From contig NZ_BBXE01000017.1 in NCBI RefSeq assembly GCF_001570565.1, forward strand, positions 62,001-126,000: a stretch of 64,000 nucleotides of DNA, read 5' to 3'. A program made the position numbers and the translations under genes. The stretch comes from Herbidospora yilanensis (GTDB taxonomy: Bacteria; Actinomycetota; Actinomycetes; Streptosporangiales; Streptosporangiaceae). The notes below the pieces were generated by a model, which worked only from the letters and a program-made list of their open reading frames with translations, was not told the DNA's origin and ran no database searches. Of the stretch, positions 1 through 64,000 are shown piece by piece; the first letter of the stretch is position 1; each line of letters opens with the position of its first letter.

Positions 1-1
1 G

Positions 2-3000
2 GACCGCTGGCGGGACGCCGAACGCCACGCCACCCCGGCCGCCGCCGACCTGGCCCGGCTGCTGCCCGCCGCGGGCGGCCCGCGCACGGCGAGCCCGGCG
101 TCGTTCAGCTTCGCCCGCTTCCCGGCCGCGACCGGACCCGGCTGCCCGGTGGAGGCCGTCGTGACCGCCGCCGCGACCGCGTCGGCCGCGACCAGGCTCG
201 GCCTGCTGTGCTGGGAGTCCGGCGGCGCGTTGCGGTTCTCGTGGAACTTCCCGTCGCGGCTGTTCCGCCGGGCCACGGTCGACCGGCTGGCGGCCGAGCA
301 CCTGGCCGAGCTCTCCGTCGCCGAGCTCTCCGTCGCCGGGAGGCCCGGGCTGGCGGCCCGGTTGCGCGCGCGGTTCCGCGCCACCCCCGACGCCGTCGCC
401 GTCGACACCGGCACCACCCGGCTGACCTACGCCGAGCTCGACCGGCGCTCCGCCGCGCTGGCCAACCGGCTGCGCGGGGCCGGCGACCTGATCGGGCTGA
501 TGACCGAACCCGGGATCGACACGGTCGTCGGCCTGGTCGGCATCGTGCGCGCGGGCGCGGGCTGGGTGCCGCTCGACGCCTCCCATCCGGAGGCCCGCCG
601 CCGCGACCAGCTCGCCCGCTGCGGGGTGACCACGGTCGTCACCGACACCTCGGGCGAGGGCTCCTACGACGCCCCGGACGACACCCCGGACGTCTCCCCC
701 GACGCGACCGCCTACGTCATCTTCACCTCCGGCTCGACCGGCCGCCCCAAGGGCGTGCCCATCACCTACCGGTCGGTGGAGAACTACCTCGACTGGGCGC
801 TGGACACCTTCGGCTACCACGCGGGCGACCGGCTGGCGCAGACGGCGTCGATCTGCTTCGACGCCTCGGTCCGGCAACTGCTGGCCCCGCTGCTGGCCGG
901 GGCGACGGTGGTGACGTTCACACGGGAGGAGGTGCGCGACCCCGGCCTGCTGGCCGGGCGGCTCCGCGACGTCACGGTGTGGAGCTCGGTGCCGAGCCTG
1001 TGGTCGCGGCTGCTGGACCTCGGGCCCGTCGAGCACCGGCTGCGCTGGATCCACGTCGGCGGCGAGGCGCTGCCGCCGGAGCACGTGCGCCGCTGGTTCG
1101 ACCTGTACGGCCCCGGCGCCCGCATCGCCAACCTCTACGGCCCGACCGAGTCGACCATCAACACCACCTGCCACATCCTCGACGGGCGCCCCGCCGACGA
1201 CGTCACCGTCATCCCGATCGGCCGGCCCGTCGCGGGCACCTTCGTCGAGGTGGACGACTCGGGCGAGCTCCTCATCGCCGGGGCCGGTCTCACCCCCGGC
1301 TACCTCGACGACCCCGGCACGGCGTTCGTCGAACGCGACGGCGTGCGGTGGTACCGCAGCGGCGACCGCGTCCGGCGCGACGCCAACGGCGACCTGGTCT
1401 TCCTCGGGCGGCTCGACGCGCAGGTCAAGGTGCGGGGCCACCGGGTGGAGCCGGGCGAGGTCGAGGCGGCGTTCCACACGCATCCGGACGTCGCGCGGGC
1501 CGCCGTGGCGCTCACCGGCGAACGGCTGACCGCCTTCGTCGAACCCCGGCCCGGCCGCGACCCCGACCCCGTCGCGCTGCGCGGGCACCTGGGGGCGACG
1601 CTGCCCGCGTACATGATCCCGGCCCGGATCGAGATCGTGCCCGCGCTCCCGCAGACCACCACGGGCAAGATCGACCGCCGCGAGCTCGGCGGGACCCCGC
1701 CCGCGACCCCGACCGAGGAGCTGGTCGCCGAGGTGTGGCGCGCGCTGCTGGAGGTGCCGCGGGTGTCGCGTGAGGACGACTTCTTCGCGCTCGGCGGCGA
1801 CTCGATCATGATCCTGCGCGTGTTCGAGATGCTCGGTGAGCACATCGACCCGCTGCCGCGCCCGACGGTCGTCTACGAGCACGGCACGCTGGCCGCGCTG
1901 GCCCGGGCCATCGACGACGCCGAGCCCGCCGCCTTCCTCCCCCAGCCGGCCGGCGGGCCGTTCCCGCTGACATCCGCGCAGCGCGGATTCCGGCTGGCCG
2001 GCCAGGCGTGGCTGGCGACGCTGCGGGTGCACGGGCCGGTCGACCGGGAGCGGTTCCAGCACGCGGTCGACGCCTGCGTGGCCCGGCACGGGATGCTGCG
2101 CACGATCTTCCCCGGCGAGACGCAGCAGGAGCTTCCCGACACCCTGCGGCTGCCCGTGATCTTCGAGGACGCCGCCGACCCGGCCGCGTCGATCGCCGCC
2201 GAGCGGGCCCGCGTCTTCGAGCCGTGGGCGTGGCCGCTGCTGCGGCTCCGCCTGGTCACGCTGACGCCCGACGAGCACGTGCTGGTCGTGCACGCCCACC
2301 ACCTGATCGGCGACGGCTACAGCGCCGCGCTGCTGGCGCGCGAGCTGCTGGCCGCCTACGACGGGGTGGCGTCGCCCGCGCCGCGCAGCACGTTCCGTGA
2401 CCACGTCGCCCGGCTCCGGCCTCCGGCGGGCGGGCGAGCGGCGTACCGGAAACCCGTGGTGGCGCCCGGACCGGCCCGCACGACGGCCTTCACCGTCGGC
2501 GCGGCACCGCTGCGGCGGGCCGCCTCGGAGGCGGGCACGACGCTGTTCGTCGCGGTGCTGGCCGCCTACCGCCGGGCGCTGGCCGCGTTCACCGGCCACG
2601 ACGACCTCCTGCTCGGCGTCGCGGTGTCCGGCCGCGACGACGCGCCGCCCGACGCCCACCTGGTCTTCGGCCCGTACGCGCACGCGGTGCCGGTCCGGCC
2701 AGCCTCCGGCGACCTGCGGGCGGTGGCCGGGGAGGTGACCGCCGCCCGCGCGGCCGGGGCCGAGGACATCAGGTCGGCCCAGTTCTTCTTCAGCTACCTC
2801 GACTTCACCGCGCTTGGCCCACTGGAGGGCCGCAGCCTGCGGCTGACCTGGGACCTCGACGGGGAGATCGCCCCCGTGGGCGCGCAGACCTTCCTGTCGG
2901 TCCGGCCCACGCCCGGCGGCGACCTGCGGATGGTGCTGCGCACCGCCGTGGCCGACGCGGAACGTTTCGAACGACTGCTGCGAGCCGAACTACCGGCCCC

Positions 3001-4150
3001 GGACGCGACCCCGACCGGCCGCCCGCCGCTGACCGGTCAGGTGCGGCCGCTCGCCGGCGACACCACCCTCGTCGGCCATCTGCCTCCGTTCGAACAGGTG
3101 CGGGCCGTCGCCGGAGACGCCGCCCTGGTCGGTTATCCGCCACCCCTCGGCCAGGTGCGGGCCGTCGCCGGAGACGCCGCCCTGAACGCGACCCTGGACG
3201 CCGCCCTGGTCGGTTATCTGCCTCCCTTCGGCCAGGTGCGGGTCCTGGCCGGAGACGCCACCCTGACCAGGGAGGGCGTGCGCGCCCTGCTCTTCCCCGA
3301 CGGCCGCCCGCGCCTGGCCGAGGAGCTGCGCACCCCGCTCGGCCGGTCGGGCTTCGTCTGCCTGCCGCTGTTCGCCGACGAGCTCGCGAGCACGCCCGGC
3401 CTGGCCGCGCGCACCGCCGAGGCCGTCGAGCACGCCGCCGCGCTGGGCGCGCGGACCGTGTCGCTGGCCGGGATGATCCCGTCGCTGACCGGCTACGGCT
3501 TCGACGTGGCACGGCGGACCGGCGTGCCCGTCACCACCGGCCACGCCGCGACGGCCGTGTCGGTGGTGCTGACCGTCCAGAAGGCGCTGGCGGGCCGCTC
3601 GCCGCGTGAGATGACCGTCGCCTTCGTCGGCCTCGGCTCCATCGGCCGCTCGGCCCTCGGCCTGCTGCTGACTGTGGAGGACCCGCCGGGACGGCTGCTG
3701 CTGTGCGACGGCGCGGCCCCGCTCGACGGCCTGCACCCCGGCGCGGAGAGCTGCGGCGTCGACCGGGTCTACGAGGCCGGCCTGATCGTCGCGGCGGTGA
3801 GCGGCCACGAGGCCGTCATCGACGTCGACCGGCTGCGGCCCGGCACGATCGTCGTGGACGACTCCTTCCCCCACTGCTTCGACGTCGCCAAGGCGCGGGC
3901 CCGGCGGGACGTCACGGTGGTCGGCGGCGGCCTGCTGTCGATGCCGGGGATCGAACGGCGGCTGGCCGAGGACGTGCCGGCGCCCTGGTTGCCCGGCACC
4001 ATCGCCTCCTGCCGCCTGGAGTCCCTCGTCCCCGGCCTGCCGCCGGTGCTCGGCCTGGTCGACCCGGAGACGGCCCTCGCCTGGTGGCGCGCGATGACCG
4101 CCGCCGGGGTCGAGGCCGCGCCGCTCCACCTCGCGGGCGAATGGGTCTAG
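2..4150 (+). CDS. Nonribosomal peptide synthetase, 3' part, with a terminal acyl-ACP-reductase-like domain (5' end outside window)
   Basis: The frame is open from base 2, so the gene starts upstream of the window. Visible order: tail of a condensation or epimerisation domain (to about base 340); adenylation domain (about 360-1690) with LTYAEL, the FTSGSTGRPKG loop, NLYGPTE, YRSGD and TTTGKIDR; peptidyl carrier domain with LGGDS, Ser codon at 1802-1804; condensation domain with HHLIGDG near 2297-2317; a 57-bp repeat stretch (3038-3270); and a C-terminal NAD(P)-binding domain with GLGSIG near 3630. The last domain follows the cyanobacterial long-chain acyl-ACP reductase pattern: a GHLxxxEQ(A/V)R start, an SLAG segment, VTTGHAATA matching TTGNTHTA, the dinucleotide loop, and a late Cys (codon 4010-4012, IASC) where that enzyme has its acylated Cys. 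There is no thioesterase. By-eye specificity residues against GrsA read D-A-R-S-I-V-L-I-N-K; I recognise no substrate. NRPS call certain; reductase assignment by memory alignment. Confidence 0.9.
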   Translation, partial: DRWRDAERHATPAAADLARLLPAAGGPRTASPASFSFARFPAATGPGCPVEAVVTAAATASAATRLGLLCWESGGALRFSWNFPSRLFRRATVDRLAAEHLAELSVAELSVAGRPGLAARLRARFRATPDAVAVDTGTTRLTYAELDRRSAALANRLRGAGDLIGLMTEPGIDTVVGLVGIVRAGAGWVPLDASHPEARRRDQLARCGVTTVVTDTSGEGSYDAPDDTPDVSPDATAYVIFTSGSTGRPKGVPITYRSVENYLDWALDTFGYHAGDRLAQTASICFDASVRQLLAPLLAGATVVTFTREEVRDPGLLAGRLRDVTVWSSVPSLWSRLLDLGPVEHRLRWIHVGGEALPPEHVRRWFDLYGPGARIANLYGPTESTINTTCHILDGRPADDVTVIPIGRPVAGTFVEVDDSGELLIAGAGLTPGYLDDPGTAFVERDGVRWYRSGDRVRRDANGDLVFLGRLDAQVKVRGHRVEPGEVEAAFHTHPDVARAAVALTGERLTAFVEPRPGRDPDPVALRGHLGATLPAYMIPARIEIVPALPQTTTGKIDRRELGGTPPATPTEELVAEVWRALLEVPRVSREDDFFALGGDSIMILRVFEMLGEHIDPLPRPTVVYEHGTLAALARAIDDAEPAAFLPQPAGGPFPLTSAQRGFRLAGQAWLATLRVHGPVDRERFQHAVDACVARHGMLRTIFPGETQQELPDTLRLPVIFEDAADPAASIAAERARVFEPWAWPLLRLRLVTLTPDEHVLVVHAHHLIGDGYSAALLARELLAAYDGVASPAPRSTFRDHVARLRPPAGGRAAYRKPVVAPGPARTTAFTVGAAPLRRAASEAGTTLFVAVLAAYRRALAAFTGHDDLLLGVAVSGRDDAPPDAHLVFGPYAHAVPVRPASGDLRAVAGEVTAARAAGAEDIRSAQFFFSYLDFTALGPLEGRSLRLTWDLDGEIAPVGAQTFLSVRPTPGGDLRMVLRTAVADAERFERLLRAELPAPDATPTGRPPLTGQVRPLAGDTTLVGHLPPFEQVRAVAGDAALVGYPPPLGQVRAVAGDAALNATLDAALVGYLPPFGQVRVLAGDATLTREGVRALLFPDGRPRLAEELRTPLGRSGFVCLPLFADELASTPGLAARTAEAVEHAAALGARTVSLAGMIPSLTGYGFDVARRTGVPVTTGHAATAVSVVLTVQKALAGRSPREMTVAFVGLGSIGRSALGLLLTVEDPPGRLLLCDGAAPLDGLHPGAESCGVDRVYEAGLIVAAVSGHEAVIDVDRLRPGTIVVDDSFPHCFDVAKARARRDVTVVGGGLLSMPGIERRLAEDVPAPWLPGTIASCRLESLVPGLPPVLGLVDPETALAWWRAMTAAGVEAAPLHLAGEWV
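3038..3270 (+). repeat. In-frame 57-bp tandem repeat inside the NRPS gene
   Basis: The nonamer CAGGTGCGG recurs at 3038, 3095, 3152 and 3233, so the period is 57, 57 and 81 bases; the last unit carries a 24-base internal duplication. Each unit encodes about 19 residues of the type QVRxxAGDxxLVGxxPPx. The unit resembles the first residues of acyl-ACP reductase (GHLxxxEQAR), which suggests the start of the reductase domain was duplicated in tandem. Confidence 0.85.
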
Positions 4151-4740
4151 CGGGCCGTGACGGCCACCAGTTCCCGGTGGCGGGTGGGCCGCTCCGCCTC
4201 GTCGACCACGGCCGCCGCCAGGTCGGCGTAGCCGAAGGTCTCGTCTGCGGGCGCCGCGCGCCCGCCGATCCGGTGCCGCCCGGTCGCCGGTTCCTCGTTC
4301 AGGAAGACCGGCGGCGGGGCGAGCACCACCCAGTCGAGCCCCGATCCCCGCAGCACGCCGAGCTCCTCGACGTGCCCGAGGGTGAAGGCCCGCGCGTCCT
4401 CCGGGAAGCCGGGCGTCTCGTACAGCGGCACGCCCTCCGGCGTCTCCAGCGTCGTGCCGATGCCGACCGCCACGAGCCGGGTCACGCCGGCCCCGGCCAT
4501 CCCGTCGGCCAGGGACCGGGCCGCCCGCGCGAAGAAGCCCGGCTCATGCCGGCCCGCCGCCATCACGACCGCGTCCTGCCCGGCGACCAGGGAGGCCACC
4601 GACACGGGGTCGGTGACGTCGCCGACCGTCCAGTCGCCCGGACGGCGGGAGACGCCGGTCACCTCGTGCCCGCGCGCGCCCGCCTCGGTCACGATCCTGC
4701 GGCCCGCCCGGCCGCCCGCTCCGAAAACCACGATTCTCAT
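4147..4740 (-). CDS. NAD(P)-binding oxidoreductase, NmrA/SDR-like
   Basis: A 197-residue atypical short-chain dehydrogenase-like protein. It opens with MRIVVFGAGGRAG, a GxGGxxG dinucleotide-binding loop directly after the start, followed by a basic stretch (VSRRPGDW) typical of NADP use. Later segments (QDAVVMAAGRHEPG, TRLVAVGIGTT, LDWVVLAPPP) match the NmrA/YwnB-type Rossmann family, which lacks the classical YxxxK pair. The ATG at 4738-4740 was chosen because the fold begins there; an upstream in-frame ATG at 4779 would overlap the divergent promoter. The stop overlaps the NRPS stop on the other strand. It faces an HxlR regulator across 63 bases, a common arrangement for a redox- or electrophile-inducible reductase. 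Substrate unknown. Confidence 0.8.
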   Translation of the reverse strand: MRIVVFGAGGRAGRRIVTEAGARGHEVTGVSRRPGDWTVGDVTDPVSVASLVAGQDAVVMAAGRHEPGFFARAARSLADGMAGAGVTRLVAVGIGTTLETPEGVPLYETPGFPEDARAFTLGHVEELGVLRGSGLDWVVLAPPPVFLNEEPATGRHRIGGRAAPADETFGYADLAAAVVDEAERPTRHRELVAVTAR

Positions 4741-4791
4741 GGGGCGTGACGCTAACCTGCGCACCCTTGGTTTCCGCAACGATACTCACGT

Positions 4792-4805
4792 ACCCTCCCG
4801 AGGGT
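4792..4805. promoter_or_regulatory. Inverted repeat at the HxlR start, possible operator
   Basis: ACCCTC-CC-GAGGGT is a perfect 6-bp inverted repeat that reaches into the GTG start codon of the HxlR gene. It sits in the 63-base gap between divergent genes, so it could serve autoregulation. Chance occurrence in GC-rich DNA is possible. Confidence 0.35.
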
Positions 4806-5166
4806 GGCAGAGCCTCTCGACCCCGACATGTTCGCCGGATGCGCACCCGTCACCGCGCCCGTCCGGATCGGCGACAAGTGGACCGCGAAGATCATCCGCT
4901 GCCTCCAGGACGGCCCCCGGCGCTACTCCGAGCTCAAGGTCCCGCTGACCGGCATCACCCCGAAGGTGCTGACCGAGTCGCTGCGCTCGATGGAACGCGA
5001 CGGCCTGCTGACCCGGACCGCCCATCCGGGCATCCCGCCGAAGGTCGTGTACGAACTCTCGCCCCTCGGCCACTCCCTGGTCGAACCGCTCGACACCCTG
5101 TGCGCCTGGTCCCGGGCCAACCTCCCGAAGGTGTTGTCGGCCCGGGACGCCTACGACGTCACCTGA
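4804..5166 (+). CDS. HxlR-family winged-helix transcriptional regulator
   Basis: A 120-residue single-domain regulator. The segment IGDKWTAKIIRCLQDGPRRYSELKVPL followed by GITPKVLTESLRSMERDGLLTR is the HxlR/DUF24 winged helix, with the recognition helix in the second part. A Cys at residue 13 lies just before the first helix, the position used by redox- or quinone-sensing members of the family (known for YodB/HypR types; inferred here). The GTG start follows family length. It is divergent from the NmrA-like oxidoreductase and probably controls it. Nothing downstream on the same strand. Confidence 0.88.
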   Translation: MAEPLDPDMFAGCAPVTAPVRIGDKWTAKIIRCLQDGPRRYSELKVPLTGITPKVLTESLRSMERDGLLTRTAHPGIPPKVVYELSPLGHSLVEPLDTLCAWSRANLPKVLSARDAYDVT

Positions 5167-5214
5167 CGTGCCGCCCTCCCGCTCCCGGCCCGGTGAGGCT
5201 CGAAGTCCACGGGA

Positions 5215-7524
5215 TCAGCCCCCGCCCGCCCCGGGCGACGGGGTCGGCGTGCCACCCTGGCCCGGCCCGTTTCCGGGACCGTTCTGTCCCGGGTCGTTCT
5301 GACCCGGATCGCCGTTCCCCGGGTTGCCGGGCCCGGGGTCGTTGGGGCCGGGGTCATTGGGGCCCGGGTCGTTCGGGCCGGGGTCGTCGGGCCCGGGACC
5401 GTCGGTGCCCGGGTCGGTCGTGCCGGGGCCGGTCTGGTCCCAGCCGTCCGGGGGGCCGTACTGGTCCCACGGGTCCTGGCCGTAGGGGTTGTCGTCCCAG
5501 AAGTCCCAGCGTTCCTCCGCGCCGAACCGCGCCTGGTCGATCGGGGTGAACGGCGTCGCGGGAACGCCTTCCAGCGCGGCCAGCATGGTCGCCTTCCAGA
5601 TCGGGCCCGGGACGGTCGCGCCGAAGACCGAGCCGTACCAGCGGCCGCCGATCGTCACGTTGTTCAGCTTGTGGGTGCTGGCGCCGCGCGGGTCGGCCAG
5701 GCTGACCGCGCCGGCCAGGTCGGGGGTGAAGCCGGCGAACCAGGCGCTCGACTGGTTGTCGTTGGTGCCGGTCTTGCCGGCCGCCGGGCGGCCGATGCCG
5801 CCGACGCTCCTCATGGTGCCCTCGGTGAACACCCCGGACAGGATGTCGGCGGCGGCGTCGGCGACCTCCGCCTCGATGGCCTGCGTGCAGTCCGGCGTGA
5901 ACGACGTCTTCTTCCCGTCGCGGTCGGTGACGGCGGTGATGGCCATCGGCTCGCAGTACTTGCCGCGCGCGCCGATCGCCGCGTAGGCGTTGGCGACGGT
6001 CACCGGGTCCATCTCGTTGATGCCGAGCGTGAAGGTCTCGAACTCCTGGAGCTTCTTGCCGTCGGCGCGCTTGATGCCGAGCGACTTGGCCGTCTTGACC
6101 GTCTCGCACAGCCCGACGCGCGCCTCCAGTTCCATGAAGAACGTGTTGACCGAGCCCCACGTCCCGGTCTGGAGGGTGGTGTAGCCGGGCGAGCCCTCGT
6201 CGTTGGTCACCGCGTGGTTCGGGTCGCCGACGGCGTTGCCGGCGCAGTCGGTGAACGCCGAGGGCGACGGCGCGGTGTACGACCCGCCGACGTTGAACCC
6301 GTCGCTCAGCCGCATGCCCTGGCCCAACGCCGTGAGCAGCGTGAACGTCTTGAACGTCGAGCCCGCCTGGACGCCCCCGAGCCCGCCGTGGGCGCGGTCG
6401 GCGACCACGTTGTAGTCGAGGTTGTCGCGGCTGGCGGCCATCGCGCGGATCGCGCCGGTGCCCGGTTCGACGAGCGCCTGGGCGGCCACCGGCCCGTCCT
6501 TCTTCCCGACGTACGCCTCGATGCCCTTCTGGGCGGCGTCCTGCATCGTCGGGTTCAGGGTGGTGCGGATCGTCATGCCGCCCTGCCTGAGGGCGCGTTC
6601 GCGGTCCGACCGGGTCTTGCCGAAACGTTTGTCGGCCAGGACCTCGGCGGCGACGTACTGGCAGAAGTAGCGGTAGTCGCTCGTCTCGCACCCGCCGGGG
6701 ATCGGCACGCCCTTGTAGCCGAGCTTGGTCTTCTTCGCCTTCGCCGCCTCGGCGGGGGTGATCTTGCCGAGTTCGGCCATCCGGTCGAGGACGACGTTGC
6801 GGCGGGCGACCAGCGCGTCGCGGTTGGTCTTGCCGCCCTCGGGGTCGGTGGCGGTCGGCAGCCGGACCGCCGCCGCCAGCGTCGCCGACTGGGCCAGGTT
6901 CAGCTTGGCCGCCGGGACGCCGAAGAAGCGTTTGGCCGCGGCCTGGATGCCGTGGGCGCCCGCGCCGAAGTAGGCGATGTTCAGGTACTTCTCGAGGATC
7001 TGGTCCTTGGTGTACTTCTCCTCGACCGACAGCGCGTAGCGGAGTTCGTTCAGCTTGCGGACGTAGCTCGGCGCGAGCGCCGCCTCCTTCTGCTCGTCGG
7101 TGGTGGCGCTGTTGAGAAGGACCTGCTTGACGTACTGCTGGGTGATGCTGGAGCCGCCCTGGGCGACGCCGCCCGCGCTGAGGTTGGCGGCCAGGGCGCG
7201 GATGGTGCCCTCGATGTCGATGGCGCCGTGCTGGTAGAAGCGGTCGTCCTCGATGGCCACGATCGCGGTGCGCATGACGGGCGCGACCTTGTCGATGGTG
7301 ACGATCTCGCGGTACTGGTCGTAGAACTGGGCGATCCGCCTGCCGTCGGCGTCGAGGAGGGTGGTCTTCTCGGCCAGCGGCGGTTCGGCCAGTTCCATGG
7401 GGCTCAGGTCGATGGTCTCGGCCACCCCGCTCAGGGCGATCCCGGCCGGGACGGCGAGGCCGGCGGTGAGCACCCCGGCGGCGATTCCGGCCACGAGCAG
7501 GCCGGGCATGTTACGCAGGCGCAT
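5215..7524 (-). CDS. Class A penicillin-binding protein (transglycosylase/transpeptidase)
   Basis: A 769-residue bifunctional peptidoglycan synthase. Residues 7-33 form the membrane anchor. The glycosyltransferase family 51 domain shows EDDRFYQHGAIDIEG (catalytic Glu about residue 92) and GGSSITQQYVKQ. The transpeptidase domain has the serine in GSTFK (about residue 388), SVN as second motif and KTGT as third. The last 70 or so residues are a disordered tail of DPGPN/DPGQN repeats (bases about 5220-5420). The start ATG shares one base with the beta-lactamase stop (TGATG), so translation is coupled to that gene. Placement of a full-size class A PBP as the second gene of a beta-lactamase operon suggests a dedicated cell-wall enzyme induced with it. 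A GTG-free alternative start is not evident. Confidence 0.93.
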   Translation of the reverse strand: MRLRNMPGLLVAGIAAGVLTAGLAVPAGIALSGVAETIDLSPMELAEPPLAEKTTLLDADGRRIAQFYDQYREIVTIDKVAPVMRTAIVAIEDDRFYQHGAIDIEGTIRALAANLSAGGVAQGGSSITQQYVKQVLLNSATTDEQKEAALAPSYVRKLNELRYALSVEEKYTKDQILEKYLNIAYFGAGAHGIQAAAKRFFGVPAAKLNLAQSATLAAAVRLPTATDPEGGKTNRDALVARRNVVLDRMAELGKITPAEAAKAKKTKLGYKGVPIPGGCETSDYRYFCQYVAAEVLADKRFGKTRSDRERALRQGGMTIRTTLNPTMQDAAQKGIEAYVGKKDGPVAAQALVEPGTGAIRAMAASRDNLDYNVVADRAHGGLGGVQAGSTFKTFTLLTALGQGMRLSDGFNVGGSYTAPSPSAFTDCAGNAVGDPNHAVTNDEGSPGYTTLQTGTWGSVNTFFMELEARVGLCETVKTAKSLGIKRADGKKLQEFETFTLGINEMDPVTVANAYAAIGARGKYCEPMAITAVTDRDGKKTSFTPDCTQAIEAEVADAAADILSGVFTEGTMRSVGGIGRPAAGKTGTNDNQSSAWFAGFTPDLAGAVSLADPRGASTHKLNNVTIGGRWYGSVFGATVPGPIWKATMLAALEGVPATPFTPIDQARFGAEERWDFWDDNPYGQDPWDQYGPPDGWDQTGPGTTDPGTDGPGPDDPGPNDPGPNDPGPNDPGPGNPGNGDPGQNDPGQNGPGNGPGQGGTPTPSPGAGGG

Positions 7525-8372
7525 CAAAGTTTCCCGAGGCCACGTGCCGCGATCGTGGCGGTCTTGGCGATGACGGATTCGTCGGCGGCGGCGTTCCGGT
7601 CGGTGCGGTTGGTGTAGATCGCCATGATGATCGGTTTCTTCGACCCCTTCGGCCAGATGATCGCGTAGTCGTTGGCGGTCCCGTAGGTGCCGCCGGTCCC
7701 TGTCTTGTCGCCGATCCGCCAGCTCTTGGGCAGCCCGGCGCGGATCCGGTCGTCGCCGGTCTCGTTGGCGACGAGCCAGCCGGTGAACGTGCGGCGGTCG
7801 CCCGCGTCGAGGGCGCCGCCCACGGTGAGGACCTTCAGATCCGCGGCGATGGCGGCCGGCGTGGTGGTGTCGCGGAGCTCCCCCGGGTGCCAGCGGTTGA
7901 GACCGGGTTCGTCGCGGTCGAGGCGCGACACGTGGTCGTCCAGGCTCCGGAAGTACCGGGTCAGGCCCTTGGGGCCGCCGACCTGGCGGAGCAGCAGGTT
8001 CGCGGCGGCGTTGTCGCTCTTGGTGACGGCCGCCTTGGCCAGCTCGGCCACGGTCATGCGCGAGCCGACGTGCTTCCGGGTCTCGGGCGAGTTCGGCAGC
8101 AGGTCCTTCTTCCTGACGAGGATCCGCTTTCCGAGGATGTCGGGCTTCTTGTCCAGCACGGCCGCCGCGAGCACTCCCTTGAAGGTCGAGGCCAGCGGGA
8201 AGCGCTCGCCCGACCGGTAGGCGACGGTCCGGCCGGTGGCGGTGTCGAGGGCGTACACGCCGATGCGGCCTTTGAAGGAGGTCTCCAGCGCGCGCAGTTC
8301 CGCGACCGCCGAGGTCGTCGGCGCGGTGACGCCACCGGAGAGCAGGGCGAGGGACATCACGAAGGAAAGCAT
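7524..8372 (-). CDS. bla: Class A beta-lactamase
   Basis: A 282-residue serine beta-lactamase. The hallmarks are STFK (Ser62-Lys65), SDN (119-121), the omega-loop ExxLN (EPGLN, Glu155 the general base) and KTGTG (223-227). The hydrophobic N-terminus (SFVMSLALLSGGV) is a probable export signal, ending near TSA. The ATG at 8370-8372 has no clear Shine-Dalgarno sequence; an internal ATG at 8355-8357 would leave a shorter signal. It faces a LysR gene across 83 bases containing an inverted repeat. The layout LysR/BlaB-like protein divergent from the beta-lactamase is that of the blaA-blaB-blaL system described in Streptomyces cacaoi, where the LysR protein is needed for beta-lactam induction. Confidence 0.94.
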   Translation of the reverse strand: MLSFVMSLALLSGGVTAPTTSAVAELRALETSFKGRIGVYALDTATGRTVAYRSGERFPLASTFKGVLAAAVLDKKPDILGKRILVRKKDLLPNSPETRKHVGSRMTVAELAKAAVTKSDNAAANLLLRQVGGPKGLTRYFRSLDDHVSRLDRDEPGLNRWHPGELRDTTTPAAIAADLKVLTVGGALDAGDRRTFTGWLVANETGDDRIRAGLPKSWRIGDKTGTGGTYGTANDYAIIWPKGSKKPIIMAIYTNRTDRNAAADESVIAKTATIAARGLGKL

Positions 8373-8426
8373 GCCGAGGAGTCTGTTCTGTCAGCGTAAA
8401 TACCGTCAAAGACAGCTAAAGCGTAC

Positions 8427-8447
8427 ATTATGCGTTCATGACATAAT
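8427..8447. promoter_or_regulatory. LysR-type operator candidate between beta-lactamase and its regulator
   Basis: ATTATG-N9-CATAAT is a perfect 6-bp inverted repeat containing the T-N11-A core typical of LysR boxes. It lies 8 bases before the LysR start and 55 bases before the beta-lactamase start, in a notably AT-rich patch. Confidence 0.6.
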
Positions 8448-8455
8448 TCCTGGTC

Positions 8456-9325
8456 GTGGACCTCCTCGCGGCCTGGAGAGTGTTCGTCAACGTGAGCGAA
8501 CGCGGCAGCTTCACCGAGGGCGCCGCCGCCTCCCAGGTCCCCCAGCCCGTGGCCAGCCGCCGCATCGCCGCCCTCGAACAGCACCTCGGCGCCAAGCTCT
8601 TCGACCGGTCCGCGCGGGGCGCGCTGCTGACCGACTTCGGCCGCGACCTGCTCCCGTCGGCGCAGCGCCTGGTGCGGCTCGCCGACGACATGGAGTGGGA
8701 GGCCGGACAGGCCCGGCTCAAGCCGCTCCGGCTGGCCGTCCCGGAGATCTGCGCGGTCCGCGACCTGGCCCTGCTGACGGTGGAGGCCCGGCAGGAGGGC
8801 GTGCACCTCGACGTGGTCGCCGCCGCCGCCGGGATCAGGGCCGAACTGGCGCGCTCCCGCGAGGTCCGCGCCGCCCTGGTCGCCACGCCGGAGGACGGCG
8901 CGACGTGGGTGGTCGATCTGGGCCTGGCCGGCCTGACGGGTCCGCCGGGTCCGGTCGTGTACGTCGAGAGCCTCCGGCCGGGCCGCGCCGACAGGTCGGG
9001 CCGCCGGCCGAGGATCTGGATCCAGCCGGAGGACGACGTCCCGCACATCAGGGACCGCCTCTTCCGGATCAGGGACGCCGCCGGCCTGCTCCCCTCCCAG
9101 GTCGCCGTCGCGCCCTCGCTGGTGACGGCCGCCGCCGAGGTGATGGTCTCGGCCGACCTGCTGTTGTGCTCCCCCCGCCAGGCCGCCGACCTCGGCCTGG
9201 CGTGGCGGCCCGCCGGTGAGATCCGCCTCACGCGCGGGTACGCTGTGGCCTCCGCCATCGGGGACGACGCCGAGCGGGTGCGGGGATGGCGTCGGGTGGC
9301 CGCCTGCCTGGGGGTTGACGCGTGA
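8456..9325 (+). CDS. LysR-family transcriptional regulator, BlaA-like
   Basis: A 289-residue LysR protein. The N-terminal winged helix is clear: LLAAWRVFVNVSERGSFTEGAAASQVPQPVASRRIAALEQHLGAKLFDRS. The rest is an effector-binding domain of usual length. The GTG at 8456 is the only start that gives the standard LysR N-terminus. Its stop overlaps the GTG of the next gene (GTGA), so the BlaB-like protein is co-translated. It is divergent from the beta-lactamase/PBP operon and very likely activates it in response to beta-lactams or cell-wall fragments; this is inferred from the S. cacaoi blaA arrangement and from AmpR, not shown here. Confidence 0.9.
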   Translation: MDLLAAWRVFVNVSERGSFTEGAAASQVPQPVASRRIAALEQHLGAKLFDRSARGALLTDFGRDLLPSAQRLVRLADDMEWEAGQARLKPLRLAVPEICAVRDLALLTVEARQEGVHLDVVAAAAGIRAELARSREVRAALVATPEDGATWVVDLGLAGLTGPPGPVVYVESLRPGRADRSGRRPRIWIQPEDDVPHIRDRLFRIRDAAGLLPSQVAVAPSLVTAAAEVMVSADLLLCSPRQAADLGLAWRPAGEIRLTRGYAVASAIGDDAERVRGWRRVAACLGVDA

Positions 9326-10200
9326 TCCGTGACCTGCGCCGGATGCTCGACGAGGGCGGCCTGCGCGGCTCGTTCCTGGTGCGCGACCTGCGCACCGGCG
9401 AGGAGATCGGCATCGACCCCGACGACGAGTACACCACCGCGTCCCTGGTCAAGATCCCGCTGGCCGCCGCCACCCTCGACCGCATCCGGCGCGGCGAACT
9501 CGACGGCGCCGCCCGCCTGACGGTCGGCCCCGGCGCCCGCCACTCCCCCGGCCCGACGGGCACCAGCCGGTTCCGCCACCCGGCCGACATCGCCGTCGAC
9601 GACCTGCTCCACCTGACGATGACGGTCAGCGACAACACCGCCGGCGACGCCCTGTTCGAGCTGACCCCGCCCGCGATGGTGGCCGCCTTCCTGGAGGAGC
9701 ACGGCCTGCGCGGCATCTCCGTCCGCCACACGCTGCGCCACCTGACCGAGAGCCCGGTGCAGGCGCTCGGCGGCCACCTGGCCCATGTGCTGGCCATCGA
9801 GGGCACGACCGCCGGACGCGGCCACCCGGTGCCCGAGCTCGACGTGACCCGGGGGTCGTCGGGCTCGGCCCGCGCCTTCGTCGACCTGCTGGCGGCGTTG
9901 TGGCGGCCGTCCAGGATCGACCCCTGGGTGGCCGGGCGGGTGCGCGAGCTGATGGGCGACAACGTGCTCCGCCAGCGCCTGGCCCCCGACTTCACCTCCG
10001 ACCTGACGACGTGGTCGTCCAAGACCGGCACCATGCTCAACCTGCGCCACGAGGTCGGCGTGGTGGAACACGCGGACGGCCGGGTCTACGCCGTGGCGGC
10101 GCTGACGGAGTCGCGCGTCGCGGCGGTCCGCCAGCCCGGCGCGGAGGCGCTGATGGCTCAGGTGGCGCGGGCGTTACGGGATGAGATCCGGTCGCGCTGA
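9322..10200 (+). CDS. BlaB-like serine penicillin-recognising-fold protein
   Basis: A 292-residue protein with the serine beta-lactamase signature in order: ASLVK (Ser41-Lys44), SDN (103-105) and KTG (234-236). It has no export signal, so it should be cytoplasmic, and I see no omega-loop Glu motif, unlike the secreted enzyme across the gap. This matches BlaB of Streptomyces cacaoi, which carries these motifs, is needed for beta-lactamase induction and is not itself a working beta-lactamase (established for that species). The GTG start overlaps the LysR stop, binding the two genes into one operon. Alternatively it could be a cytoplasmic esterase or amidase of the same fold. Confidence 0.85.
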   Translation: MIRDLRRMLDEGGLRGSFLVRDLRTGEEIGIDPDDEYTTASLVKIPLAAATLDRIRRGELDGAARLTVGPGARHSPGPTGTSRFRHPADIAVDDLLHLTMTVSDNTAGDALFELTPPAMVAAFLEEHGLRGISVRHTLRHLTESPVQALGGHLAHVLAIEGTTAGRGHPVPELDVTRGSSGSARAFVDLLAALWRPSRIDPWVAGRVRELMGDNVLRQRLAPDFTSDLTTWSSKTGTMLNLRHEVGVVEHADGRVYAVAALTESRVAAVRQPGAEALMAQVARALRDEIRSR

Positions 10201-10235
10201 CCGGGGCCGCACCGCGATGATCACGGCGGCGGGGC

Positions 10236-11237
10236 TCACCGGCTGAGCAGCACCAGCAGCGCCGCCACCACGACCAGCACGAGCACGGCGACCGGCACGG
10301 TCAGCTTGGCCGCGCTGTAGGGCCGCTCCCCGCGCACCTCCCCGGTGACGCCGTCGACGGTGAACCGCCAGGTCCTCCCGTCGAGCAGGTAGGTTCCGGT
10401 CCAGTACGGCAACAGGACGAGATCCCCGTCGATCGAGGGATACGTGGTGACGACGGAGTGCAGCCGCCGGTCGTCGCCGCCGATGTCGGCCAGGCAGGCC
10501 GCCCTGACGCGGGGTCTCACCGCCGTCTTGGCCTGGTCGAGCGCCTGGTCGGGCGCGACGGTGTAGCGCGCGGTCTCCACCCCCGACAGGTATTCGGCCC
10601 GGAACGGCACCGTCGCGGCGGGCAGTCGCGCCGTCTCCAGGTGCCGGACCCCGGGCACGACCACGTCGGCGAACCGGCGGCCGACCGTGCCGCGCGCGTA
10701 CGTCCAGCGGGTGCGCCGCACCTGGCGGCGTCGCCCGTCGCCGTCGGTCTCGATCCGGTAGTGGTGGTCGCCGCGCCGTCCCCGGTAGCGGGTCACGGTC
10801 TCCAGGTCGAACACCCAGGCCGGCAGGAAGGTGGCGCGCGTCGAGGCGGTGTCGGACACCCGGGCGAGGGATCCGGGCGCGAACCACAACGAGGCCGCCC
10901 ACCCGTCCAGGGCCGCGGACGCGCCCCGCCGGTCGACCGCGAACGGGACCAGCGCGCCGGGCCGCACCTCGCCGCCCAGTTCCCGGACGATCGGCGTCTC
11001 ACAGGCCGGGCACCGCGACGACAACAACGCGGGCGTGGACGTGGTCGCGCACCGGGGACACACCACCCGATGCTCGTCGGTGACGGTCACGGGCAGCCGC
11101 CCGCGCAGCGCCTCCACCGGCCGCCGGGCCACCGGCCCGGTCACCACGAGAGGCTGGAAATCCTGACAGTACGGGCAGCGCATGCCTTCGCCCCCAGGGA
11201 CGTACTCGGTCACGCCGCCACAGAGCTCACAGTGCAC
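10236..11237 (-). CDS. Double zinc-ribbon protein with C-terminal membrane anchor (YdjG-like)
   Basis: A 333-residue protein. The N-terminus holds two zinc ribbons: CxxC pairs at CELC and CPYC, then CPRC and CPAC within the first 80 residues. The middle (about 100-300) is a soluble region without a motif I can name, and the last 25 residues (VPVAVLVLVVVAALLVLL) form one membrane helix. It starts with GTG three bases after the stop of the SPFH gene, so the two are one operon. The pairing of a zinc-ribbon membrane protein with an SPFH protein resembles Bacillus subtilis YdjG/YdjI, which organise a PspA-type protein at the membrane; no PspA is seen nearby. Function beyond that is inference. Confidence 0.7.
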   Translation of the reverse strand: MHCELCGGVTEYVPGGEGMRCPYCQDFQPLVVTGPVARRPVEALRGRLPVTVTDEHRVVCPRCATTSTPALLSSRCPACETPIVRELGGEVRPGALVPFAVDRRGASAALDGWAASLWFAPGSLARVSDTASTRATFLPAWVFDLETVTRYRGRRGDHHYRIETDGDGRRRQVRRTRWTYARGTVGRRFADVVVPGVRHLETARLPAATVPFRAEYLSGVETARYTVAPDQALDQAKTAVRPRVRAACLADIGGDDRRLHSVVTTYPSIDGDLVLLPYWTGTYLLDGRTWRFTVDGVTGEVRGERPYSAAKLTVPVAVLVLVVVAALLVLLSR

Positions 11238-11240
11238 GTG

Positions 11241-11915
11241 CTACCCCCACGGTGGCAGGGGCGTGGTCCGGCCCCCGATGTCGATGTCGCAGATCTCCAG
11301 CCCGGTCTCGGCCAGGTCCCGGCTGACGGCGGCGGCCACCTCGTCGGCCAGCGCCGCGTCGTTGAGCACGCCGATGACCGTCCGCCGCTCCGACCAGGCC
11401 GCGAGCGTGTTCGTCAGCCGCCGGAGCAGCGGCCCCCTGACCGCCTCGGCGACCTGCCCGGCCTCGACGATCGGCTGCCCGGCGACGAGCTGGGTGAGGA
11501 AGGCGGTCGGGTCGGCCACCCGGAAGGAGAAGGTCCCGTGCGCGGCGAGCAGCACCGGCCCCGTCTCGGGGTCGCGGAGCTGCACGGGCCGCCGGGTGCC
11601 CCACTTGAGGCCGGTGAACCTGCGGGTGCTGACGAAGTGCACCTCGGCCTTGTCCGGCGAGCGGAAGCCGTAGCGGAAACCACGAAGCCTGCTGGTCACG
11701 GGGGCGTTGCCGGTCCGCAGGGTCTGCGTGCCGGCATGACACTCCCGGACGATCTGGCCGCCCCGGACGAACAGCGCGACCTGCCATTCCCGGACGATCA
11801 GTTTGCTGCCGTTCTTGAGTTCGTCGAACGGCCGGTCGTACCGCCAGGCGACGACCCCCGGCCGCCCGCCCCTCCACTCGACGATGTCGATCAGTTCGCC
11901 ACGGATCAGGCCCAT
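11241..11915 (-). CDS. SPFH domain protein (YdjI/virion-core-like family)
   Basis: A 224-residue SPFH protein. MGLIRGELIDIVEW at the start and GSKLIVREWQVALFVRGGQIV are the characteristic first strands; AHGTFSFRVADPTAFL lies in the core, and the chain ends soon after the domain without a coiled-coil tail, shorter than classical flotillins. The ATG at 11913-11915 is preceded by a G-rich stretch and begins exactly at the family N-terminus; in-frame codons further upstream would add a basic, unrelated leader. It is the first gene of a two-gene operon with the zinc-ribbon membrane protein. Likely role: membrane-associated scaffold. Confidence 0.82.
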   Translation of the reverse strand: MGLIRGELIDIVEWRGGRPGVVAWRYDRPFDELKNGSKLIVREWQVALFVRGGQIVRECHAGTQTLRTGNAPVTSRLRGFRYGFRSPDKAEVHFVSTRRFTGLKWGTRRPVQLRDPETGPVLLAAHGTFSFRVADPTAFLTQLVAGQPIVEAGQVAEAVRGPLLRRLTNTLAAWSERRTVIGVLNDAALADEVAAAVSRDLAETGLEICDIDIGGRTTPLPPWG

Positions 11916-12059
11916 GTGCCCCCGCCTTCGTGAACGCACACCCATCAGTGGGAACAGGTAACCGTCCGCTTGCGGACGGCGGGGGTAACCTCGCGGATAG
12001 ATTTCCACCGGTATGCGCCGTGACCGAGGTCCCGGTTATCGGTCTGCCGGAATGCGTGA

Positions 12060-12836
12060 TCAGGCTGGGCCGGAGACGACGTCGGCGAGGGCGGGGCGTT
12101 TGGCGTCGCGGCCGTTCCCGGACGAGCGGCCGGTCAGGCGGCGGATCAGCCAGGGGCCGAGGAAGGTGACCACCCAGACCACCTCCGCGCGACAACGGGC
12201 CAGCCGGTTCGGCGGCTCCAGCGGCGGCAGCGGCGCGGCCCAGGAGTCGTCGGCGCCCGGCAGGCCGAGGGCGTGGGCCGCGCCCGCCGCGATCAGCGAA
12301 TGACCGAGAGGCGTCGCGTGGACGCGGTCGCGGCACCACAGCCGCGGGTCGACCCCGATCTCGCAGGACTCCGTGTCGACCACGATCACCCCGAGGCGCC
12401 GCGCCGACTCGCGGATGCGCCGGTTGAACTCCAGCAGCCTGGGCCGCAGGTGGCGGGTCATCGCGGAGATCCTGGTCACGTCGGGATAGGTGAAGGTGAG
12501 GACGGTCGCCCCAGCGTCGGCGAAGGCGGCGTAGACGGCGTCGAGGTCGGCCATCACCGCGTCGACGTCGAATCCGGGACGGACCAGATCGTTCATGCCG
12601 ACCATGACGGAGACCAGGTCGGGCTTCATCGCCAGGGCGGGACCGAGCTGCACCGACCTGACGTGGCGGGTGCGGTGGCCGCGGATGGCGAGGTTGGCGT
12701 ACTGGAGGCCGGGATGGTGGACGGCGAGCATCTCGGCGAACCGGTCGGCCCAGCCCCGGTAACCCGCGGACTCGTCGCCGTCGTTGAGGCCTTCGGTCTG
12801 GCTGTCGCCGACGGCGACGTAACGGAGATAGCGCAT
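12060..12836 (-). CDS. SGNH/GDSL-family hydrolase (esterase)
   Basis: A 258-residue cytoplasmic SGNH hydrolase without signal peptide. Block I is GDSQTEG at residues 10-16 (catalytic Ser12), block II has the Gly of AIRGHRT, block III is GMND (Asn in the oxyanion hole), and block V is DRVHATPLGH with the Asp-x-x-His pair. A conserved C-terminal basic stretch (WLIRRLTGR) follows the fold. It stands alone, 51 bases from nothing coding on its 3' side and 116 bases downstream of the ABC exporter operon on the same strand. Substrate cannot be told; lipid or carbohydrate ester is typical. Confidence 0.88.
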   Translation of the reverse strand: MRYLRYVAVGDSQTEGLNDGDESAGYRGWADRFAEMLAVHHPGLQYANLAIRGHRTRHVRSVQLGPALAMKPDLVSVMVGMNDLVRPGFDVDAVMADLDAVYAAFADAGATVLTFTYPDVTRISAMTRHLRPRLLEFNRRIRESARRLGVIVVDTESCEIGVDPRLWCRDRVHATPLGHSLIAAGAAHALGLPGADDSWAAPLPPLEPPNRLARCRAEVVWVVTFLGPWLIRRLTGRSSGNGRDAKRPALADVVSGPA

Positions 12837-12952
12837 GCCGGCTCCCTGCGCTCACGGGGTCTGGTGCGGTCGAGCGCCCGGCGGGAGGACGCGTGCGCGA
12901 CGATGGCACCAGCCCCGCCTGTCTGGTTCGCGCCGCCCGGGTGACGGCCGTC

Positions 12953-13648
12953 TTAAGGCCCGGTGAGCCTTGCCCGGCCCGCCCGCGCCCGGCCGGCCGC
13001 GAGCGCGACCGCCGCCCAGACCGCCGGCACCGCCAGCCCGGCCCAGGTGCCGACGGGTTCCAGCCCGCCCTGCACCGCCAGCCCCGCCTCCATGGGCGAG
13101 ATCCAGACCAGCCGCTCCTGCCAGGCGGGATCCTGGACCATGCGGGCGACCAGCGGGAATCCGTACAGGACGCCCAGTGTGACCCCCATCGCCACCGCCG
13201 GGTCGCGGACCAGCGCGGCCACCCCGACGGCGAGCTGCGAGACCAGGACGAGGTAGACGATCGACCCGGCCACGGCCGTCGGCGTGGCGCCGGGCCCGAC
13301 CGCCGCCGACACCGGGATCGCCACCAGCGCCCCGGCCAGCGTGAGGCCTCCCGTCAGCAGGGCCTTGGCGGCGAGCAGCCGCCCCCGGCCCGGCACGGCG
13401 AGCAGGCTCGTGGTGATCATGCCGGTGGCGTACTCCCCCGACACGACGCCGACCGCCAGCGCGACGGCGGCGACCTGCCCGGCCAGGACGCCCGCGAGGG
13501 ACACCCGCGACGGGAGCACGTCGCAGCAGGGCACGAGCGCGGCGGCCGCCGCCCCGACCCCGACGGTCACCACGACCAGCAGGACGACGAGCCACGGCAG
13601 GCCGGGGAGGGTGCGGAACTTGGTCCACTCCGACCGGATCGCCGTCAC
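12953..13648 (-). CDS. ABC-2-type transporter permease (second permease)
   Basis: A 231-residue membrane protein starting VTAIRSEWTKFRTLPG, the usual cytoplasmic lead of actinobacterial ABC-2 permeases, followed by about six hydrophobic helices (for example LPWLVVLLVVVTVGVGAAAAALV and AGSIVYLVLVSQLAVGVAALV). The GTG start overlaps the stop of the larger permease (GTGA), which fixes it. It is the last gene of a three-gene exporter operon: ATPase, large permease, small permease. It shares the RSEWTKFRT motif with its upstream neighbour, so the two permeases are diverged paralogues that probably form a heterodimer. Substrate unknown. Confidence 0.9.
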   Translation of the reverse strand: MTAIRSEWTKFRTLPGLPWLVVLLVVVTVGVGAAAAALVPCCDVLPSRVSLAGVLAGQVAAVALAVGVVSGEYATGMITTSLLAVPGRGRLLAAKALLTGGLTLAGALVAIPVSAAVGPGATPTAVAGSIVYLVLVSQLAVGVAALVRDPAVAMGVTLGVLYGFPLVARMVQDPAWQERLVWISPMEAGLAVQGGLEPVGTWAGLAVPAVWAAVALAAGRARAGRARLTGP

Positions 13649-15120
13649 GCGTCCCTCCGGCGCAGCGTCACGACGGCCGCGGCGAGGGCCGCCGCCGCGT
13701 ACAGGCAGGTCACCGCGAAGCCGCCCCACGGCGGCAGGGGGTAGTAGCCGAGCGCCGGGATGGAGTAGTCCTCGACCTGCGGATAGGCGGGGATGCTCTG
13801 CTGGATGGCGAAGCCGGCCGCCGGGGTGAGCCGCAGCAGCCACTCGGCCGCCGGCGCCGGGATCACCGAGGCCGTGGCGAGCAGTTGCGGCAGCAGGACC
13901 AGCATGATCGTGGTGATGACCGCCGCCGCGCTGCGCCGGAACAGCGCCCCCAGGGCGAGGGCCAGCACGGCCGTCACCGCCAGCAGCGCCGCCGTGCCGA
14001 CGATCACCCTGACCTCGGTGAGCGTGGTGACCGGCGCGATGGCGTTGTTCCGGTCGCGCATCAGCCGCAGGCCGATCGGCACCGCGACCGCCGCCGCGAC
14101 CAGCCCGCCCGCGAACGTCACCGCCGCGACCACGACGGCCTTGGCGGGCAGGACGCCGGTCCGGCCGGGACTGGCGGCCAGCGTCGCGCCGATCAGGCCG
14201 CGCCGGTATTCGGCCGTCACGAACAGCACCCCGACGACGATCACGGCGATCAGGCCGATGGTCGCGCCGCTGAGGGTGCGTTCGATGACCGCGCCGCCGT
14301 CGATGCCCGCCGGGGCGATGTCGCCCGAGCCGGTGAGCTGGATCGTGCTCCCCCAGTCGCGCGCCGACCCGACCGACAACGACGGCGCGCCGGGTTCGGC
14401 CCCGACGTCGTCGTGGGTCCACGGCCCGGCCGCCCCCTCGACGCCGATGTGCTCGAACTTCCCGGTCACGTTGGTGAGCCGGCAGGCGCCGACGACCCCG
14501 CCGAGGGAGCCCTGGCCGAGGGTGACGTCGCAGGGCGAGGTGGCGAACAACCCGATGACCGCCGGTCCGGCGAGGCGCGTGGAGGAGACCGTCCGCCATG
14601 ACGTCCCGTCGGGCGAGGTCGCGCCGGTCAGCACGTCGCCGGTGCGGGTGAGCCGCAACCAGGGGTCGCGCCCGGCGGCGAGGTCGTTGACGAAGTCGTC
14701 CTGCACGCGGGTGCCGTGGTCGCCGGTGACCATGACGGCCGTGTAGGCGGAGCCCTGCGTGAGGTCGCGCTTGACCATCACGCCGACCTTGGCCCAGGGC
14801 ACCACGCCCGGGACGATCTGGTCGTGGCCGGGCGGCGGGTAGGTGATGACGCCGCTGACGCCGGTGACCTTGACCGTGATCGCGCCGTCGCCGGGGAGCG
14901 CCCGGTGGTAGAAGGAGAACCGGTCGCTGACGGCCTGGCCGCCGGGCCCGATGGGGATCTCCGGGCAGACGTTCCCCTGCGGTCCCTCGCACGAGCGCAC
15001 CGTCCCGGCCGCGCCCAGGAGGCCGACGCCGGCGGTGAGCAGGATCGCGACGATCGACCCGGCGATCCAGCCGCGTACCGTGCGGAACTTGGTCCATTCG
15101 GACCTCAGCAGCGGGATCAC
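13645..15120 (-). CDS. ABC-2-type permease with an inserted extracytoplasmic beta-sandwich domain
   Basis: A 491-residue permease. It starts VIPLLRSEWTKFRTVRG, then a first helix (GWIAGSIVAILLTAGVGLLG). Between that helix and the remaining five or so (from about residue 255) lies a soluble region of more than 200 residues outside the membrane: SDRFSFYHRALPGDGAITVKV, VPWAKVGVMVKRDL, AVMVTGDHG and WLRLTRTGDVLTG. This reads as a concanavalin-like, DUF1349-type sandwich that in other proteins binds sugars. Four cysteines in the insert could form disulfides. The GTG start overlaps the ATPase stop. The insert is unusual for an exporter and suggests the transporter senses or handles a carbohydrate or wall component; that part is inference. 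Confidence 0.88.
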   Translation of the reverse strand: MIPLLRSEWTKFRTVRGWIAGSIVAILLTAGVGLLGAAGTVRSCEGPQGNVCPEIPIGPGGQAVSDRFSFYHRALPGDGAITVKVTGVSGVITYPPPGHDQIVPGVVPWAKVGVMVKRDLTQGSAYTAVMVTGDHGTRVQDDFVNDLAAGRDPWLRLTRTGDVLTGATSPDGTSWRTVSSTRLAGPAVIGLFATSPCDVTLGQGSLGGVVGACRLTNVTGKFEHIGVEGAAGPWTHDDVGAEPGAPSLSVGSARDWGSTIQLTGSGDIAPAGIDGGAVIERTLSGATIGLIAVIVVGVLFVTAEYRRGLIGATLAASPGRTGVLPAKAVVVAAVTFAGGLVAAAVAVPIGLRLMRDRNNAIAPVTTLTEVRVIVGTAALLAVTAVLALALGALFRRSAAAVITTIMLVLLPQLLATASVIPAPAAEWLLRLTPAAGFAIQQSIPAYPQVEDYSIPALGYYPLPPWGGFAVTCLYAAAALAAAVVTLRRRDA

Positions 15121-16022
15121 CGGAACTCCACGCTCTCTCGGGTGAGCTCCATGTAGGCCTCCTCCAGCGTCGCCCGGTGGGCGCCCACCTCGGCGAACGG
15201 CACCCCGGCCGCCGTCAGCGCCGCCACCGTCGCGGCCCCCGGCAGCCCCGACACGGTCAGCGTGTCGCTCCCGGTCACCGTCACGGTCGCGCCCGCGCGG
15301 GCCAGCGCCTCCATGGCGTCCTCGCGGGCGGTCGTGCGCAGGGTCACCCGGCCGTCGGAGGCGGCCGCGATCAGGCCCGCCACGTCGCGGTCGGCGACTA
15401 CCCGGCCGCGACCGGCGACGATCAGGTGCCCGGCGACGTCCTGGAGCTCGCCCATCAGGTGGCTCGACACGAGCACCGCGCGTCCGCCGGCCGCCAGCGA
15501 CCGCAGCAGGCCGCGGATCCACCCGATGCCCTCGGGGTCGAGGCCGTTGAACGGCTCGTCGAACAGCAGCACCGGCGGGTCGCCGAGCAGCGCCGCCGCG
15601 ATGCCGAGCCGCTGCCGCATCCCGAGGGAGTAGCCGCCCGCCCTGCGCCGCGCCGCCGGTTCGAGGCCGACCAGCCCGATCACCTCGTCGACCCGGCGGG
15701 CGCCGATGCCCTGCGAGTGCGCCAGCCAGAGCAGGTGGTTCCGGGCGGTCCTGCCCGGCTGCAGCGCCGCGGCGTCCAGCAGGGCGCCGACGTGGGTCAG
15801 GGGCCTCTTCAGGGTCCGGTACGCCACTCCGCCCACCAGCGCCGACCCCGCGTCGGGCCGGTCGAGGCCGACGACGATCCGCATCGTGGTCGACTTGCCC
15901 GCCCCGTTGGGGCCGACGAACCCGGTGACCACGCCCGGCCTGACGGTGAAGGTCATGTCATCGAGGGCCCGCGTCGCTCCGAACCGTTTCCGGAGCCCGT
16001 TGACTTCTACGGTCACGTCCAT
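15117..16022 (-). CDS. ABC transporter ATP-binding protein (drug/lantibiotic-export type)
   Basis: A 301-residue ATPase of the DrrA/CcmA group. Walker A is GPNGAGKST, the signature is YSLGMRQRLGIA, Walker B is VLLFDEP, and the switch His is in SSHLMGEL. The C-terminal extension after residue 215 is the usual regulatory domain of this class. ATG at 16020-16022 gives MDVTVEVNGLRKRFG; a GTG two codons later is possible. First gene of the exporter operon, facing a histidine kinase gene across 102 bases, so the two-component system next door is a candidate regulator. Confidence 0.93.
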   Translation of the reverse strand: MDVTVEVNGLRKRFGATRALDDMTFTVRPGVVTGFVGPNGAGKSTTMRIVVGLDRPDAGSALVGGVAYRTLKRPLTHVGALLDAAALQPGRTARNHLLWLAHSQGIGARRVDEVIGLVGLEPAARRRAGGYSLGMRQRLGIAAALLGDPPVLLFDEPFNGLDPEGIGWIRGLLRSLAAGGRAVLVSSHLMGELQDVAGHLIVAGRGRVVADRDVAGLIAAASDGRVTLRTTAREDAMEALARAGATVTVTGSDTLTVSGLPGAATVAALTAAGVPFAEVGAHRATLEEAYMELTRESVEFR

Positions 16023-16124
16023 GCTCCGGAACCCTAGGGTCGGTGCCGCGGTGGGGCGTCCCGCGCCGGAGCGGTCTTGGGATAGCTCGTACGAGGGATG
16101 CCGGCCGCTCCCCGGAAGGGCAGA

Positions 16125-17180
16125 ATGACCTGCGTGAACGGGCGTGTCGTCGCAGCTCTCCTCGTGGTGGCCGCCTTCGTCCTGGGTGTGTCCGAGTCGA
16201 TGGCCCTGGCGTTGGTGGGCCTGGCGACGACGCTGCCGCTGGTGTTGTTGTGGCCGCAGCGCGCGGCGGCCGCCGTGCTGGTCACGGTGGCCACGGTGTT
16301 GTCGGTGACGGCCTTCCGGCAGCCCGCGTACGCCGGCCTGGCGGCGACCATGATCGCGCTGTTCCGCCTGGGCGAGACGTCCGGCGGGCCGGCGCTGGCC
16401 TGCTCGGTCCCGTGCCTGGCGCTGGCGCTGACCGGGCACGCCCATGTCGCGGCGGCGCTCGCCCCCAGCGCCGCCCTGGCCGGGATCGCCTGGCAGGCCA
16501 GGAGGAGGGCCCGGGTGACCGCCGCCGCGCGCGACGTCATCGAGGAGAGCCTGCTGCGCCGCAGCGCGGCCGGTGAACGCGCCAGGATCGCGCGGGAGCT
16601 GCACGACGTGGTGGCCCACCACATCTCGATGGTCGCCGTCCAGGCCGAGGCGGCCCGCCTGGCCACCCCCGGCCTGCCGCCCGCCGGGGCCGACCGGCTG
16701 CGCGCGATCGGCGACACCGCGCGGAGCGCGCTGACCGAGATGCGCCGCCTGCTCGGCGTCCTGCGCGAGGACACCGGGCAGCCGGAGCGGGCGCCCCAGC
16801 CGGGGCTGCGGGAGCTGAACGTGCTGGTCGACACGGCCCGCGCCGCCTCCGGCGGCACCACCAGGCTCATCCTGCGCGGCACGCCGATCGCCCTCGATCC
16901 GGTGGCGGAACTGGCGGCGTACCGGATCGTCCAGGAGGCGCTGACGAACACGCGGCGGCACGCGCCGGGCGCGGCGGTCGACGTGGAGTTCGCCTACGGC
17001 GACGGCGTGCTGCGGGTGGTGGTGCGGGACAACGGGCCCGCGCTCGGCGACCCGGTCGAGGGGCTGGGACTGGCGGGCATGCGGGAACGCGCGTGCGCGG
17101 TGGGCGGCACGCTGCGGGCCGGAGCGGTGAGAGGCGGCGGGTTCATGGTCGAGGCGGTCCTCCCCGGGGCGACGGCGTGA
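16125..17180 (+). CDS. Sensor histidine kinase, NarL/DesK type
   Basis: A 351-residue kinase. The first 130 residues are four to five membrane helices without an extracellular loop of any size, so it may sense the membrane itself. The dimerisation/phosphoacceptor box is [18 protein letters not shown] (phospho-His in ELHDVV), and the ATPase domain has DNGPALGD and [14 protein letters not shown] at 16125 follows GGAAGGG; GTG at 16134 is an alternative. Its stop overlaps the GTG of the response regulator, giving one operon. It is divergent from the ABC-2 exporter and may control it. Confidence 0.92.
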
Positions 17181-17815
17181 TCCGCGTCGTCATCGCCGAC
17201 GACCACCCCGTCGTCCGGGCGGCGTTCGCCGATCTGCTGTCCACCCAGCCCGACTTCACCGTGGTCGGCACCGCCTCCGACGGCGCGGAGGCGGTCCGGG
17301 TGTGCGCCCGGACCGCCCCCGACCTGGTGCTGATGGACGTCCGGATGCCCGTGATGGACGGCATCGAGGCCACCCGGCGGTTGTCCCCGGAGGCCCGGGT
17401 GCTCATCCTCACCACCTTCGACCTCGACGAGTACGTCTACGACGCGCTGCGCGCGGGGGCCAGCGGGTTCCTGCTCAAGGACGTCACCGCCGAGCGCCTC
17501 TTCGACGCCGTCCGGGTCGTGGCCGCCGGTGAGGCGCTGCTGGCGCCCACGGTCACGCGGCGGCTCATCGGCGAGTTCGCGCAGCTCCGGCCCAGGGTCT
17601 CCGTCGAGGGCCTGACGCCCCGGGAGACGCAGGTGCTGCGGCTGATCGCCGAGGGGCTGTCGAACCCGGAGATCGCGGCCCGGCTGACCGTCACCGAGGA
17701 GACGGTGAAGACCCACGTCAGCCGGGTGCTGAACAAGCTGGGCCTGCGCGACCGGACGCAGGCCGTGGTCGCGGCCTACGAGTCGGGCCTGGTGGTGCCC
17801 CGGTTCAGGGGATGA
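17177..17815 (+). CDS. Response regulator, NarL/LuxR family
   Basis: A 212-residue regulator. Receiver: [10 protein letters not shown] acidic pair, phospho-acceptor Asp in VLMDVRMP, switch Thr in ILTTFD and the Lys in FLLKDV. Output: [45 protein letters not shown], a standard LuxR helix-turn-helix. The GTG start overlaps the kinase stop by four bases. Its last 11 bases overlap the end of the convergent multicopper oxidase gene. Confidence 0.94.
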
Positions 17816-19238
17816 CGTCGAAGGTGGCCATCATGGCCATGTCCTCGTGTTCGAGGTTGTGGCAGTGGAAGACGTACCGCCCCGGATAGCCGTCGAACCG
17901 GGCGATCACTTCGAGGGTCTGCGCCTCCCGCAGTTCGACGGTGTCCTTCCACTCGGGGTTCGGCGTGCCGTCGGCGATCACCTGGAAGTGCGCCAGGTGG
18001 AGGTGGATGGGGTGGCTGACGTCGCTGGTGAAGCGCCAGATCTCGGTCGCGCCGAGCTTGACCGTGGCGTCGACCCGGTCGGCGGCGTACGGCTTTCCGT
18101 TGATCAGCCAGCCGGTGCCGCCGTGCAGGTTGCCGCTGGTGAACTCGAAGTCGCGGGTCGCCGTGGCCGACGCCGGGTCGAGCCGGTCGACGCGGGAGAG
18201 CACGGCCGGGATCGCGGAGTCGTCGGGGGCGTCGCGGTCGACGTCGAACCGCATGACGCGGCCGTCGTCGGCGAGGTCGCGCAGTTCGACGCGGTCGCCG
18301 ATCCGGTGGGCGGCGAAGTCGACGACGAGGTCGGCCCGTTCGCCGGGCGCGAGCCGTACCGAGTCGAGGGTTCTCGGCGCGGGCAGCAGGCCGCCGTCGG
18401 TGCCGATCTGGACGATCGGGCCGCCGGTCGACAACTCGTAGGGCCGCGCGTTCGACGCGTTGACCACCCGCAGCCGGTAGCGGGCGCGGGCCACCTTCAG
18501 CACCGGCCACGGCGCGCCGTTGACCAGCGTGACGTCGCCCAGCACCCCGCCCATGTAGGCCTCCTTGGCGCCGGGCCTCCCCGGCACGCCGGGGTAGGGC
18601 ATCGTGCCGTCGGCGGCGAAGGAGCGGTCGCAGATCACCAGCGGGATCTCGCGTTCCCCCTTCGGGAGCGGCAGGGCGTCCTCCTCGTCGTCGCGGACCA
18701 GGAACAGGCCGGCCAGGCCGCGCCAGACCTGCGGGCCGGTGTGGTCCATGCGGTGGTCGTGATACCAGAGCGTGGCGGCGCGCTGCGTCATCGGATAGTC
18801 GTATTCGCGGGTCGCCCCCGGGAGTACGAGGTCGGCCGGATGCCCGTCCGAGGCCGCCGGGGTGTGGCCTCCGTGGAGGTGCAGCACGGTCGGCTCGGCC
18901 AGGCCGTTGGTGAGCCGCACCACCGTCCTGCGGTCGCGCCGGGTCTCGATCGTCGGGCCGGGGAAGACGCCGTCGTAGCCCCAGACGGGCGTGCGCAGCC
19001 CCGGCAGGATGGCGGCGACCGCCTGACGGGCGGTGAGGTCGTAGTGGTCGGCGTCGCCGCGCCGGACCGGGCGGGCCACCGGCGGGACGGGCAGCGGGAC
19101 GGCGAACGGTTCGGGAAGCGGTGCGGTGCTGCGCAGGACCTGCGGCACCGGGGTGCCCGCCAGCAGCGAGCACCCCGTGACCAGGGCGAACCCGCCCAGG
19201 CCGATGGTGGCCAGGGCCTCACGCCGGGTGAGCCTCAC
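17805..19238 (-). CDS. Multicopper oxidase (Tat-exported, probable lipoprotein)
   Basis: A 477-residue three-domain cupredoxin oxidase. The N-terminus [21 protein letters not shown] combines a Tat-like RR pair with a lipobox (VTGC), so it is probably folded before export and lipid-anchored outside. The four copper motifs are present: [24 protein letters not shown] and [14 protein letters not shown] with the type-1 Met. This is a CotA/SufI-like arrangement; the MM at the end fits a medium-potential copper site. GTG start overlaps the stop of a small membrane protein gene (GTGA). Candidate roles are copper detoxification, metal oxidation or phenolic oxidation; nothing nearby chooses between them. 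Confidence 0.93.
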
Positions 19239-19600
19239 GCCGCCGCCGACGCGGTCCGCCGGGCCGGATAGAGGTAGCCCAGCGAGTGGACCACGCCCCC
19301 GAACATGAGCATGCCGATCGGCACGTGCAGCGCCTTGAAGTGCGCGAATCCCAAGTACATCTGCACGAAGACCAGCAGCAGCGTCAGCGCCGCCGGGACG
19401 ATCACCTTCCGGTCCTTCGTCATGATCGAGACCACCAGAGAGGCCAGCGCCGCCAGCAGCACCAGGATCGCGCTGGCCCGGTGCATGCCGCGCCCGCCCG
19501 GTGAGGCGAGCAGCAACCCGGCGGTGATGCCCTGAATGAGGAGTGCGGCCGCGAGGACCAGCGTCACGATCCGCCGCGCGCCCAGATATGCCGTGTTCAT
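19235..19600 (-). CDS. Small four-helix membrane protein, partner of the multicopper oxidase
   Basis: A 121-residue protein with four hydrophobic helices (IVTLVLAAALLIQGITAGLLL, ASAILVLLAALASLVVSIM, VIVPAALTLLLVFVQMYLGF, VPIGMLMFGGVVHSLGYL). Histidines near or in helices (GMHRAS, HFKALHVP, VVHS) could bind haem or copper, but I do not recognise a defined family. ATG at 19598-19600 is the first Met of the first helix. It is co-transcribed with and overlaps the oxidase gene, so an electron-transfer or assembly partner is the simplest guess. Confidence 0.75.
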   Translation of the reverse strand: MNTAYLGARRIVTLVLAAALLIQGITAGLLLASPGGRGMHRASAILVLLAALASLVVSIMTKDRKVIVPAALTLLLVFVQMYLGFAHFKALHVPIGMLMFGGVVHSLGYLYPARRTASAAA

Positions 19601-19764
19601 GGGCCGATCGTCGCCGCCCGGCGTGGCCCGGCGCGTCCTGCCGGGGATGGCCCGTCGGCTACGTCCGCTGCGGTAGCCGCCGCGTGTCAGTGCCACGACG
19701 GTCCCATGTCAGCGCGGTCGGCGACGGTTGACCCATCGATCACCGCGAACACGAGGAGCACCGG

Positions 19765-20823
19765 ATGTCCACCACCACCGCCACCCTTCAGGCGACCATC
19801 GACGAGCTCGTCGGCGCCGGCATCCTCAGCGCGCAGTTGCGCCTGCACGACCGGGGAGAGGTCTGGGTGGGCACCGCCGGGGTCGCCCGGCTGGGCGAGC
19901 CGGCGGGTCCCCCGGCCGACGGGCGGTTCCGGATCGGCAGCGCCACCAAGACCTTCGCCGCGACCGTGGTGCTGGGCCTGGTCGCCGAGGGCAGGTTCGG
20001 GCTGGACGACCCGGTCGCCGGCCACCTGCCCGGCTTCGGCCTCGACCCCCGGATCACGGTGCGCATGCTGCTGCAGCACACCAGCGGGGTGTTCAACTTC
20101 ACCGGCGAGTACTTCGAGGACGGCACGGTCGTCCCCGGCATCCCGGCGCTGGGCGAAGAGTGGGTGGACGGCCGCTTCCGGACGTACCCGCCGGAGGAGC
20201 TGGCGCGGTTCGCGCTGGCCAGGCCCGCGCGGTTCGAGCCGGGCGCCGACTGGAGCTACTCCAACACCAACTACGTGCTGGCCCGGCTCCTGGTCGAGCG
20301 GGTCACCGGCCGCTCGCTCGCCGAGGAGACGCACCGGCTGATCCTCGGCCCGCTCGGCCTGACCGGCACCTTCCTGCCGGGCGCCGACACGGAGATCCCC
20401 GGCCCGCACGCCCACGCCTACTACCGCTACGAGGAGGACGGGGCCGAGAAGACGGTCGACGTCACCGTCCAGAACCCGTCGTGGATCTCCACCGGCGGCG
20501 ACATGATCTCCACCACCGAGGACCTGCACACGTTCTTCTCGGCGCTGATGAGCGGCCGCCTCCTCCCGGCCCCGCTCCTGGACGAGATGCGCACCCCCCA
20601 CCCGAAGGCGGGCTACGGCCTCGGCCTGTTCGTCCTGCGGGACGGCGCCCTGCTCAACCACAACGGCGGCCTGTCGGGCTACGCGACGCTCATGTACGGC
20701 ACCCCCGACGGCGGCACCACCCTGACCGGGTCGATCACCTTCGTGGACGACGCCGCGATGTCCCAGGCGGCGACCTTCCAGAAGTTCGTGGAGCGCGTCC
20801 TCGACGAGGTCTTCAGTCGCTGA
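19765..20823 (+). CDS. Serine hydrolase, class C beta-lactamase/DD-peptidase fold
   Basis: A 352-residue hydrolase of the Beta-lactamase (AmpC/R61) family. The motifs are SATK (nucleophile in FRIGSATKTF), YSN (WSYSNTNYV) and HNGG (NHNGGLSGY, replacing KTG as in R61-type DD-peptidases and esterases). No signal peptide is seen, so it is likely cytoplasmic and more likely an esterase or D-amino-peptidase than a resistance enzyme. ATG at 19765 is preceded by ACGAGGAGCACCGG. The gene is single; its last 11 bases overlap the end of the convergent GNAT gene. Confidence 0.9.
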   Translation: MSTTTATLQATIDELVGAGILSAQLRLHDRGEVWVGTAGVARLGEPAGPPADGRFRIGSATKTFAATVVLGLVAEGRFGLDDPVAGHLPGFGLDPRITVRMLLQHTSGVFNFTGEYFEDGTVVPGIPALGEEWVDGRFRTYPPEELARFALARPARFEPGADWSYSNTNYVLARLLVERVTGRSLAEETHRLILGPLGLTGTFLPGADTEIPGPHAHAYYRYEEDGAEKTVDVTVQNPSWISTGGDMISTTEDLHTFFSALMSGRLLPAPLLDEMRTPHPKAGYGLGLFVLRDGALLNHNGGLSGYATLMYGTPDGGTTLTGSITFVDDAAMSQAATFQKFVERVLDEVFSR

Positions 20824-21529
20824 TCCGGTAGTGGTAGGCGTGGGACGGGGTGAACCCGCGCCGGGCGTAGAGGGCCCTGGCGCCCGGGTTGTCCTCCTCG
20901 ACCTGGAGGTAGAGACACCGGGCGCCCTCCCCTTCGGCCCAGGCCGCGCCCGCCGCGAGCACCTCCGACGCGATCCCCCGGCGGCGGTGATCGGGCCGGG
21001 TGGCCATGCAGAAGACGCCCGCGTAGCCGTCCTCCACCGCGAAGACCCCCATGCCGGCGACCTCACCGCCGACGGTCGCGGCGAAGAAGGCGACCGGTTC
21101 GGGGATGCGCAGGATCACCCCGGCGGTGCCGGCCCGGTCGTCGAGGGCCGCGAAGACCTCCGGCCAGCGGGCCCGGTCGCGGACCCGCTCCACCGAGGCG
21201 GCCTCGCCCGCGACGGCCGACGTGGGGGCGGTGAGGATCAGCGTCGGGCCGTCGCGGCGGTAACCCCGCGCGGCCAGCGTGCCGTCGAGGCCGGTGTGGA
21301 CCTCGGCCGGGCTGACCTGGACGCAGACGGCCCGGCCGCGATCACGGTAGTAGCGCTCGACCGCCTCGATCGACGGGGCCGATCCGGGCAGCGGCAGGGC
21401 GGAGTTGACGCGGCGGCGCGGCACCGAGGGGGTGTGCCGGAGCAGCCAGCCGTCCCTCTCCTCCACGTCGACGGCCGGCCAGGCGCGGGCCGCGCGGCGT
21501 TCGAGCCGCCACCATTCGGGCTGGTCCAT
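20813..21529 (-). CDS. GNAT-family N-acetyltransferase
   Basis: A 238-residue protein. The C-terminal half is the GNAT fold: GVFAVEDGYAGVFCMATRPDHRRRGIASEVLAAGAAWAEGEGA holds the acetyl-CoA-binding Q/RxxGxG/A loop, and LYLQVEEDNPGARALYARRGF is the closing motif. The N-terminal half (WWRLERRAARAWPAVDVEERDGWLLRHTP) matches the N-terminal domain of two-domain GNATs. ATG at 21527-21529 (MDQPEWW) was preferred over a codon 27 bases upstream. Substrate unknown. Confidence 0.88.
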   Translation of the reverse strand: MDQPEWWRLERRAARAWPAVDVEERDGWLLRHTPSVPRRRVNSALPLPGSAPSIEAVERYYRDRGRAVCVQVSPAEVHTGLDGTLAARGYRRDGPTLILTAPTSAVAGEAASVERVRDRARWPEVFAALDDRAGTAGVILRIPEPVAFFAATVGGEVAGMGVFAVEDGYAGVFCMATRPDHRRRGIASEVLAAGAAWAEGEGARCLYLQVEEDNPGARALYARRGFTPSHAYHYRISD

Positions 21530-21592
21530 GGGCGGCACCATACACATACCGGACACATACCTGGAGGCGGGGAGTACGCCCCGTATTGTCTA

Positions 21593-22486
21593 ATGGCCAG
21601 CATGGAGATCGGGTGTGACGAGTCGGGGGCGGAGGGCGAGAAGCTCATCGGCGGGGTGACCGACGTGTTCGCCCACGCCGGCGTCGCGCTCACCCTCGAC
21701 GAGGCCGAGGCCTGCATGGACGAGGTGCGGCGCCGCGCCCCCTCGCCCATCACCGAATACAAGGCCTTCGTCATCCGGCGGGCCAAACACCGGCTGGCCC
21801 GCCAATGGCTGCTCGGCCCGACGGGTCCGCTCCAGGGCCGCGCCCACGTCCACCTGACCGACAAGACCCTCCACATGACCCGCCGCGTCGCCGACCTCAT
21901 CGGCGAGGACGGCGACCGCCTCTACCGGCTCGGCCCGGCGGCCTTCGGCACCCGGTGGCGGGACCTGCTGGAGGGCTTCAACGACCTGATGCGCCCCTAC
22001 GCCGACCGGTCGATCGACGACGTGTTCGCCCTGGTCGACGACCTGGCCCAGGCGCCCGGCGAGGCCGGCGACCTGCTGCGCCGGCTGGCCAAGACCCGCC
22101 CCCAGATCGAAGACCTGCGGGTGCGCCTGGCCCGCGACCCGGGCACCGCCGCGCCTCTCGACCCGCTGCTGCCGGCGATCGTTCGGGCGGTGGAGTACTG
22201 GGGCCGGGGCCACCCGGTGACGGTCGTCCACGACCGCCAGACGAGCCTCACCGAGGAACGCGTCGACCTGCTGAAGCGGGCCTGCCCCCTGGAGGAGCTG
22301 CGGCTGGTGGAATCCCATCTCGACGCGCGCATCCAGGTGGCCGACCTGCTGGCCGGCATCGCCCGGGGCATCGCCGCCGACGAGCTGCACGGCCGGGGCG
22401 ACCGGCTGCTGGCGGGCCTGCTGGCGCCCTACGTCGACGAGCACTCGGTCTGGGCCGACGGGTCGATGTGGATCTTGGGGGGCTGA
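21593..22486 (+). CDS. DUF3800-family protein (RNase H-like fold predicted)
   Basis: A 297-residue protein. It opens with an acidic DESG motif (MEIGCDESGAEG) and ends with SHLDARIQVADLLAGIARG; the early DESG and the late D-x-x-x-Q-x-A-D pair are the landmarks of DUF3800, thought to adopt an RNase H-like nuclease fold. Middle region is helical without other motifs. There is no Shine-Dalgarno in front of the ATG at 21593; TATTGT ends five bases upstream, so the mRNA may be leaderless. The last 58 bases overlap the 3' end of the convergent dehydrogenase gene. Role unknown; relatives are often near defence or mobile genes, but none are seen here. Confidence 0.75.
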   Translation: MASMEIGCDESGAEGEKLIGGVTDVFAHAGVALTLDEAEACMDEVRRRAPSPITEYKAFVIRRAKHRLARQWLLGPTGPLQGRAHVHLTDKTLHMTRRVADLIGEDGDRLYRLGPAAFGTRWRDLLEGFNDLMRPYADRSIDDVFALVDDLAQAPGEAGDLLRRLAKTRPQIEDLRVRLARDPGTAAPLDPLLPAIVRAVEYWGRGHPVTVVHDRQTSLTEERVDLLKRACPLEELRLVESHLDARIQVADLLAGIARGIAADELHGRGDRLLAGLLAPYVDEHSVWADGSMWILGG

Positions 22487-23463
22487 CCGGGATCCCGCTC
22501 CCCCGCCGACGTCCCTGTCAATGTCCCGGTCAACGCCCCGGCCACGTCGTCGAGCCCGACGGTCGCGGCGATCAGCGGGGTCGGGTCGACCGCGCCGGAG
22601 GCGTAGCGCTCGATGGTCCCGGCCAGGCCGCCTGAGGCGCTGAGCACGCCGGTCACCCGCAGATCCTTCAGCGCGATCACGCGGGTGTCGACCAGGCTGG
22701 GCTCCCCGGCCAGGCCGATGTAGACCACCCGCCCGCCGGGTTCGACCCTCTCGACGGCCAGCGCGGGCAGGCGGGCGGCGTTGGAGGCGTCGATCACCGC
22801 GTCGAACGGCAGGTCGGGCACCTCCGTGTGGCAGGCGAAGCCGAGCGACCGGGCGAACGCCGTCGACAGGCCGAGCAGGTGGACCTCGGCGCCCTCGGCC
22901 GCCGCGAACATGGCCGCCAGCAGCCCGATCGTGCCCGGCCCGAGGATCAGCAGCCGGTCGCCCGCCCGCAGCCGGGCGGCCCGGACGGCGCGCAGCGCGT
23001 TCCCGCCCGGCTCGATCATCGCCCCCAGCGCGGGCCCGACGGCGTCGGGCAGGACGTGGAGGGCGAAAACGGGCACCGGCAGGTATTCGGCCAGGGCCCC
23101 CGGGCGGCCGTGCCGGATCCCGATCTCGAACCGATCGGCGCACAGGTGCTGCCGTCCGCCCAGACAGCGGTGACAGGTCTGGCACCCGAGCATGGTGTCC
23201 CCGGTGACCCGGCGGCCGAGCCACTCGCGGGAGACGCCGGCCCCGAGGGCGGCCACCACACCGCACCACTCGTGCCCGATCCGGAGGGGGTAGCGGGCCT
23301 GGCCGTCGTGCAGGTAGGCCATCTCGCCGGTGAAGAACTCGGCGTCGGTGCCGCACACGCCGGCCCGTTCGACCCGGACGACCACTTCGCCGGGCCCCGG
23401 CACGGGCGGCTCGACGTCCAGGACTTCGCCCTGGAACGGGCCGGTGATGACGAACGCGCGCAT
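22429..23463 (-). CDS. Zinc-dependent alcohol dehydrogenase (MDR family)
   Basis: A 344-residue medium-chain dehydrogenase. Catalytic zinc ligands: Cys in AGVCGTDAEF and His-Glu in IGHEWCG. The structural zinc lobe is GCQTCHRCLGGRQHLC with four Cys. The NAD(P)-binding loop is LILGPGTIGLL. Overall it resembles threonine/sorbitol dehydrogenase-like members; substrate not predictable. ATG at 23461-23463. It faces an ArsR-family regulator across 102 bases that contain a double palindrome, so it is likely repressed by that protein. Confidence 0.93.
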   Translation of the reverse strand: MRAFVITGPFQGEVLDVEPPVPGPGEVVVRVERAGVCGTDAEFFTGEMAYLHDGQARYPLRIGHEWCGVVAALGAGVSREWLGRRVTGDTMLGCQTCHRCLGGRQHLCADRFEIGIRHGRPGALAEYLPVPVFALHVLPDAVGPALGAMIEPGGNALRAVRAARLRAGDRLLILGPGTIGLLAAMFAAAEGAEVHLLGLSTAFARSLGFACHTEVPDLPFDAVIDASNAARLPALAVERVEPGGRVVYIGLAGEPSLVDTRVIALKDLRVTGVLSASGGLAGTIERYASGAVDPTPLIAATVGLDDVAGALTGTLTGTSAGERDPGQPPKIHIDPSAQTECSST

Positions 23464-23518
23464 GATCCCCTTTCTCCCGGATCCTACGGTGGCGTACCGA
23501 TTTCGGCCATCCCCAATC

Positions 23519-23548
23519 GCAAAGAGTTCTTTGCAAAGAGTTCTTTGC
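23519..23548. promoter_or_regulatory. Two overlapping 16-bp palindromes, operator of the ArsR/MFS and dehydrogenase genes
   Basis: GCAAAGAGTTCTTTGC occurs at 23519-23534 and again at 23533-23548, sharing two bases, so the whole block is itself palindromic. It sits 18 bases before the ArsR ATG and 56 bases before the divergent dehydrogenase. Its AT content is far above the surroundings. Confidence 0.8.
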
Positions 23549-23565
23549 GGTTTATGGTGGTCGGC

Positions 23566-24126
23566 ATGAACGAGTCCGTGTTCCTCGACGCCAAGGGCCT
23601 GCGCGCGCTGGCACACCCGGTCCGCGTGCAGTTGCTCGGCCTGCTGCGGCTCTACGGCCCCCAGACCGCGACCGGCCTCGCCGACCGGCTGGGCCTCACC
23701 TCCGGCGCGACCAGCTACCACCTCCGCCAGCTCGCGGGCGGCGGGTTCGTGGAGGAGGACGTGAACCGGGGCAACGGCCGCGAGCGCTGGTGGCGGGCGG
23801 TCCACCGCATCACCCACTTCGAAGGCCGGGAACTGGCCGACCAGGAACCGGAGGCCGCGTTCATGTACCTCCAGTCGGTGATCGACGTCCAGGGACAGCG
23901 CGCCCAGCGCACCCTGTCCGCCCACCAGACGATGCCCGGCCCGTGGCGCGACGTCTTCGACCTCAGCGACTGGTCCCTGCGCCTGACCCCCGAGGAGGCC
24001 CACAGCCTGATCGAGGAACTCCACGCCGTCGTCGGCCGCTACCGCTTCGACGGCCCCGACGCCGGAGCCCCCGACGACGCCGAACGCGTCGTGATCGTCA
24101 TCCACTCCCTGCCGGAGCCGTCATGA
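23566..24126 (+). CDS. ArsR-like winged-helix transcriptional regulator
   Basis: A 186-residue regulator. Residues 10-75 are the ArsR-type winged helix: LRALAHPVRVQLLGLLRLYGPQTATGLADRLGLTSGATSYHLRQLAGGGFVEE. The C-terminal 110 residues form a longer effector domain than in metal sensors, and no metal-binding Cys cluster is present. ATG at 23566. The stop overlaps the ATG of the MFS gene (ATGA), so it controls its own exporter operon, most likely through the double palindrome directly upstream. Confidence 0.9.
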   Translation: MNESVFLDAKGLRALAHPVRVQLLGLLRLYGPQTATGLADRLGLTSGATSYHLRQLAGGGFVEEDVNRGNGRERWWRAVHRITHFEGRELADQEPEAAFMYLQSVIDVQGQRAQRTLSAHQTMPGPWRDVFDLSDWSLRLTPEEAHSLIEELHAVVGRYRFDGPDAGAPDDAERVVIVIHSLPEPS

Positions 24127-25430
24127 GCCGCTCGTGGCGCCCGGTCGCGGGCCTGTTCGCCGCCTCCCTCGTCGCCCACACGGGCACCCGCGTCTCCGCG
24201 ATCGCCATCCCCTGGTTCGTGCTGGTCACCACCGGCAGCGTGACCCAGACCGGCCTGGTGGCGTTCTGCGAGCTGGCTCCGTACGTGCTGGTCAAGGCCC
24301 TGGCCGGACCGGTCGTCGACCGGGTGGGGCCCAGGACGATGTCGTGGCGGACCGACGCGGTCAGCGCCGGAGCGGCCATGCTGATCCCGATCCTGCACTT
24401 CTCGGGCGTGTTGTCCTTCCCCCTGCTGCTGGTCCTCGTCGCCGTCATCGGGGCCGTGCGCGGGCCGGGCGACCTGGCCAAGGAGATCATGGTCCCCGAG
24501 GCGGCGGAGCTCGGCCGCATCCCCCTGGAGCGGGCGGCCGGCCTCGCGGGCGTCGCCGAACGCCTGGCCTCCACGGTCGGCCCGGCGGTCGCGGGCGCGC
24601 TGGTGGCCCTGACCGGCCCGATGGTCGCCCTGATCGCCAACGCCGCCTGCTTCGCCCTCGGCTCGGTGATCATCGCCACCGTCCTGCCGAAGGACATGGG
24701 CCACCGCCATGCCGAGCCGGGCCCGAGGGTCGGCTACTGGCGCCGGTTCGGCGAGGGCTTCGCCTTCCTGAGGAACGAGCGCCTCATGCTGACCATCACG
24801 ATCATGGTCGGCCTCACCAACTTCCTGGACGCCGCCTTCGCCTCCCTGCTCCTCCCGGTCTGGGCGAAGGAGACGGGCGGGGGCCCGGCCGCCATCGGCC
24901 TGGCCACCAGCGTCATGGGCGTCTCGGCGGTGGCCGGTGCCCTGATCGCGGCGATGGTCGCGCACCGGCTGCCCCGCCGGATGGTCTTCTTCCTCGGCTT
25001 CCTCGTCATCGGCGCCCCGAGGTTCCTGATCCTGGCGGTCGACGTGCCGCTGTGGGCGGTCATCGCCGTCTTCGCGATCGGCGGCTTCGGCAGCGGCTTC
25101 CTGAACCCGATCATCGGCGCGATCTACTTCGAACGGGTGCCGAGGGCGATGCTGGGCCGCGTCAACGCCCTCAGCGACGCGGTGGCCTGGTCGGGCATGC
25201 CCCTCGGCGGCCTGGCGGCCGGCGCGGCGGTGGCGGCCGCCGGCCTGGTGCCGGTGCTGGTCTTCTGCGGCGTGGCCTACTTCCTGATCACCACCCTCAC
25301 CGGCCTGCGCCCCGAGTGGCGGGGGATGCGCTCAGCGCCAGTGGGCGGGCCGGTCGAGGTCGAGCCGGGTCTCCCGGTCGCCCCGGGCGGCGGCGACCTG
25401 CGGACGGGTCAGGAACAGCGCACCCCGTAG
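24123..25430 (+). CDS. MFS transporter, drug-efflux type
   Basis: A 435-residue permease with about twelve helices. The loop between helices 2 and 3 is AGPVVDRVGPRTMSW, the MFS signature; the domain resembles the macrolide/tetracycline-type MFS_3 group (GFAFLRNERLMLTITIMVG). The ATG overlaps the ArsR stop. Its final 99 bases overlap the end of the convergent YkgJ-like/pentapeptide gene, which is a long antiparallel overlap; the last 30 residues are hydrophilic, so the true functional end may be slightly earlier. Confidence 0.92.
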   Translation: MSRSWRPVAGLFAASLVAHTGTRVSAIAIPWFVLVTTGSVTQTGLVAFCELAPYVLVKALAGPVVDRVGPRTMSWRTDAVSAGAAMLIPILHFSGVLSFPLLLVLVAVIGAVRGPGDLAKEIMVPEAAELGRIPLERAAGLAGVAERLASTVGPAVAGALVALTGPMVALIANAACFALGSVIIATVLPKDMGHRHAEPGPRVGYWRRFGEGFAFLRNERLMLTITIMVGLTNFLDAAFASLLLPVWAKETGGGPAAIGLATSVMGVSAVAGALIAAMVAHRLPRRMVFFLGFLVIGAPRFLILAVDVPLWAVIAVFAIGGFGSGFLNPIIGAIYFERVPRAMLGRVNALSDAVAWSGMPLGGLAAGAAVAAAGLVPVLVFCGVAYFLITTLTGLRPEWRGMRSAPVGGPVEVEPGLPVAPGGGDLRTGQEQRTP

Positions 25431-26039
25431 ATCGGCGCCCCGCACGTCGGCCCCGCGCAGGTCGGCCCCCAGCAGGTCGGCCCCGCGGAGGTCGGCGCCG
25501 CGCAGGTCGGCCCCGATCAGCAGCCGCCCCCGCAGGCTCACGCCGCGCAGGTCGTGCCCGCGCAGCCGGGCTCCCGCCAGGTCACGGCGCATCTCCTTGG
25601 CCGGCCCGCGCACCTGCTCGCTGATCTCCCCGAGCCGCGCCCCGACCCGCCCCCGCAACTCGGCGACCGCGAAGGCGTCGATCACCGGGGACGCGGCCAG
25701 CGCCTCGGTCTCCTCGCGCAGGTCGGCGGCGTGGCCGTACCGGCCGGCCTCGTCGAGGTAGCACAGCAGCTCGTGGAGCTGCCGCATCAGCGGGAACAGC
25801 GCGACGTCGCGCTTCTCCCGCGTGACCCGCTGCCCGGCGCCGAAGCAGTCGAAGGTGACACAACCCTGGTAGCCGCTGTCGAGCAGCCGGTCGTGGATGC
25901 GGCAGCGGAAGTCGCCGGTCAGATTGGCGCAGGGCGTGCCGGCGGGCTTGTCGGCGGCGAAGTCGGCCGATCGGGTGAACGGCAGCTCCACGCAGCACAA
26001 CCCCGCGCAGGAGGCGCAGTCGGAGCGCAGGTCGATCAC
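25332..26039 (-). CDS. Cys-cluster (YkgJ-like) protein with C-terminal pentapeptide repeats
   Basis: A 235-residue two-part protein. The first 60 residues carry a Cys cluster (CASCAGLCC, later C, CRIH, GCVTFDCFG) similar to the metal-binding YkgJ family. Residues about 150-215 are pentapeptide repeats of the A(D/N)LxG type (GADLRGADLRGADLLGADLRG), forming a right-handed helix. The GTG start overlaps the stop of the XRE-cupin gene. Pentapeptide proteins can mimic DNA or serve as scaffolds; the combination here does not point to one function. Homologues I recall are annotated only as pentapeptide repeat proteins. Confidence 0.78.
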   Translation of the reverse strand: MIDLRSDCASCAGLCCVELPFTRSADFAADKPAGTPCANLTGDFRCRIHDRLLDSGYQGCVTFDCFGAGQRVTREKRDVALFPLMRQLHELLCYLDEAGRYGHAADLREETEALAASPVIDAFAVAELRGRVGARLGEISEQVRGPAKEMRRDLAGARLRGHDLRGVSLRGRLLIGADLRGADLRGADLLGADLRGADVRGADLRGALFLTRPQVAAARGDRETRLDLDRPAHWR

Positions 26040-26593
26040 ACGTGCTCCATGACGATCACGGCGGTGGTCTGGGGTTCGAGTGCCCGGAAGACATGCGGCA
26101 CGTCGCCAGGGTAGGTGATGTAATCCCCCGGCCCGAGCTCCACGGGCCCCTCGGTCGGCCCGACGAGCGCCCGCCCCCGCCCGATGATCGCGTGCTCCAT
26201 CGTGCCCGGGTTGTGCGGATCGGACGCCCGCGCCTCCCCCGGCTCGGCGTCGATGCGGAACAGGTCGCGCCGCGCCCCGGGCGGGCACGAGGCCAGCAGC
26301 GTCGCGGCGTAGTCGGCCCGCTCGGAGTGCGTGACCGGCCCCTCCCCCGCCCGGATCACCCGCACGTGCGGCCGGGGCGGATCGATGAGCCGGCTGATCG
26401 GCACCCCCAGCGCGACCGCCAGCGCCCACAACGTCTCCACGCTGGGATTGCCGGCGCCCGATTCGAGCTGCGAGAGCGTCGACTTGGCGATCCCGGCCCG
26501 CTTGGCGAGCTCGGTCAGCGACAGACCGGCCCGGTCGCGTTCGCGCCGTATCGACGCGGCGATGAGCGTGATCAACGCGGCGGAGGTGTCCAA
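26036..26593 (-). CDS. XRE-family regulator with cupin sensor domain
   Basis: A 185-residue regulator. Residues 10-65 are the XRE helix-turn-helix (LSLTELAKRAGIAKSTLSQLESGAGNPSVETLWALAVALGVP); residues 100-180 are a cupin (GPVELGPGDYITYPGDVPHVFRALE). Such regulators often control amino-acid metabolism or transport. It faces azlC across about 60 bases containing an inverted repeat, so control of the branched-chain amino-acid exporter is likely. The stop overlaps the start of the pentapeptide gene. Confidence 0.92.
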   Translation of the reverse strand: MDTSAALITLIAASIRRERDRAGLSLTELAKRAGIAKSTLSQLESGAGNPSVETLWALAVALGVPISRLIDPPRPHVRVIRAGEGPVTHSERADYAATLLASCPPGARRDLFRIDAEPGEARASDPHNPGTMEHAIIGRGRALVGPTEGPVELGPGDYITYPGDVPHVFRALEPQTTAVIVMEHV

Positions 26594-26616
26594 GCCGTTC
26601 GCTCCACAAGTCTAAT

Positions 26617-26634
26617 TGTTCGCCTTGACGAACA
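26617..26634. promoter_or_regulatory. Inverted repeat between XRE-cupin gene and azlC, probable operator
   Basis: TGTTCG-N6-CGAACA is a perfect 6-bp inverted repeat. It covers a TTGACG -35-like hexamer (26625-26630) pointing at azlC; with a CATCCT -10-like hexamer at 26649-26654 transcription would start close to the azlC ATG at 26662. Confidence 0.6.
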
Positions 26635-26661
26635 TTGCCGTTTATGTTCATCCTAATGGCC

Positions 26662-27306
26662 ATGCGTTCGATATCACGAACGGCTTTGCGCGACATAGCC
26701 CTCGTCTGCGTGGCCGACGCCATCGTCGGGGCGTCCTTCGGCGCGATCGCCGTGTCCGGCGGCTTCGACCCGTGGGTCCCCGTGGTGATGTCACTGATCG
26801 TGTTCGCCGGAGGAGCCCAGTTCGCCGCCATCGGCATCGTGATGGGCGGCGGCGGCGCCGTGGCCGCGGTCGCGACCGGCCTGGTGCTGAACGCCCGCCT
26901 CCTCCCCTTCGGCTTCGCCGTCGCCGACACGGTGAAGGGCCGCCTGTACGGCGCCCAGCTCATCACCGACGAGACGGTGGCCTTCGCCCTGAAAGGGCGG
27001 GACGCACGGGAACGCCACGACTACTTCTGGGTCAGCGGCCTGGCGCTCTTCGCGGCGTGGAACGTGTCGGTGGTCGTGGGCGCGCTGGCCGGGACCTTCA
27101 TCGGCGACACCGACGCCCTGGGCCTGGACGCGATGTTCCCGGCGGTGCTGCTGGCGTTGATCATGCCCGCGCTGTCCGACCGCGGGGTGCGCATGCCCGT
27201 GCTGGCGGGCGGGGCGATCGCCTTGGCGGCTTCGACGGTGCTGCCCGCCGGGGTGCCGGTGCTGCTGTCCCTGCTGGGGCTACTGGCCCGGCCGAAGGAG
27301 GCCTGA
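26662..27306 (+). CDS. azlC: AzlC-family branched-chain amino-acid exporter, large subunit
   Basis: A 214-residue membrane protein of the AzlC family: RDIALVCVADAIVGASFGAIAVSGGF, the GGAQFAAIGIV helix and NARLLPFGFAVAD are characteristic. It forms the large subunit of an AzlCD exporter for branched-chain amino acids or analogues. Several in-frame starts exist (TTG 26635, ATG 26644, 26656, 26662); none has a Shine-Dalgarno sequence and the last matches the family N-terminus and a possible leaderless transcript. Its 3' end (LLGLLARPKEA) is copied in the repeat ORF that follows. Confidence 0.9.
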   Translation: MRSISRTALRDIALVCVADAIVGASFGAIAVSGGFDPWVPVVMSLIVFAGGAQFAAIGIVMGGGGAVAAVATGLVLNARLLPFGFAVADTVKGRLYGAQLITDETVAFALKGRDARERHDYFWVSGLALFAAWNVSVVVGALAGTFIGDTDALGLDAMFPAVLLALIMPALSDRGVRMPVLAGGAIALAASTVLPAGVPVLLSLLGLLARPKEA

Positions 27307-27307
27307 A

Positions 27308-27565
27308 ATGGACATGCCGACGATGCCGCCCACCCGGATGCCAATGCCGCTGCCCCCGCCGGGACTGCCAGGCCCCGCCGAAGCAACCCTGAACACGGAC
27401 ATGCCAACGACGCCGCCCACCCGGATGCCAGCGCCGCTGCCCCCGCCGGGACTGCCAGGCCCCGCCGAAGCAACCCTGAACACGGACATGCCAACGACCC
27501 CGCCCGCCCGGGTGCCAGCGCCGCTGTCGCTGCTGGGGCTGCCGGCCCGGCCGAAGGAGGCCTGA
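27308..27565 (+). CDS. Proline-rich repeat ORF between azlC and azlD
   Basis: An 85-residue open frame made of three repeats of about 29 residues beginning MDMPTMPPTRMP or TDMPTTPP and ending PAEATLN, the last ending LLGLPARPKEA like AzlC itself. It begins two bases after the azlC stop with an ideal AAGGAGG Shine-Dalgarno sequence, the same one that serves azlD 260 bases later. It is probably translated, at least to keep ribosomes flowing to azlD, but shows no fold or known family. It arose by duplication and may have no function of its own. Confidence 0.5.
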   Translation: MDMPTMPPTRMPMPLPPPGLPGPAEATLNTDMPTTPPTRMPAPLPPPGLPGPAEATLNTDMPTTPPARVPAPLSLLGLPARPKEA

Positions 27566-27567
27566 AC
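27308..27567 (+). repeat. Array of three 86-87-bp repeats inserted between azlC and azlD
   Basis: Units at 27308-27394, 27395-27481 and 27482-27567. Units 1 and 2 are nearly identical; the third ends in a near copy of the azlC 3' end (CTGGGGCT...CCGGCCGAAGGAGGCCTGAA), and each begins with a copy of the azlD start (xGGACATGCCx). The array therefore looks like tandem duplication of the azlC/azlD junction. Confidence 0.85.
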
Positions 27568-27864
27568 ATGGACATGCCGATCGTCGCCATCGCGGTGCTC
27601 GCCGCCGGGACGCTGGCGTTCCGGCTGGCCGGCCCTCTGTTCCGGGATCGGGTACGGATTCCGCCCCGCCTGGAGGACCTGCTGTCGCTGGCCGCGCTCG
27701 TTCTACTGTTCGCGCTGGTCGTGACCTCGTCGTTCGCCGGATGGGCGCGGCCGGGCGGAGTGCTGGTGGCGGGAGTGCTGGCCATCCGGAAGGCGCCGTT
27801 CCCGGTGATCGTGATCGCGGCGGCGGCGACCACGGCCACGCTGCGGCTCATCGGGCTGCCGTGA
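27568..27864 (+). CDS. azlD: AzlD-family branched-chain amino-acid exporter, small subunit
   Basis: A 98-residue membrane protein with three to four helices (IVAIAVLAAGTLAFRLAGPL, LLSLAALVLLFALVVTSS, GVLVAGVLAIRKAPF, VIVIAAAATTATLRL). The RLAGP segment and the KAPFPVI turn are AzlD landmarks. ATG with AAGGAGG seven bases upstream. Works with AzlC as a two-component exporter. Its last 17 bases overlap the convergent DUF4180 gene. Confidence 0.92.
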   Translation: MDMPIVAIAVLAAGTLAFRLAGPLFRDRVRIPPRLEDLLSLAALVLLFALVVTSSFAGWARPGGVLVAGVLAIRKAPFPVIVIAAAATTATLRLIGLP

Positions 27865-28192
27865 CGCGGGCGTCGAACTCCTCACGGGTCGGCAGGAACC
27901 ACGTCTGGTCGCCGCGGTTGCATTCACGGACCAGGTCACGGAAGGCGTCACTGGCCGCGACATGGCGGGAGACGTCTCCGACGACGGCCAGGCGGAAGCC
28001 GTACTGGGCGAACTTCTGCAGGATCACGCCCGCGAGCCCGGTCCGCAGGGAGAAGAAGGCGGCGGGCAGCCGCTCGGCCGGGATGACCACCCAGGTCACC
28101 CCCTGCCCGAAGGTCGCGCCGATGACGTCGAGCGCGTCGGCCTCACTGGCGATCGGGGGCCCGTCGGCGGGCAGGACGAAGTGCACGGTCAC
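27848..28192 (-). CDS. DUF4180-family protein
   Basis: A 114-residue protein with the DUF4180 pattern: WVVIPAERLPAAFFSLRTGLAGVILQKFAQYGFRLAVVGD and ECNRGDQTWFLPTREEF. The family is widespread, small and cytoplasmic, without assigned function. The GTG start overlaps the stop of the helix-turn-helix gene (GTGA), so the two form an operon; this pairing of DUF4180 with a DNA-binding protein is one I recognise from other bacteria. Confidence 0.85.
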   Translation of the reverse strand: MTVHFVLPADGPPIASEADALDVIGATFGQGVTWVVIPAERLPAAFFSLRTGLAGVILQKFAQYGFRLAVVGDVSRHVAASDAFRDLVRECNRGDQTWFLPTREEFDARVTAAR

Positions 28193-28602
28193 TCCTCGGT
28201 GAGGGCGTCGACGATGGCGAGCAGCGCGGCGGTGTCGGCGACCCCGCCGATCACGATGATCTTCAACGAGGCCCTGACCTCGTCGTAGATGGTCTCGACC
28301 CGGAGCTTCCCCTCGCCGCCGCCGCTGTTGGCGGCGGCGATCAGCGCGTTGGAGAGCCGATCGGTCCGCTCCCGGCTGATCGCGTCGACCTGGACGACGC
28401 TGGACACCTCGACCGCCCGCTGCCGCCGCACCGCCTCGGCGACCACCGGCCGGCCCGTGAAGGCCTCCAGGTCTTCACGGGTGATGCGATATTGCTTGCC
28501 GATGCGGACCGCCTTCAGCTTCCCGTCACGGACGTAGTTGCGCACGGTCTTGACGTGAAGGCCCAGCAGATTCGCTACCTGTTCGACCGAATAGGGCTGC
28601 AT
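28189..28602 (-). CDS. Excisionase/MerR-type helix-turn-helix protein
   Basis: A 137-residue protein. Residues 1-55 are an excisionase-like winged helix: YSVEQVANLLGLHVKTVRNYVRDGKLKAVRIGKQYRITREDLEAF. The rest (about 60-137) is a small alpha/beta domain (SVVQVDAISRERTDRLSNALIAA, KIIVIGGVADTAALL). The ATG at 28600-28602 lies two bases from a perfect palindrome holding a TATAAT box, so the mRNA is probably leaderless and self-repressed. It is a regulator of the DUF4180 operon rather than a phage excisionase; no phage genes are near. Confidence 0.85.
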   Translation of the reverse strand: MQPYSVEQVANLLGLHVKTVRNYVRDGKLKAVRIGKQYRITREDLEAFTGRPVVAEAVRRQRAVEVSSVVQVDAISRERTDRLSNALIAAANSGGGEGKLRVETIYDEVRASLKIIVIGGVADTAALLAIVDALTEE

Positions 28603-28603
28603 A

Positions 28604-28620
28604 TTCCCTATTATAGGGAA
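28604..28620 (-). promoter_or_regulatory. Promoter -10 box inside a palindromic operator of the HTH/DUF4180 operon
   Basis: TTCCCTA-TTA-TAGGGAA is a perfect 7-bp inverted repeat. Read on the minus strand its centre is TATAAT (28610-28615), an ideal -10 hexamer seven bases before the ATG. A further half-site, TAGGGAA, is at 28624-28630. This implies a leaderless transcript whose promoter is directly covered by its repressor. Confidence 0.75.
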
Positions 28621-28651
28621 CGATAGGGAATGATAGCGCCGGAACTCCGGA

Positions 28652-29305
28652 TCAGCGGCCTCTGAGGTAGGCCAGCACGGCCAGCACCCGGCGGTGGTCG
28701 TCTTCGGCCGGGGGCAGGTCGAGCTTGGCCAGGATGCTGGCGATGTGCTTGGCGACCGCCGCCTCGGTGACCACCAGCGCGCGGGCGATGGCGGCGTTGG
28801 AGCGGCCTTCGGCGACCAGGCCGAGGACCTCGAGTTCGCGCGGGGTCAGCCGGGCCAGCGGTTCGCGGCGGCGGCTGAGCAGTTGCCGCACCACCTCCGG
28901 ATCGACGACCGTGTGGCCCTCCGCGACGTGTTCGACCGCCTCGACGAACTCGCGCACCTCGCCGATGCGGTCTTTCAGGAGATATCCGATGCCGACGCCG
29001 CCGCCCGAGTCGAGGAGTTCGGCGGCGTAGGTCTGCTCGACGTACTGACTGAGCACCAGAACGGCGAGGTGGGGACGGGTGGCGCGCAGGGCGAGCGCGG
29101 CGCGCAGGCCTTCGTCGGAGAAGCCGGGCGGCATGCGGGCGTCGGCGACGACGATGTCGGGTTCGTGGGCGGTCACGGCCTCGATGAGCGCGTCACCGTC
29201 GCCGACCGCGGCGACGACCTCGTGGCCGAACCGCTCCAGAAGGCCGGCGAGCCCTTCACGCAGGAGCACGCCGTCTTCGGCCAGAGCTACCCGGAGACGG
29301 GGCAC
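28652..29305 (-). CDS. Response regulator, NarL/LuxR family
   Basis: A 217-residue regulator. Receiver: VALAEDGVLLREGL, Asp in IVVADARMPPG, LVLSQY and the Lys in GYLLKDR. Output: LTPRELEVLGLVAEGRSNAAIARALVVTEAAVAKHIASILAKLDL. GTG at 29303-29305 is preceded by GGAGG with six-base spacing. It lies 289 bases downstream of a histidine kinase gene on the same strand, an unusually long gap for a cognate pair. Confidence 0.92.
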   Translation of the reverse strand: MPRLRVALAEDGVLLREGLAGLLERFGHEVVAAVGDGDALIEAVTAHEPDIVVADARMPPGFSDEGLRAALALRATRPHLAVLVLSQYVEQTYAAELLDSGGGVGIGYLLKDRIGEVREFVEAVEHVAEGHTVVDPEVVRQLLSRRREPLARLTPRELEVLGLVAEGRSNAAIARALVVTEAAVAKHIASILAKLDLPPAEDDHRRVLAVLAYLRGR

Positions 29306-29594
29306 ATGACCTCCACGAAAGGGACCTTCGCCCCGGCTACCGGGAGATGGGACACGGGACCACCGCCAGGGCCCTGCGAAGACGGCCAGGGGAGATGCGG
29401 CGCCCGACCGTAGGTGGCCTCCACAACGACACGGGACACGCCACTTCGAGGCCGACTCGTCAGGGTCACCGGAGAACCCGGAACTCCGCGAAACCGCCCA
29501 CCGGAGAAACACCCCTTCCCGACCTCCAAGGCCACCGAGGACAGGGCGGCCGACCTTGTCACCCGCCTGCGATGACGCGCCATGACCACTCGAT
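29306..29594. other. 289-base gap between kinase and response regulator with imperfect repeats
   Basis: No convincing gene. On the minus strand a motif like GTGTCCC-(A/G)T-(A/C)TCCGG-TAG appears at the kinase stop (about 29597-29612), in the gap (about 29335-29356) and again at the response-regulator start (about 29287-29307). This suggests local duplication of the kinase 3' end. Nothing else is seen. Confidence 0.45.
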
Positions 29595-30803
29595 CTATCC
29601 GGATACGGGACACGGAATCTCCACCCGTAACAAGGTCGGGCCACCGCGCGGACTGGACAGGCTCATCACGCCGTCGGTGACGGCCACACGGTCGGCCAGG
29701 CCGGCCAGGCCCGAACCCGCGGCCGGGTCGGCGCCGCCCACGCCGTCGTCGCGGACCTCCAGGACGAGGGCGCCCTCGTGGAGACGGCCGTAGACGAAGC
29801 CGTGCCGGGCCCCGCTGTGTTTGGCGATGTTCGCCATCGCCTCGGACACGACGTAATAGGCGGCCGCCTCGATCGGCGGAGGCAACCGCCCGGGAAGCGA
29901 CACGTCGACGTCGACCGGGACCGGCGACCGCCCCGCCACGTCTTCGACGGCCGCGCCGAGCCCCCGGTCGGTGAGCACCTGGGGATGGATGCCCCGGATC
30001 AGTTCGCGCAGTTCGGCCAGCACACGTTTGGCCTCCTCGTGGGCCTCGGCGACCTGGGCCTCGGCGGGCGAGCCGGGCGGCAGGTCGAGGCGGGCCAGGC
30101 CGAGTTTCATGCTGAGGGACACCAGCCGCTGCTGGGCGCCGTCGTGGAGGTCGCGCTCGATGCGGCGGCGTTCGGCCTCGAACGCGTCGACCAGCCGCGC
30201 CCGCGAGCGGATGATCTCGGCGTCGCCGGGCGCGACGACCGCCCGCGCGATCATGGCCCGGGTGCCCGCCCACGCCGCCAGCATGTAGGCCGACAGCGGC
30301 ACCAGCAACACGCCGGCCGCGACCAGCGGCAGGCCGTCGGTCCAGTGCATGCCCGGCTGGAACGGCGCCGACATCAGCAGCAGCGGCAACCAGAACGCCG
30401 ATGAGACCAGCCCGAGGTCCATCCAGCACAACACCGACAGCGCGACGACCGTGAACCCGAGATCACGCCAGGTCGCCTGCTCCCGCACGCGTGTGGTGAG
30501 CCAGGACCGCGGACCCGATTCCGGCGGCTTCACGTGCGGATTGCCCGCGGGCGTGCGGTCGACCAGCCGCATCCGCATCCGCTCGAACGCCGCCAGCGGC
30601 AGCGCCAGCACGATCAGGGTGAGCAGAGCGGCGACGAACGCCGTCCCGGCGCCGAAGACATAGGCCGTGTAGATGAGCAGGCACACGGCCACCGCGTAGA
30701 CCGCGCTGCACAGCAGATAGGCGAGCGCGCGCCACGGCCACGACGAACACAGGAACGCCAGTGGCCGACGCGTCATCGCCGCCATCGCGGTTCTGGTCAG
30801 CAC
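29595..30803 (-). CDS. Sensor histidine kinase, NarL/DesK type
   Basis: About 402 residues. The N-terminal third has several membrane helices (ALAYLLCSAVYAVAVCLLIYTAYVF, FVAALLTLIVLALPLAA, then two more near VALSVLCWMDLGLVSSAFWLPLLLM and LVAAGVLLVPLSAYMLAAW). The phosphoacceptor box is ERRRIERDLHDGAQQRLVSLSMKL and the ATPase domain has VVSEAMANIAKHSGA and DDGVGGADPAAGSGLAGLADR. Start uncertain: GTG 30803, ATG 30785 and ATG 30776 are all in frame without a strong Shine-Dalgarno. It precedes a response regulator and faces an FtsX-type ABC operon across about 110 bases, which it probably controls. Confidence 0.88.
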   Translation of the reverse strand: MLTRTAMAAMTRRPLAFLCSSWPWRALAYLLCSAVYAVAVCLLIYTAYVFGAGTAFVAALLTLIVLALPLAAFERMRMRLVDRTPAGNPHVKPPESGPRSWLTTRVREQATWRDLGFTVVALSVLCWMDLGLVSSAFWLPLLLMSAPFQPGMHWTDGLPLVAAGVLLVPLSAYMLAAWAGTRAMIARAVVAPGDAEIIRSRARLVDAFEAERRRIERDLHDGAQQRLVSLSMKLGLARLDLPPGSPAEAQVAEAHEEAKRVLAELRELIRGIHPQVLTDRGLGAAVEDVAGRSPVPVDVDVSLPGRLPPPIEAAAYYVVSEAMANIAKHSGARHGFVYGRLHEGALVLEVRDDGVGGADPAAGSGLAGLADRVAVTDGVMSLSSPRGGPTLLRVEIPCPVSG

Positions 30804-30914
30804 GCCCCGACCGTAACCGATCGAGCCGGACCGGCACGGTAGTGCCAGGACTACTCTCACTCCTCGCCGCAGCACCAATGCGCCGGCCCGACCCGGTCGG
30901 CTTCGCTTGACGCC

Positions 30915-31622
30915 ATGAAGGTTCGATTGGAAGCGGTACGCCGCGTCTACGGAACGGTGGCGGCGCTCGACGGGGTGACGGCCGGCTTCGAGGCGGGCAC
31001 CCTGACGGCGATCATGGGCCCGTCGGGGTCGGGGAAGTCGACGCTGCTGCACTGCGCCGCGGGTCTCGACCGCCCGACCGGGGGAACGGTCGTCATCGAT
31101 GGCACCGACCTGGGCTCGCTGAACGAACACGGCCTGACCGTGCTGCGGCGCGAGCGGATCGGGTTCGTCTTCCAGGCGTTCAACCTGGTCTCGTCATTGA
31201 CCGCCGAGCAGAACGTGGCGCTGCCGCTCCGCCTCGCCGGGCGTCCCGCCGACCCCGGGCTGGTTCTCCAGGCGCTGGCCCAGGTCGGCCTCGCCGATCG
31301 GGCCCGCCATCGGCCGAACGGCCTGTCGGGTGGCGAGCAGCAGCGGGTGGCGATCGCGCGGGCGCTGATCACCAGGCCCGCCGTGGTGTTCGCCGACGAG
31401 CCGACCGGCCAGCTCGACACCCAGACCTCACGCCAGGTCCTCGGCATGCTGCGCCGCCTGGTCGACGACCACGGCCAAACGATGATCACGGTGACCCACG
31501 ACCCGGTGACGGCGTCCTACGCCGACCGGGTGGTCTTCCTGGAGGACGGGCGCGTCGTCGACGAGTTCACCGGCGCCCTGACGGCCGAGACCGTCGCCGC
31601 CCGGATGGCGGGAACATGGTGA
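30915..31622 (+). CDS. ABC transporter ATP-binding protein, MacB/LolD type
   Basis: A 235-residue ATPase. Walker A MGPSGSGKST, Q-loop VFQAFNLVSSLT, signature LSGGEQQRVAIARAL, Walker B VVFADEPTGQLD, switch TVTHDP. The LDxxT and FNLV features are typical for partners of FtsX-domain permeases (MacB, LolD, BceA). ATG at 30915; the stop lies inside the first codons of the permease gene. Transports no clear substrate; in Firmicutes and actinobacteria this type responds to cell-envelope antibiotics. Confidence 0.94.
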   Translation: MKVRLEAVRRVYGTVAALDGVTAGFEAGTLTAIMGPSGSGKSTLLHCAAGLDRPTGGTVVIDGTDLGSLNEHGLTVLRRERIGFVFQAFNLVSSLTAEQNVALPLRLAGRPADPGLVLQALAQVGLADRARHRPNGLSGGEQQRVAIARALITRPAVVFADEPTGQLDTQTSRQVLGMLRRLVDDHGQTMITVTHDPVTASYADRVVFLEDGRVVDEFTGALTAETVAARMAGTW

Positions 31623-34054
31623 GCCTCGCGATGGTGAGAGAGACGGTGAGAGACCGGTGGCACTCGTTCGCCGGCGGTTTCGTCGTGCTGTTCCTCGGCA
31701 TGGCGCTGGTGTCGATGAGCGTGCTGGCGCTGGCCTCGGCGGGACCGAGAGTGCCCGACCGGCTGGCGGGCACGCCCGTGTTCGTCTCTGCGCCGAGGGC
31801 CGAGCGGGCAGACGGCAGCTTCGCCCCCGACCGCCCGTGGTCACCCGAGACGGTCACGTCACTGCTGAAGGAGCTCTCCGCGATCCCGGGGGTCGCGCGG
31901 GCGGTTCCCGACCGCGCGTTCTACGCGCAGCCCGTGATCGACGGCAGACCGGCGGCGTCCGAACGCGGTTACGCGTGGTCGACGGCGATGCTGGCGCCCT
32001 ACCGGCTGACGGCCGGGGCCGCGCCGCGAACGGGCGAGGTGGCCGCCGGCCGGTCATCGGGGTTGACGCCGGGGAGCCGGGTGCCGGTGCTGACGGTGCG
32101 CGGCCCGGTGACCTACACCGTCTCGGGCACGGTCGACGGGCCGGGGGTCTTCCTCAACGACGCCGACGCGGCCCCCCTCTCGGCGGGAGTGCGCGCGATC
32201 GGCCTGATCGTCGAACCGGGGGCCGACGTGACCGCGATCGCGAAGGCGGCGGGCAGGTTCGCCGACGTGCTCACGGGCGAGGGCCGGAGTGTCCTGGAAT
32301 CCCGTGACGACGAACGCACCCGCTGGATCGGCATGCAGATCCTCACCGGCATGGCCGTGCTCTCGGCGCTCGTGTCCGTCCTGGTGGTGGGGTCGACGTT
32401 CGCCGTCGGGGTGGCGCAGCGGCGCCGGGAGTTCGGGCTGCTGCGGGCCGTCGGCGCGACGCCGCGCCAGATCCGGGCCATGGTCTACGGCGAGGCGCTG
32501 GTGGTCGGCGTCGCCGCGACGGCGGCGGGTGTGGTGGCCAGCGCGCTGCTCGCCCCGGTGCTGGGCGCCGTGCTGGTCGACGTCGGGTTCGAACCGGCGG
32601 GCTTCGCGGTCGGCCTGTCGCCGCTCGCGCTGGCGGGGTCGTTCGCGGGCGGGGTGCTGCTGACGCTGGTGGCGGTCTGGTCGGCGTCGAGGCGGGCGGC
32701 GCGGGTCGGTCCCCTGGAGGCGCTGCGCGAGGCCGAGGTCGACGACCGTCCGATGCCGCGCCTGCGGTGGATCACCGGGCTGGCCTTGTGCGCGCTGGGC
32801 GTGGCCTCGGCGGTGAGCTCGGACGGTGAGGGCGCGTTCGTGATGTCGGGCCTGGTCGCCGCGGTGGGCGTGATCGCCGGTCTGGCGCTGCTGTCGCCGG
32901 TGGTGGTCCCGCCGGTGGCGCGATACGCGTCGTGGCCGTTCACCCGGGGGCGCGGCGCGGTCGGGATGCTGGTCCGGGAGAACGCCAGAACCGCGGTCCG
33001 CCGGACCGCCGCGACGGCCACGCCGGTGCTGGTCACCATCGGGTGCGCGGTGCTGATCACCGGGATGGTGCAGACGACCGCCGCCGGTTTCGCGGCCGTC
33101 CGGGCCACCACGATCCGCGCCGACGCGGTCATCGTGCCCGACGGCACACCTGGCCTGACCGATGCGTCCGGCGGGGAGTCGTCCCTGTTCAGCGCGGTGT
33201 TCGAGGCGAACGGCGACCCGCTGAGCACCATCGGGGCCACACCGGAGCTCCTGGAGCGGGCCGGTGAGGCCTCCGGCCCGCTCGACCAGCTCCGCCACGA
33301 CGACCGGGTCCTCCTGGCCGACTGGCTGGCCGAGGATCGGGGGCTTCGTCCGGGCGCGGTGCTGCCGGTGTCCTTCGAAGACGGCACCTCGGTGCGGCTG
33401 ACCGTCGCTGGCACCGTCCGGGACGCGGACGCCGACGTGCTCGTGTCGCGGGAGTTGCTGAGACGGCACGACCCGGCGGTCCTCGCCGACGAGGCCTACG
33501 TCGTCGGCGCGGCTCCCGACCCTGGTCCGGGGGCGCGGGTCGTCGACGTGGCGACCTACGCGGCCGAGGCCGACGCCGAGGAAGACCGGCTGGTGTGGGT
33601 CGCGACCCTGCTCCTGGTCGTGGTGTCCACCGCGTACGCGGGAGTGGCGATCGTGAACACGATGGTGATGTCGGCCGCCGGCCGGGGCCGTGATCTGGAG
33701 GTGCTGCGTCTGTCGGGGGCGACGCCCCGGCAGGCGCGCGGCATCGTCGCGGCGGAGTCGGCGCTCGTGGTGCTGCTCGGCGCCGGGCTGGGCCTGGTGG
33801 TCGCGTTGCCCGCGCTGCTCGGCATCCGCGGCGCGTTCGCCGAGGCGATGAACGCCGACGTCCCGCTGGTGATCCCCTGGCCGCTCATCGGGGGGCTGAT
33901 CGCCGTCTGCCTGGTGCTGGCCGCCGGCTCGTCGGTGCTCTCGGTCACGGCGAAGGCGTCGGGCCGGGCATGGCCGGGCGCTAGACCCAGGCGCTCGACG
34001 GCGTCGGGCGCCGACCGGCCGTCAACGCCCGGATCGGCGCCGAACCCCACTTGA
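31616..34054 (+). CDS. FtsX-domain ABC transporter permease
   Basis: An 812-residue permease. One N-terminal helix (FAGGFVVLFLGMALVSMSVLALASAG), a large outer domain (about 50-240), a first FtsX block of three helices (ILTGMAVLSALVSVLVVGSTFAVGVAQRRREFGLLRAVGATPRQIRAMVYGE), two central helices, a second outer domain (about 480-640) and a second FtsX block (TMVMSAAGRGRDLEVLRLSGATPRQARGIVAAE). The RA/LSGATPRQ motif repeats in both halves. ATG 31616 overlaps the ATPase stop by seven bases; GTG 31619 is equally possible. It forms the pump with the preceding ATPase, likely MacB-like mechanotransmission. Confidence 0.92.
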   Translation: MVSLAMVRETVRDRWHSFAGGFVVLFLGMALVSMSVLALASAGPRVPDRLAGTPVFVSAPRAERADGSFAPDRPWSPETVTSLLKELSAIPGVARAVPDRAFYAQPVIDGRPAASERGYAWSTAMLAPYRLTAGAAPRTGEVAAGRSSGLTPGSRVPVLTVRGPVTYTVSGTVDGPGVFLNDADAAPLSAGVRAIGLIVEPGADVTAIAKAAGRFADVLTGEGRSVLESRDDERTRWIGMQILTGMAVLSALVSVLVVGSTFAVGVAQRRREFGLLRAVGATPRQIRAMVYGEALVVGVAATAAGVVASALLAPVLGAVLVDVGFEPAGFAVGLSPLALAGSFAGGVLLTLVAVWSASRRAARVGPLEALREAEVDDRPMPRLRWITGLALCALGVASAVSSDGEGAFVMSGLVAAVGVIAGLALLSPVVVPPVARYASWPFTRGRGAVGMLVRENARTAVRRTAATATPVLVTIGCAVLITGMVQTTAAGFAAVRATTIRADAVIVPDGTPGLTDASGGESSLFSAVFEANGDPLSTIGATPELLERAGEASGPLDQLRHDDRVLLADWLAEDRGLRPGAVLPVSFEDGTSVRLTVAGTVRDADADVLVSRELLRRHDPAVLADEAYVVGAAPDPGPGARVVDVATYAAEADAEEDRLVWVATLLLVVVSTAYAGVAIVNTMVMSAAGRGRDLEVLRLSGATPRQARGIVAAESALVVLLGAGLGLVVALPALLGIRGAFAEAMNADVPLVIPWPLIGGLIAVCLVLAAGSSVLSVTAKASGRAWPGARPRRSTASGADRPSTPGSAPNPT

Positions 34055-34131
34055 GCGGCCTGCCGGTCACGACCCACGTGTCGCCGCGTTCGGGTTCGGC
34101 ACCCTGGTGCAGATCGCGACGCGGGCCCTGG

Positions 34132-34905
34132 TCAGCGAACCGCCTCGATGAGGATCCGCTGCGAGTGGGCCACGAACGGCCCGTGCCGCTCGATGAAGTC
34201 GTGCAGCGTCTCCAGGCGGTCGCGGTAGGCGTCGACGGTGAACCCGGGGACCGTCCAGATGACCTTGCGCAGGAACACCACGACGGCGGCGACGTCGAAG
34301 AACTCCATCCGCAACGCCTCGTGCCGGACGTCGACCACGTCCAGCCCGGCCCGTTCGGCGGCGGTCACGAGAGACACGACGTCCACGCCGGAATATGTCG
34401 TGCGGGCATCCCCGTCACGGCGGCGGCCGGTGACCGGGCCCATCATGAACTCGGTCAGTTCGCGCACCGTCCCGGACCCGACGTGCTGGGCCAGGTAACA
34501 ACCGCCGGGGGTGAGCACACGCGCGATCTCGTCCCAGCGGGTGGCGACGGGGTGGCGGGAGACGACGAGATCGAAGTGCCTGTCGGGAAAGGGCAGGTCG
34601 GCGTCGTCGGCGACGTGGGCGACGGCGCCGCCGAGCCGCCGCCGGGCGAGGGCGAGATTCGGCTCCCACGATTCGGTCGCCGCCACCACCGGCGGCAGAA
34701 CCGGCACGGACGCCAGCACCTCACCCCCACCGGTCTGCACGTCGAGCAGCGCCTTCGCCGAGGCGGCCCGGTCGGCGAGCAGCCGCGCGTATCCCCAGGA
34801 GGCCCGCTGCTCGGTGGCCCGCCCGTCGAACCAGGAGAAGTCCCACCCTTCGACGGGAACGGCCAGGCCTTCGGCCAGACGATCAGAGAACATGCCGTCC
34901 ACCAT
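34132..34905 (-). CDS. SAM-dependent methyltransferase, class I
   Basis: A 257-residue methyltransferase. The SAM-binding loop is degenerate but readable (KALLDVQTGGGEVLASV, motif I), then ESWEPNLALARRRLG (motif II acidic), HVADDADLPFPDRHFDLVVSRHPV (motif III/IV) and VLTPGGCYLAQHVG (motif V). This is the UbiE/Methyltransf_11 pattern. ATG 34905 follows GGTGGGG; GTG 34917 and ATG 34893 are alternatives. It stands alone between an ABC operon and an ECF42 module. Substrate unknown. Confidence 0.87.
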   Translation of the reverse strand: MVDGMFSDRLAEGLAVPVEGWDFSWFDGRATEQRASWGYARLLADRAASAKALLDVQTGGGEVLASVPVLPPVVAATESWEPNLALARRRLGGAVAHVADDADLPFPDRHFDLVVSRHPVATRWDEIARVLTPGGCYLAQHVGSGTVRELTEFMMGPVTGRRRDGDARTTYSGVDVVSLVTAAERAGLDVVDVRHEALRMEFFDVAAVVVFLRKVIWTVPGFTVDAYRDRLETLHDFIERHGPFVAHSQRILIEAVR

Positions 34906-35091
34906 GCCGGTCCCCACCCGCGGTTTCCCACCGATTTAACGCCTGCCGCCCGAACCCCGTCAGCGGCCACGCGGTCCCGTGCGCCGACCGGCCGAAGAGG
35001 CCGGGCATCAAGACGGACCCGCCGATTCGTCTCCGACGAGCCGACGAACCTGAACACCGATCACGAGCCGGCCCAGACGACCCACGCCCCC

Positions 35092-35487
35092 TCACCGCTC
35101 CCCCCGAGCCCGTTCCTCCGCGATGCGTTCGTCCAGTTCCGGCACCTCGAACACCTCCCGGATCTCCACCCCCTCCTCCCCGTCCTGGACGTAGGGCATC
35201 TTCAACGCCCAGGCCACCGCCTCCTCCTTGGATTCCACCTCGATGATCCAGAACCCGGCGATGACCTCCTTCGTCTCGGTGAACGGCCCGTCGATGACGA
35301 CGGCCTTCCCCTTCCGGTACGAGATCCGCGCCCCCCGCGTCATCGGGTGCAGCGCCTCGGCCGACAGCAGGACGCCGGCCTCCGCCATGGAGTCGTTGTA
35401 GGCCTGCATGGCCTCGATGAGTTCGTCACTCGGCAACACCCCGGCTTCGGTGGCCTCGTTCCCCCGGCCCATGATCATGAATCGCAT
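35092..35487 (-). CDS. DGPF-motif (YCII-related) protein, partner of ECF42 sigma factor 1
   Basis: A 131-residue YCII-like protein. The namesake motif is VIDGPFTETKEVIAGFWIIEV; the N-terminus MRFMIMGRGNEATEAG and the AVAWALKMP helix fit the family. ATG at 35485-35487. It faces the ECF42 sigma gene with only 25 bases between start codons, so their promoters must overlap each other's coding sequence. DGPF proteins are constant neighbours and known targets of ECF42 factors; their biochemical role is unclear. Confidence 0.9.
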   Translation of the reverse strand: MRFMIMGRGNEATEAGVLPSDELIEAMQAYNDSMAEAGVLLSAEALHPMTRGARISYRKGKAVVIDGPFTETKEVIAGFWIIEVESKEEAVAWALKMPYVQDGEEGVEIREVFEVPELDERIAEERARGER

Positions 35488-35512
35488 CCGCCCAGTCTGG
35501 TGGAATGGCGCG

Positions 35513-36730
35513 GTGACCAACAAGGCGCACCACGTGGTGGAAGAGGTCTGGCGGGCCGAGGCGGCCCGGGTCGTCGCCGGGCTGACGCGGCTCACCGGCG
35601 ATGTCGGCCTGGCCGAGGAGCTGGCCCAGGACGCCCTGCTGGCGGCCCTCGAACAGTGGCCGCGGGACGGCGTGCCGGACCGGCCGGGGGCGTGGCTGAC
35701 CACGGTCGCGAAACGCCGGGCCGTCGACCTGTTCCGGCGCCGGGAACGCCACGACGAGAAGCTCGCCGAACTGGCCCGGACCGTCACCGGCGTCGAGGAG
35801 CAACCCGATCCGGACGCCATCGAGGACGACGTCCTGCGGCTGGTCTTCGTCGCCTGTCATCCGGTCCTGACCACGCAGACGCGGGTGGCGCTGACGTTGC
35901 GGCTGCTCGGCGGGCTGAGCACCGACGAGATCGCGCGGGCGTTCCTGTCCCCGGAGGCGACGATGGCCCAGCGGATCTCCCGTGCGAAGAAGACCCTCGC
36001 GGGCGAGCGGGTGCCCTTCGAGGTGCCGGGCCGCGAGGAGCTGGGCGAGCGCCTGGAAGCCGTGCTGGAGGTGGTCTACCTGATCTTCAACGAGGGGTAC
36101 ACCGCCACCGCGGGAGACGACTGGATCAGGCCGCACCTGTGCGCGGAGGCGCTGCGGCTGGCCCGCCTGCTGGCCGACCTCCTGCCGAAGGAGCCCGAGG
36201 TCTACGGGCTGCGGGCGCTCCTGGAGATCCAGGCGTCACGGTTGGGCGCGCGTACCGACGAGCACGGCGATCCGATCCTCCTGTCCGACCAGGACCGCTC
36301 GAAGTGGGACCGCGACCGGATCGCGGCGGGGCTGGCGGCGCTGGAGCGGGCGGGGACGGGGCCGTACGCGCTCCAGGCCGCCATCGCCGCCTGTCACGCG
36401 CGGGCCGAGACGGCGGAGGCGACCGACTGGGCCCGCATCGCGGCCCTCTACGAACGGCTGGCCGAAGAGGTGCCGTCGCCGGTCGTGGAGCTGAACCGGG
36501 CGGTGGCGCTGGCGATGGCCTACGGTCCCGCGGCCGGGCTGGCCCTGGTCGACGAGCTGGCCGGCGAGCCGGCGCTGCGGAGTTACCACCTGCTGCCCAG
36601 CGTGCGGGGCGATCTGCTGGCCAGGCTGGGCCGCGACGAGGAGGCCAGGGCCGAGTTCCGCCGGGCGGCGGCGCTGACGCGCAACGAGCGCGAGAGGGCC
36701 CTGCTGCTGGCGCGCGCCGGAGTATCCTGA
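35513..36730 (+). CDS. ECF42-group RNA polymerase sigma factor 1
   Basis: A 405-residue sigma factor. Residues 1-170 are sigma2 and sigma4 (VGLAEELAQDALLAALEQWPRDG, RPGAWLTTVAKRRAVDLFRR, then TRVALTLRLLGGLSTDEIARAFLSPEATMAQRISRAKKTL). The remaining 230 residues are the helical, TPR-like extension of ECF42 (VVYLIFNEGYTATAG, LLSDQDRSKWDRD, VVELNRAVALAMAYGPAAGLALVD). These factors have no anti-sigma factor; the extension is thought to regulate them. GTG at 35513. Followed after five bases by a tyrosine recombinase gene. Confidence 0.92.
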   Translation: MTNKAHHVVEEVWRAEAARVVAGLTRLTGDVGLAEELAQDALLAALEQWPRDGVPDRPGAWLTTVAKRRAVDLFRRRERHDEKLAELARTVTGVEEQPDPDAIEDDVLRLVFVACHPVLTTQTRVALTLRLLGGLSTDEIARAFLSPEATMAQRISRAKKTLAGERVPFEVPGREELGERLEAVLEVVYLIFNEGYTATAGDDWIRPHLCAEALRLARLLADLLPKEPEVYGLRALLEIQASRLGARTDEHGDPILLSDQDRSKWDRDRIAAGLAALERAGTGPYALQAAIAACHARAETAEATDWARIAALYERLAEEVPSPVVELNRAVALAMAYGPAAGLALVDELAGEPALRSYHLLPSVRGDLLARLGRDEEARAEFRRAAALTRNERERALLLARAGVS

Positions 36731-36735
36731 CGATC

Positions 36736-37680
36736 ATGAGTCTGCCCGAACGTGTGATCGACGGCGTGGTGGCCCGTGACGTCGAGGCGGTGCTCGACCG
36801 GCTCACCCAGGCCTGGCTGCTGTCGTTCTCCTCCCCCCACACGCGCTCGGCCTACGGCTCCGACCTGGGTCAGTGGCTCGCCTTCTGCGAGCGGCACGAG
36901 ATCCACCCGCTGCGGGCCGTCCGCGTCCACGGCGACGCGTTCGCCCGCTGGCTCGAACCGGTCTCCCCGCGCACCCTCGCGCGGAAGTTGTCGGCGATCT
37001 CGTCGTGGTACGCCTACGCGACCGACGAGGGCGTCCTGGAGTCCAACCCCTTCACCCGGGTACGCCGCCCCAAGGTCGAACGTTTCCAGTCGGAGACCGT
37101 CGGCCTCACCGAAGAGGAGGCCCGCGCCCTCGTGGCGGCGGCCGACGCGACGAGGGGCCCGACCGCCCTCCGCACGGCCGCGTTCATCCGGCTGATGATC
37201 GAGCTGGGCCCGCGTGTGTCGGAGGCGCTGGCGGCCACGATCGACGACCTGGGTCACCAGCGCGGCCACCGTACCCTCAGGATCGTCGGGAAGGGGCAGA
37301 AGACCCGCGTGCGCAACCTGCCGCCCGCCACCGCGGCCGCCCTCGACGCCTATCTCGACGACCGCGCCCGCCTGGCGGGCGTCGCCAGGGAGCGGTTGTC
37401 GGGCCCGCTCTTCGCCACGGCGGGCGGCCGGGCCCTCGACCGCGCCGACGCCTACCGCCTGGTCGTGAAGGTCGCCAAGGCCGCGGGCCTGGAGTCGAAG
37501 GTGACCCCCCACGCCCTGCGCCACACCTTCGCGACGGTCGCCAGCGACCGGGGCGCCTCGGTCAAGCAACTGCAGCAGGCGCTCGGCCATTCGAGTTCGT
37601 CGACCACCGACATCTACATCCACAGCCGCGACAACCTCGAACGCGACCCGTCCCAGATCGTCGCGGCGGTCATCGGATGA
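36736..37680 (+). CDS. Tyrosine recombinase/integrase (XerC/D-like)
   Basis: A 314-residue recombinase. N-terminal SAM-like core-binding domain (about 15-100: SSPHTRSAYGSDLGQWLAFC, SPRTLARKLSAISSWYAYA) and catalytic domain with Arg in ELGPRVSEALA, Lys in GKGQKTR, HALRHTFATV (His-x-x-Arg), the second His in LGHSSSSTT and the nucleophile Tyr in DIYIH. Length and layout fit XerC/XerD or a solitary integrase. No other phage or plasmid gene and no att-like repeat are visible here, so it may be a chromosomal Xer-like enzyme. It starts five bases after the sigma gene and ends in an ATGA overlap with the ACT gene. Confidence 0.92.
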   Translation: MSLPERVIDGVVARDVEAVLDRLTQAWLLSFSSPHTRSAYGSDLGQWLAFCERHEIHPLRAVRVHGDAFARWLEPVSPRTLARKLSAISSWYAYATDEGVLESNPFTRVRRPKVERFQSETVGLTEEEARALVAAADATRGPTALRTAAFIRLMIELGPRVSEALAATIDDLGHQRGHRTLRIVGKGQKTRVRNLPPATAAALDAYLDDRARLAGVARERLSGPLFATAGGRALDRADAYRLVVKVAKAAGLESKVTPHALRHTFATVASDRGASVKQLQQALGHSSSSTTDIYIHSRDNLERDPSQIVAAVIG

Positions 37681-38087
37681 CGCCCGGCGAACACGACCTC
37701 GCCACCCTGCTGGCCGGCCTCGACCCCGTGCTCCACGACGGCGTCTACGTCTTCGCTACCGCCGCCGAGCCGCCACCGGGCCTCACCCCGGTGCTGACGT
37801 TCACCGAGCCCGAAGGCGTGACCCTGGTGGTCCCGCACGGCCAGGCCGAGGGCGTCTTCCCGTGCCGCTGGATCACGTTGCGGGTGCACTCGTCGCTGGC
37901 CGCCGTCGGGATGCTGGCCGCCGTCACGGCCGCGCTGGCGGCGGAGGGCATCCCGTGCAACGTGGTGGCCGCCTACTTCCACGACCACCTGTTCGTGCCG
38001 CCGGAGCGGGCCGGCGACACGATGCGGGTGTTGCGTCAGTTGTCGGCGAACGTCCAGGCCAGGTGGGACAGGCCCTCTTCGGCGTAG
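37677..38087 (+). CDS. ACT domain-containing protein
   Basis: A 136-residue protein of the ACT_7 type: LDPVLHDGVYVFATAAE, TEPEGVTLVVPHGQAE, WITLRVHSSLAAVGMLAAVTAALAAEGIPCNVVAAYFHDHLFVPPERAGDTMRVLRQLS. Such single-domain proteins probably bind amino acids. ATG overlaps the recombinase stop. The last 52 bases overlap the 3' end of the convergent phosphotransferase gene, and the C-terminal residues after RQLSANVQ are likely just read-through of that overlap. Confidence 0.88.
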   Translation: MTPGEHDLATLLAGLDPVLHDGVYVFATAAEPPPGLTPVLTFTEPEGVTLVVPHGQAEGVFPCRWITLRVHSSLAAVGMLAAVTAALAAEGIPCNVVAAYFHDHLFVPPERAGDTMRVLRQLSANVQARWDRPSSA

Positions 38088-38887
38088 TGGCGGGCGCCGG
38101 GCTGGGTCAGGCCGTAGGCGATGTCCTCGATGAGCGCGCAGCGCGCGTAGAACCGGGCGCGCGTCTCCACCGTCGGCCCGGCGTCGCCGCCGTGGGCGCG
38201 GTAGTGGCGCAGCGTCTCGGCGAACACCTCGGGGCCGAGGTCGCGCAGGACCAGGCCGAGGTCGTAGGCGGGGTCGGAGATCGCGGCGTCGGTCCAGTCG
38301 ATGACCCCGGTGACGGTCGTGCCGTCGGTCAGCACGTGTTCGGCGCCGAGGTCGTTGTGGCAGAACGCCAGCGTCTTGGTCTCGTTCCGCGGCGGGTTCT
38401 CGCGGAGGAACCTCTCAACGGGGTCGCGCAGGTCGTCGGGCACATGGTCCCTGACGACCTCCTTGTACTCCTCGATGGTCCCGGCCAGCCAGGCGTAGAA
38501 CGGTTCGTCGTCGACCTCCACCAGGTCGGCGACGCGCTCCCTCGGCACCGCGTTCATGGCCGCGAGGAAGGCCCCCAGTGGTGCGGCGACCGCGAGCCCG
38601 AGCCGGCTGTCGAGGGGTTCCCCCGCCAGTTTCCGGTACGCCATCACACCCGCCTGATCGTCCACGAAGACGACCTGAGGGGTCGGCACGGGCGAGACCT
38701 CCGCGACGACGGCGAGCAGCGCGGCCTCGCGGCGGACCTCCTCCGCGCCGCCCTCCTTGCTGCCGCGCACGATCAGGTCGCCGTCGACCTCGTAGGCGAC
38801 GTTGTCCCAGCCTTCGCCGAGCTTGACCACCGACCGGGCCGGACGCCCCAGATGACGCGCCGCCACGGCGCCGATCTCGTCGATCAC
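38036..38887 (-). CDS. Aminoglycoside phosphotransferase-family kinase
   Basis: A 283-residue APH/ChoK-like kinase. Gly-rich segment GEGWDNVAYEVDGDLIVRGS, an APH Brenner motif with the catalytic Asp in FCHNDLGAEHVL, and the metal-binding GVIDWTDAAISDPAYDLGL. Start GTG overlaps the stop of the upstream membrane-anchored gene, so it is the third gene of the SigE-family operon. It may phosphorylate an antibiotic, a sugar or a small metabolite; family membership alone does not prove resistance. Confidence 0.9.
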   Translation of the reverse strand: MIDEIGAVAARHLGRPARSVVKLGEGWDNVAYEVDGDLIVRGSKEGGAEEVRREAALLAVVAEVSPVPTPQVVFVDDQAGVMAYRKLAGEPLDSRLGLAVAAPLGAFLAAMNAVPRERVADLVEVDDEPFYAWLAGTIEEYKEVVRDHVPDDLRDPVERFLRENPPRNETKTLAFCHNDLGAEHVLTDGTTVTGVIDWTDAAISDPAYDLGLVLRDLGPEVFAETLRHYRAHGGDAGPTVETRARFYARCALIEDIAYGLTQPGARHYAEEGLSHLAWTFADN

Positions 38888-40083
38888 GAGCCCGAGGTTA
38901 TCCGCTTCAGGTCGATGAACACCAATGTGTCGTCTCCGGTCCGATGCGCGCTGAGCATGTCCCGGTCGTCCACGGTCACGCCCATCGTGGTGAAGGACCG
39001 CTCGCCCCCGTCCAGGGGGACGTTCAGCTCCAGGCTGCCGGACCGCCCGGTGACCACGTCGACGACGTACTGCTCGACCTCGTCCCGGCCGGTGACCGTC
39101 GGGGCCATGAACCGGTCGGCGGCCAGCCCCTGCGGCAGGTCGGGCACCTGCCGCTCGCCCGACCCGTCCCGGGCGCGCGCGTAGGGCCTGCCGTCGGCGT
39201 GCAGCCCGGAGCAGGTGCTCACCCCGCAGACGACGTAGCGGTCGCCCGGAGTGAGGGCGGCGTGGCGGACCTCCCCGGTCTCCAGGTTGACGAGCCGCCG
39301 GAAGCGCACGTCCTTCTCGCCGTCGGAGGGCCGGAAGGGGTCGCCCGCCCAGGGCCACTCCAGCAGGTGCAGCCCCTCGCCGCCCGGCACCGGCGCGGGC
39401 GGCCCGCCCGTCACCGGGACGCTGAAGACGCCGATGTCGCCCGCGGAGTAGACGAGGCGGTCGCGGACCAGGTCGGTGGCCCACGGCACGTGCGGCAGCG
39501 TGCCCGGCAGCCGTTCGGCGGTCCCCCCGGCCAGCGGCGCCCGCCACAGGGTCGCGGAGGTGTCGGTCTTGACGTGCCAGACCAGCCGGTCACCCGCGAC
39601 CACGAATCCGTCGGCGATCTCGCCCTTGCGGGAGGGCACGAGCGTGACCTGGCGCAACTCGCGGGTGCGCTGGTCGTAGGCGTAGACCGCGCCGGCCCTC
39701 TCGTGGGAGCTCCAGGTCGTCAGCAGCGTGGTGTGGTCGTCGGCGATGAGCAGCGGCCGCAGCCGCTTGCCGTTCTTCAATGAGGCCGGGGCGATCTGGA
39801 CCGCGCCGGGCCACACCTCTTCGACCGGCGGCGACCCCGCCACCTGCTCCTGGGTGATGGCCGGCAGGGACGGGGTGACCACCACGGGCTCGGGCCTCTC
39901 GTGCCGGACGGCGAGCACCGTCCCGGTCGCGGCCAGCACGACGGCGGCCGCCGAGGCGAGCAGCCGGGACCGGGCCCGGCGGCGGCGACGGCGGGCGACC
40001 CCGTCGAGCAGGCCGGGCGGGGCGACGGGGGCGTGGGTCGCGGCGCGCGCCAGCGTGGCGCGCAGGTCGTCTTCCAGCGTCAT
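38884..40083 (-). CDS. Membrane-anchored beta-propeller-like protein, probable partner of the SigE-type sigma factor
   Basis: A 399-residue protein. Short cytoplasmic N-terminus (MTLEDDLRATLARAATHAPVAPPGLLDGV), an Arg-rich stop (RRRRRRARSR), one membrane helix (LLASAAAVVLAATGTVLAV) and an outer domain of repeated short beta elements (GDRLVWHVKTDTSATLWRAPLAGG, DRLVYSAGDIGVFSVPVTGG) like a TolB/WD40 propeller. The start overlaps the sigma stop (ATGA). Sigma followed by a single-span protein is the layout of an anti-sigma factor, though no zinc anti-sigma motif is visible. Could be a sensor for the system. Confidence 0.8.
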   Translation of the reverse strand: MTLEDDLRATLARAATHAPVAPPGLLDGVARRRRRRARSRLLASAAAVVLAATGTVLAVRHERPEPVVVTPSLPAITQEQVAGSPPVEEVWPGAVQIAPASLKNGKRLRPLLIADDHTTLLTTWSSHERAGAVYAYDQRTRELRQVTLVPSRKGEIADGFVVAGDRLVWHVKTDTSATLWRAPLAGGTAERLPGTLPHVPWATDLVRDRLVYSAGDIGVFSVPVTGGPPAPVPGGEGLHLLEWPWAGDPFRPSDGEKDVRFRRLVNLETGEVRHAALTPGDRYVVCGVSTCSGLHADGRPYARARDGSGERQVPDLPQGLAADRFMAPTVTGRDEVEQYVVDVVTGRSGSLELNVPLDGGERSFTTMGVTVDDRDMLSAHRTGDDTLVFIDLKRITSGS

Positions 40084-40577
40084 CGCAGGCTCCTGTCGGT
40101 CGCGGTGTCTCCGATGACGGTGCGCAGGCGGGCCAGGCCGTGGCTCGCGTGGCTGCGGACGGTGCCGCGCGCGATGCCCAGCACCCGGGCTATCTCGGCG
40201 TCGGTCAGGTCCTCGTAGTAGCGCAGCACCAGCACGGCGCGCTGTTTGCGGGGCAGCACCGTCAGCGCCCGCCACAGTCCCTGCTCGCGGTCGGAGGGAC
40301 GCTCGTCCTCCCACGCTCGGTCGGGCGGGTCGACGGACAGGCTCTCGCGGCGGCGCCGCCGCCAGACGCTGATGTGCAGGCGGGCCATGACGACCCGCAC
40401 GTAGGCCTCCGGGTCGTCCTTCCGCCGGACGCGCGGCCACGCCCGGTGCAGCCGCGCCAGCGCCTCCTGCGTGAGGTCGGCCGCGTCGTGGGGGTCGCCG
40501 CTCAGGACGTAGCCGTACCGTAAGAGGGCGTCGGCGCGTTCGGCGGCGAACGCGGCGAAGTCGGGGTCGGAGGTCAC
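40080..40577 (-). CDS. SigE-family ECF sigma factor
   Basis: A 165-residue sigma factor. Region 2: ALLRYGYVLSGDPHDAADLTQEALARLHRAWPRV; region 4: RALTVLPRKQRAVLVLRYYEDLTDAEIARVLGIARGTVRSHASHGLARLR. The compact length and the opening AFAAERADALLRYGYVLSGD match the actinobacterial SigE (TIGR02983-like) family. GTG start at 40575-40577. First gene of a tightly overlapped operon with a membrane propeller protein and an APH-like kinase. Confidence 0.92.
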   Translation of the reverse strand: MTSDPDFAAFAAERADALLRYGYVLSGDPHDAADLTQEALARLHRAWPRVRRKDDPEAYVRVVMARLHISVWRRRRRESLSVDPPDRAWEDERPSDREQGLWRALTVLPRKQRAVLVLRYYEDLTDAEIARVLGIARGTVRSHASHGLARLRTVIGDTATDRSLR

Positions 40578-40613
40578 ATCACCTAGACGGCTCTCGCCGC
40601 CGAAGTGTTGAAG

Positions 40614-41414
40614 TCAGCCCGCCAGCACCGTCAGCGTCTCTCCGAGGGGCGCGTCGAGTTTGAGGAGCGCCTGGGCGTCTCCGCCGGTCGGGCCCTGGTT
40701 GACGATCGCGATCGGGATGCCGAGCGCCTCGGCCCGGTCGACGAAACGGCGCCCCGACCGGACGGTCAGCGACGAGCCCAGCACCAGCAGCAGCCGGGCC
40801 GCGGCCACCATCGCGAAGCACTCGTCGACGCGCGGCCGGGGCACGTTCTCGCCGAAGAAGACCACGTCGGGCTTGAGCAGGCCGCCGCAGCCCGCGCAGT
40901 CGACCACGGTGAACCCGGCCACCAGTTCGTCGGGGACGACGGCGTCTCCGTCGGGGTTGATGGGGCCGACGGCCGCGTCGAAGCCGGGGTTGGCCGCCCT
41001 CAGGCGGTCGTCGAGTTCGGTGCGGGGGACACGGGCCCGGCAGCGGAGGCAGGCGACCCGGTCGAGGCCGCCGTGGAGCTCGACCACGCGCCGGCTGCCG
41101 GCCGCCTGGTGGAGGCCGTCGACGTTCTGGGTCACCACGCCGTCGACGAGGCCGAGCCGTTCGAGGCGGGCGACCGCGTGGTGGCCGGCGTTGGGTTCGA
41201 CGCGGCCCATGTGGCGCCAGCCGACGTGGCTGCGGGCCCAGTAGCGGCGCCGGGCGGCGGCGCTGGTGGTGAAGGTCTGGTAGGTCATCGGGTCGGCTCG
41301 GCGGGCCCGGCCGGTCTCGCCCCGGTAGTCGGGGATGCCCGACTCGGTCGACAGGCCCGCGCCGCTGAGGACCACCACGCCCCCGTCGCCGACCAGGCCG
41401 GCGAGTTCTCGCAT
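40614..41414 (-). CDS. Sir2-family NAD-dependent protein deacylase
   Basis: A 266-residue sirtuin. NAD-binding LSGAGLSTESGIPDYRG, TQNVDGLH, the catalytic His in VVELHGGL, the zinc-binding pairs CLRC and CAGC, then GLLKPDVVFFGENVP and VLGSSLTV. Activity on lysine acyl groups is expected. The ATG shares a base with the upstream sigma stop (TGATG); a GTG one codon earlier (41417) overlaps by four. So it is the third gene of an operon DGPF2-ECF42-Sir2, implying that the sigma factor's regulon includes a deacylase. Confidence 0.94.
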   Translation of the reverse strand: MRELAGLVGDGGVVVLSGAGLSTESGIPDYRGETGRARRADPMTYQTFTTSAAARRRYWARSHVGWRHMGRVEPNAGHHAVARLERLGLVDGVVTQNVDGLHQAAGSRRVVELHGGLDRVACLRCRARVPRTELDDRLRAANPGFDAAVGPINPDGDAVVPDELVAGFTVVDCAGCGGLLKPDVVFFGENVPRPRVDECFAMVAAARLLLVLGSSLTVRSGRRFVDRAEALGIPIAIVNQGPTGGDAQALLKLDAPLGETLTVLAG

Positions 41415-42646
41415 CACCTGTCCATTCTGCGGTCCGCCTGGCGTGCCTTGTGCTCCAGGTAGCGCCGTTCGGGCTGGTTCGCGGTCTGGCGCGCGGCCTT
41501 GGCGTAGGCGGCGCGGGCGCCGTCGAGGTCGCCGGCCATGTCGAGCAGGTGGGCCCGGACCGCCTCCACGCGGTGGTGGCCCTTCAGCCGGGGGTCCTGC
41601 TCGACCTCGGTCAGGAGGTCGAGGCCGGCGGCGGGGCCGTCGACCATGGCGACGGCGACGGCGTGGTTGAGGGACACCATGGGGCCGGGCCAGAAGCGCT
41701 TGAGGGTGGCGTACAGGACCAGGATCTGCCGCCAGTCGGTCTGGGCGGCGCTGGGGGCCTCGTCGTGGACGGCCGCGATGGCGGCCTGCACCTGGTAGGG
41801 GCCGAGCGACGCCGAGCGCAGGGTCTCGGTGATCAGGTCGGTGCCCTCGGCGATGAGGGCCCGGTTCCAGCGGGAACGGTCCTGTTCGGCGAGTGGGATC
41901 AGGGTCCCGCCGGGGCCGGTCCGGGCGGGGCGGCGGGCGTCGGTGAGCAGCATCAGGGCCAGCAGCCCGGACACCTCGCCGTCGCCGGGCAGCAGCCCGT
42001 GGAGCCGCCGGGTCAGCCGGATCGCCTCGGCGGTCAGCTCGACGTCGAGCAGCCCCTCTCCGGCGCTGGCGGCGTAGCCCTCGTTGAAGATCAGGTAGAG
42101 GACGTGCAGGACGACCGCGAGCCGTCCCTCCCACTCGGCCGCCGGGGGCGGCTCGAACCGGGCTCCGGCGGCCCTGACCGACTGCTTGGCCCGGCTGATG
42201 CGCTGGCCCATGGTCGCCTCGGGGACCAGGAACGCCCGCGCGATCTGCCCCGTCGTCAACCCGCCCACGGCCCGCAGGGTGAGGGCGACCTGCGACGACG
42301 GCGAGATCGACGGATGGCAGCACAGGAACAGCAGGGTGAGGGTGTCGTCGTGGTGCTCCACGTCGTCGCCGGGGCCGGGCATCGCCGCGACGCGTTCCTC
42401 GCGGCGTTCGCGCGCCTGGTCGCCGCGCGCCTCGTCGGCCAGGCGGCGGCCGGCGACGGTCACCAGCCACGCCTTCGGGGACGCCGGGACGCCCTCGACG
42501 GGCCACTGGAGCGCCGCTGCCAGCAGGGCCTCCTGGACGGCGTCCTCGCACGCGTCGAAGCGGCCCCAGCGGCGCACCAGCACCGCGAGCACCTGCGGCG
42601 CCAGCTCCCGCAGCAGGCGGTCGGTCACCGCGTCGACGCCGGTCAT
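41414..42646 (-). CDS. ECF42-group RNA polymerase sigma factor 2
   Basis: A 410-residue ECF42 factor. Sigma region 2: ELAPQVLAVLVRRWGRFDACEDAVQEALLAAALQWPVEG; region 4: SSQVALTLRAVGGLTTGQIARAFLVPEATMGQRISRAKQSV. Extension with VLYLIFNEGYAASAG, IPLAEQDRSRWNRALI and VSLNHAVAVAMVDGPAAGLDLL. The ATG overlaps the stop of the DGPF gene upstream, and its stop touches the sirtuin start. Closely resembles the other two ECF42 factors in this window but is clearly a separate lineage (about half the residues differ by eye). Confidence 0.92.
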   Translation of the reverse strand: MTGVDAVTDRLLRELAPQVLAVLVRRWGRFDACEDAVQEALLAAALQWPVEGVPASPKAWLVTVAGRRLADEARGDQARERREERVAAMPGPGDDVEHHDDTLTLLFLCCHPSISPSSQVALTLRAVGGLTTGQIARAFLVPEATMGQRISRAKQSVRAAGARFEPPPAAEWEGRLAVVLHVLYLIFNEGYAASAGEGLLDVELTAEAIRLTRRLHGLLPGDGEVSGLLALMLLTDARRPARTGPGGTLIPLAEQDRSRWNRALIAEGTDLITETLRSASLGPYQVQAAIAAVHDEAPSAAQTDWRQILVLYATLKRFWPGPMVSLNHAVAVAMVDGPAAGLDLLTEVEQDPRLKGHHRVEAVRAHLLDMAGDLDGARAAYAKAARQTANQPERRYLEHKARQADRRMDR

Positions 42647-42990
42647 GAGCCCTCGTACACCGGTCTCACCTCGACGGCGGAGAACTCGGCCTCCGGCAGC
42701 CCGGCCGCCAGTTCGACGGCCCGTTCGGCCGAGCACTCGACGATGTAGAAACTGGCCAGGAACTCCTTGGCCTCCACGAACGGCCCGTCGGTGACCACGG
42801 GGATCCCGTCGCGCACCCGCACCGACCTGGCCTGGTCTTCGCCTTCGAGGCCCTGCGCGGCCACCAGCTCGCCGGTCTCGCGGAGTTCGGCGATCCAGGC
42901 GTCGTGGCGGTCGACCAGGGTCTGGAACTCCTCGGGCGAGAACGCCGCGTACCCCGCCTGCGTGCCGTAGATCATCAGCGCGTACTTCAT
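42643..42990 (-). CDS. DGPF-motif protein, partner of ECF42 sigma factor 2
   Basis: A 115-residue YCII-like protein, MKYALMIYGTQAGYAAF at the start, with the motif VVTDGPFVEAKEFLASFYIVEC. ATG at 42988-42990 is the only start before the fold. Stop overlaps the sigma ATG. An ECF-like promoter is possible upstream (GCAACC near 43040 and GATCGG near 43012 on the minus strand) but does not match the ECF42 consensus I recall. Confidence 0.9.
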   Translation of the reverse strand: MKYALMIYGTQAGYAAFSPEEFQTLVDRHDAWIAELRETGELVAAQGLEGEDQARSVRVRDGIPVVTDGPFVEAKEFLASFYIVECSAERAVELAAGLPEAEFSAVEVRPVYEGS

Positions 42991-43162
42991 GGACCCGACC
43001 GTATCGCCCCCGATCAAAAAATCTTCAAAAACCGGTTGCCGCCCAGCTCAAAGGCCGTTTCACCCTCGGTGCACACCTGCCACCCTCCGGCGTTTCCGCA
43101 GGTCAGAGCGAATGTGAATGTACTTTTCACGTTTGCCTGGGGCCCCGCGGGCCGGTCAGGAT

Positions 43163-43185
43163 GGGGGCGATCCCGAAACGCCCCC
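43163..43185 (+). other. Hairpin in the leader of the ABC exporter operon
   Basis: GGGGGCG-N9-CGCCCCC is a perfect 7-bp stem followed after a few bases by GGGGTTTCTTT. It lies 50 bases before the exporter ATG and could be an attenuator, or the terminator of an unseen upstream transcript. A separate inverted repeat GTGAA-N7-TTCAC at 43114-43130 may be an operator. The 244-base gap 42991-43234 shows no gene. Confidence 0.4.
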
Positions 43186-43234
43186 GACCAGGGGTTTCTT
43201 TGGCCTGCCCCAAAACCCGAAACCTGGAGGGTTC

Positions 43235-44191
43235 ATGATCCATGCCCGTGGCCTGACCAAGACGTACACCCTCAAGAAGACCTCCGTCGACGCCGTGCGC
43301 GGCGTCGACCTCGACGTGGCGGCCGGTCAGCTCGTGGCCTTCCTCGGCCCCAACGGCGCCGGCAAGTCGACCTGCCTGCGGATGCTGACCGGGCTGCTCC
43401 CGCCGACCTCCGGGACGGCCCGGGTGGCCGGTCACGACGTCACCACCGAGGCGGCGGCCGTGCGCGCCCGGATCGGCTACATCGGCCAGAAGGGCGGCGC
43501 CGGCGAGGCGTTCCGGATCGGCGACGAACTGGTCACCCAGGGCCGCTGCTACGGCATGACCCGCCGCGCGGCCCGGTCGCGGGCCGAGGAACTGCTGACG
43601 GTGGTCGGCCTCGACGGCCTGTTCGCCCGCAAGCCGTCGACGTTGTCGGGCGGCCAGCGCCGCCGCCTGGACATCGCGCTCGGCCTGATGAACCGCCCGC
43701 CCCTGCTGTTCCTGGACGAACCCTCGACCGGCCTCGACCCGGCCAGCCGCGCCGACATCTGGTCGCACATCCTGCGCCTGCGCGCCGACCACGGCACCAC
43801 CCTGTTCCTGACCACCCACTACCTGGACGAGGCCGACGCGATGGCCGAACGCGTCGTCGTCATCGACCAGGGCCGCATCATCGCCGACGGCACCGCCCGC
43901 GGCCTCAAGGCCGACCTGGCCGGCGACCGCCTGACCGTCACCCTCCACGACCCGGCCGACACGCCCCGCGCGGCCGAACTGGCGATGGGCCTGCCCGGCG
44001 CGGCCGACGTCACCCGCGACGGCCCGAAGCTGACCTTGCGCGTGGCGGCGGCCGACCGCGCGCTGCCCGAGTTCCTGCGCGCCCTGGACGCGGCCGGCTT
44101 GAAGGCCGACACGGCCGAGAGCTCCCGCCCGACCCTCGACGACGTGTTCCTGGCCCTGACGGGCCGCACCATCCAGGACGAGGACGCCTGA
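43235..44191 (+). CDS. ABC transporter ATP-binding protein, DrrA type
   Basis: A 318-residue ATPase. Walker A GPNGAGKSTCL, signature LSGGQRRRLDIALGL, Walker B LLFLDEPSTGLDP, switch His in LTTHYLDEA. The C-terminal 100 residues are the DrrA-type extension (RPTLDDVFLALTGRTI). ATG 43235 preceded by CTGGAGG at good spacing. Two bases separate it from the permease. The pair is a drug or lipid exporter of the daunorubicin-resistance class; its substrate may relate to the AlkZ-like repair enzyme encoded next to it. Confidence 0.94.
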   Translation: MIHARGLTKTYTLKKTSVDAVRGVDLDVAAGQLVAFLGPNGAGKSTCLRMLTGLLPPTSGTARVAGHDVTTEAAAVRARIGYIGQKGGAGEAFRIGDELVTQGRCYGMTRRAARSRAEELLTVVGLDGLFARKPSTLSGGQRRRLDIALGLMNRPPLLFLDEPSTGLDPASRADIWSHILRLRADHGTTLFLTTHYLDEADAMAERVVVIDQGRIIADGTARGLKADLAGDRLTVTLHDPADTPRAAELAMGLPGAADVTRDGPKLTLRVAAADRALPEFLRALDAAGLKADTAESSRPTLDDVFLALTGRTIQDEDA

Positions 44192-44193
44192 CC

Positions 44194-44943
44194 ATGACCT
44201 TCCTCCGCGACACCGCCACGATCTTCACCCGCGAGTTCGCCCCCGTCTGGCGCGATCCCCTCTCGCTCGTCTTCACCATGGCCCAGCCGCTGCTGTTCCT
44301 CTATCTGTTCGGCCCCCTGCTGGAGAAGGGCACCGACACGCCGGGCCCGGCCTGGCAGTGGTTCGTGCCCGGCATCCTGATCATGATGTGCCTGTCGGGG
44401 CCGCTGATGGCCGGATACTTCCTGCTCCTCGACCTCATCGGCGGCTCGATGGAGCGCCTGCTCGTCACCCCGGTCAGCCGGACCGCCCTGCTGGTCGGCC
44501 GGACGCTGAAGGAGTTCGTCGTCCTGCTGGCCCAGGCGGTCCTGATCATCGGGCTGGCCGTCCCGCTCGGCCTCGACCTGCACGTCCCGGGCGTGCTGAC
44601 CGGGCTGACGCTGCTCGTCGTGTTCGGGATCGGGCTCGGCGGGTTGTCGTTCCTGCTGGCCATCGTCTCGGCGCCCGGCGGGGAGCTGTTCTACGGGGTC
44701 ACCCAGGTCGTCATGTTCCCGCTGCTGCTGCTGTCGGGCGTGCTGCTGCCGGTGGAGAACGGGCCGGGCTGGTTGCAGGTGGCCGCCGCCGCCAACCCGG
44801 TCACCTACGTCGTGGAGGCCGAGCGTGCCCTGTTCGCCGGGCGGTTCCTCGACGCGCCGGTCGTGTGGGGCGCGTCGGCGGCCGTGGTGACCGCGCTCCT
44901 CGGGCTCCACCTGGCCCGGCGCCGCATGGCGCGGGGACTCTAA
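44194..44943 (+). CDS. ABC-2-type permease, DrrB type
   Basis: A 249-residue permease with six helices (LSLVFTMAQPLLFLYLFGPLL, GILIMMCLSGPLMAGYFLLLDLIGG, EFVVLLAQAVLIIGLAVPLGL, VLTGLTLLVVFGIGLGGLSFLLAIV, VVMFPLLLLSGVLLPVE, GASAAVVTALLGLHLA). The SMERLLVTPVSRTALLVGRTL loop and the LSGVLLPVENGPGWLQ segment are diagnostic for the DrrB/NodJ group. Ends with a stop that overlaps the convergent AlkZ-like gene by four bases. Confidence 0.93.
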   Translation: MTFLRDTATIFTREFAPVWRDPLSLVFTMAQPLLFLYLFGPLLEKGTDTPGPAWQWFVPGILIMMCLSGPLMAGYFLLLDLIGGSMERLLVTPVSRTALLVGRTLKEFVVLLAQAVLIIGLAVPLGLDLHVPGVLTGLTLLVVFGIGLGGLSFLLAIVSAPGGELFYGVTQVVMFPLLLLSGVLLPVENGPGWLQVAAAANPVTYVVEAERALFAGRFLDAPVVWGASAAVVTALLGLHLARRRMARGL

Positions 44944-46055
44944 CCCCGGAACACCACCTCATGGGAGGTCGCGGTCGGGTGGGTGAACTCCAGCAACCGC
45001 TTGGCCTCGGCGACCAGCTCGGCCTTGGCCAGGGTCGGGACCGGCTCCAGCGGGGTCAGGACCAGCGTCACCGCCCCGCCCTTGGCCGTCGCCATCGTCC
45101 ACAACCCGGCGACCCGCCCGTCGACCAGGAACGACGGCTTGAACTGGCCGTTGGCCTTCACGTAGACCTGGTCCTTGTGGGCTTCGGGCAGGATGCGGGC
45201 GCGGCGGGCGGGGGCGTAGGCCAGCAGGGTGCTGTCGAACCACGGCAGCAGCCGGACCGGCGCCTCGGCGTCTTCGCCCGGCCGGGGCGCGCCGGGCAGG
45301 TCGTAGAGGGTGCGGCCGTCCTCGTCGGTGAACGTGACCAGGTCGGGCATGGCCTCCAGGGCGGCGCGGACCGGTGTGATGTTCCAGGCGATCCACGACG
45401 CGACGTCCTCGGCGGCGGCCGGGCCGAACGCCCCCAGGTGGCGGCGGACGACGAAGTCGAGCGCCTCCGGCAGCGGCGGGAACTCCTTGGCCGGGCCGGC
45501 CGCGAACAGCACCGGGGTGCGCCTCGACCACGTGCCCTCGGCCGGAACGCGGATGAACCCGACCCGCATCATCACCGACGTCCACCGGTAGAGGCGCTGG
45601 AGCTCGATCTCGCGGTCGGACAACACGCCCGGGTGCGCGACCACCCACTCGTCGATCGCGGCCACCAGTTCGGCGACCGGACGCGGGGTGGCGCCCATCT
45701 CGCGCACCAGGTCGAGCAGCTCGCCGATCTCGGGTTCTGGACCGGCCCGGAACGACCCCACCTTGGAGGCCGCCGACACCGCCGCGTAGGCCGGGTAGTC
45801 GGCCGGGGTGACGGTGTGGATGGTGCCGCGCAGCAGGGTGCCGGTGACCAGGTCGCCGGTGGAGTGGGCGTGCCAGTGCGACTCGGGCGCGAGCTCGTGG
45901 GCGCGGCTCCACAACGCGGGGCCCAGCGCGGGCCAGTACTGCATCTGCAGCGCGCCGATCCGCTCCGCCACGACGGGCAGCGGGAGCCGCATCCGCTCCA
46001 GCAGACCCTGGCGGGCGAGCAGGGCACGGTTGAGGGCGCGGGTCGTGATCGGCAT
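44940..46055 (-). CDS. Winged-helix DNA glycosylase of the AlkZ/YcaQ family (HTH_42)
   Basis: A 371-residue HTH_42 protein: ALNRALLARQGLLERMRLPLPVVAERIGALQMQYWPALGPALWSR at the N-terminus includes the catalytic Q-x-Q motif (LQMQYW) of AlkZ, the azinomycin-resistance glycosylase that unhooks interstrand crosslinks. Later landmarks are GTLLRGTIHTVTPADY and the C-terminal FKPSFLVDGRVAGLW. ATG at 46053-46055. Whether it acts on DNA crosslinks or on simple alkylated bases (YcaQ-type) cannot be told by eye. Its position next to a DrrAB-type exporter looks like a small resistance island. Confidence 0.88.
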   Translation of the reverse strand: MPITTRALNRALLARQGLLERMRLPLPVVAERIGALQMQYWPALGPALWSRAHELAPESHWHAHSTGDLVTGTLLRGTIHTVTPADYPAYAAVSAASKVGSFRAGPEPEIGELLDLVREMGATPRPVAELVAAIDEWVVAHPGVLSDREIELQRLYRWTSVMMRVGFIRVPAEGTWSRRTPVLFAAGPAKEFPPLPEALDFVVRRHLGAFGPAAAEDVASWIAWNITPVRAALEAMPDLVTFTDEDGRTLYDLPGAPRPGEDAEAPVRLLPWFDSTLLAYAPARRARILPEAHKDQVYVKANGQFKPSFLVDGRVAGLWTMATAKGGAVTLVLTPLEPVPTLAKAELVAEAKRLLEFTHPTATSHEVVFRG

Positions 46056-46109
46056 GCGGCCAGCCTACGGGGCGGGAACACGGAGCCCCCGCGTGTGGTT
46101 AACTACGTA

Positions 46110-46220
46110 GTGCCGGTGTGGATGTGTCCCCCGGGCCGCATATACCGCCTTCACGGAATACCGTTCGGCTGGAACCGTGTTGTGCATCTCGCCGAGGAGG
46201 CGACCACCACACCGGCCTAA
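46110..46220 (+). CDS. Candidate small ORF (36 codons) or structured RNA
   Basis: GTG at 46110 (or ATG 46122) opens a 36- or 32-residue frame ending TAA at 46218-46220; it contains RIYRLHGIPFGWNRVVHLAE and ends EEATTTPA. Nine of 36 codons end in A or T, far more than neighbouring genes. The ends of the segment are complementary: GCCGGTGTGG (46112-46121) and CCACACCGGC (46207-46216), a perfect 10-bp long-range stem. A strong hairpin follows 13 bases after the stop. The region is free-standing between a divergent gene and plsC. I do not recognise the peptide or an RNA family; both readings are open. Confidence 0.4.
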   Translation: MPVWMCPPGRIYRLHGIPFGWNRVVHLAEEATTTPA

Positions 46221-46232
46221 AACGTTCTCCAG

Positions 46233-46260
46233 CGATGCCCCGCCCCAGCGCGGGGCATCG
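46233..46260 (+). terminator. Hairpin terminator after the small locus
   Basis: CGATGCCCCGC (46233-46243) and GCGGGGCATCG (46250-46260) form a perfect 11-bp stem with a six-base loop, followed by TCGTCTCTCGG. There is no long U tract, as usual in high-GC actinomycetes. It separates the small locus from plsC. Confidence 0.65.
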
Positions 46261-46319
46261 TCGTCTCTCGGTCCCGGCGACACCTAGGCTTGGAGCGGTC
46301 AACCGAGGGAGGAGCCCCC

Positions 46320-46967
46320 TTGTCGTCGCTGTTCTACCGCGTCGCCAAAGTCGTCAGCGTTCCCGTGATGCACGCGCTCTGGCGTCCGCGCGTCGTGGGG
46401 ATGGAGCACGTCCCGGAGACGGGTCCGGCGATCATCGCCGCCAACCACCTGTCCGCGCTCGACTCCTTCTTCCTGCCCGCGCTGATGCCCCGCCCGGTCA
46501 CCTTCGTCGCCAAGAACGAATACTTCACCGGCAGCCCGATCACCCGCGTGATCATGAGCGGCAACCTCGCGATCGACCGCGACAGCGCCGGCGCCGCCCA
46601 GGCGATGCTCGACGCCGCCGCCGGCATCCTGAACGACGGCGGGCTGTTCGGCATCTACCCCGAGGGCACCCGCTCCCCCGACGGCCGCCTCTACAAGGGC
46701 AAGATCGGCGTCGCCTGGCTGACCCTGACCACCGGCGCGCCGGTGCTGCCGGTGGCGCTGGCGGGCACCGACAAGGTGCTGCCGCCGGGCGCGTCGGTGC
46801 CGCGCGTGCACCGCATCGACGTCACGATCGGCAAGCCGATGACCTTCGAGGGCGACGCCGCCAAGGCCCGCGACCGGCGCGAGGTCACCGACCAGATCAT
46901 GGACGCCATCCGCGAACTCTCCGGCCAGGAGTACGTGCCCAGCTACGCCAAACGGCCCAATTCGTAA
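46320..46967 (+). CDS. plsC: 1-acyl-sn-glycerol-3-phosphate acyltransferase (PlsC family)
   Basis: A 215-residue acyltransferase. NHLSALDSFF is the HX4D catalytic motif and YPEGTRSPDGRLYKGKIG the phosphate-binding motif; PVLPVALAGTDKVLPPG follows. It acylates lysophosphatidate or a related glycerol lipid at the inner membrane. The TTG at 46320 is chosen because GGGAGGAG stands five bases upstream and the family N-terminus (SSLFYRVAKVV) follows at once; an ATG at 46290 would bury that Shine-Dalgarno in the gene. A PBP gene starts 22 bases later in the same direction. Confidence 0.92.
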   Translation: MSSLFYRVAKVVSVPVMHALWRPRVVGMEHVPETGPAIIAANHLSALDSFFLPALMPRPVTFVAKNEYFTGSPITRVIMSGNLAIDRDSAGAAQAMLDAAAGILNDGGLFGIYPEGTRSPDGRLYKGKIGVAWLTLTTGAPVLPVALAGTDKVLPPGASVPRVHRIDVTIGKPMTFEGDAAKARDRREVTDQIMDAIRELSGQEYVPSYAKRPNS

Positions 46968-46989
46968 CGAATTCGCTAAGCTCGTCGCC

Positions 46990-48600
46990 GTGCGGGGACG
47001 AACGATAGCGATCATTTCGGTGGCGTGCGTGGTCGCCGCCGCGGGCGGCGGAGCCGGCGCCTGGTGGGTGCTGCACACACGCGGCACCCCTCAGGAGACC
47101 GCCCGTCTCTACGCCGCCGCCTGGGCGGCCGACGACCTGACGGCGATGAAGGGCCAGCTGGTCACCCCGGTTCCGGCCGCCTTCGACACCGTCACCGCCT
47201 CGATCGCGAAGGATCTGAAGGCGACCGTCAAGGACGTCGAGCTGGGCCAGGTCGCCCCCGCCGGCGACGACCGCTACGAGGCGTCCTACACGGCCACCCT
47301 CGACATCGCCGACGTCGGGCCCTGGACGTACACGGGCACCTTCGACCTGGTCGTGTTCGACCGGCAGTGGAAGGTCGACTGGAAGCCGCAGGCGCTCCAC
47401 CCCGGCATCGACGGCACCGCCAAGCTGGCGCTGAAGACCACCTGGCCGCAGCGGGCCGCGCTCACCGACGCCGACGGCAACCGCATCGACGGCACCGACG
47501 TGGGCGGGTCGGTGCAGCAACTGGCCGGGTTCCTCGACAAGGCGGACGACAAGGACGTCGCGAAACTCGGCCCCGCCTACCGGAAGAACCAGGCGATCGG
47601 ACGCGGCGGCCTCCAGGAGACCTTCCAGAAACGCCTGGCCGGCACCCCCACCACCGACGTCATGGCCGGCGACAAACCCCTTGAGTCGATCAAGGGCGAG
47701 AAGGGCGAACCGGTCAGGACCAGCCTGGACATGACGATCCAGAACGCCGCCGCCAACGCCATCCGCGATCTCGACAAGCCCGCCTCGCTCGTGGCCATCC
47801 GCCCCTCGACCGGCGAGGTCCTGGCCATCGCCAACAACCGCGGCGACTTCAACCGCGCCCTCAACGGCCAGTACGCCCCCGGCTCGACCTTCAAGACGGT
47901 CACCGCCGCCGCCCTGCTGGCCAAGGGCGTCGACCCGGGCGAGAGCGTGACCTGCCCGGAGAACGCGGTCGTCGGCGGCCTGAAGATCCGCAACAGCGAC
48001 AACGCGGAGTACGGGACGATCAGCTTCAGCGACTCCTTCGCCTACTCCTGCAACACCACCTTCGCCCCGCTGGCCCAGGAGCACCTCGGCGCCGAGGGCC
48101 TCTACGACGCCGCCGGCAGCCTCGGCTTCAACCAGCCGCTCAACATCGGCGTGCCGGCGAGCAAGGGCAGCATGCCGAAGGCGACCTCCGACGCCGAGCT
48201 CGCCGCCGAGTCGTTCGGCCAGGCGAAGATCATCGCCAGCCCGCTGATCATGGCCTCGGTCGCGGCGGCCGTCGCCGACGGCACCTGGCGGCCCCCGACG
48301 CTGGTCCCGGGCCTGAAGCAGAAGGCCAAGGAACGGCCGCTGCCCGACGGGGTGGCCGACGACCTGCGCGGGATGATGCGGGCCGTGGTCTCGAAGGGCA
48401 CCGCCAAGTCGGCCGGGCTGCCCAGCGGCGCCTACGGCAAGACGGGCACGGCCGAATACGGCAGCGGGCCCGAGCTGCCCTCCCACGCGTGGTTCCACGG
48501 CTACCGCGACGACGTGGCGTTCGCGGTCGTGGTGGAGGGCGGCGGAGGCGGCGGCAAGGTGGCCGCGCCCGTGGCGGCCGATTTCTTGCGGGGCTTTTGA
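46990..48600 (+). CDS. Class B penicillin-binding protein with NTF2-like (MecA_N) domain
   Basis: A 536-residue PBP. One N-terminal membrane helix (TIAIISVACVVAAAGGGAGAWWVL), an NTF2-like MecA_N domain (about 35-150, GTPQETARLYAAAWAADDLTAMKGQL), then a transpeptidase domain with YAPGSTFKTVTAAALL (nucleophile Ser), YSCNTTF (SxN) and YGKTGTAEYG (KTG). This is the PbpA/PBP2-like actinobacterial group whose MecA_N domain recalls resistance PBPs. GTG at 46990. Operonic with plsC; last bases overlap an inverted repeat in front of an ArsR gene. Confidence 0.93.
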   Translation: MRGRTIAIISVACVVAAAGGGAGAWWVLHTRGTPQETARLYAAAWAADDLTAMKGQLVTPVPAAFDTVTASIAKDLKATVKDVELGQVAPAGDDRYEASYTATLDIADVGPWTYTGTFDLVVFDRQWKVDWKPQALHPGIDGTAKLALKTTWPQRAALTDADGNRIDGTDVGGSVQQLAGFLDKADDKDVAKLGPAYRKNQAIGRGGLQETFQKRLAGTPTTDVMAGDKPLESIKGEKGEPVRTSLDMTIQNAAANAIRDLDKPASLVAIRPSTGEVLAIANNRGDFNRALNGQYAPGSTFKTVTAAALLAKGVDPGESVTCPENAVVGGLKIRNSDNAEYGTISFSDSFAYSCNTTFAPLAQEHLGAEGLYDAAGSLGFNQPLNIGVPASKGSMPKATSDAELAAESFGQAKIIASPLIMASVAAAVADGTWRPPTLVPGLKQKAKERPLPDGVADDLRGMMRAVVSKGTAKSAGLPSGAYGKTGTAEYGSGPELPSHAWFHGYRDDVAFAVVVEGGGGGGKVAAPVAADFLRGF

Positions 48601-48614
48601 CAATTTTTCTTGTC
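48599..48614. promoter_or_regulatory. Inverted repeat before the ArsR-like gene, possible operator
   Basis: GACAA-N6-TTGTC, a perfect 5-bp inverted repeat with an AT-rich centre, starts on the PBP stop codon and lies 18 bases before the regulator ATG. Confidence 0.45.
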
Positions 48615-48631
48615 GGTGAGAACCTGAGGCC

Positions 48632-49222
48632 ATGTTCGAAGTGGCGGTCATCGACGACCCCGCGGCCGCCGAGGTCTCCCTCGACCCGGTCCGCGCCCGC
48701 ATCCTGGCCGAACTGGCCGAGCCCGGCTCGGCCACGCAGCTCGCCACCAAGATCGGCCTGCCCCGGCAGAAGGTCAACTACCACCTGAAGACGCTGGAGA
48801 AGCACGGCCTGGTCGAGCTCGTCGAAGAACGCCGCAAGGGCAACGTCACCGAGCGGGTCATGCGCGCCACCGCCGGTTCCTACGTCATCTCGCCCGCCGC
48901 GCTGGGCGCGGTCGAACCCGATCCCTCCCGGCGGCCCGACCGCCTGTCGGCGGCGTGGCTGCTCGCCGTGGCGGCCCAGCTCGTGAAGGACGTCGGCGCG
49001 CTGATCACCCGCTCGGAGCGCGCCCAGCAGAAGGTCGCCACGTTCGCGATCGACGGCGCCGTCCGCTTCGCCAGCCCCCGCGACCGGGCCGCCTTCGCCG
49101 AGGAACTGTCGGCCGCCGTGGCCTCCCTCGTCTCCCGCTACCACGACGAACAGTCACCGGGAGGCCGCGACCACCGGATCGTCGTCGCCCTGCACCCGGC
49201 CATCACCCGCCAGGAGCCCTAG
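48632..49222 (+). CDS. ArsR-like winged-helix regulator
   Basis: A 196-residue regulator. Winged helix at residues 18-75: LDPVRARILAELAEPGSATQLATKIGLPRQKVNYHLKTLEKHGLVELVEERRKGN. The C-terminal 110 residues (KDVGALITRSERAQQKVATF, DRAAFAEELSAAVASLVSRYHDE) form a helical domain typical of the YdfF-like HTH_20 group. ATG at 48632 follows a GAGG core. It may regulate itself, and perhaps the PBP, through the upstream inverted repeat. Convergent with the TetR gene, overlapping by four bases. Confidence 0.88.
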   Translation: MFEVAVIDDPAAAEVSLDPVRARILAELAEPGSATQLATKIGLPRQKVNYHLKTLEKHGLVELVEERRKGNVTERVMRATAGSYVISPAALGAVEPDPSRRPDRLSAAWLLAVAAQLVKDVGALITRSERAQQKVATFAIDGAVRFASPRDRAAFAEELSAAVASLVSRYHDEQSPGGRDHRIVVALHPAITRQEP

Positions 49223-49815
49223 CCGGCCCGCCCGCCGCCGCCCGCGACCGGCGGCGGCGCGGGGACCATCGCGCGCACGATCCGCTCGACCCCTTCCCGC
49301 GTGACCGTGCCCGCCGGGGCTGTGACCAGGGTGAACAGCGCGCCGCCGTAGAGCGCGATCAGCCCCGGCACCCGCTCGGGCGGGATCGCGAGCCCGAGCT
49401 GGGCATGGTGCCCGGCCGTGAACACCGTCGCCACCGCCTGAAGGCCCTCCAGGGCCCGGTTGAGTTCGGGGCGGCGGACCGCCTCCAGGCGGAGCTCGAA
49501 GATGGCCAGGTAGCGGTCGCGCAGCACGGTCGCCGCGCCCAGGAGCGAGTCGGTCAGCAACTCGACCAGGTCGGGCTCTCCCGTCAGGCGGCCGGCGGCG
49601 GCGTCCATGTCGGCCAGGTGGAGCTCGACCACCCGTTCGGCCGCGGCGACGAGCAGGGCCTCACGGTTGCGGAAGTAGTTGGAGGCCGTGCCGGTCGGCA
49701 GCCCCGCCGCGCGTTCGGCGGTGCGGTGGGTCAGGCCGTGCACCCCCGACGAGGCGAGCAGCGCGATGGCGGCGTCGGTGAGGGCCCGGCGGCGGTCCGG
49801 ATTGGTGGGCGGCAC
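49219..49815 (-). CDS. TetR-family transcriptional regulator
   Basis: A 198-residue TetR protein. DNA-binding domain: ALTDAAIALLASSGVHGLTHRTAERAAGLPTGTASNYFRNREALLVAAAE. The rest is the helical ligand domain of typical length. GTG at 49813-49815 gives the normal short N-terminal arm. It is divergent from an FAD monooxygenase across 56 bases with a 10-bp palindrome, and so most likely represses it. Confidence 0.93.
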   Translation of the reverse strand: MPPTNPDRRRALTDAAIALLASSGVHGLTHRTAERAAGLPTGTASNYFRNREALLVAAAERVVELHLADMDAAAGRLTGEPDLVELLTDSLLGAATVLRDRYLAIFELRLEAVRRPELNRALEGLQAVATVFTAGHHAQLGLAIPPERVPGLIALYGGALFTLVTAPAGTVTREGVERIVRAMVPAPPPVAGGGGRAG

Positions 49816-49836
49816 CCGGCCATGCTACCAATAGCA

Positions 49837-49846
49837 GTACTAGTAC
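49837..49846. promoter_or_regulatory. Palindrome between TetR and monooxygenase genes
   Basis: GTACTAGTAC, a perfect 10-bp palindrome, lies in the 56-base gap 21 bases from the TetR start; a short TetR half-site core. Confidence 0.55.
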
Positions 49847-49871
49847 GACCGTAGTGAATGACGGGACCCCC

Positions 49872-51023
49872 ATGAGAATCGCCATCGTCGGGGCCGGGCT
49901 CGGCGGCGTCACCGCCGCCACCGGCCTCCACCTGACCGGCCACGACGTCACCCTCTACGAACGCGCCCCCGACCTGCGCGAAACCGGCACCGGCATCGTC
50001 GTCATGCCCAACGGCCTCGCCGCCCTCGACAGCCTCGGCCTGGGCGCGCCCCTGCGGGAGCACGCCGCGCCCACCACCCAGGGCGGGCTGCGCGACCGCG
50101 CCGGCCGTCCGCTCCTGGTCACCGACGCCGCCAAGGCCCAGGAACGCTACGGCCAGACCATCGTCGTCGACCGCGCCGTTCTGCACCGCACCCTGCGGGA
50201 GCGGCTGCCGGCCGACTGTATCCGGACGGGCGTCGCCGTCGGCGGCCTCGCCGAGGAGCCCGGTCGCGTGCTCGTCGACGGCGTCGACGACGCCGACGCC
50301 GACGCCGTGGTCGTGGCCGACGGGATCGGCAGCCGCCTGCGCGCCCGCCTGTTCCCCGCTCACCCGGGCACCGAACGGACCGGCCGCCTCGACCTGCGCG
50401 GCACGCTCGGCACGATCCCCGGCGTCGAAGACCTGCTCACCGCGATTCTCATCGACCGGCACAGCGGCGCGATGTTCGGCCTGTTCCCGATGGGGCCGGG
50501 CGGCCTGTACTGGTTCACCGACACCCCCATGCCCGCGACCGTCCCGGAGCCGGAGCAGGCCCGGGAGCAGGTGGCCGAGCTCATGGCGGACTGGCACCCG
50601 GCCGTGCCGGCCGTCCTGCGGGCGACCGCCGTGGCAGACGTCCACGTCGACCCCATCACCCGGCTGGCCAAGCCGCTGGCGACCTACGCGACCGGCAGGA
50701 TCTGCCTGCTGGGCGACGCCGCCCACGGCATGACCCCCGATCTGGGGCAGGGCGCGAGCCAGGCCTTCGAGGACGCCGCGGCCCTGGTCGAACACCTTGA
50801 GGGCGCGACCCCGGCCGAGGCGGCCGAACGGCTCGGCCGCTACGACGCCGAAAGGCGGCCACGAGCCAACCGGCTCATGGCCGCCTCCAGCCGTCAGTCG
50901 CGGCTCACCACCCGGACCGGCCCGGCCGCCTGGCTACGCGACACGCTGCTGCGCGCCACGCCGCCGGCGCTGGCCGCCCGGCAGCTCGCCGCGATCTGGC
51001 TCACGCGAGGTCAGCACAGGTGA
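49872..51023 (+). CDS. FAD-dependent monooxygenase (class A flavoprotein)
   Basis: A 383-residue flavoprotein hydroxylase. The N-terminal GxGxxG is RIAIVGAGLGGVTAATGL; the DG motif is VVVADGIGSRLR; the FAD ribityl motif is GRICLLGDAAHGMTPDLGQGASQAFEDA. This is the PHBH/TetX/salicylate-hydroxylase group, so the substrate may be aromatic or an antibiotic. ATG 49872 was preferred over GTG 49854. Its last 13 bases overlap the convergent erm gene. Under TetR control by position. Confidence 0.93.
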   Translation: MRIAIVGAGLGGVTAATGLHLTGHDVTLYERAPDLRETGTGIVVMPNGLAALDSLGLGAPLREHAAPTTQGGLRDRAGRPLLVTDAAKAQERYGQTIVVDRAVLHRTLRERLPADCIRTGVAVGGLAEEPGRVLVDGVDDADADAVVVADGIGSRLRARLFPAHPGTERTGRLDLRGTLGTIPGVEDLLTAILIDRHSGAMFGLFPMGPGGLYWFTDTPMPATVPEPEQAREQVAELMADWHPAVPAVLRATAVADVHVDPITRLAKPLATYATGRICLLGDAAHGMTPDLGQGASQAFEDAAALVEHLEGATPAEAAERLGRYDAERRPRANRLMAASSRQSRLTTRTGPAAWLRDTLLRATPPALAARQLAAIWLTRGQHR

Positions 51024-51832
51024 CGCCACAACGCGACCCACTGGTCGGGGTGGACGTGTCCCACGACGGCGTCGCGGGGCACCCCCGCCGCCGACAGGGC
51101 GGCGTCCACCCCCTCGTACCGGGTCTTCAGCGAGGCCCGCACCGAACCGCCGGTCCCGCCGAAGCCGAGCTCGACCAGCCGCCGGTAGGAGCCCCGGTCG
51201 CACACCAGCGGCTCGGGCCTGCGCTCGATCCGCAGGATCGCCGAGTCGACCGACGGCACCGGGCGGAACGACTCCCGGAAGACGGTGTGCCCGAGCCGCC
51301 AGTGGAACCACGGCCACGACTCGACCGTGACCAGGCTCCAGCGGCCGTAGTCGCCGGTGCGCTTGCGGGCGTACTCCCGCTGGGTCAGTAGCGTCGCCGA
51401 CGATAGATCCGGCGCCCGAAGACACCAGTCGACGATCTTCGAAGTGACCGAATAGGGAATGTTCCCCACCACCGCGAACGGCTCCCGTGGTACCCGCGCA
51501 CGCGTGAAATCACCTCTCACCACTTCGATGGCCGGATCGTCTTGCGTACGGGAGGCGAGCCGCCCCGCGAGCCGGGGGTCGATCTCGTAGGCGACCACCC
51601 GCGCGGCCACCTCGGCCAGCGCGAACGTGAGCGCGCCCTCCCCCGCGCCGGGCTCCAGCACGAGCCCCTCCGGCGCGGCGGCCTTCACCATCAGTTCGAC
51701 GGCGTGCCGGTCGACCAGGAAGTTCTGCGAGAGCGTCCGGCGCGCGCCGTCGGCGGGCGTGCGGCCGCCACCGCTGTTCCTGGCCTTCTTCTGGGTATGC
51801 GAATAGTTTCCGTGCGCGAAATTCTGCGCCAC
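51011..51832 (-). CDS. erm: 23S rRNA adenine-N6-methyltransferase, Erm family
   Basis: A 273-residue Erm methyltransferase that should methylate A2058 and confer macrolide-lincosamide-streptogramin B resistance. ARRTLSQNFLVDRHAV opens the core, SAM motif I is LVLEPGAGEGALTFAL, acidic motif AYEIDPRLA, catalytic motif VGNIPYSVTSKIVDW, then HTVFRESFRPVPSVDSAIL. A basic 30-residue N-terminal arm (YSHTQKKARNSGGGRTPADG) precedes the core, as in several actinomycete Erm proteins. The GTG at 51830-51832 follows AAGGGC, which can pair with an upstream GCCCTT. A leader peptide gene and two hairpins lie upstream, the classic set-up for attenuation. Confidence 0.9.
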   Translation of the reverse strand: MAQNFAHGNYSHTQKKARNSGGGRTPADGARRTLSQNFLVDRHAVELMVKAAAPEGLVLEPGAGEGALTFALAEVAARVVAYEIDPRLAGRLASRTQDDPAIEVVRGDFTRARVPREPFAVVGNIPYSVTSKIVDWCLRAPDLSSATLLTQREYARKRTGDYGRWSLVTVESWPWFHWRLGHTVFRESFRPVPSVDSAILRIERRPEPLVCDRGSYRRLVELGFGGTGGSVRASLKTRYEGVDAALSAAGVPRDAVVGHVHPDQWVALWRHLC

Positions 51833-51850
51833 AGCACTGCCCTTCTGGGT

Positions 51851-51875
51851 CTTCGAGATTCATGGGGTCTCGAAG
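51851..51875 (-). promoter_or_regulatory. Attenuator hairpin 2, sequesters the erm ribosome-binding region
   Basis: CTTCGAGA-N9-TCTCGAAG is a perfect 8-bp stem. It is extended by an outer pairing of GCCCTT with the erm Shine-Dalgarno AAGGGC, which would hide the start of erm. Confidence 0.65.
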
Positions 51876-51892
51876 GGCCCTGGGCGCGCCTG

Positions 51893-51932
51893 GGACGCGA
51901 AATGCCCTCAGTTCAGAGAATGAATCGCGTCC
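51893..51932 (-). promoter_or_regulatory. Attenuator hairpin 1 between leader peptide and erm
   Basis: GGACGCGA (51893-51900) pairs perfectly with TCGCGTCC (51925-51932), loop 24 bases. It begins one base after the leader stop codon, so a ribosome stalled in the leader would change the folding downstream. Confidence 0.6.
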
Positions 51933-51933
51933 G

Positions 51934-51999
51934 CTAGCGGGCCAGAGCCCGGCCGTGGCGGATGCGAATGAAGAAGGGGCAGCAGAATGCAGAAGCCAT
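51934..51999 (-). CDS. Erm leader peptide (21 codons, leaderless)
   Basis: ATG at 51997-51999 opens a 21-residue frame, MASAFCCPFFIRIRHG then five more residues, ending TAG at 51934-51936. The internal RIR is an Arg-x-Arg motif of the kind at which macrolide-bound ribosomes stall in Erm leader peptides of the ErmDL class. A -10-like TACAGT ends seven bases before this ATG, so transcription would start at or next to it. The frame also extends upstream to an ATG at 52017, which would add six residues but would lie in the promoter. Two hairpins separate it from erm. Not matched to a database entry. Confidence 0.65.
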   Translation of the reverse strand: MASAFCCPFFIRIRHGRALAR

Positions 52000-52006
52000 G
52001 CGGGTC

Positions 52007-52036
52007 ACTGTAGACATGGGGGAATGGCGCGGACAA
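52007..52036 (-). promoter_or_regulatory. Predicted promoter of the erm leader
   Basis: On the minus strand TTGTCC (52031-52036), 18-base spacer, TACAGT (52007-52012). AAAT a few bases upstream of the -35 hexamer would fit a WhiB7-type promoter, which many actinomycete erm genes use; that link is inference. Confidence 0.55.
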
Positions 52037-52157
52037 AGCATTTACCGGGCCCCGTGACCCGTGACGGCGGGCCGCCTGGAGCGGGCGGCCGGCGCCGGTG
52101 GAGGGCCCGGACGGGGGTCGGCGGGCGGTGCCGGGCGGGCGGGAGCCGTAACCGGAA

Positions 52158-52424
52158 CTAGAAGGGAACCGCCGCCGCGTCGTTGTGGAAGGCCATCACC
52201 AGCAGCATCGCGATCAACGTCGCGATCAGCAACCAGCTCACCGCGATCACCACCGTCGACCGCCGCCACCGGCGTCTCTTCTTGTCGGTGCGGCGGCGAT
52301 TGCGCTCGCCGCGCTCCACCCGCTCGTTGAACGACTCTAAACGGGCGGCCAGCCGCGGATCCTCGTCTGTGAGGTGCCGCTCGATCATCGCCAGCATCCG
52401 CTCCTCGTCTTGCGACCAGGACAT
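52158..52424 (-). CDS. DUF3040 small membrane protein
   Basis: An 88-residue protein. The start MSWSQDEERMLAMIERHLTDEDPRLAARLESF is the DUF3040 signature; a basic stretch and one helix (STVVIAVSWLLIATLIAMLLVMAF) follow. The family is restricted to actinobacteria and has no known function. GGGAGGTG stands just upstream of the ATG. Confidence 0.9.
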   Translation of the reverse strand: MSWSQDEERMLAMIERHLTDEDPRLAARLESFNERVERGERNRRRTDKKRRRWRRSTVVIAVSWLLIATLIAMLLVMAFHNDAAAVPF

Positions 52425-52533
52425 GGCGCACCTCCCAGGGATGCAAGGTGTGTGCGGACGTCGTTCCCCCTAAAGAAGATCGTTAGCCGTTTGGTGGGGT
52501 GCGATTTGCCCCCGCTTTCCGTTGCGATCATGA

Positions 52534-52549
52534 TCGAACAGGTGTTCCA
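52534..52549 (+). promoter_or_regulatory. LexA/SOS box candidate
   Basis: TCGAACAGGTGTTCCA differs from the actinobacterial SOS consensus TCGAAC-N4-GTTCGA at one position. It ends eight bases before the radical SAM ATG, a place where bound LexA would block the promoter. Confidence 0.6.
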
Positions 52550-52557
52550 ATCATGGG

Positions 52558-53568
52558 ATGCGCTGGGACAACCTGCAACTCCTCCCCGAACGACCCGACA
52601 ACGCCCTGATCACCAAGGGTGCGGTCGTCCGCACGATCGACACGCCCGAGTTCCGCGGCGTCACCTTCTACGAGATCCACGCCCGCTCGATCGTCAACCG
52701 CGTCCCCGGCGCCGGCCGCGTCCCCTTCGAGTGGACCCTCAACCCCTACCGGGGCTGCACCCACGCCTGCCTCTACTGCTTCGCCCGCAACACCCACACC
52801 TACCTCGACCTCGACGCGGGCCACGACTTCGACACGAAGATCATCGTGAAGACCAACGCCGCCGAACTGCTGCGCCGCGAGCTCGCCGCGCAGCGCTGGC
52901 AGGGCGACCCCATCGCGATGGGCACCAACGTCGACCCCTACCAGCGGTGCGAGGGGCGCTACCGGCTGATGCCGGGCATCATCCGGGCCCTCACCGAGTT
53001 CGCCAACCCCTTCTCCGTCCTGACCAAGGGCACGCTCATCCTCCGCGACCTCGACCTGCTCACCGAGGCGGCCGGGCGGACGCGGGTGTCCACCGCCATG
53101 TCGATCGGCACCACCCACCCCGCCGCCTGGCGGGCCACCGAACCCGGCACCCCGAGCCCCCGCGCCCGGCTCGGCGCCGTCGCCACGCTCAACGAGGCCG
53201 GCATCCCCTGTTCGGTGCTGATGGCGCCGATCCTGCCCTACCTCACCGACTCCCCCGCCCAGCTCAGGGCGACCGTGAAGGAGATCGCCGAGGCGGGGGC
53301 CACCGGAGTGACCCCGCTGCTGCTCCACCTGCGCACCGGCGCGCGCGAATGGTGGCTCGACTGGCTGGCCCGCGAGCACCCCCGCCTGGTGCCGCGCTAC
53401 CGGGAGCTCTACGGGCGCGGCGCCTACGCGCCCAAGGCCTACCAGCGGCGGATCACCGCCCAGGTGGCCGAGCTGGCCCGGGAACACGGGATCGGGGAGC
53501 GCGCGGTCCGCCCGGCCGCCCGGCCGTCGCGGGCGCCGGAGGCGGAGCAACTCGGGCTGTTCCACTAG
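52558..53568 (+). CDS. Radical SAM protein, Rv2578c/SplB-like family
   Basis: A 336-residue radical SAM enzyme. The iron-sulfur motif is the CxxxCxxC of YRGCTHACLYCFAR; GNTHTYLDLD, KTNAAELL, MGTNVDPYQRCEG and VLTKGTLILRD are typical of the Rv2578c group, which is related in sequence to spore photoproduct lyase. ATG at 52558 (MRWDNLQLL). An SOS-like box sits directly upstream, so induction by DNA damage is plausible; a repair role is inferred, not shown. Followed after 71 bases by an ABC operon. Confidence 0.9.
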   Translation: MRWDNLQLLPERPDNALITKGAVVRTIDTPEFRGVTFYEIHARSIVNRVPGAGRVPFEWTLNPYRGCTHACLYCFARNTHTYLDLDAGHDFDTKIIVKTNAAELLRRELAAQRWQGDPIAMGTNVDPYQRCEGRYRLMPGIIRALTEFANPFSVLTKGTLILRDLDLLTEAAGRTRVSTAMSIGTTHPAAWRATEPGTPSPRARLGAVATLNEAGIPCSVLMAPILPYLTDSPAQLRATVKEIAEAGATGVTPLLLHLRTGAREWWLDWLAREHPRLVPRYRELYGRGAYAPKAYQRRITAQVAELAREHGIGERAVRPAARPSRAPEAEQLGLFH

Positions 53569-53639
53569 GACATTTGTCCCGCCGATCTCGGGATCCGGCT
53601 CCCTACGACCGCGCCGCCGCCGGAAATAGCGTCGTCGTC

Positions 53640-54335
53640 ATGACCGACGCCATCGTCATCCGGGGCCTGCGCAAGGCCTACCGGCACGTCCTCGCCGTCG
53701 ACGGCCTCAGCCTGACGGTCCCCCAGGGGCAGCGCCTGGCCCTGCTCGGGCCCAACGGCGCGGGCAAGACCACCACCATCAGCGTGCTGCTCGGGCTGCT
53801 CGCGCCCGACGCCGGCACCACCTCCGTCTTCGGCCGCGACTCGCGCTCGGCGGTGAACGACGGGCTCGTCGGGGTCATGCAGCAGGAGATCGGGCTGCCG
53901 CCCCGCGTCACCGTCCGCGAGATCGTGCGGTTCGCCCGCGCCGTCTTCCCCGCGCCCCTCCCCTACGACGAGATCCTCGCCCAGGCGGGGCTCGCCGGCC
54001 TCGACCGCACGCGGGTCGACCGGCTGTCGGGCGGGCAGCGCCAGCGGGTGCGGTTCGCCCTGGCCCTGGCCGGCGACCCGAAGCTGCTCGTGCTCGACGA
54101 ACCCACCGCCGGGCTCGACGTCGAGGCCCGCCGCGACTTCTGGGACGGCCTGTCGACCAGCGGCCGCACCGTCGTCTTCTCCAGCCACCACCTCGACGAG
54201 GCCGACCGGTTCGCCGACCGCATCGTCGTGCTGAACCGCGGCCGTCTCATCGCCGACGGCACCAGCGCCGAGATCAAGAAGGGCGGCGACCTCGAGGACG
54301 CCTTCCTCGCCCTCATCTCCGGGAGGATCGCATGA
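53640..54335 (+). CDS. ABC transporter ATP-binding protein
   Basis: A 231-residue ATPase. Walker A LGPNGAGKTTT, Q-loop VMQQEIGLP, signature RLSGGQRQRVRFALAL, Walker B LLVLDEPTAGLD, switch SSHHLDEA. It belongs to the CcmA/NatA-like export class. ATG 53640; the stop overlaps the permease ATG (ATGA). First gene of a four-gene operon: ATPase, permease, kinase, response regulator. Confidence 0.94.
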   Translation: MTDAIVIRGLRKAYRHVLAVDGLSLTVPQGQRLALLGPNGAGKTTTISVLLGLLAPDAGTTSVFGRDSRSAVNDGLVGVMQQEIGLPPRVTVREIVRFARAVFPAPLPYDEILAQAGLAGLDRTRVDRLSGGQRQRVRFALALAGDPKLLVLDEPTAGLDVEARRDFWDGLSTSGRTVVFSSHHLDEADRFADRIVVLNRGRLIADGTSAEIKKGGDLEDAFLALISGRIA

Positions 54336-55066
54336 CCGCCTACATCCGCCTCGAAGTCCGCAAGATGCTGCGCGACCACGGCTTCATCGTGATGAGCCTC
54401 ACCCTGCCGGTCGTCATGTACCTGATCTTCAGCAACCTCGCCATGGGCGCGCAGGGAGCCGAGGCGCAGGCCGCCGCCGCGGCGTGGAGCATGGTGGGCA
54501 TGGCCGCCTACGGCGCGCTCGGCGGCGCGTTCAGCAACGGCACCGGCACGAGCGAGGACAAGGCCCTCGGCTGGCTGGCCCAGCTCTCCGTGCTGCCCAT
54601 CCCGCCGTGGCGGGTCATCGCCGGGAAGGCCGCCACCGGCGCGATCATCGTGGTGCCCTCGATCCTGCTCGTCCTGACCGCCGGGGCGCTGGTCAACGGG
54701 GTGCCGCTGACGCCGTTCGAGTGGGTCGCGGTCACCCTGCTGTTGTGGATCGGCACGATCCCCTTCAGCCTGTTCGCCCTCGGCAACGCCTACCTGCTGA
54801 GCCCGCAGAACTCGGCCGCCGCCAACCTCGCCGGATACATCGCCCTGTCGATCGTCGGCGGCCTGTGGTTCCCGGCCGCGAACTTCCCCGGGTGGCTCCA
54901 GGCCGTGAGCGAGTGGAGCCCGGTGGCGGCGTACGCGAACCTGCCCTGGGCGGTGCTCTTCGGCGAGGCCCCCTCGCCGCGATCGGTGCTCCTCCTGCTG
55001 GGGTGGACCGCCGTCTTCACCCTCTACGCTTTGTACGGTTTCCGCCGGGCCGGGAGGAATGCATGA
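54332..55066 (+). CDS. ABC-2-type permease
   Basis: A 244-residue permease with six helices (GFIVMSLTLPVVMYLIFSNLAM, AAYGALGGAF, AIIVVPSILLVLTAGAL, WVAVTLLLWIGTIPFSLFALGNAYLL, LAGYIALSIVGGLWFPAANF, VLLLLGWTAVFTLYALYGF). The SVLPIPPWRVIAGK loop and the SPVAAYANLPWAVLF segment are typical of the permeases paired with DesK/DesR-type kinases. Overlaps the ATPase and kinase genes by four bases on each side. Confidence 0.93.
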   Translation: MTAYIRLEVRKMLRDHGFIVMSLTLPVVMYLIFSNLAMGAQGAEAQAAAAAWSMVGMAAYGALGGAFSNGTGTSEDKALGWLAQLSVLPIPPWRVIAGKAATGAIIVVPSILLVLTAGALVNGVPLTPFEWVAVTLLLWIGTIPFSLFALGNAYLLSPQNSAAANLAGYIALSIVGGLWFPAANFPGWLQAVSEWSPVAAYANLPWAVLFGEAPSPRSVLLLLGWTAVFTLYALYGFRRAGRNA

Positions 55067-56115
55067 CGAGCCGTCAGGGAGGGTTCACCTTCTGGGTCCT
55101 CCTCATGGCCCTGCCCGTCCTGGAAACGGCCGTCCGGCCCTCGATCCCCCGCTGGGCGGCCGTGGCCGCGATCATCGCCCTCTACCTGTGGACCGCCCGC
55201 AGCCAGTCGCACCTCGCCCTGGCCCTGCTCGGCGTCACGAGTTCGGCGGCCGCCCTGGCCTTCGGCGGCTCCTGGTCGTTCACGCTCACGATGAGCGCCA
55301 TCCTCACCGGAGCCGTCGTCCGCCGATGGCCCGGAGTGGCGCTGCTGGTGCCGCTCACCGCCGTCGCGGTCGTGGCCGCCGTCAGGAGCGACGTCGGGGC
55401 GCTGAACGTCGCCTTCTCCGGGTGGGGGGTGTTCGTCGCCGGGCTGGTGCCGTGGATCATCGTGCAGCTCTGGGACACCATCGCCGAACTCCAGGCCACC
55501 CGGAAGGAGCTCGCCCGGGTGGCCGTCTCGGAGGAGCGCCTGCGCTTCTCCCGCGACCTGCACGACCTGCTCGGCCACACCCTGTCCGTCATGGTCGTCA
55601 AGGCCGAGGTGGTCCGGCGGCTGGCCCCCCGCGACGGCGAGGCCGCCGCCCGGCAGGCCGCCGACATCGAGGAGATCGGCCGCCAGGCCCTCACCCAGGT
55701 CAGGGCCGCCGTCACCGGCTACCGGGGCCGCGGGCTCGACGCCGAGCTCGCCTCCGCCCGCGACGCGCTGACCGCCGCCGGCATCGAGCTGACCGTACGG
55801 AGCCCGCGGAGCCCGCTCACGCCCGAGACCGACGCCCTGCTCGGCTGGGCGGTGCGCGAGGGCGTCACCAACGTGATCCGCCACAGCACCGCCCGGACCT
55901 GCGCCATCACCCTCGTCGTGGGCGCCGGTGACGGTGACGGCGCCGAGCTGACCATCGCCGACGACGGCACCGGGGTCACCGGGCCCGCGTCCGGGAACGG
56001 GCTCGGCGGCCTGCGCGAACGCGTCGAGGCGGCGGGCGGCCGGTTCACCGCCGGGAACGCCCCCGCCGGGGGGTTCGCGCTGACCGTCGGCGTCCCGGAA
56101 GGAGCCACCCCCTGA
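55063..56115 (+). CDS. Sensor histidine kinase, DesK-like
   Basis: A 350-residue kinase with five or six N-terminal helices and no large outer loop, then RFSRDLHDLLGHTLSVMVVKAEVV (phosphoacceptor His in DLHDLLGH, the DesK-type box), and an ATPase domain with AVREGVTNVIRHSTA, DDGTGVTGP and NGLGGLRERVEAAGG. DesK relatives sense membrane fluidity. ATG overlaps the permease stop; its own stop shares a base with the response-regulator ATG (TGATG). The exporter encoded upstream is its likely target or co-sensor. Confidence 0.93.
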   Translation: MTSRQGGFTFWVLLMALPVLETAVRPSIPRWAAVAAIIALYLWTARSQSHLALALLGVTSSAAALAFGGSWSFTLTMSAILTGAVVRRWPGVALLVPLTAVAVVAAVRSDVGALNVAFSGWGVFVAGLVPWIIVQLWDTIAELQATRKELARVAVSEERLRFSRDLHDLLGHTLSVMVVKAEVVRRLAPRDGEAAARQAADIEEIGRQALTQVRAAVTGYRGRGLDAELASARDALTAAGIELTVRSPRSPLTPETDALLGWAVREGVTNVIRHSTARTCAITLVVGAGDGDGAELTIADDGTGVTGPASGNGLGGLRERVEAAGGRFTAGNAPAGGFALTVGVPEGATP

Positions 56116-56720
56116 TGATCCGTGTGCTGCTGGCCGAAGACCAGGGCATGATGCGCGGCGCCCTGGCCCTGCTGCTCGGCCTCGAACCCGACATGGAGGT
56201 CGTCGCCCAGGTCGGCGACGGCACCGAGGTCGTGCCCGCCGCCCTGGCGGCGCGGCCCGACGTCGCCCTGCTCGACATCGAGATGCCCGGCCGCGGCGGT
56301 CTGGAGGCCGCCGCCGACCTGCGCGACCGGCTGCCCGCCTGCCGGGTGCTGATCCTCACCACGTTCGGCCGCCCCGGCTACCTGCGCCGGGCCATGGACG
56401 CCGGGGCCCGCGGCTTCCTCGTCAAGGACGGCCCCGTCGAGGACCTCGCCGACGCCATCCGCCGGGTGCTGCGCGGCGAACGTGTCGTCGACCCCGCGCT
56501 GGCCGCCGCCGCGTTGTCGGCCGGCCCGAGCCCGCTGACCGAGCGGGAACGCGAGATCCTCGCCATCGCCGGCGACGGCACCACGATCGCCGACCTCGCC
56601 GCCCGCCTCCACCTGTCGGAGAGCACGGTCCGCAACTACCTGTCGTCGGCCATCGGCAAGACCGGCACCCGCAACCGCGTCGAGGCCGCCGGGGTCGCCC
56701 GCCGGAAGGGCTGGCTCTAG
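56115..56720 (+). CDS. Response regulator, DesR-like NarL family
   Basis: A 201-residue regulator: receiver with VLLAEDQGMMRGAL, Asp in VALLDIEMPG, ILTTFGRPGYL and LVKDGP; output LTEREREILAIAGDGTTIADLAARLHLSESTVRNYLSSAIGKTGTRNR, the shortened LuxR-type domain of DesR. Last gene of the ABC/two-component operon. Convergent four-base overlap with the third ECF42 gene. Confidence 0.94.
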   Translation: MIRVLLAEDQGMMRGALALLLGLEPDMEVVAQVGDGTEVVPAALAARPDVALLDIEMPGRGGLEAAADLRDRLPACRVLILTTFGRPGYLRRAMDAGARGFLVKDGPVEDLADAIRRVLRGERVVDPALAAAALSAGPSPLTEREREILAIAGDGTTIADLAARLHLSESTVRNYLSSAIGKTGTRNRVEAAGVARRKGWL

Positions 56721-57952
56721 CCCGCCAGCCGGTCGCGGCGGCGCGTCAGGGCGGCGATCTCCGCGCTGTTGCCCGCCAGCTCGATCGCCCTGTCGTACGC
56801 CGCCCGCGACTCCCCGCTACGGCCGAGCCGGCGGAGCAGGTCGGCGCGGGTCGCGTGGAAGGGGCAGTAGCCCGCGAGGTCCCCGCCGAGACGGTCGACG
56901 GCCGCCAGCGCCACGTCGGGCCCGTCGAGCTCGGCGACCGCAACCGCCCGGTTGAGCGCGACGACCGGCGAACGGTCGAGGCGGACGAGCTGGTCGTACA
57001 GGGCGACGATCTGCGACCAGTCGGTGTCGCGGACGTCGCGGGCGGAGGTGTGCACCGCGTTGATCGCCGCGAGGATCTGGTAGCGGCCCGGCGGCTCCCC
57101 GGTGGCCAGGCGTTCGCGCACCAGCCGGTGGCCCTCGGCGACGAGGCCGGCGTCCCAGGCCCCGCGGTCCTGCTCGTCGAGGGTGACCAGCTCGCCGGTC
57201 CGGGAGAGCCGGGCGGCGCGGCGGGCCTCGATGAGGAGCATCAGCGCCAGCAGCCCCGCCACCTCCCCGTCGCCCGGCAGGAGGGCCCGTACCAGCCGGG
57301 TGAGCCGGATCGCCTCGGCGGTCAGGCCGGGCCGCACCGGATCGGTCCCGGGACCGGTCGCCAGATAGCCCTCGTTGAAGACGAGGAACAGGACGGCGAG
57401 CACCCCGGAGACGCGCTCCGGGAGATCCTCCGCCGACGGCACCCGATAGGGCACGCGGGCGTCCCTGATCTTGGCCTTGGCGCGGGTGATGCGCCGCTCC
57501 ATCGCGGTCTCCCGGACCAGGAAGGCACGGGCGATCTCGGGCACGGTGAGCCCGGCGACCATGCGCAGCGTCAGCGCCACCCGGGTCTCCGTCGCGAGCG
57601 CCGGATGGCAGCAGGTGAAGATCAGCCGCAGCCGCGCGTCGTCGACGGCGCCGAGGGGCTCGGGCGGATCGTCGTCGTGGAGCATCCGAGCCTCCCGGTG
57701 CCGGTCGTCCCGCTTGCTCTCGCGGCGGACGCGGTCGATCGCCCGGCGGTTGGCGGTCAGGGTCAGCCAGGCGGCGGGGTTGGGCGGCACACCGTCGCGG
57801 GGCCACCGCTCGACGGCGGCCGCGAACGCCTCGGCCGCCGCCTCCTCGGCGATGTCGAGATCGCCGAACCGCCTGGTCAGGGCGGCGATCACGCGTGCCC
57901 ACTCGTCACGGTGGGCCCGGGTGATCGCCTCGCGGACGTCGGCGCCGGTCAC
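56717..57952 (-). CDS. ECF42-group RNA polymerase sigma factor 3
   Basis: A 411-residue ECF42 factor. Region 2: ALTRRFGDLDIAEEAAAEAFAAAVERWPRDG; region 4: TRVALTLRMVAGLTVPEIARAFLVRETAMERRITRAKAKI. Extension: VLFLVFNEGYLATGPG, LDEQDRGAWDAGLV, VVALNRAVAVAELDGPDVALAAVD. GTG at 57950-57952 overlaps the DGPF stop. Third member of this group within 23 kb and the one with the clearest cognate promoter. Confidence 0.92.
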   Translation of the reverse strand: MTGADVREAITRAHRDEWARVIAALTRRFGDLDIAEEAAAEAFAAAVERWPRDGVPPNPAAWLTLTANRRAIDRVRRESKRDDRHREARMLHDDDPPEPLGAVDDARLRLIFTCCHPALATETRVALTLRMVAGLTVPEIARAFLVRETAMERRITRAKAKIRDARVPYRVPSAEDLPERVSGVLAVLFLVFNEGYLATGPGTDPVRPGLTAEAIRLTRLVRALLPGDGEVAGLLALMLLIEARRAARLSRTGELVTLDEQDRGAWDAGLVAEGHRLVRERLATGEPPGRYQILAAINAVHTSARDVRDTDWSQIVALYDQLVRLDRSPVVALNRAVAVAELDGPDVALAAVDRLGGDLAGYCPFHATRADLLRRLGRSGESRAAYDRAIELAGNSAEIAALTRRRDRLAG

Positions 57953-58272
57953 AGGAACGGCCGGACCTCGACCTTGCGGTTGCAGGCCCGCGACCCCTCG
58001 GCGGCGAGCCCGAGCGCCACGTCGAGGTCGGCGGCCTCGATGATCCAGAAGCCCGCGAGGAACTCCTTGGACTCCACGAAGGGCCCGTCGGTGACCAGCC
58101 TCTCGCCGCCCCGGTTGTCGATCACGGTGGCCGTCGCGGGGGCGCCGAGGCCCCCGGCGAAGACCCAGTGGCCCTCGGCGACCAGGCGATCGTTGAAGAC
58201 GTCGATCGCGGCCTCCTCCTCGGCGGTGGCCCGGCCCTCTTCGTCGAAGATCACGGAAACGAGGTACTGCAT
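57949..58272 (-). CDS. DGPF-motif protein, partner of ECF42 sigma factor 3
   Basis: A 107-residue YCII-like protein. Start MQYLVSVIFDEEGRAT, motif LVTDGPFVESKEFLAGFWIIEA. The ATG at 58270-58272 stands nine bases after AGGAG; the ATG at 58281 would touch it and is rejected. Its stop overlaps the sigma GTG. An ECF42-type promoter lies 55 bases upstream, so the operon is probably autoregulated. Confidence 0.9.
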   Translation of the reverse strand: MQYLVSVIFDEEGRATAEEEAAIDVFNDRLVAEGHWVFAGGLGAPATATVIDNRGGERLVTDGPFVESKEFLAGFWIIEAADLDVALGLAAEGSRACNRKVEVRPFL

Positions 58273-58326
58273 GCGGATCATCTCCTGCGCTGGGGGCGCC
58301 CCTCGCGGGCGGCCCTTCACCTCTTC

Positions 58327-58353
58327 GACGAAGACCCCCGCCCGGATCCGACA
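58327..58353 (-). promoter_or_regulatory. ECF42-type promoter
   Basis: On the minus strand TGTCGG (58348-58353), 17-base spacer, CGTC (58327-58330). This is one base from the ECF42 consensus I recall from Streptomyces venezuelae (TGTCGA and CGA/TC). It lies in front of the DGPF3-ECF42 operon. Confidence 0.6.
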
Positions 58354-58356
58354 ACT

Positions 58357-59166
58357 CTAGACAGGCGATTCCACCCGCTGGAACGACAACCGCGCGATCG
58401 CCTTCTGCCCCTCGGCGTTCGGGTGGAAGAAGTCCCACTTGCTCACCATCGACACCGGGAAGGCGTAGCGGAACACCTCGCCGTTGTCGTAGCGGCACAG
58501 CGGCCCGTAGGCGGCGCAGGCCTTGGCCATCTCGTTGTTGTACGCCATCACCCGCGCCCGGACCCGGTCGCGGCGGTCCTCGTCCTTCCGGGCGGTCGAG
58601 GTCGGGTTGGCCAGCATCGTCTGGCAGATGCGCGCGATGCCCCAGAACGCCCGCGCGACCGGGTTGTCCTTGGCGACCCGCCACAGGCGCTTCAGGTCGG
58701 GGATGCTGGTGATGCGCACCTGCGCGCCCGTCGGGGCCAGCCTGGCCAGCGCCGCGTCGACCCGCGCCCGGTAGGTCGCCACCGGGGTCATCTGGCTCTC
58801 GGTCCGCACGCACGCGTCCTGGGCGCCGATGAGGATCGTCACGTAGGTCGCCTTGGCCTCGATCGCCTCCTCCATCTGCTCCATCAGGTCGTCGCTGGTC
58901 GCGCCGTTGTACGCGAAGTTGCGGTTGCGGCCCTTGACGTCCACCCCGTCGGCCAGCAGGCGCAGGTAGTGGCTGTTGACGTCTTTGTGGTCGCCGGCCG
59001 CCCACGAGCGGGACGTGCAGGCGACGTACCAGCCGCAGGCGTTGAAGCCCGCGGTGATCGAGTCGCCGAGCGCCGCGATCGTCATCGGCGGGGTTGACGC
59101 CTGGACCGTTCCAGGCCACAGGAGCAGCGCGACGGCAGCGGCCACCGGCGTGATCTTCTTGATCAT
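58357..59166 (-). CDS. Secreted SGNH-family hydrolase
   Basis: A 269-residue exported esterase. Signal peptide KKITPVAAAVALLLWPGTVQA, then GDSITAGFNACGWYVACTSRSW (block I Ser), NFAYNGATSDDL (Gly block II), TILIGAQDAC (block III, with Gln-Asp in place of the usual Asn), and KWDFFHPNAEGQ (block V Asp and His). Four or more Cys suggest disulfides. ATG at 59164-59166 follows GGAGG with five-base spacing; the GTG two codons earlier is adjacent to it and was rejected. The block III change is unusual for the oxyanion hole. Confidence 0.88.
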   Translation of the reverse strand: MIKKITPVAAAVALLLWPGTVQASTPPMTIAALGDSITAGFNACGWYVACTSRSWAAGDHKDVNSHYLRLLADGVDVKGRNRNFAYNGATSDDLMEQMEEAIEAKATYVTILIGAQDACVRTESQMTPVATYRARVDAALARLAPTGAQVRITSIPDLKRLWRVAKDNPVARAFWGIARICQTMLANPTSTARKDEDRRDRVRARVMAYNNEMAKACAAYGPLCRYDNGEVFRYAFPVSMVSKWDFFHPNAEGQKAIARLSFQRVESPV

Positions 59167-59293
59167 GGACACCTCCGGGAGCCAAAGGTAGAGATCACGA
59201 ACGCCAAGGCTCTATTACCGAGGCGGCAGGCGTCTCTTCCATGACCAAGCTGCTATCGGGGCTTGACACCGGCGTACCGACGAAAGGGACCCG

Positions 59294-59335
59294 ATGTCGA
59301 ACACGTTCAGTTTCTGCGTAAAGTGGGTCAGGTGA
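59294..59335 (+). CDS. 13-codon mini-ORF coupled to menF
   Basis: ATG at 59294 with AGGGAC upstream encodes MSNTFSFCVKWVR and stops with TGA at 59333-59335, overlapping the GTG of the isochorismate synthase by four bases (GTGA). The mini-ORF has the better ribosome-binding site, so the enzyme may be translated by re-initiation. No family recognised. Confidence 0.5.
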   Translation: MSNTFSFCVKWVR

Positions 59336-60540
59336 GCGTCGCCCTCGGACTTCATCCCCCGCTCGTGGTCCGCACGGTCCCGGTACGCGACCCCGGTGAC
59401 CTCATCTCCCTGCTGCCCGGTCCGGCCGCCTACACGTGGGTGCACCACGGCGACGGGCTGGTGGCGTGGGGCGAGGCGCTGCGGGCGACCATACCGCCGG
59501 GGCCCGGCCGGTTCGCGTGGGCCCGCGACTGGCTGGCCGGCGCGTTCGGGCACGCCGACATCGACGATCGTGTCCGGCGTCCCGGCTCCGGGCCGGTCGC
59601 GTTCGGCAGCTTCACCTTCGACCCCGCCTCGCCCGGGTCGGTCCTCGTCGTGCCGAGGGTCGTGGTGGCCCGGCGCGACGGGCAGGCCTGGCTGACCACC
59701 GTGGGCGAGGAGAACCTGGGCCTGGTCACGCCCGCCGTCCCGCCGGGACGGATCCGCTACTCCGACGGCGCGCTGACCGCGCCCGGCTGGGAGAACGCCG
59801 TCGCCACGGCCGTGCGGCACATCACGTCCGGGGAGCTGGAGAAGGTCGTGCTGGCCCGCGACCTGGTCGCGACCGCCGACGCCGACATCGACCCGCGCGT
59901 CCCGCTGGCGCGGCTCGCCGCGCGCTACCCCGAGTGCTACACCTTCTCCGTCGGCGGCCTCATCGGGGCCACACCCGAGCTGCTCGTGCGGCACAACGGG
60001 CGGGCCATCGAGTCGCTCGTGCTGGCCGGCACCATCCCCAGCGGCGCCGACCCGGCCACGCTGTTCGACTCGCCGAAAGACCGCTACGAGCACACCTGCG
60101 CGGTCGCCTCGGTCGAGGCCGCGCTCAAGCCGCTGTGCGCCGAGCTCGACGTGCCGGCCGAACCCGAGCTCCTCTCGCTGCCCAACGTGCAGCACCTCGC
60201 CAGCCGGGTCACCGGGAAGCTCGACGACGGCGCGTCGGTGCTCGACGTGGTGGCCGCGCTCCACCCCACGGCCGCCGTCGGCGGCACCCCGACCGACGAC
60301 GCGGTCGCGCTGATCCCCCGGCTGGAGCACATGGACCGGGGCGGCTACGCCGGGCCGATCGGCTGGATCGACGCCCGGGGCGACGGCGAGTGGGGCATCG
60401 CGCTGCGCTGCGCCCAGCTCGACGGGCCACGCGCCCGTCTTTTCGCAGGTTGCGGCATCATGGGTGGGTCCGACCCGGCCGCCGAGCTCGCCGAGGCGCA
60501 GTCGAAGTTCCGCGCCATGCAGTACGCCCTGGAAGGCTGA
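59332..60540 (+). CDS. menF: Isochorismate synthase
   Basis: A 402-residue chorismate-utilising enzyme. Core motifs: ELEKVVLARDLV with the general-base Lys, YTFSVGGLIGATPELLVRHNGR, VLAGTIPSGADP, NVQHLASRVTG, LHPTAAVGGTPTDDA, YAGPIGWIDARGDGEWGIALRC and FAGCGIMGGSDPAAELAEAQSKFRAM. It converts chorismate to isochorismate for menaquinone or for catecholate siderophores. No other men or ent gene is in the window. GTG 59332 overlaps the preceding mini-ORF; GTG 59323 is an alternative. Symbol given by function, not by synteny. Confidence 0.88.
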   Translation: MSVALGLHPPLVVRTVPVRDPGDLISLLPGPAAYTWVHHGDGLVAWGEALRATIPPGPGRFAWARDWLAGAFGHADIDDRVRRPGSGPVAFGSFTFDPASPGSVLVVPRVVVARRDGQAWLTTVGEENLGLVTPAVPPGRIRYSDGALTAPGWENAVATAVRHITSGELEKVVLARDLVATADADIDPRVPLARLAARYPECYTFSVGGLIGATPELLVRHNGRAIESLVLAGTIPSGADPATLFDSPKDRYEHTCAVASVEAALKPLCAELDVPAEPELLSLPNVQHLASRVTGKLDDGASVLDVVAALHPTAAVGGTPTDDAVALIPRLEHMDRGGYAGPIGWIDARGDGEWGIALRCAQLDGPRARLFAGCGIMGGSDPAAELAEAQSKFRAMQYALEG

Positions 60541-60568
60541 CCCGCCCCACCCCCTGGAGGGCCGACCC

Positions 60569-61753
60569 CTGATATCCCCCGCCGACCGCCGCGCCCGGGT
60601 CGCGGTCGCCCTGCTGTTCCTGACCAACGGCGCGATCTTCACCAACCTGATGCCGCGCTACCCCGCCATCATCGACGCGCTCGGACTCTCCAACGCCCAG
60701 TTCGGCCTGGCCGTCGCCGCCGTGCCCGCCGGGTCGCTCGCCTCCGGGCTGCTGGCGGGCATCCTCATCCGGCGGCTGCGGTCCTCCCGCGTCGCGGTCG
60801 GCGGCATGATCCTCACCGGCGGGCTCGTGCTGCTCGCCGGGCTCGCGCCGAGCTGGGCGCTGTTCGCCGGGGCGCTGTTCCTCGTCGGGGCGCTCGACTC
60901 GGTCGTGGACGTCGCCCAGAACACCCACGGCCTGCGCGTGCAGCGGCTCTACGGCCGCTCGATCATCAACTCCTTCCACGCCATCTGGAGCCTGGGCGCC
61001 GTCCTGGGCGGCCTCATGGGCGGCGGCGCCGCCGCGCTCGGCATGTCGCTCGGGCTGCACCTGAGCATCTCGGCGGTCACGTTCGTCATCGTCAACCTGG
61101 TCGCCTACCGCTTCCTGCTCCCCGGCCCCGAGCCGCAGGAGCCCATCGAGGCCGCCGACCCCGGCAAGCCCGCGCCGCCCGTCAGGTCGGTCGCCTACGG
61201 CGCGCTCGCGCTGCTCGCCGTCATCGCGATCTGCGGCGCCACCGTCGAGGACGCCGGCGGCACCTGGGCCGCCGTCTACCTGTCGGGTTCGCTCGGCGCG
61301 GCCCCCGGCATCGCGGCGTTCGGCCTGGTCGCCGTGGTGGGCGCGCAGTTCGTCGGGCGCGCGCTGGGCGACCGGTTCGTCGACCGGTGGGGACAGGCCG
61401 CCGTCGCCCGCGTCGGCGGGCTGCTCATCGCGGTCGGCTTCGGGCTCGCGCTGGCCTTCCCGAGCGTGCCCGGCACCATCGCGGGGTTCGGCCTGGCCGG
61501 GTTCGGCAGCGCCACCCTCATCCCGGGCGCCATGCACGCCGCCGACCAGCTCCCCGGCTTCCGGCCCGGCACCGGGCTGACCCTGCTGTCGTGGCTGCTG
61601 CGGGCCGGCTTCCTCTGCACGCCGCCGCTGGTCGGGCTGATCGCCGACGCGAGCTCGCTGCGGGTCGGCCTGCTGGTCGTCCCGGTCGCCGGGCTCATCG
61701 TCCTGCTGTGCTCAGGCGTCTTCCGCGCGGACGAACAGCGGCTCGCCCGCTGA
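60569..61753 (+). CDS. MFS transporter, probable CTG start
   Basis: A 394-residue MFS permease with about twelve helices (RVAVALLFLTNGAIFTNLMPRYPAII, QFGLAVAAVPAGSLASGLLAGIL, GMILTGGLVLLAGLAPS and so on). FHAIWSLGAVLGGLMGGG and LIPGAMHAADQLPG recall the sugar/drug MFS_1 group close to YbjJ. In frame there is no ATG, GTG or TTG between the stop region of menF and the first helix; CTG at 60569 stands seven bases after CTGGAGGG. The only conventional choice, ATG 60464, lies inside menF and adds a proline-rich leader. Coupled to the isochorismate synthase by distance (28 bases). Confidence 0.88.
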   Translation: MISPADRRARVAVALLFLTNGAIFTNLMPRYPAIIDALGLSNAQFGLAVAAVPAGSLASGLLAGILIRRLRSSRVAVGGMILTGGLVLLAGLAPSWALFAGALFLVGALDSVVDVAQNTHGLRVQRLYGRSIINSFHAIWSLGAVLGGLMGGGAAALGMSLGLHLSISAVTFVIVNLVAYRFLLPGPEPQEPIEAADPGKPAPPVRSVAYGALALLAVIAICGATVEDAGGTWAAVYLSGSLGAAPGIAAFGLVAVVGAQFVGRALGDRFVDRWGQAAVARVGGLLIAVGFGLALAFPSVPGTIAGFGLAGFGSATLIPGAMHAADQLPGFRPGTGLTLLSWLLRAGFLCTPPLVGLIADASSLRVGLLVVPVAGLIVLLCSGVFRADEQRLAR

Positions 61754-62326
61754 GGCCCTGGCCCGTCCGGCCGTCGCGGTGGCCAGCCATTCTCCGAACC
61801 CGGCGGGGTCGGCCACCGCGACGTCGAAGGCCACTCCCGAGCCGTAGGTGACGCCGCGCACGTCGTAACGGCCGCGCAGGTCGTTCTCCAGCCGCCCGGC
61901 GTGGGCGTGGTCGATCGACACCGTCACCAGGCGGGCCTCGACCATCGTCACCGGCCTCACCCGGTCGAGGGTCTCCCCCACCGCGCCGCCGTAGGCCCGC
62001 ACCAGCCCTCCGGCGCCCAGCAGGACGCCTCCGAAGTAGCGGGTCACCACCGTGACCACGTCGGCGTAGCCGCGTTTGAGCAGCACGTCGAGCATGGGGG
62101 TGCCGGCCGTGCCGCCGGGTTCGCCGTCGTCGTCGGAGCGGCGCGCGCCGGCGCCGATCACGTAGGCGGTGCAGTTGTGGGTGGCGTCGGCGTGGAGCGC
62201 GCGGCGGGCCGTGATGAACTCGCGGGCGGCCTGCTCCGAGGGGGCCGGCGCGACGGCGCAGACGAACCGCGACCGCCGCACCTCCGTCTCGTGTTCGACC
62301 ACGTCGTCGAGGGTCTTGTACGGCAC
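61712..62326 (-). CDS. yigZ: YigZ/IMPACT-family protein
   Basis: A 204-residue UPF0029 protein: SRFVCAVAPAPSEQAAREFITARRALHADATHNCTAYVIG, DDGEPGGTAGTPMLDVLLKRGYADVVTVVTRYFGGVLLGAGGLVRAYG. These are the N-terminal IMPACT motifs; the C-terminal domain is short. Function unsettled (translation-related). GTG start. Its last 42 bases overlap the MFS gene on the other strand. Confidence 0.93.
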   Translation of the reverse strand: MPYKTLDDVVEHETEVRRSRFVCAVAPAPSEQAAREFITARRALHADATHNCTAYVIGAGARRSDDDGEPGGTAGTPMLDVLLKRGYADVVTVVTRYFGGVLLGAGGLVRAYGGAVGETLDRVRPVTMVEARLVTVSIDHAHAGRLENDLRGRYDVRGVTYGSGVAFDVAVADPAGFGEWLATATAGRARASAGEPLFVRAEDA

Positions 62327-62355
62327 CGCGACAGACTAGCCCCGACCCGGCGCCT

Positions 62356-62769
62356 TTACAAAGTAGATCCCAATGAGGGCAGGTTGACCACGATCGCCTC
62401 CTGCGACGAACGCGCGATCACCACCACCGCCTCCTCGTCGGGCGACGGGTTCTCCTCCCGGTGCGGCGTGAACGGCGGCACGTACACGTAGTCGCCCGGC
62501 GAGGCGTCGATGCGCCGCTCCGCGCCGTCGTCGCCGAGGAAGACGAACGACGGATGCCCGCTGACGACGTAGATCGCGGTCTCGGAGTCGCCGTGGTGGT
62601 GGTCGGCCGACCGGGTGGAGGGGGCGACGTGGGTCTGCCCCATCCAGAGCCGGGCCGAGCCGACGCTCGGCCCGCTGATCGCCGCCCGCCGGTACATGCC
62701 GGACGTCTGGGCCGTCTCGTCCGACAACCCGGCGGGCACGACGTGGTGCAGCGGTTCATGGAAGGACAA
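62356..62769 (-). CDS. Cupin-domain protein
   Basis: A 137-residue cupin. Metal-binding residues in HHHGDSETAIYVVSG and PFTPHREENPS, with IDASPGDYVYVPP between. TTG at 62767-62769 follows TAGGAGA, which overlaps the flavin reductase stop; this looks like the intended start. ATG 62808 would overlap the reductase by 29 bases and is less likely. Operon with the flavin reductase suggests a small oxidative system, perhaps cupin dioxygenase plus reductase. Confidence 0.85.
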   Translation of the reverse strand: MSFHEPLHHVVPAGLSDETAQTSGMYRRAAISGPSVGSARLWMGQTHVAPSTRSADHHHGDSETAIYVVSGHPSFVFLGDDGAERRIDASPGDYVYVPPFTPHREENPSPDEEAVVVIARSSQEAIVVNLPSLGSTL

Positions 62770-62779
62770 ACCGGGTCTC

Positions 62780-63268
62780 CTAGGCGAAGGATCCGAAAGT
62801 TCCGTCATGGTAGAGCAGCGGCCGCCGTCCGGGGATCGTCTCCCCCTCGGTGACCAGGCCGACCACCAGGCGGTGGTCCCCCGCCACGAACCGTTCCCTG
62901 ATCTCGCACCGCAACCACGCCGCCACGCCGCCGAGCACGGGTTCGCCCGTGCCGAGGGTGGCGTACTCGGTCTCCGGGCCGAAGCGGTTCGCGCCGCTGC
63001 GTGCGAACAGCACGGCCAGGTCACGCTGGGACTCGCCCAGGATGTGCACGACGAAGCTGTCGCGGTCGCGGATCGCGGGCCAGCTCGACGACCCCAGCCC
63101 GATGCCGAAGGTGACCAGCGGCGGCTCCATGGAGACGGACGCGAGGGAGGTGGCGGTGAACCCGACCGGCCCCGCCGTGGTGACGACGGCCACTCCGGCG
63201 GCGTGGCGCCGGAAGGCGCTGCGGAAGAGGTCGCGGGTGTCGGTCTCGACGTCGGGGGGGATTCTCAT
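62780..63268 (-). CDS. Flavin reductase-like domain protein (HpaC/RutF family)
   Basis: A 162-residue FMN-binding split-barrel protein. TRDLFRSAFRRHAAGVAVVTTAGPVGFTATSLASVSMEPPLVTFGI is the family start, SFVVHILGESQRDLAVLFA follows, then CEIRERFVAGDHRLVVGLV. It supplies reduced flavin to monooxygenases. ATG 63268 follows AGGTGG; GTG 63337 with GAGAGGA is an alternative that adds 23 residues. A near-consensus promoter lies about 96 bases upstream. Confidence 0.92.
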   Translation of the reverse strand: MRIPPDVETDTRDLFRSAFRRHAAGVAVVTTAGPVGFTATSLASVSMEPPLVTFGIGLGSSSWPAIRDRDSFVVHILGESQRDLAVLFARSGANRFGPETEYATLGTGEPVLGGVAAWLRCEIRERFVAGDHRLVVGLVTEGETIPGRRPLLYHDGTFGSFA

Positions 63269-63363
63269 GGTTCCACCTCTGAATGGTTCCGGCGCATCGC
63301 CGATCCTGGGGCGCGGGAAGTCCGACACGGCCGTCACGGTGTTCCTCTCGTTCAGGTCCCTTC

Positions 63364-63392
63364 ATGGTAGAAATACCCCTAATACCTGTCAA
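63364..63392 (-). promoter_or_regulatory. Consensus-like sigma70 promoter of the flavin reductase/cupin operon
   Basis: On the minus strand TTGACA (63387-63392), exactly 17 bases, then TACCAT (63364-63369). The surrounding patch is AT-rich. TTGACA-N17-TACCAT is close to the housekeeping consensus, with the start about 90 bases before the reductase ATG. Confidence 0.75.
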
Positions 63393-63438
63393 TATTGTGG
63401 GGAATTGGACGACACCAACTCCGGACGAGGCCGCCCGA

Positions 63439-64000
63439 TTACGGGCGAGCCCGCCGCCGCACCCACACCATGGTCGCCAGGCCGAACACCGCCACCACGG
63501 CAAGCGCCACCCAGGAGAGATCCTTGAGCCACCGCTCGGCCGCCACGCCCAGGTAGTAGACGACCGCCGTCGTCCCCCCGGCCCACACGATCGCGCCCAG
63601 CACGTTGGCGACCAGGAACCGCCGGTACGGCAGGTGCAGCGCCCCCGCCAGCGGCCCCGCCAGGATCCGCAGCAGCGCCACGAACCGGCCGAAGAACACC
63701 GCCCACACGCCCCAGCGCCGGAACAGCGCCTTGGCCCGGCCGACGTGCTCAGGCCCGAAGTGCCGGGGGAACCGCCGCCCCAGCCGGTCGAACAGCCCCT
63801 GACCGCCCCTGTGGCCGATGGAGAAGCCGATCGAGTCGCCGACGATGGCCCCGGCGGTCGCGCACGCGCCGACCAGCAGCGGGTCGACGATGCCCTTGGC
63901 CGCCATGAGTGACGCGCTGACCAGCACGATCTCCCCCGGCAACGGGATGCCGAGACTCTCGATCCCGATGACCAGACCCACGACCACGTAGATCCAGACG
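63439..64000 (-). CDS. DedA-family membrane protein (5' end outside window)
   Basis: The frame is open to the window edge and continues beyond it (WIYVVVGLVIGIESLGIPLPGEIVLVSASL). DedA landmarks: ESLGIPLPGE, GDSIGFSIGHRGGQGLFDRLGRRF, FFGRFVALLRILAGPLAGAL, YRRFLVANVLGAIVWAG. About 187 residues are visible. DedA proteins are lipid-linked transporters/scramblases needed for membrane homeostasis; C-terminal region is complete (stop TAA). Confidence 0.93.
   Translation of the reverse strand, partial: VWIYVVVGLVIGIESLGIPLPGEIVLVSASLMAAKGIVDPLLVGACATAGAIVGDSIGFSIGHRGGQGLFDRLGRRFPRHFGPEHVGRAKALFRRWGVWAVFFGRFVALLRILAGPLAGALHLPYRRFLVANVLGAIVWAGGTTAVVYYLGVAAERWLKDLSWVALAVVAVFGLATMVWVRRRARP

Follow-up and report, generated by a model that had tools for sequence, protein, structure and literature searches.

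A PKS-NRPS gene of Herbidospora yilanensis ends in a terminal domain that belongs to the superfamily formed by the acyl-ACP reductase (AAR), PigE and the carmabin TAD, at similarities far above chance. Sequence profile, predicted fold and tree all place it nearer to the carmabin TAD than AAR. We take TAD to mean “terminal amidation domain”, an expansion of our own. The gene is part of a new and widespread actinobacterial family in which a complete condensation domain stands between the carrier and the TAD. From sequence features and analogy, we consider the chances about even that the terminal domain acts as a cysteine-mediated, NAD(H)-binding chain-release domain of TAD type.

The acid, amide or aldehyde ending of a peptide strongly shapes its activity. 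In the literature and structures searched, domains of the TAD type are otherwise met only in a few marine cyanobacterial pathways. As the closest relatives of the present domain are proposed to release amides, the choice between amide and aldehyde becomes a clear and testable question. The assembly line, apparently encoded by one gene, could be expressed whole in a laboratory Streptomyces, which would allow this question to be answered and reveal the identity of an orphan lipid-peptide that is widely kept.

Organization of the synthase gene

The window, i.e. the whole stretch of 64,000 nucleotides analyzed (C17:62001-126000), contains the 3′ third of the gene on its forward strand (2-4150), in a frame open to its stop codon and running upstream past the window edge. 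Started at MLLDVLLGAAEDAPG, an inferred start located at contig position 55546, the synthase would have about 3534 aa. Pfam and self-comparison give the domain order AMP-binding (FAAL)-T-KS-AT-KR-T-C-A-T-C, followed by the terminal domain, the first domain being assigned as a FAAL from the solved structures that it matches below 1e-30, 3pbk, 3kxw, FadD23 and FadD32 among them. The absence of a thioesterase or an SDR-type terminal reductase, proposed in the initial annotation, agrees with the lack of any Pfam match to either of them in the whole synthase protein, and the last 387 aa match no Pfam family. The relatives have the same domain order wherever their locus reaches far enough, the exceptions being domains split or missed by single-sequence comparison, such as the AT in L074, L077 and L078.

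The adenylation domain (320-1702, forward strand) has a code starting with D-A-R and finishing with L-I-N, or L-[IV]-N over the family, in the 72 rows, out of 73, where it can be read, position 10 being assumed and not read from the sequence. With this code kept family-wide, the same amino acid is probably used throughout. The last carrier domain (1706-1927) is followed on the same strand by the second condensation domain, C2 (1925-3022), with its HHLIGDG motif at 2297-2317. A role of epimerisation domain was rejected for C2, a judgement made from its solved-structure matches alone, which are C domains. Homologues with the same fusion of a C domain to the terminal domain were found, and the HHxxxDG motif of C2 is kept in 73/73 rows. 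This conservation, despite the lack of a following acceptor carrier, and the best solved match of C2 in single-sequence search, a “special condensation domain” (8z0q), could point to a release by C2 itself through the joining of a small amine, the terminal domain acting before or after it or on a different bond. However, the profile of C2 prefers ordinary C domains, with PvdL first and 8z0q seventh, and the terminal domain is kept as strongly as C2; we consider such a role of C2 improbable.

Limits of the terminal domain

An in-frame linker repeat of four copies (3002-3266, forward strand), spaced by 57, 57 and 81 bases and 67-90% identical to the reference copy, encodes in its last segment the first residues of the terminal domain. 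According to the alignment with relatives, the conserved domain begins at about 3191-3206, at the last repeat copy LDAALVGYLPPF, and it extends to 4147. The start formerly placed at 3038, with the residues GHLPPFEQVR (3074-3103), lies inside the linker repeat and had to be moved; the ending of about 350 residues that had been described does contain an AAR-like domain, but this domain is about 320 residues long. At least L004 and L009, from the same genus, are without the extra repeat copies in the alignment. The window sequence presents a 4-residue deletion compared with its relatives, with the cysteine kept in register according to both profile and relatives, and the AlphaFold model of the terminal domain is good (mean pLDDT 90.4).

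Family placement

The motifs SLAG, VTTGHAATA and GLGSIG, on which the likeness to AAR had been proposed, are all present, and profile and structure comparisons with AAR support the relationship while giving the carmabin TAD as the better match. Against solved structures, the single sequence retrieved an NRPS domain, 9e4x, at 4.6e-30 and the PigE N-terminus at 9.5e-11; a profile of 46 rows retrieved 9e4x at 9.6e-62, PigE at 3e-11 and the cyanobacterial AAR at 2.8e-5. By fold, the best Foldseek match was the “TAD from Carmabin Biosynthetic Pathway” (2e-27, TMq 0.87), AAR coming second (6e-14, TMq 0.74) and 2-hydroxyacid dehydrogenases after a gap (8e-8, TMq 0.32). The titles of the carmabin TAD entries mention complexes with NADH and with NAD, as well as a disulfide of Cys2238 with dephospho-CoA, Cys2238 not being necessarily the equivalent of the cysteine at 4010. 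The reverse search from AAR reached PigE at 4e-17 and no TAD up to E 1, and TIGR04058, the family of cyanobacterial AAR, gave no match at E 0.01, below its curated cut-off. A better match to another Rossmann family, such as shikimate dehydrogenase or glutamyl-tRNA reductase, with a cysteine not conserved in close relatives, had been named as the competing assignment; it was rejected on the family, profile and fold searches, and the cysteine is conserved. Neither of the two enzymes appears among the 50 fold matches listed or among the family matches of the window domain, and Shikimate_DH was matched weakly in one of 46 relatives.

The maximum-likelihood tree of 37 rows is split in two at 100/98. 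On one side, the carmabin TAD is joined by the NRPS family and by two plasmid-encoded proteins, one of Streptomyces and one of Pantoea stewartii, the latter 44% identical to the carmabin TAD. The other side holds AAR and PigE together with 16 AAR-like proteins of actinobacteria, all stand-alone. The tree program warns of long branches, those of AAR, PigE and L129 among them. The residue pattern is concordant with this split, except for a glutamate located three residues after the cysteine. The TAD type is a sister group of the acyl-ACP reductases.

Conserved residues

The cysteine encoded at 4010-4012 (forward strand, in SCRLES) aligns with Cys294 of AAR and Cys296 of PigE, as first proposed for the acyl-Cys position, and also with a cysteine of the carmabin TAD. 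PMC8341465 and PMC9594044 give Cys294 as the acylated residue of AAR and Cys296 of PigE as its match. The AAR-equivalent cysteine is found in every row of the residue table and is invariant in the 80 aligned family rows (the window and 79 relatives), as is a second cysteine of the window domain (3875-3877), within the DDSFPHCFD motif of the TAD side (3857-3883). Three other features were located by alignment on the same strand: the TTGH motif (3533-3544), the GLGSIG dinucleotide-binding loop (3629-3646) and an aspartate ending strand beta-2 (3707-3709). An aspartate at this position is the usual mark of NAD(H), and not NADP(H), binding, and the terminal domain, with its NAD-type loop, is predicted to bind NAD(H), as it should on this pattern.

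The TAD-side rows have the histidine of TTGH, the aspartate ending beta-2, DDS and the second cysteine; the residue before this cysteine is a histidine on that side, replaced by a tyrosine in L129, L131 and one of the 80 family rows. In AAR and the 16 AAR-like rows, an asparagine takes the place of the TTGH histidine, a gap that of the beta-2 aspartate, and the second cysteine is missing; the printed sequence of PigE, which is outside the residue table, reads TSGN and is without PHC. The terminal domain bears all the TAD marks retained here (TTGH, acidic beta-2 end, DDSxPHCF and two cysteines), which were defined in this analysis and do not constitute a published definition. Conversely, the third residue after the cysteine at 4010 is a glutamate in 80/80 family rows, as on the AAR side; in L130, as in the carmabin TAD and the Pantoea protein, it is a serine.

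Distribution and selection

Among the 84,980 species genomes scanned, 128 stretches encode a relative, and the best 80 of these were retained. The relatives kept are from Herbidospora, Nonomuraea, Microtetraspora, Streptomyces, Actinoplanes, Couchioplanes, Ornithinimicrobium and Nocardioidaceae. Among the 295 Streptomyces genomes sampled, 48 match at 1e-20 and 44 at full strength (below 1e-100), which represents a large actinobacterial set. In the family of the host, 7/150 genomes match, six of them within its genus (own genome counted). At the level of the phylum, 29/396 match at 1e-5, four at full strength with the own genome counted, and the 16 inspected among the 25 weaker matches are all stand-alone AAR-like proteins.

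Within Herbidospora, the terminal domain is under purifying selection (dN/dS 0.16-0.49, compared with 0.16-0.35 for C2), and 72 of its positions are invariant in 46 rows, both cysteines and the dinucleotide loop included. A non-catalytic or decaying remnant would hardly be maintained in this way, and we give this explanation very little credit. Beyond the absence of a known product, its one support is L081 (Streptomyces sp. NBRC 110035, 9722-11494), where the terminal domain is split over two ORFs; this split would reflect an assembly error or a broken copy, and L081 was left out of the 80 rows.

The stand-alone AAR-like proteins L111-L126 (362-436 aa), with an AAR-type cysteine, are hosted by actinobacterial genomes that are mostly small (0.8-4.2 Mb). 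The TAD-side protein L127 (9719-11008), annotated as hypothetical, is located in a PKS/NRPS cluster of the Pantoea stewartii plasmid and adjoins a luciferase-like monooxygenase. The TAD-side gene of L131 is found with genes for a KASIII, an alpha/beta hydrolase, an ACP, a KS and a glutamine-dependent NAD-synthetase-like protein (3805-11859); the surroundings of L129 are similar and include ACP and KS genes. The NAD-synthetase-like gene was considered as a sign of ammonia supply and discarded, because it may be the main NAD synthetase of that genome. In L130 (2530-15305), the ORFs that accompany the TAD-side gene resemble, by eye, AMP ligases (two ORFs), a carrier, oxidoreductases and transaminases.

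Genomic setting

Neighbours were compared in 11 genomes (own and ten others) over 10-12 kb downstream of the synthase and about 7-15 kb upstream of it, extended to 21 kb for the own genome, using a simple gene finder and defining a shared family by at least 35% identity and 55% coverage. Only the synthase was common to more than two of these genomes; it counts in 10/11, because other frames were called over the Actinoplanes italicus synthase, and four other families were common to two genomes. Over up to 80 loci, no conserved downstream cluster was found, and none of the families recurred in over 13 loci even when wrong-frame ORFs were counted. Neither an ammonia-supplying gene conserved beside the synthase nor a shared transaminase neighbour was found in the 11 genomes. 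As no neighbour gene is shared by more than two of them, the synthase is probably a one-gene orphan pathway, and given this setting the terminal domain is likely its only dedicated release catalyst.

In Streptomyces fungicidicus, the annotated neighbours code for FAD-binding, WGR, TerB and acyltransferase proteins. Downstream of the synthase in the window (5215-10200), three ORFs were recognized by eye, one resembling a penicillin-binding protein and two of beta-lactamase-like fold, with a LysR-like regulator in between and no apparent link to the synthase.

Proposed release chemistry

The domain order, predicted fold, family placement, cysteine conservation and NAD-type loop were computed, and they serve as a basis to infer the chain transfer to the cysteine, the cofactor use and the product. 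The FAAL would load a fatty acid onto the synthase, KS-AT-KR would add one ketoreduced (beta-hydroxy) unit and C-A-T would append one amino acid, probably the same family-wide. The chain would then move from the last carrier to the cysteine encoded at 4010-4012, and the terminal domain, with its predicted NAD(H) binding, would free it, with NAD(H) either required or assisting, in a form that is not the free acid. C2 has no carrier after it and may serve to introduce an amine or a further acyl group.

By analogy with its relatives, we consider a primary amide to have roughly an even chance of being the released product. In its favour are the carmabin TAD as nearest solved relative by profile (1e-61) and fold, the position on the TAD side of the tree (100/98), the TAD-side residues, the conservation of both cysteines (80/80) and the single-gene setting, to which are added the amidation proposed for HcaD and VatR and the amide of carmabin A in PMC10949194. 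Against it, the glutamate three residues after the cysteine is that of AAR where the carmabin TAD has a serine, no ammonia-supply gene is conserved, a C domain precedes the terminal domain, the tree carries long-branch warnings, and TAD amidation is in that same text a proposal and not a demonstrated activity. Moreover, simple ammonolysis needs no intact NAD(H) site.

The release of the chain as an aldehyde or the reduction of a bound thioester, as suggested in the initial annotation, is thus one of two live options, the nearest relatives being proposed to amidate. NADH would reduce the acyl-Cys once to give an N-acyl amino aldehyde, which might then undergo further reduction or cyclisation. 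The AAR-like fold, the aligned AAR cysteine, the intact NAD(H) loop and the C-x-x-E kept as in AAR are consistent with this outcome, as are PigE and TamH, whose related domains reduce thioesters, TamH being NADH-specific with a detected aldehyde product according to PMC8341465 and PMC9594044. The domain is nevertheless placed on the TAD side of the tree and not with AAR and PigE, and has the extra TAD-side residues; neither an aldehyde-deformylating oxygenase in the own genome nor a shared transaminase neighbour was found, though none is required. We consider this reductive release a real possibility, short of an even chance.

A redox-neutral release would combine both chemistries: reduction of the acyl-Cys by NADH would give a thiohemiacetal or aldehyde, to which ammonia, or an amine that C2 handles, would add, and re-oxidation by the NAD+ so formed would yield an amide, the second invariant cysteine and the histidines of TTGH and PHC taking part. 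We hold this scheme to be rather unlikely; if true, it would account for the complete NAD(H) site in an “amidation” domain, and the family would produce fatty-acyl amino acid amides from a single gene.

Comparison with known systems

An AAR-like domain at the end of an NRPS had seemed unfamiliar at first. As the present domain is closer to the carmabin TAD, an NRPS with such an ending is already known, from the carmabin structures and from the vatiamide (VatR) and hectoramide (HcaD) pathways. In PMC10949194, VatR and HcaD are NRPSs with a domain after the carrier believed to offload the chain via terminal amidation, by a mechanism unstudied at that time, and carmabin A is counted among the terminal amides; their likeness to the window domain is drawn from this description alone. 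The actinobacterial family and a structure paper on the carmabin TAD were not found in the literature searched, which mostly comprised papers accessible without subscription, and absence from print is not implied.

AAR (6jzq, 6jzu) shares with the window domain its fold, a GxGxxG-type loop, the catalytic cysteine and the glutamate three residues after it. It differs by about 20% identity, the asparagine in the TTGH site, the beta-2 gap, the lack of the second cysteine and its stand-alone nature, and it is described as NADPH-dependent. The thioester reductase domains at the N-terminus of PigE and the C-terminus of TamH are of the same superfamily with the same cysteine, in the case of TamH from its published description; PigE groups with AAR in the tree, and both proteins are fused to transaminases whereas the window domain is fused to an NRPS. 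L127 (WP_347449507.1) from Pantoea stewartii and L129, L130 and L131 from Streptomyces have TTGH, the aspartate, DDS and both cysteines like the window domain, but are free-standing and adjoin PKS/NRPS or ACP/KS genes. BurF (malleicyprol) and solanimycin were set aside as comparators, being not comparable or of SDR type.

The carmabin TAD (9e4s, 9e4u, 9e4x, 9e50, 9e56) has in common with the window domain its place at the NRPS end, the fold, both cysteines, TTGH, the acidic beta-2 end and DDSxPHCF. The two are about 28-30% identical and differ by the serine of the former and the glutamate of the latter three residues after the cysteine. The TAD directly follows the carrier in the order given in PMC10949194, and a C domain comes between them in the window. 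Unlike the cyanobacterial TAD systems, the window domain is hosted by an actinobacterial FAAL-PKS-NRPS contained in one gene. The ending described here thus has precedents and represents the TAD type in an actinobacterial variant.
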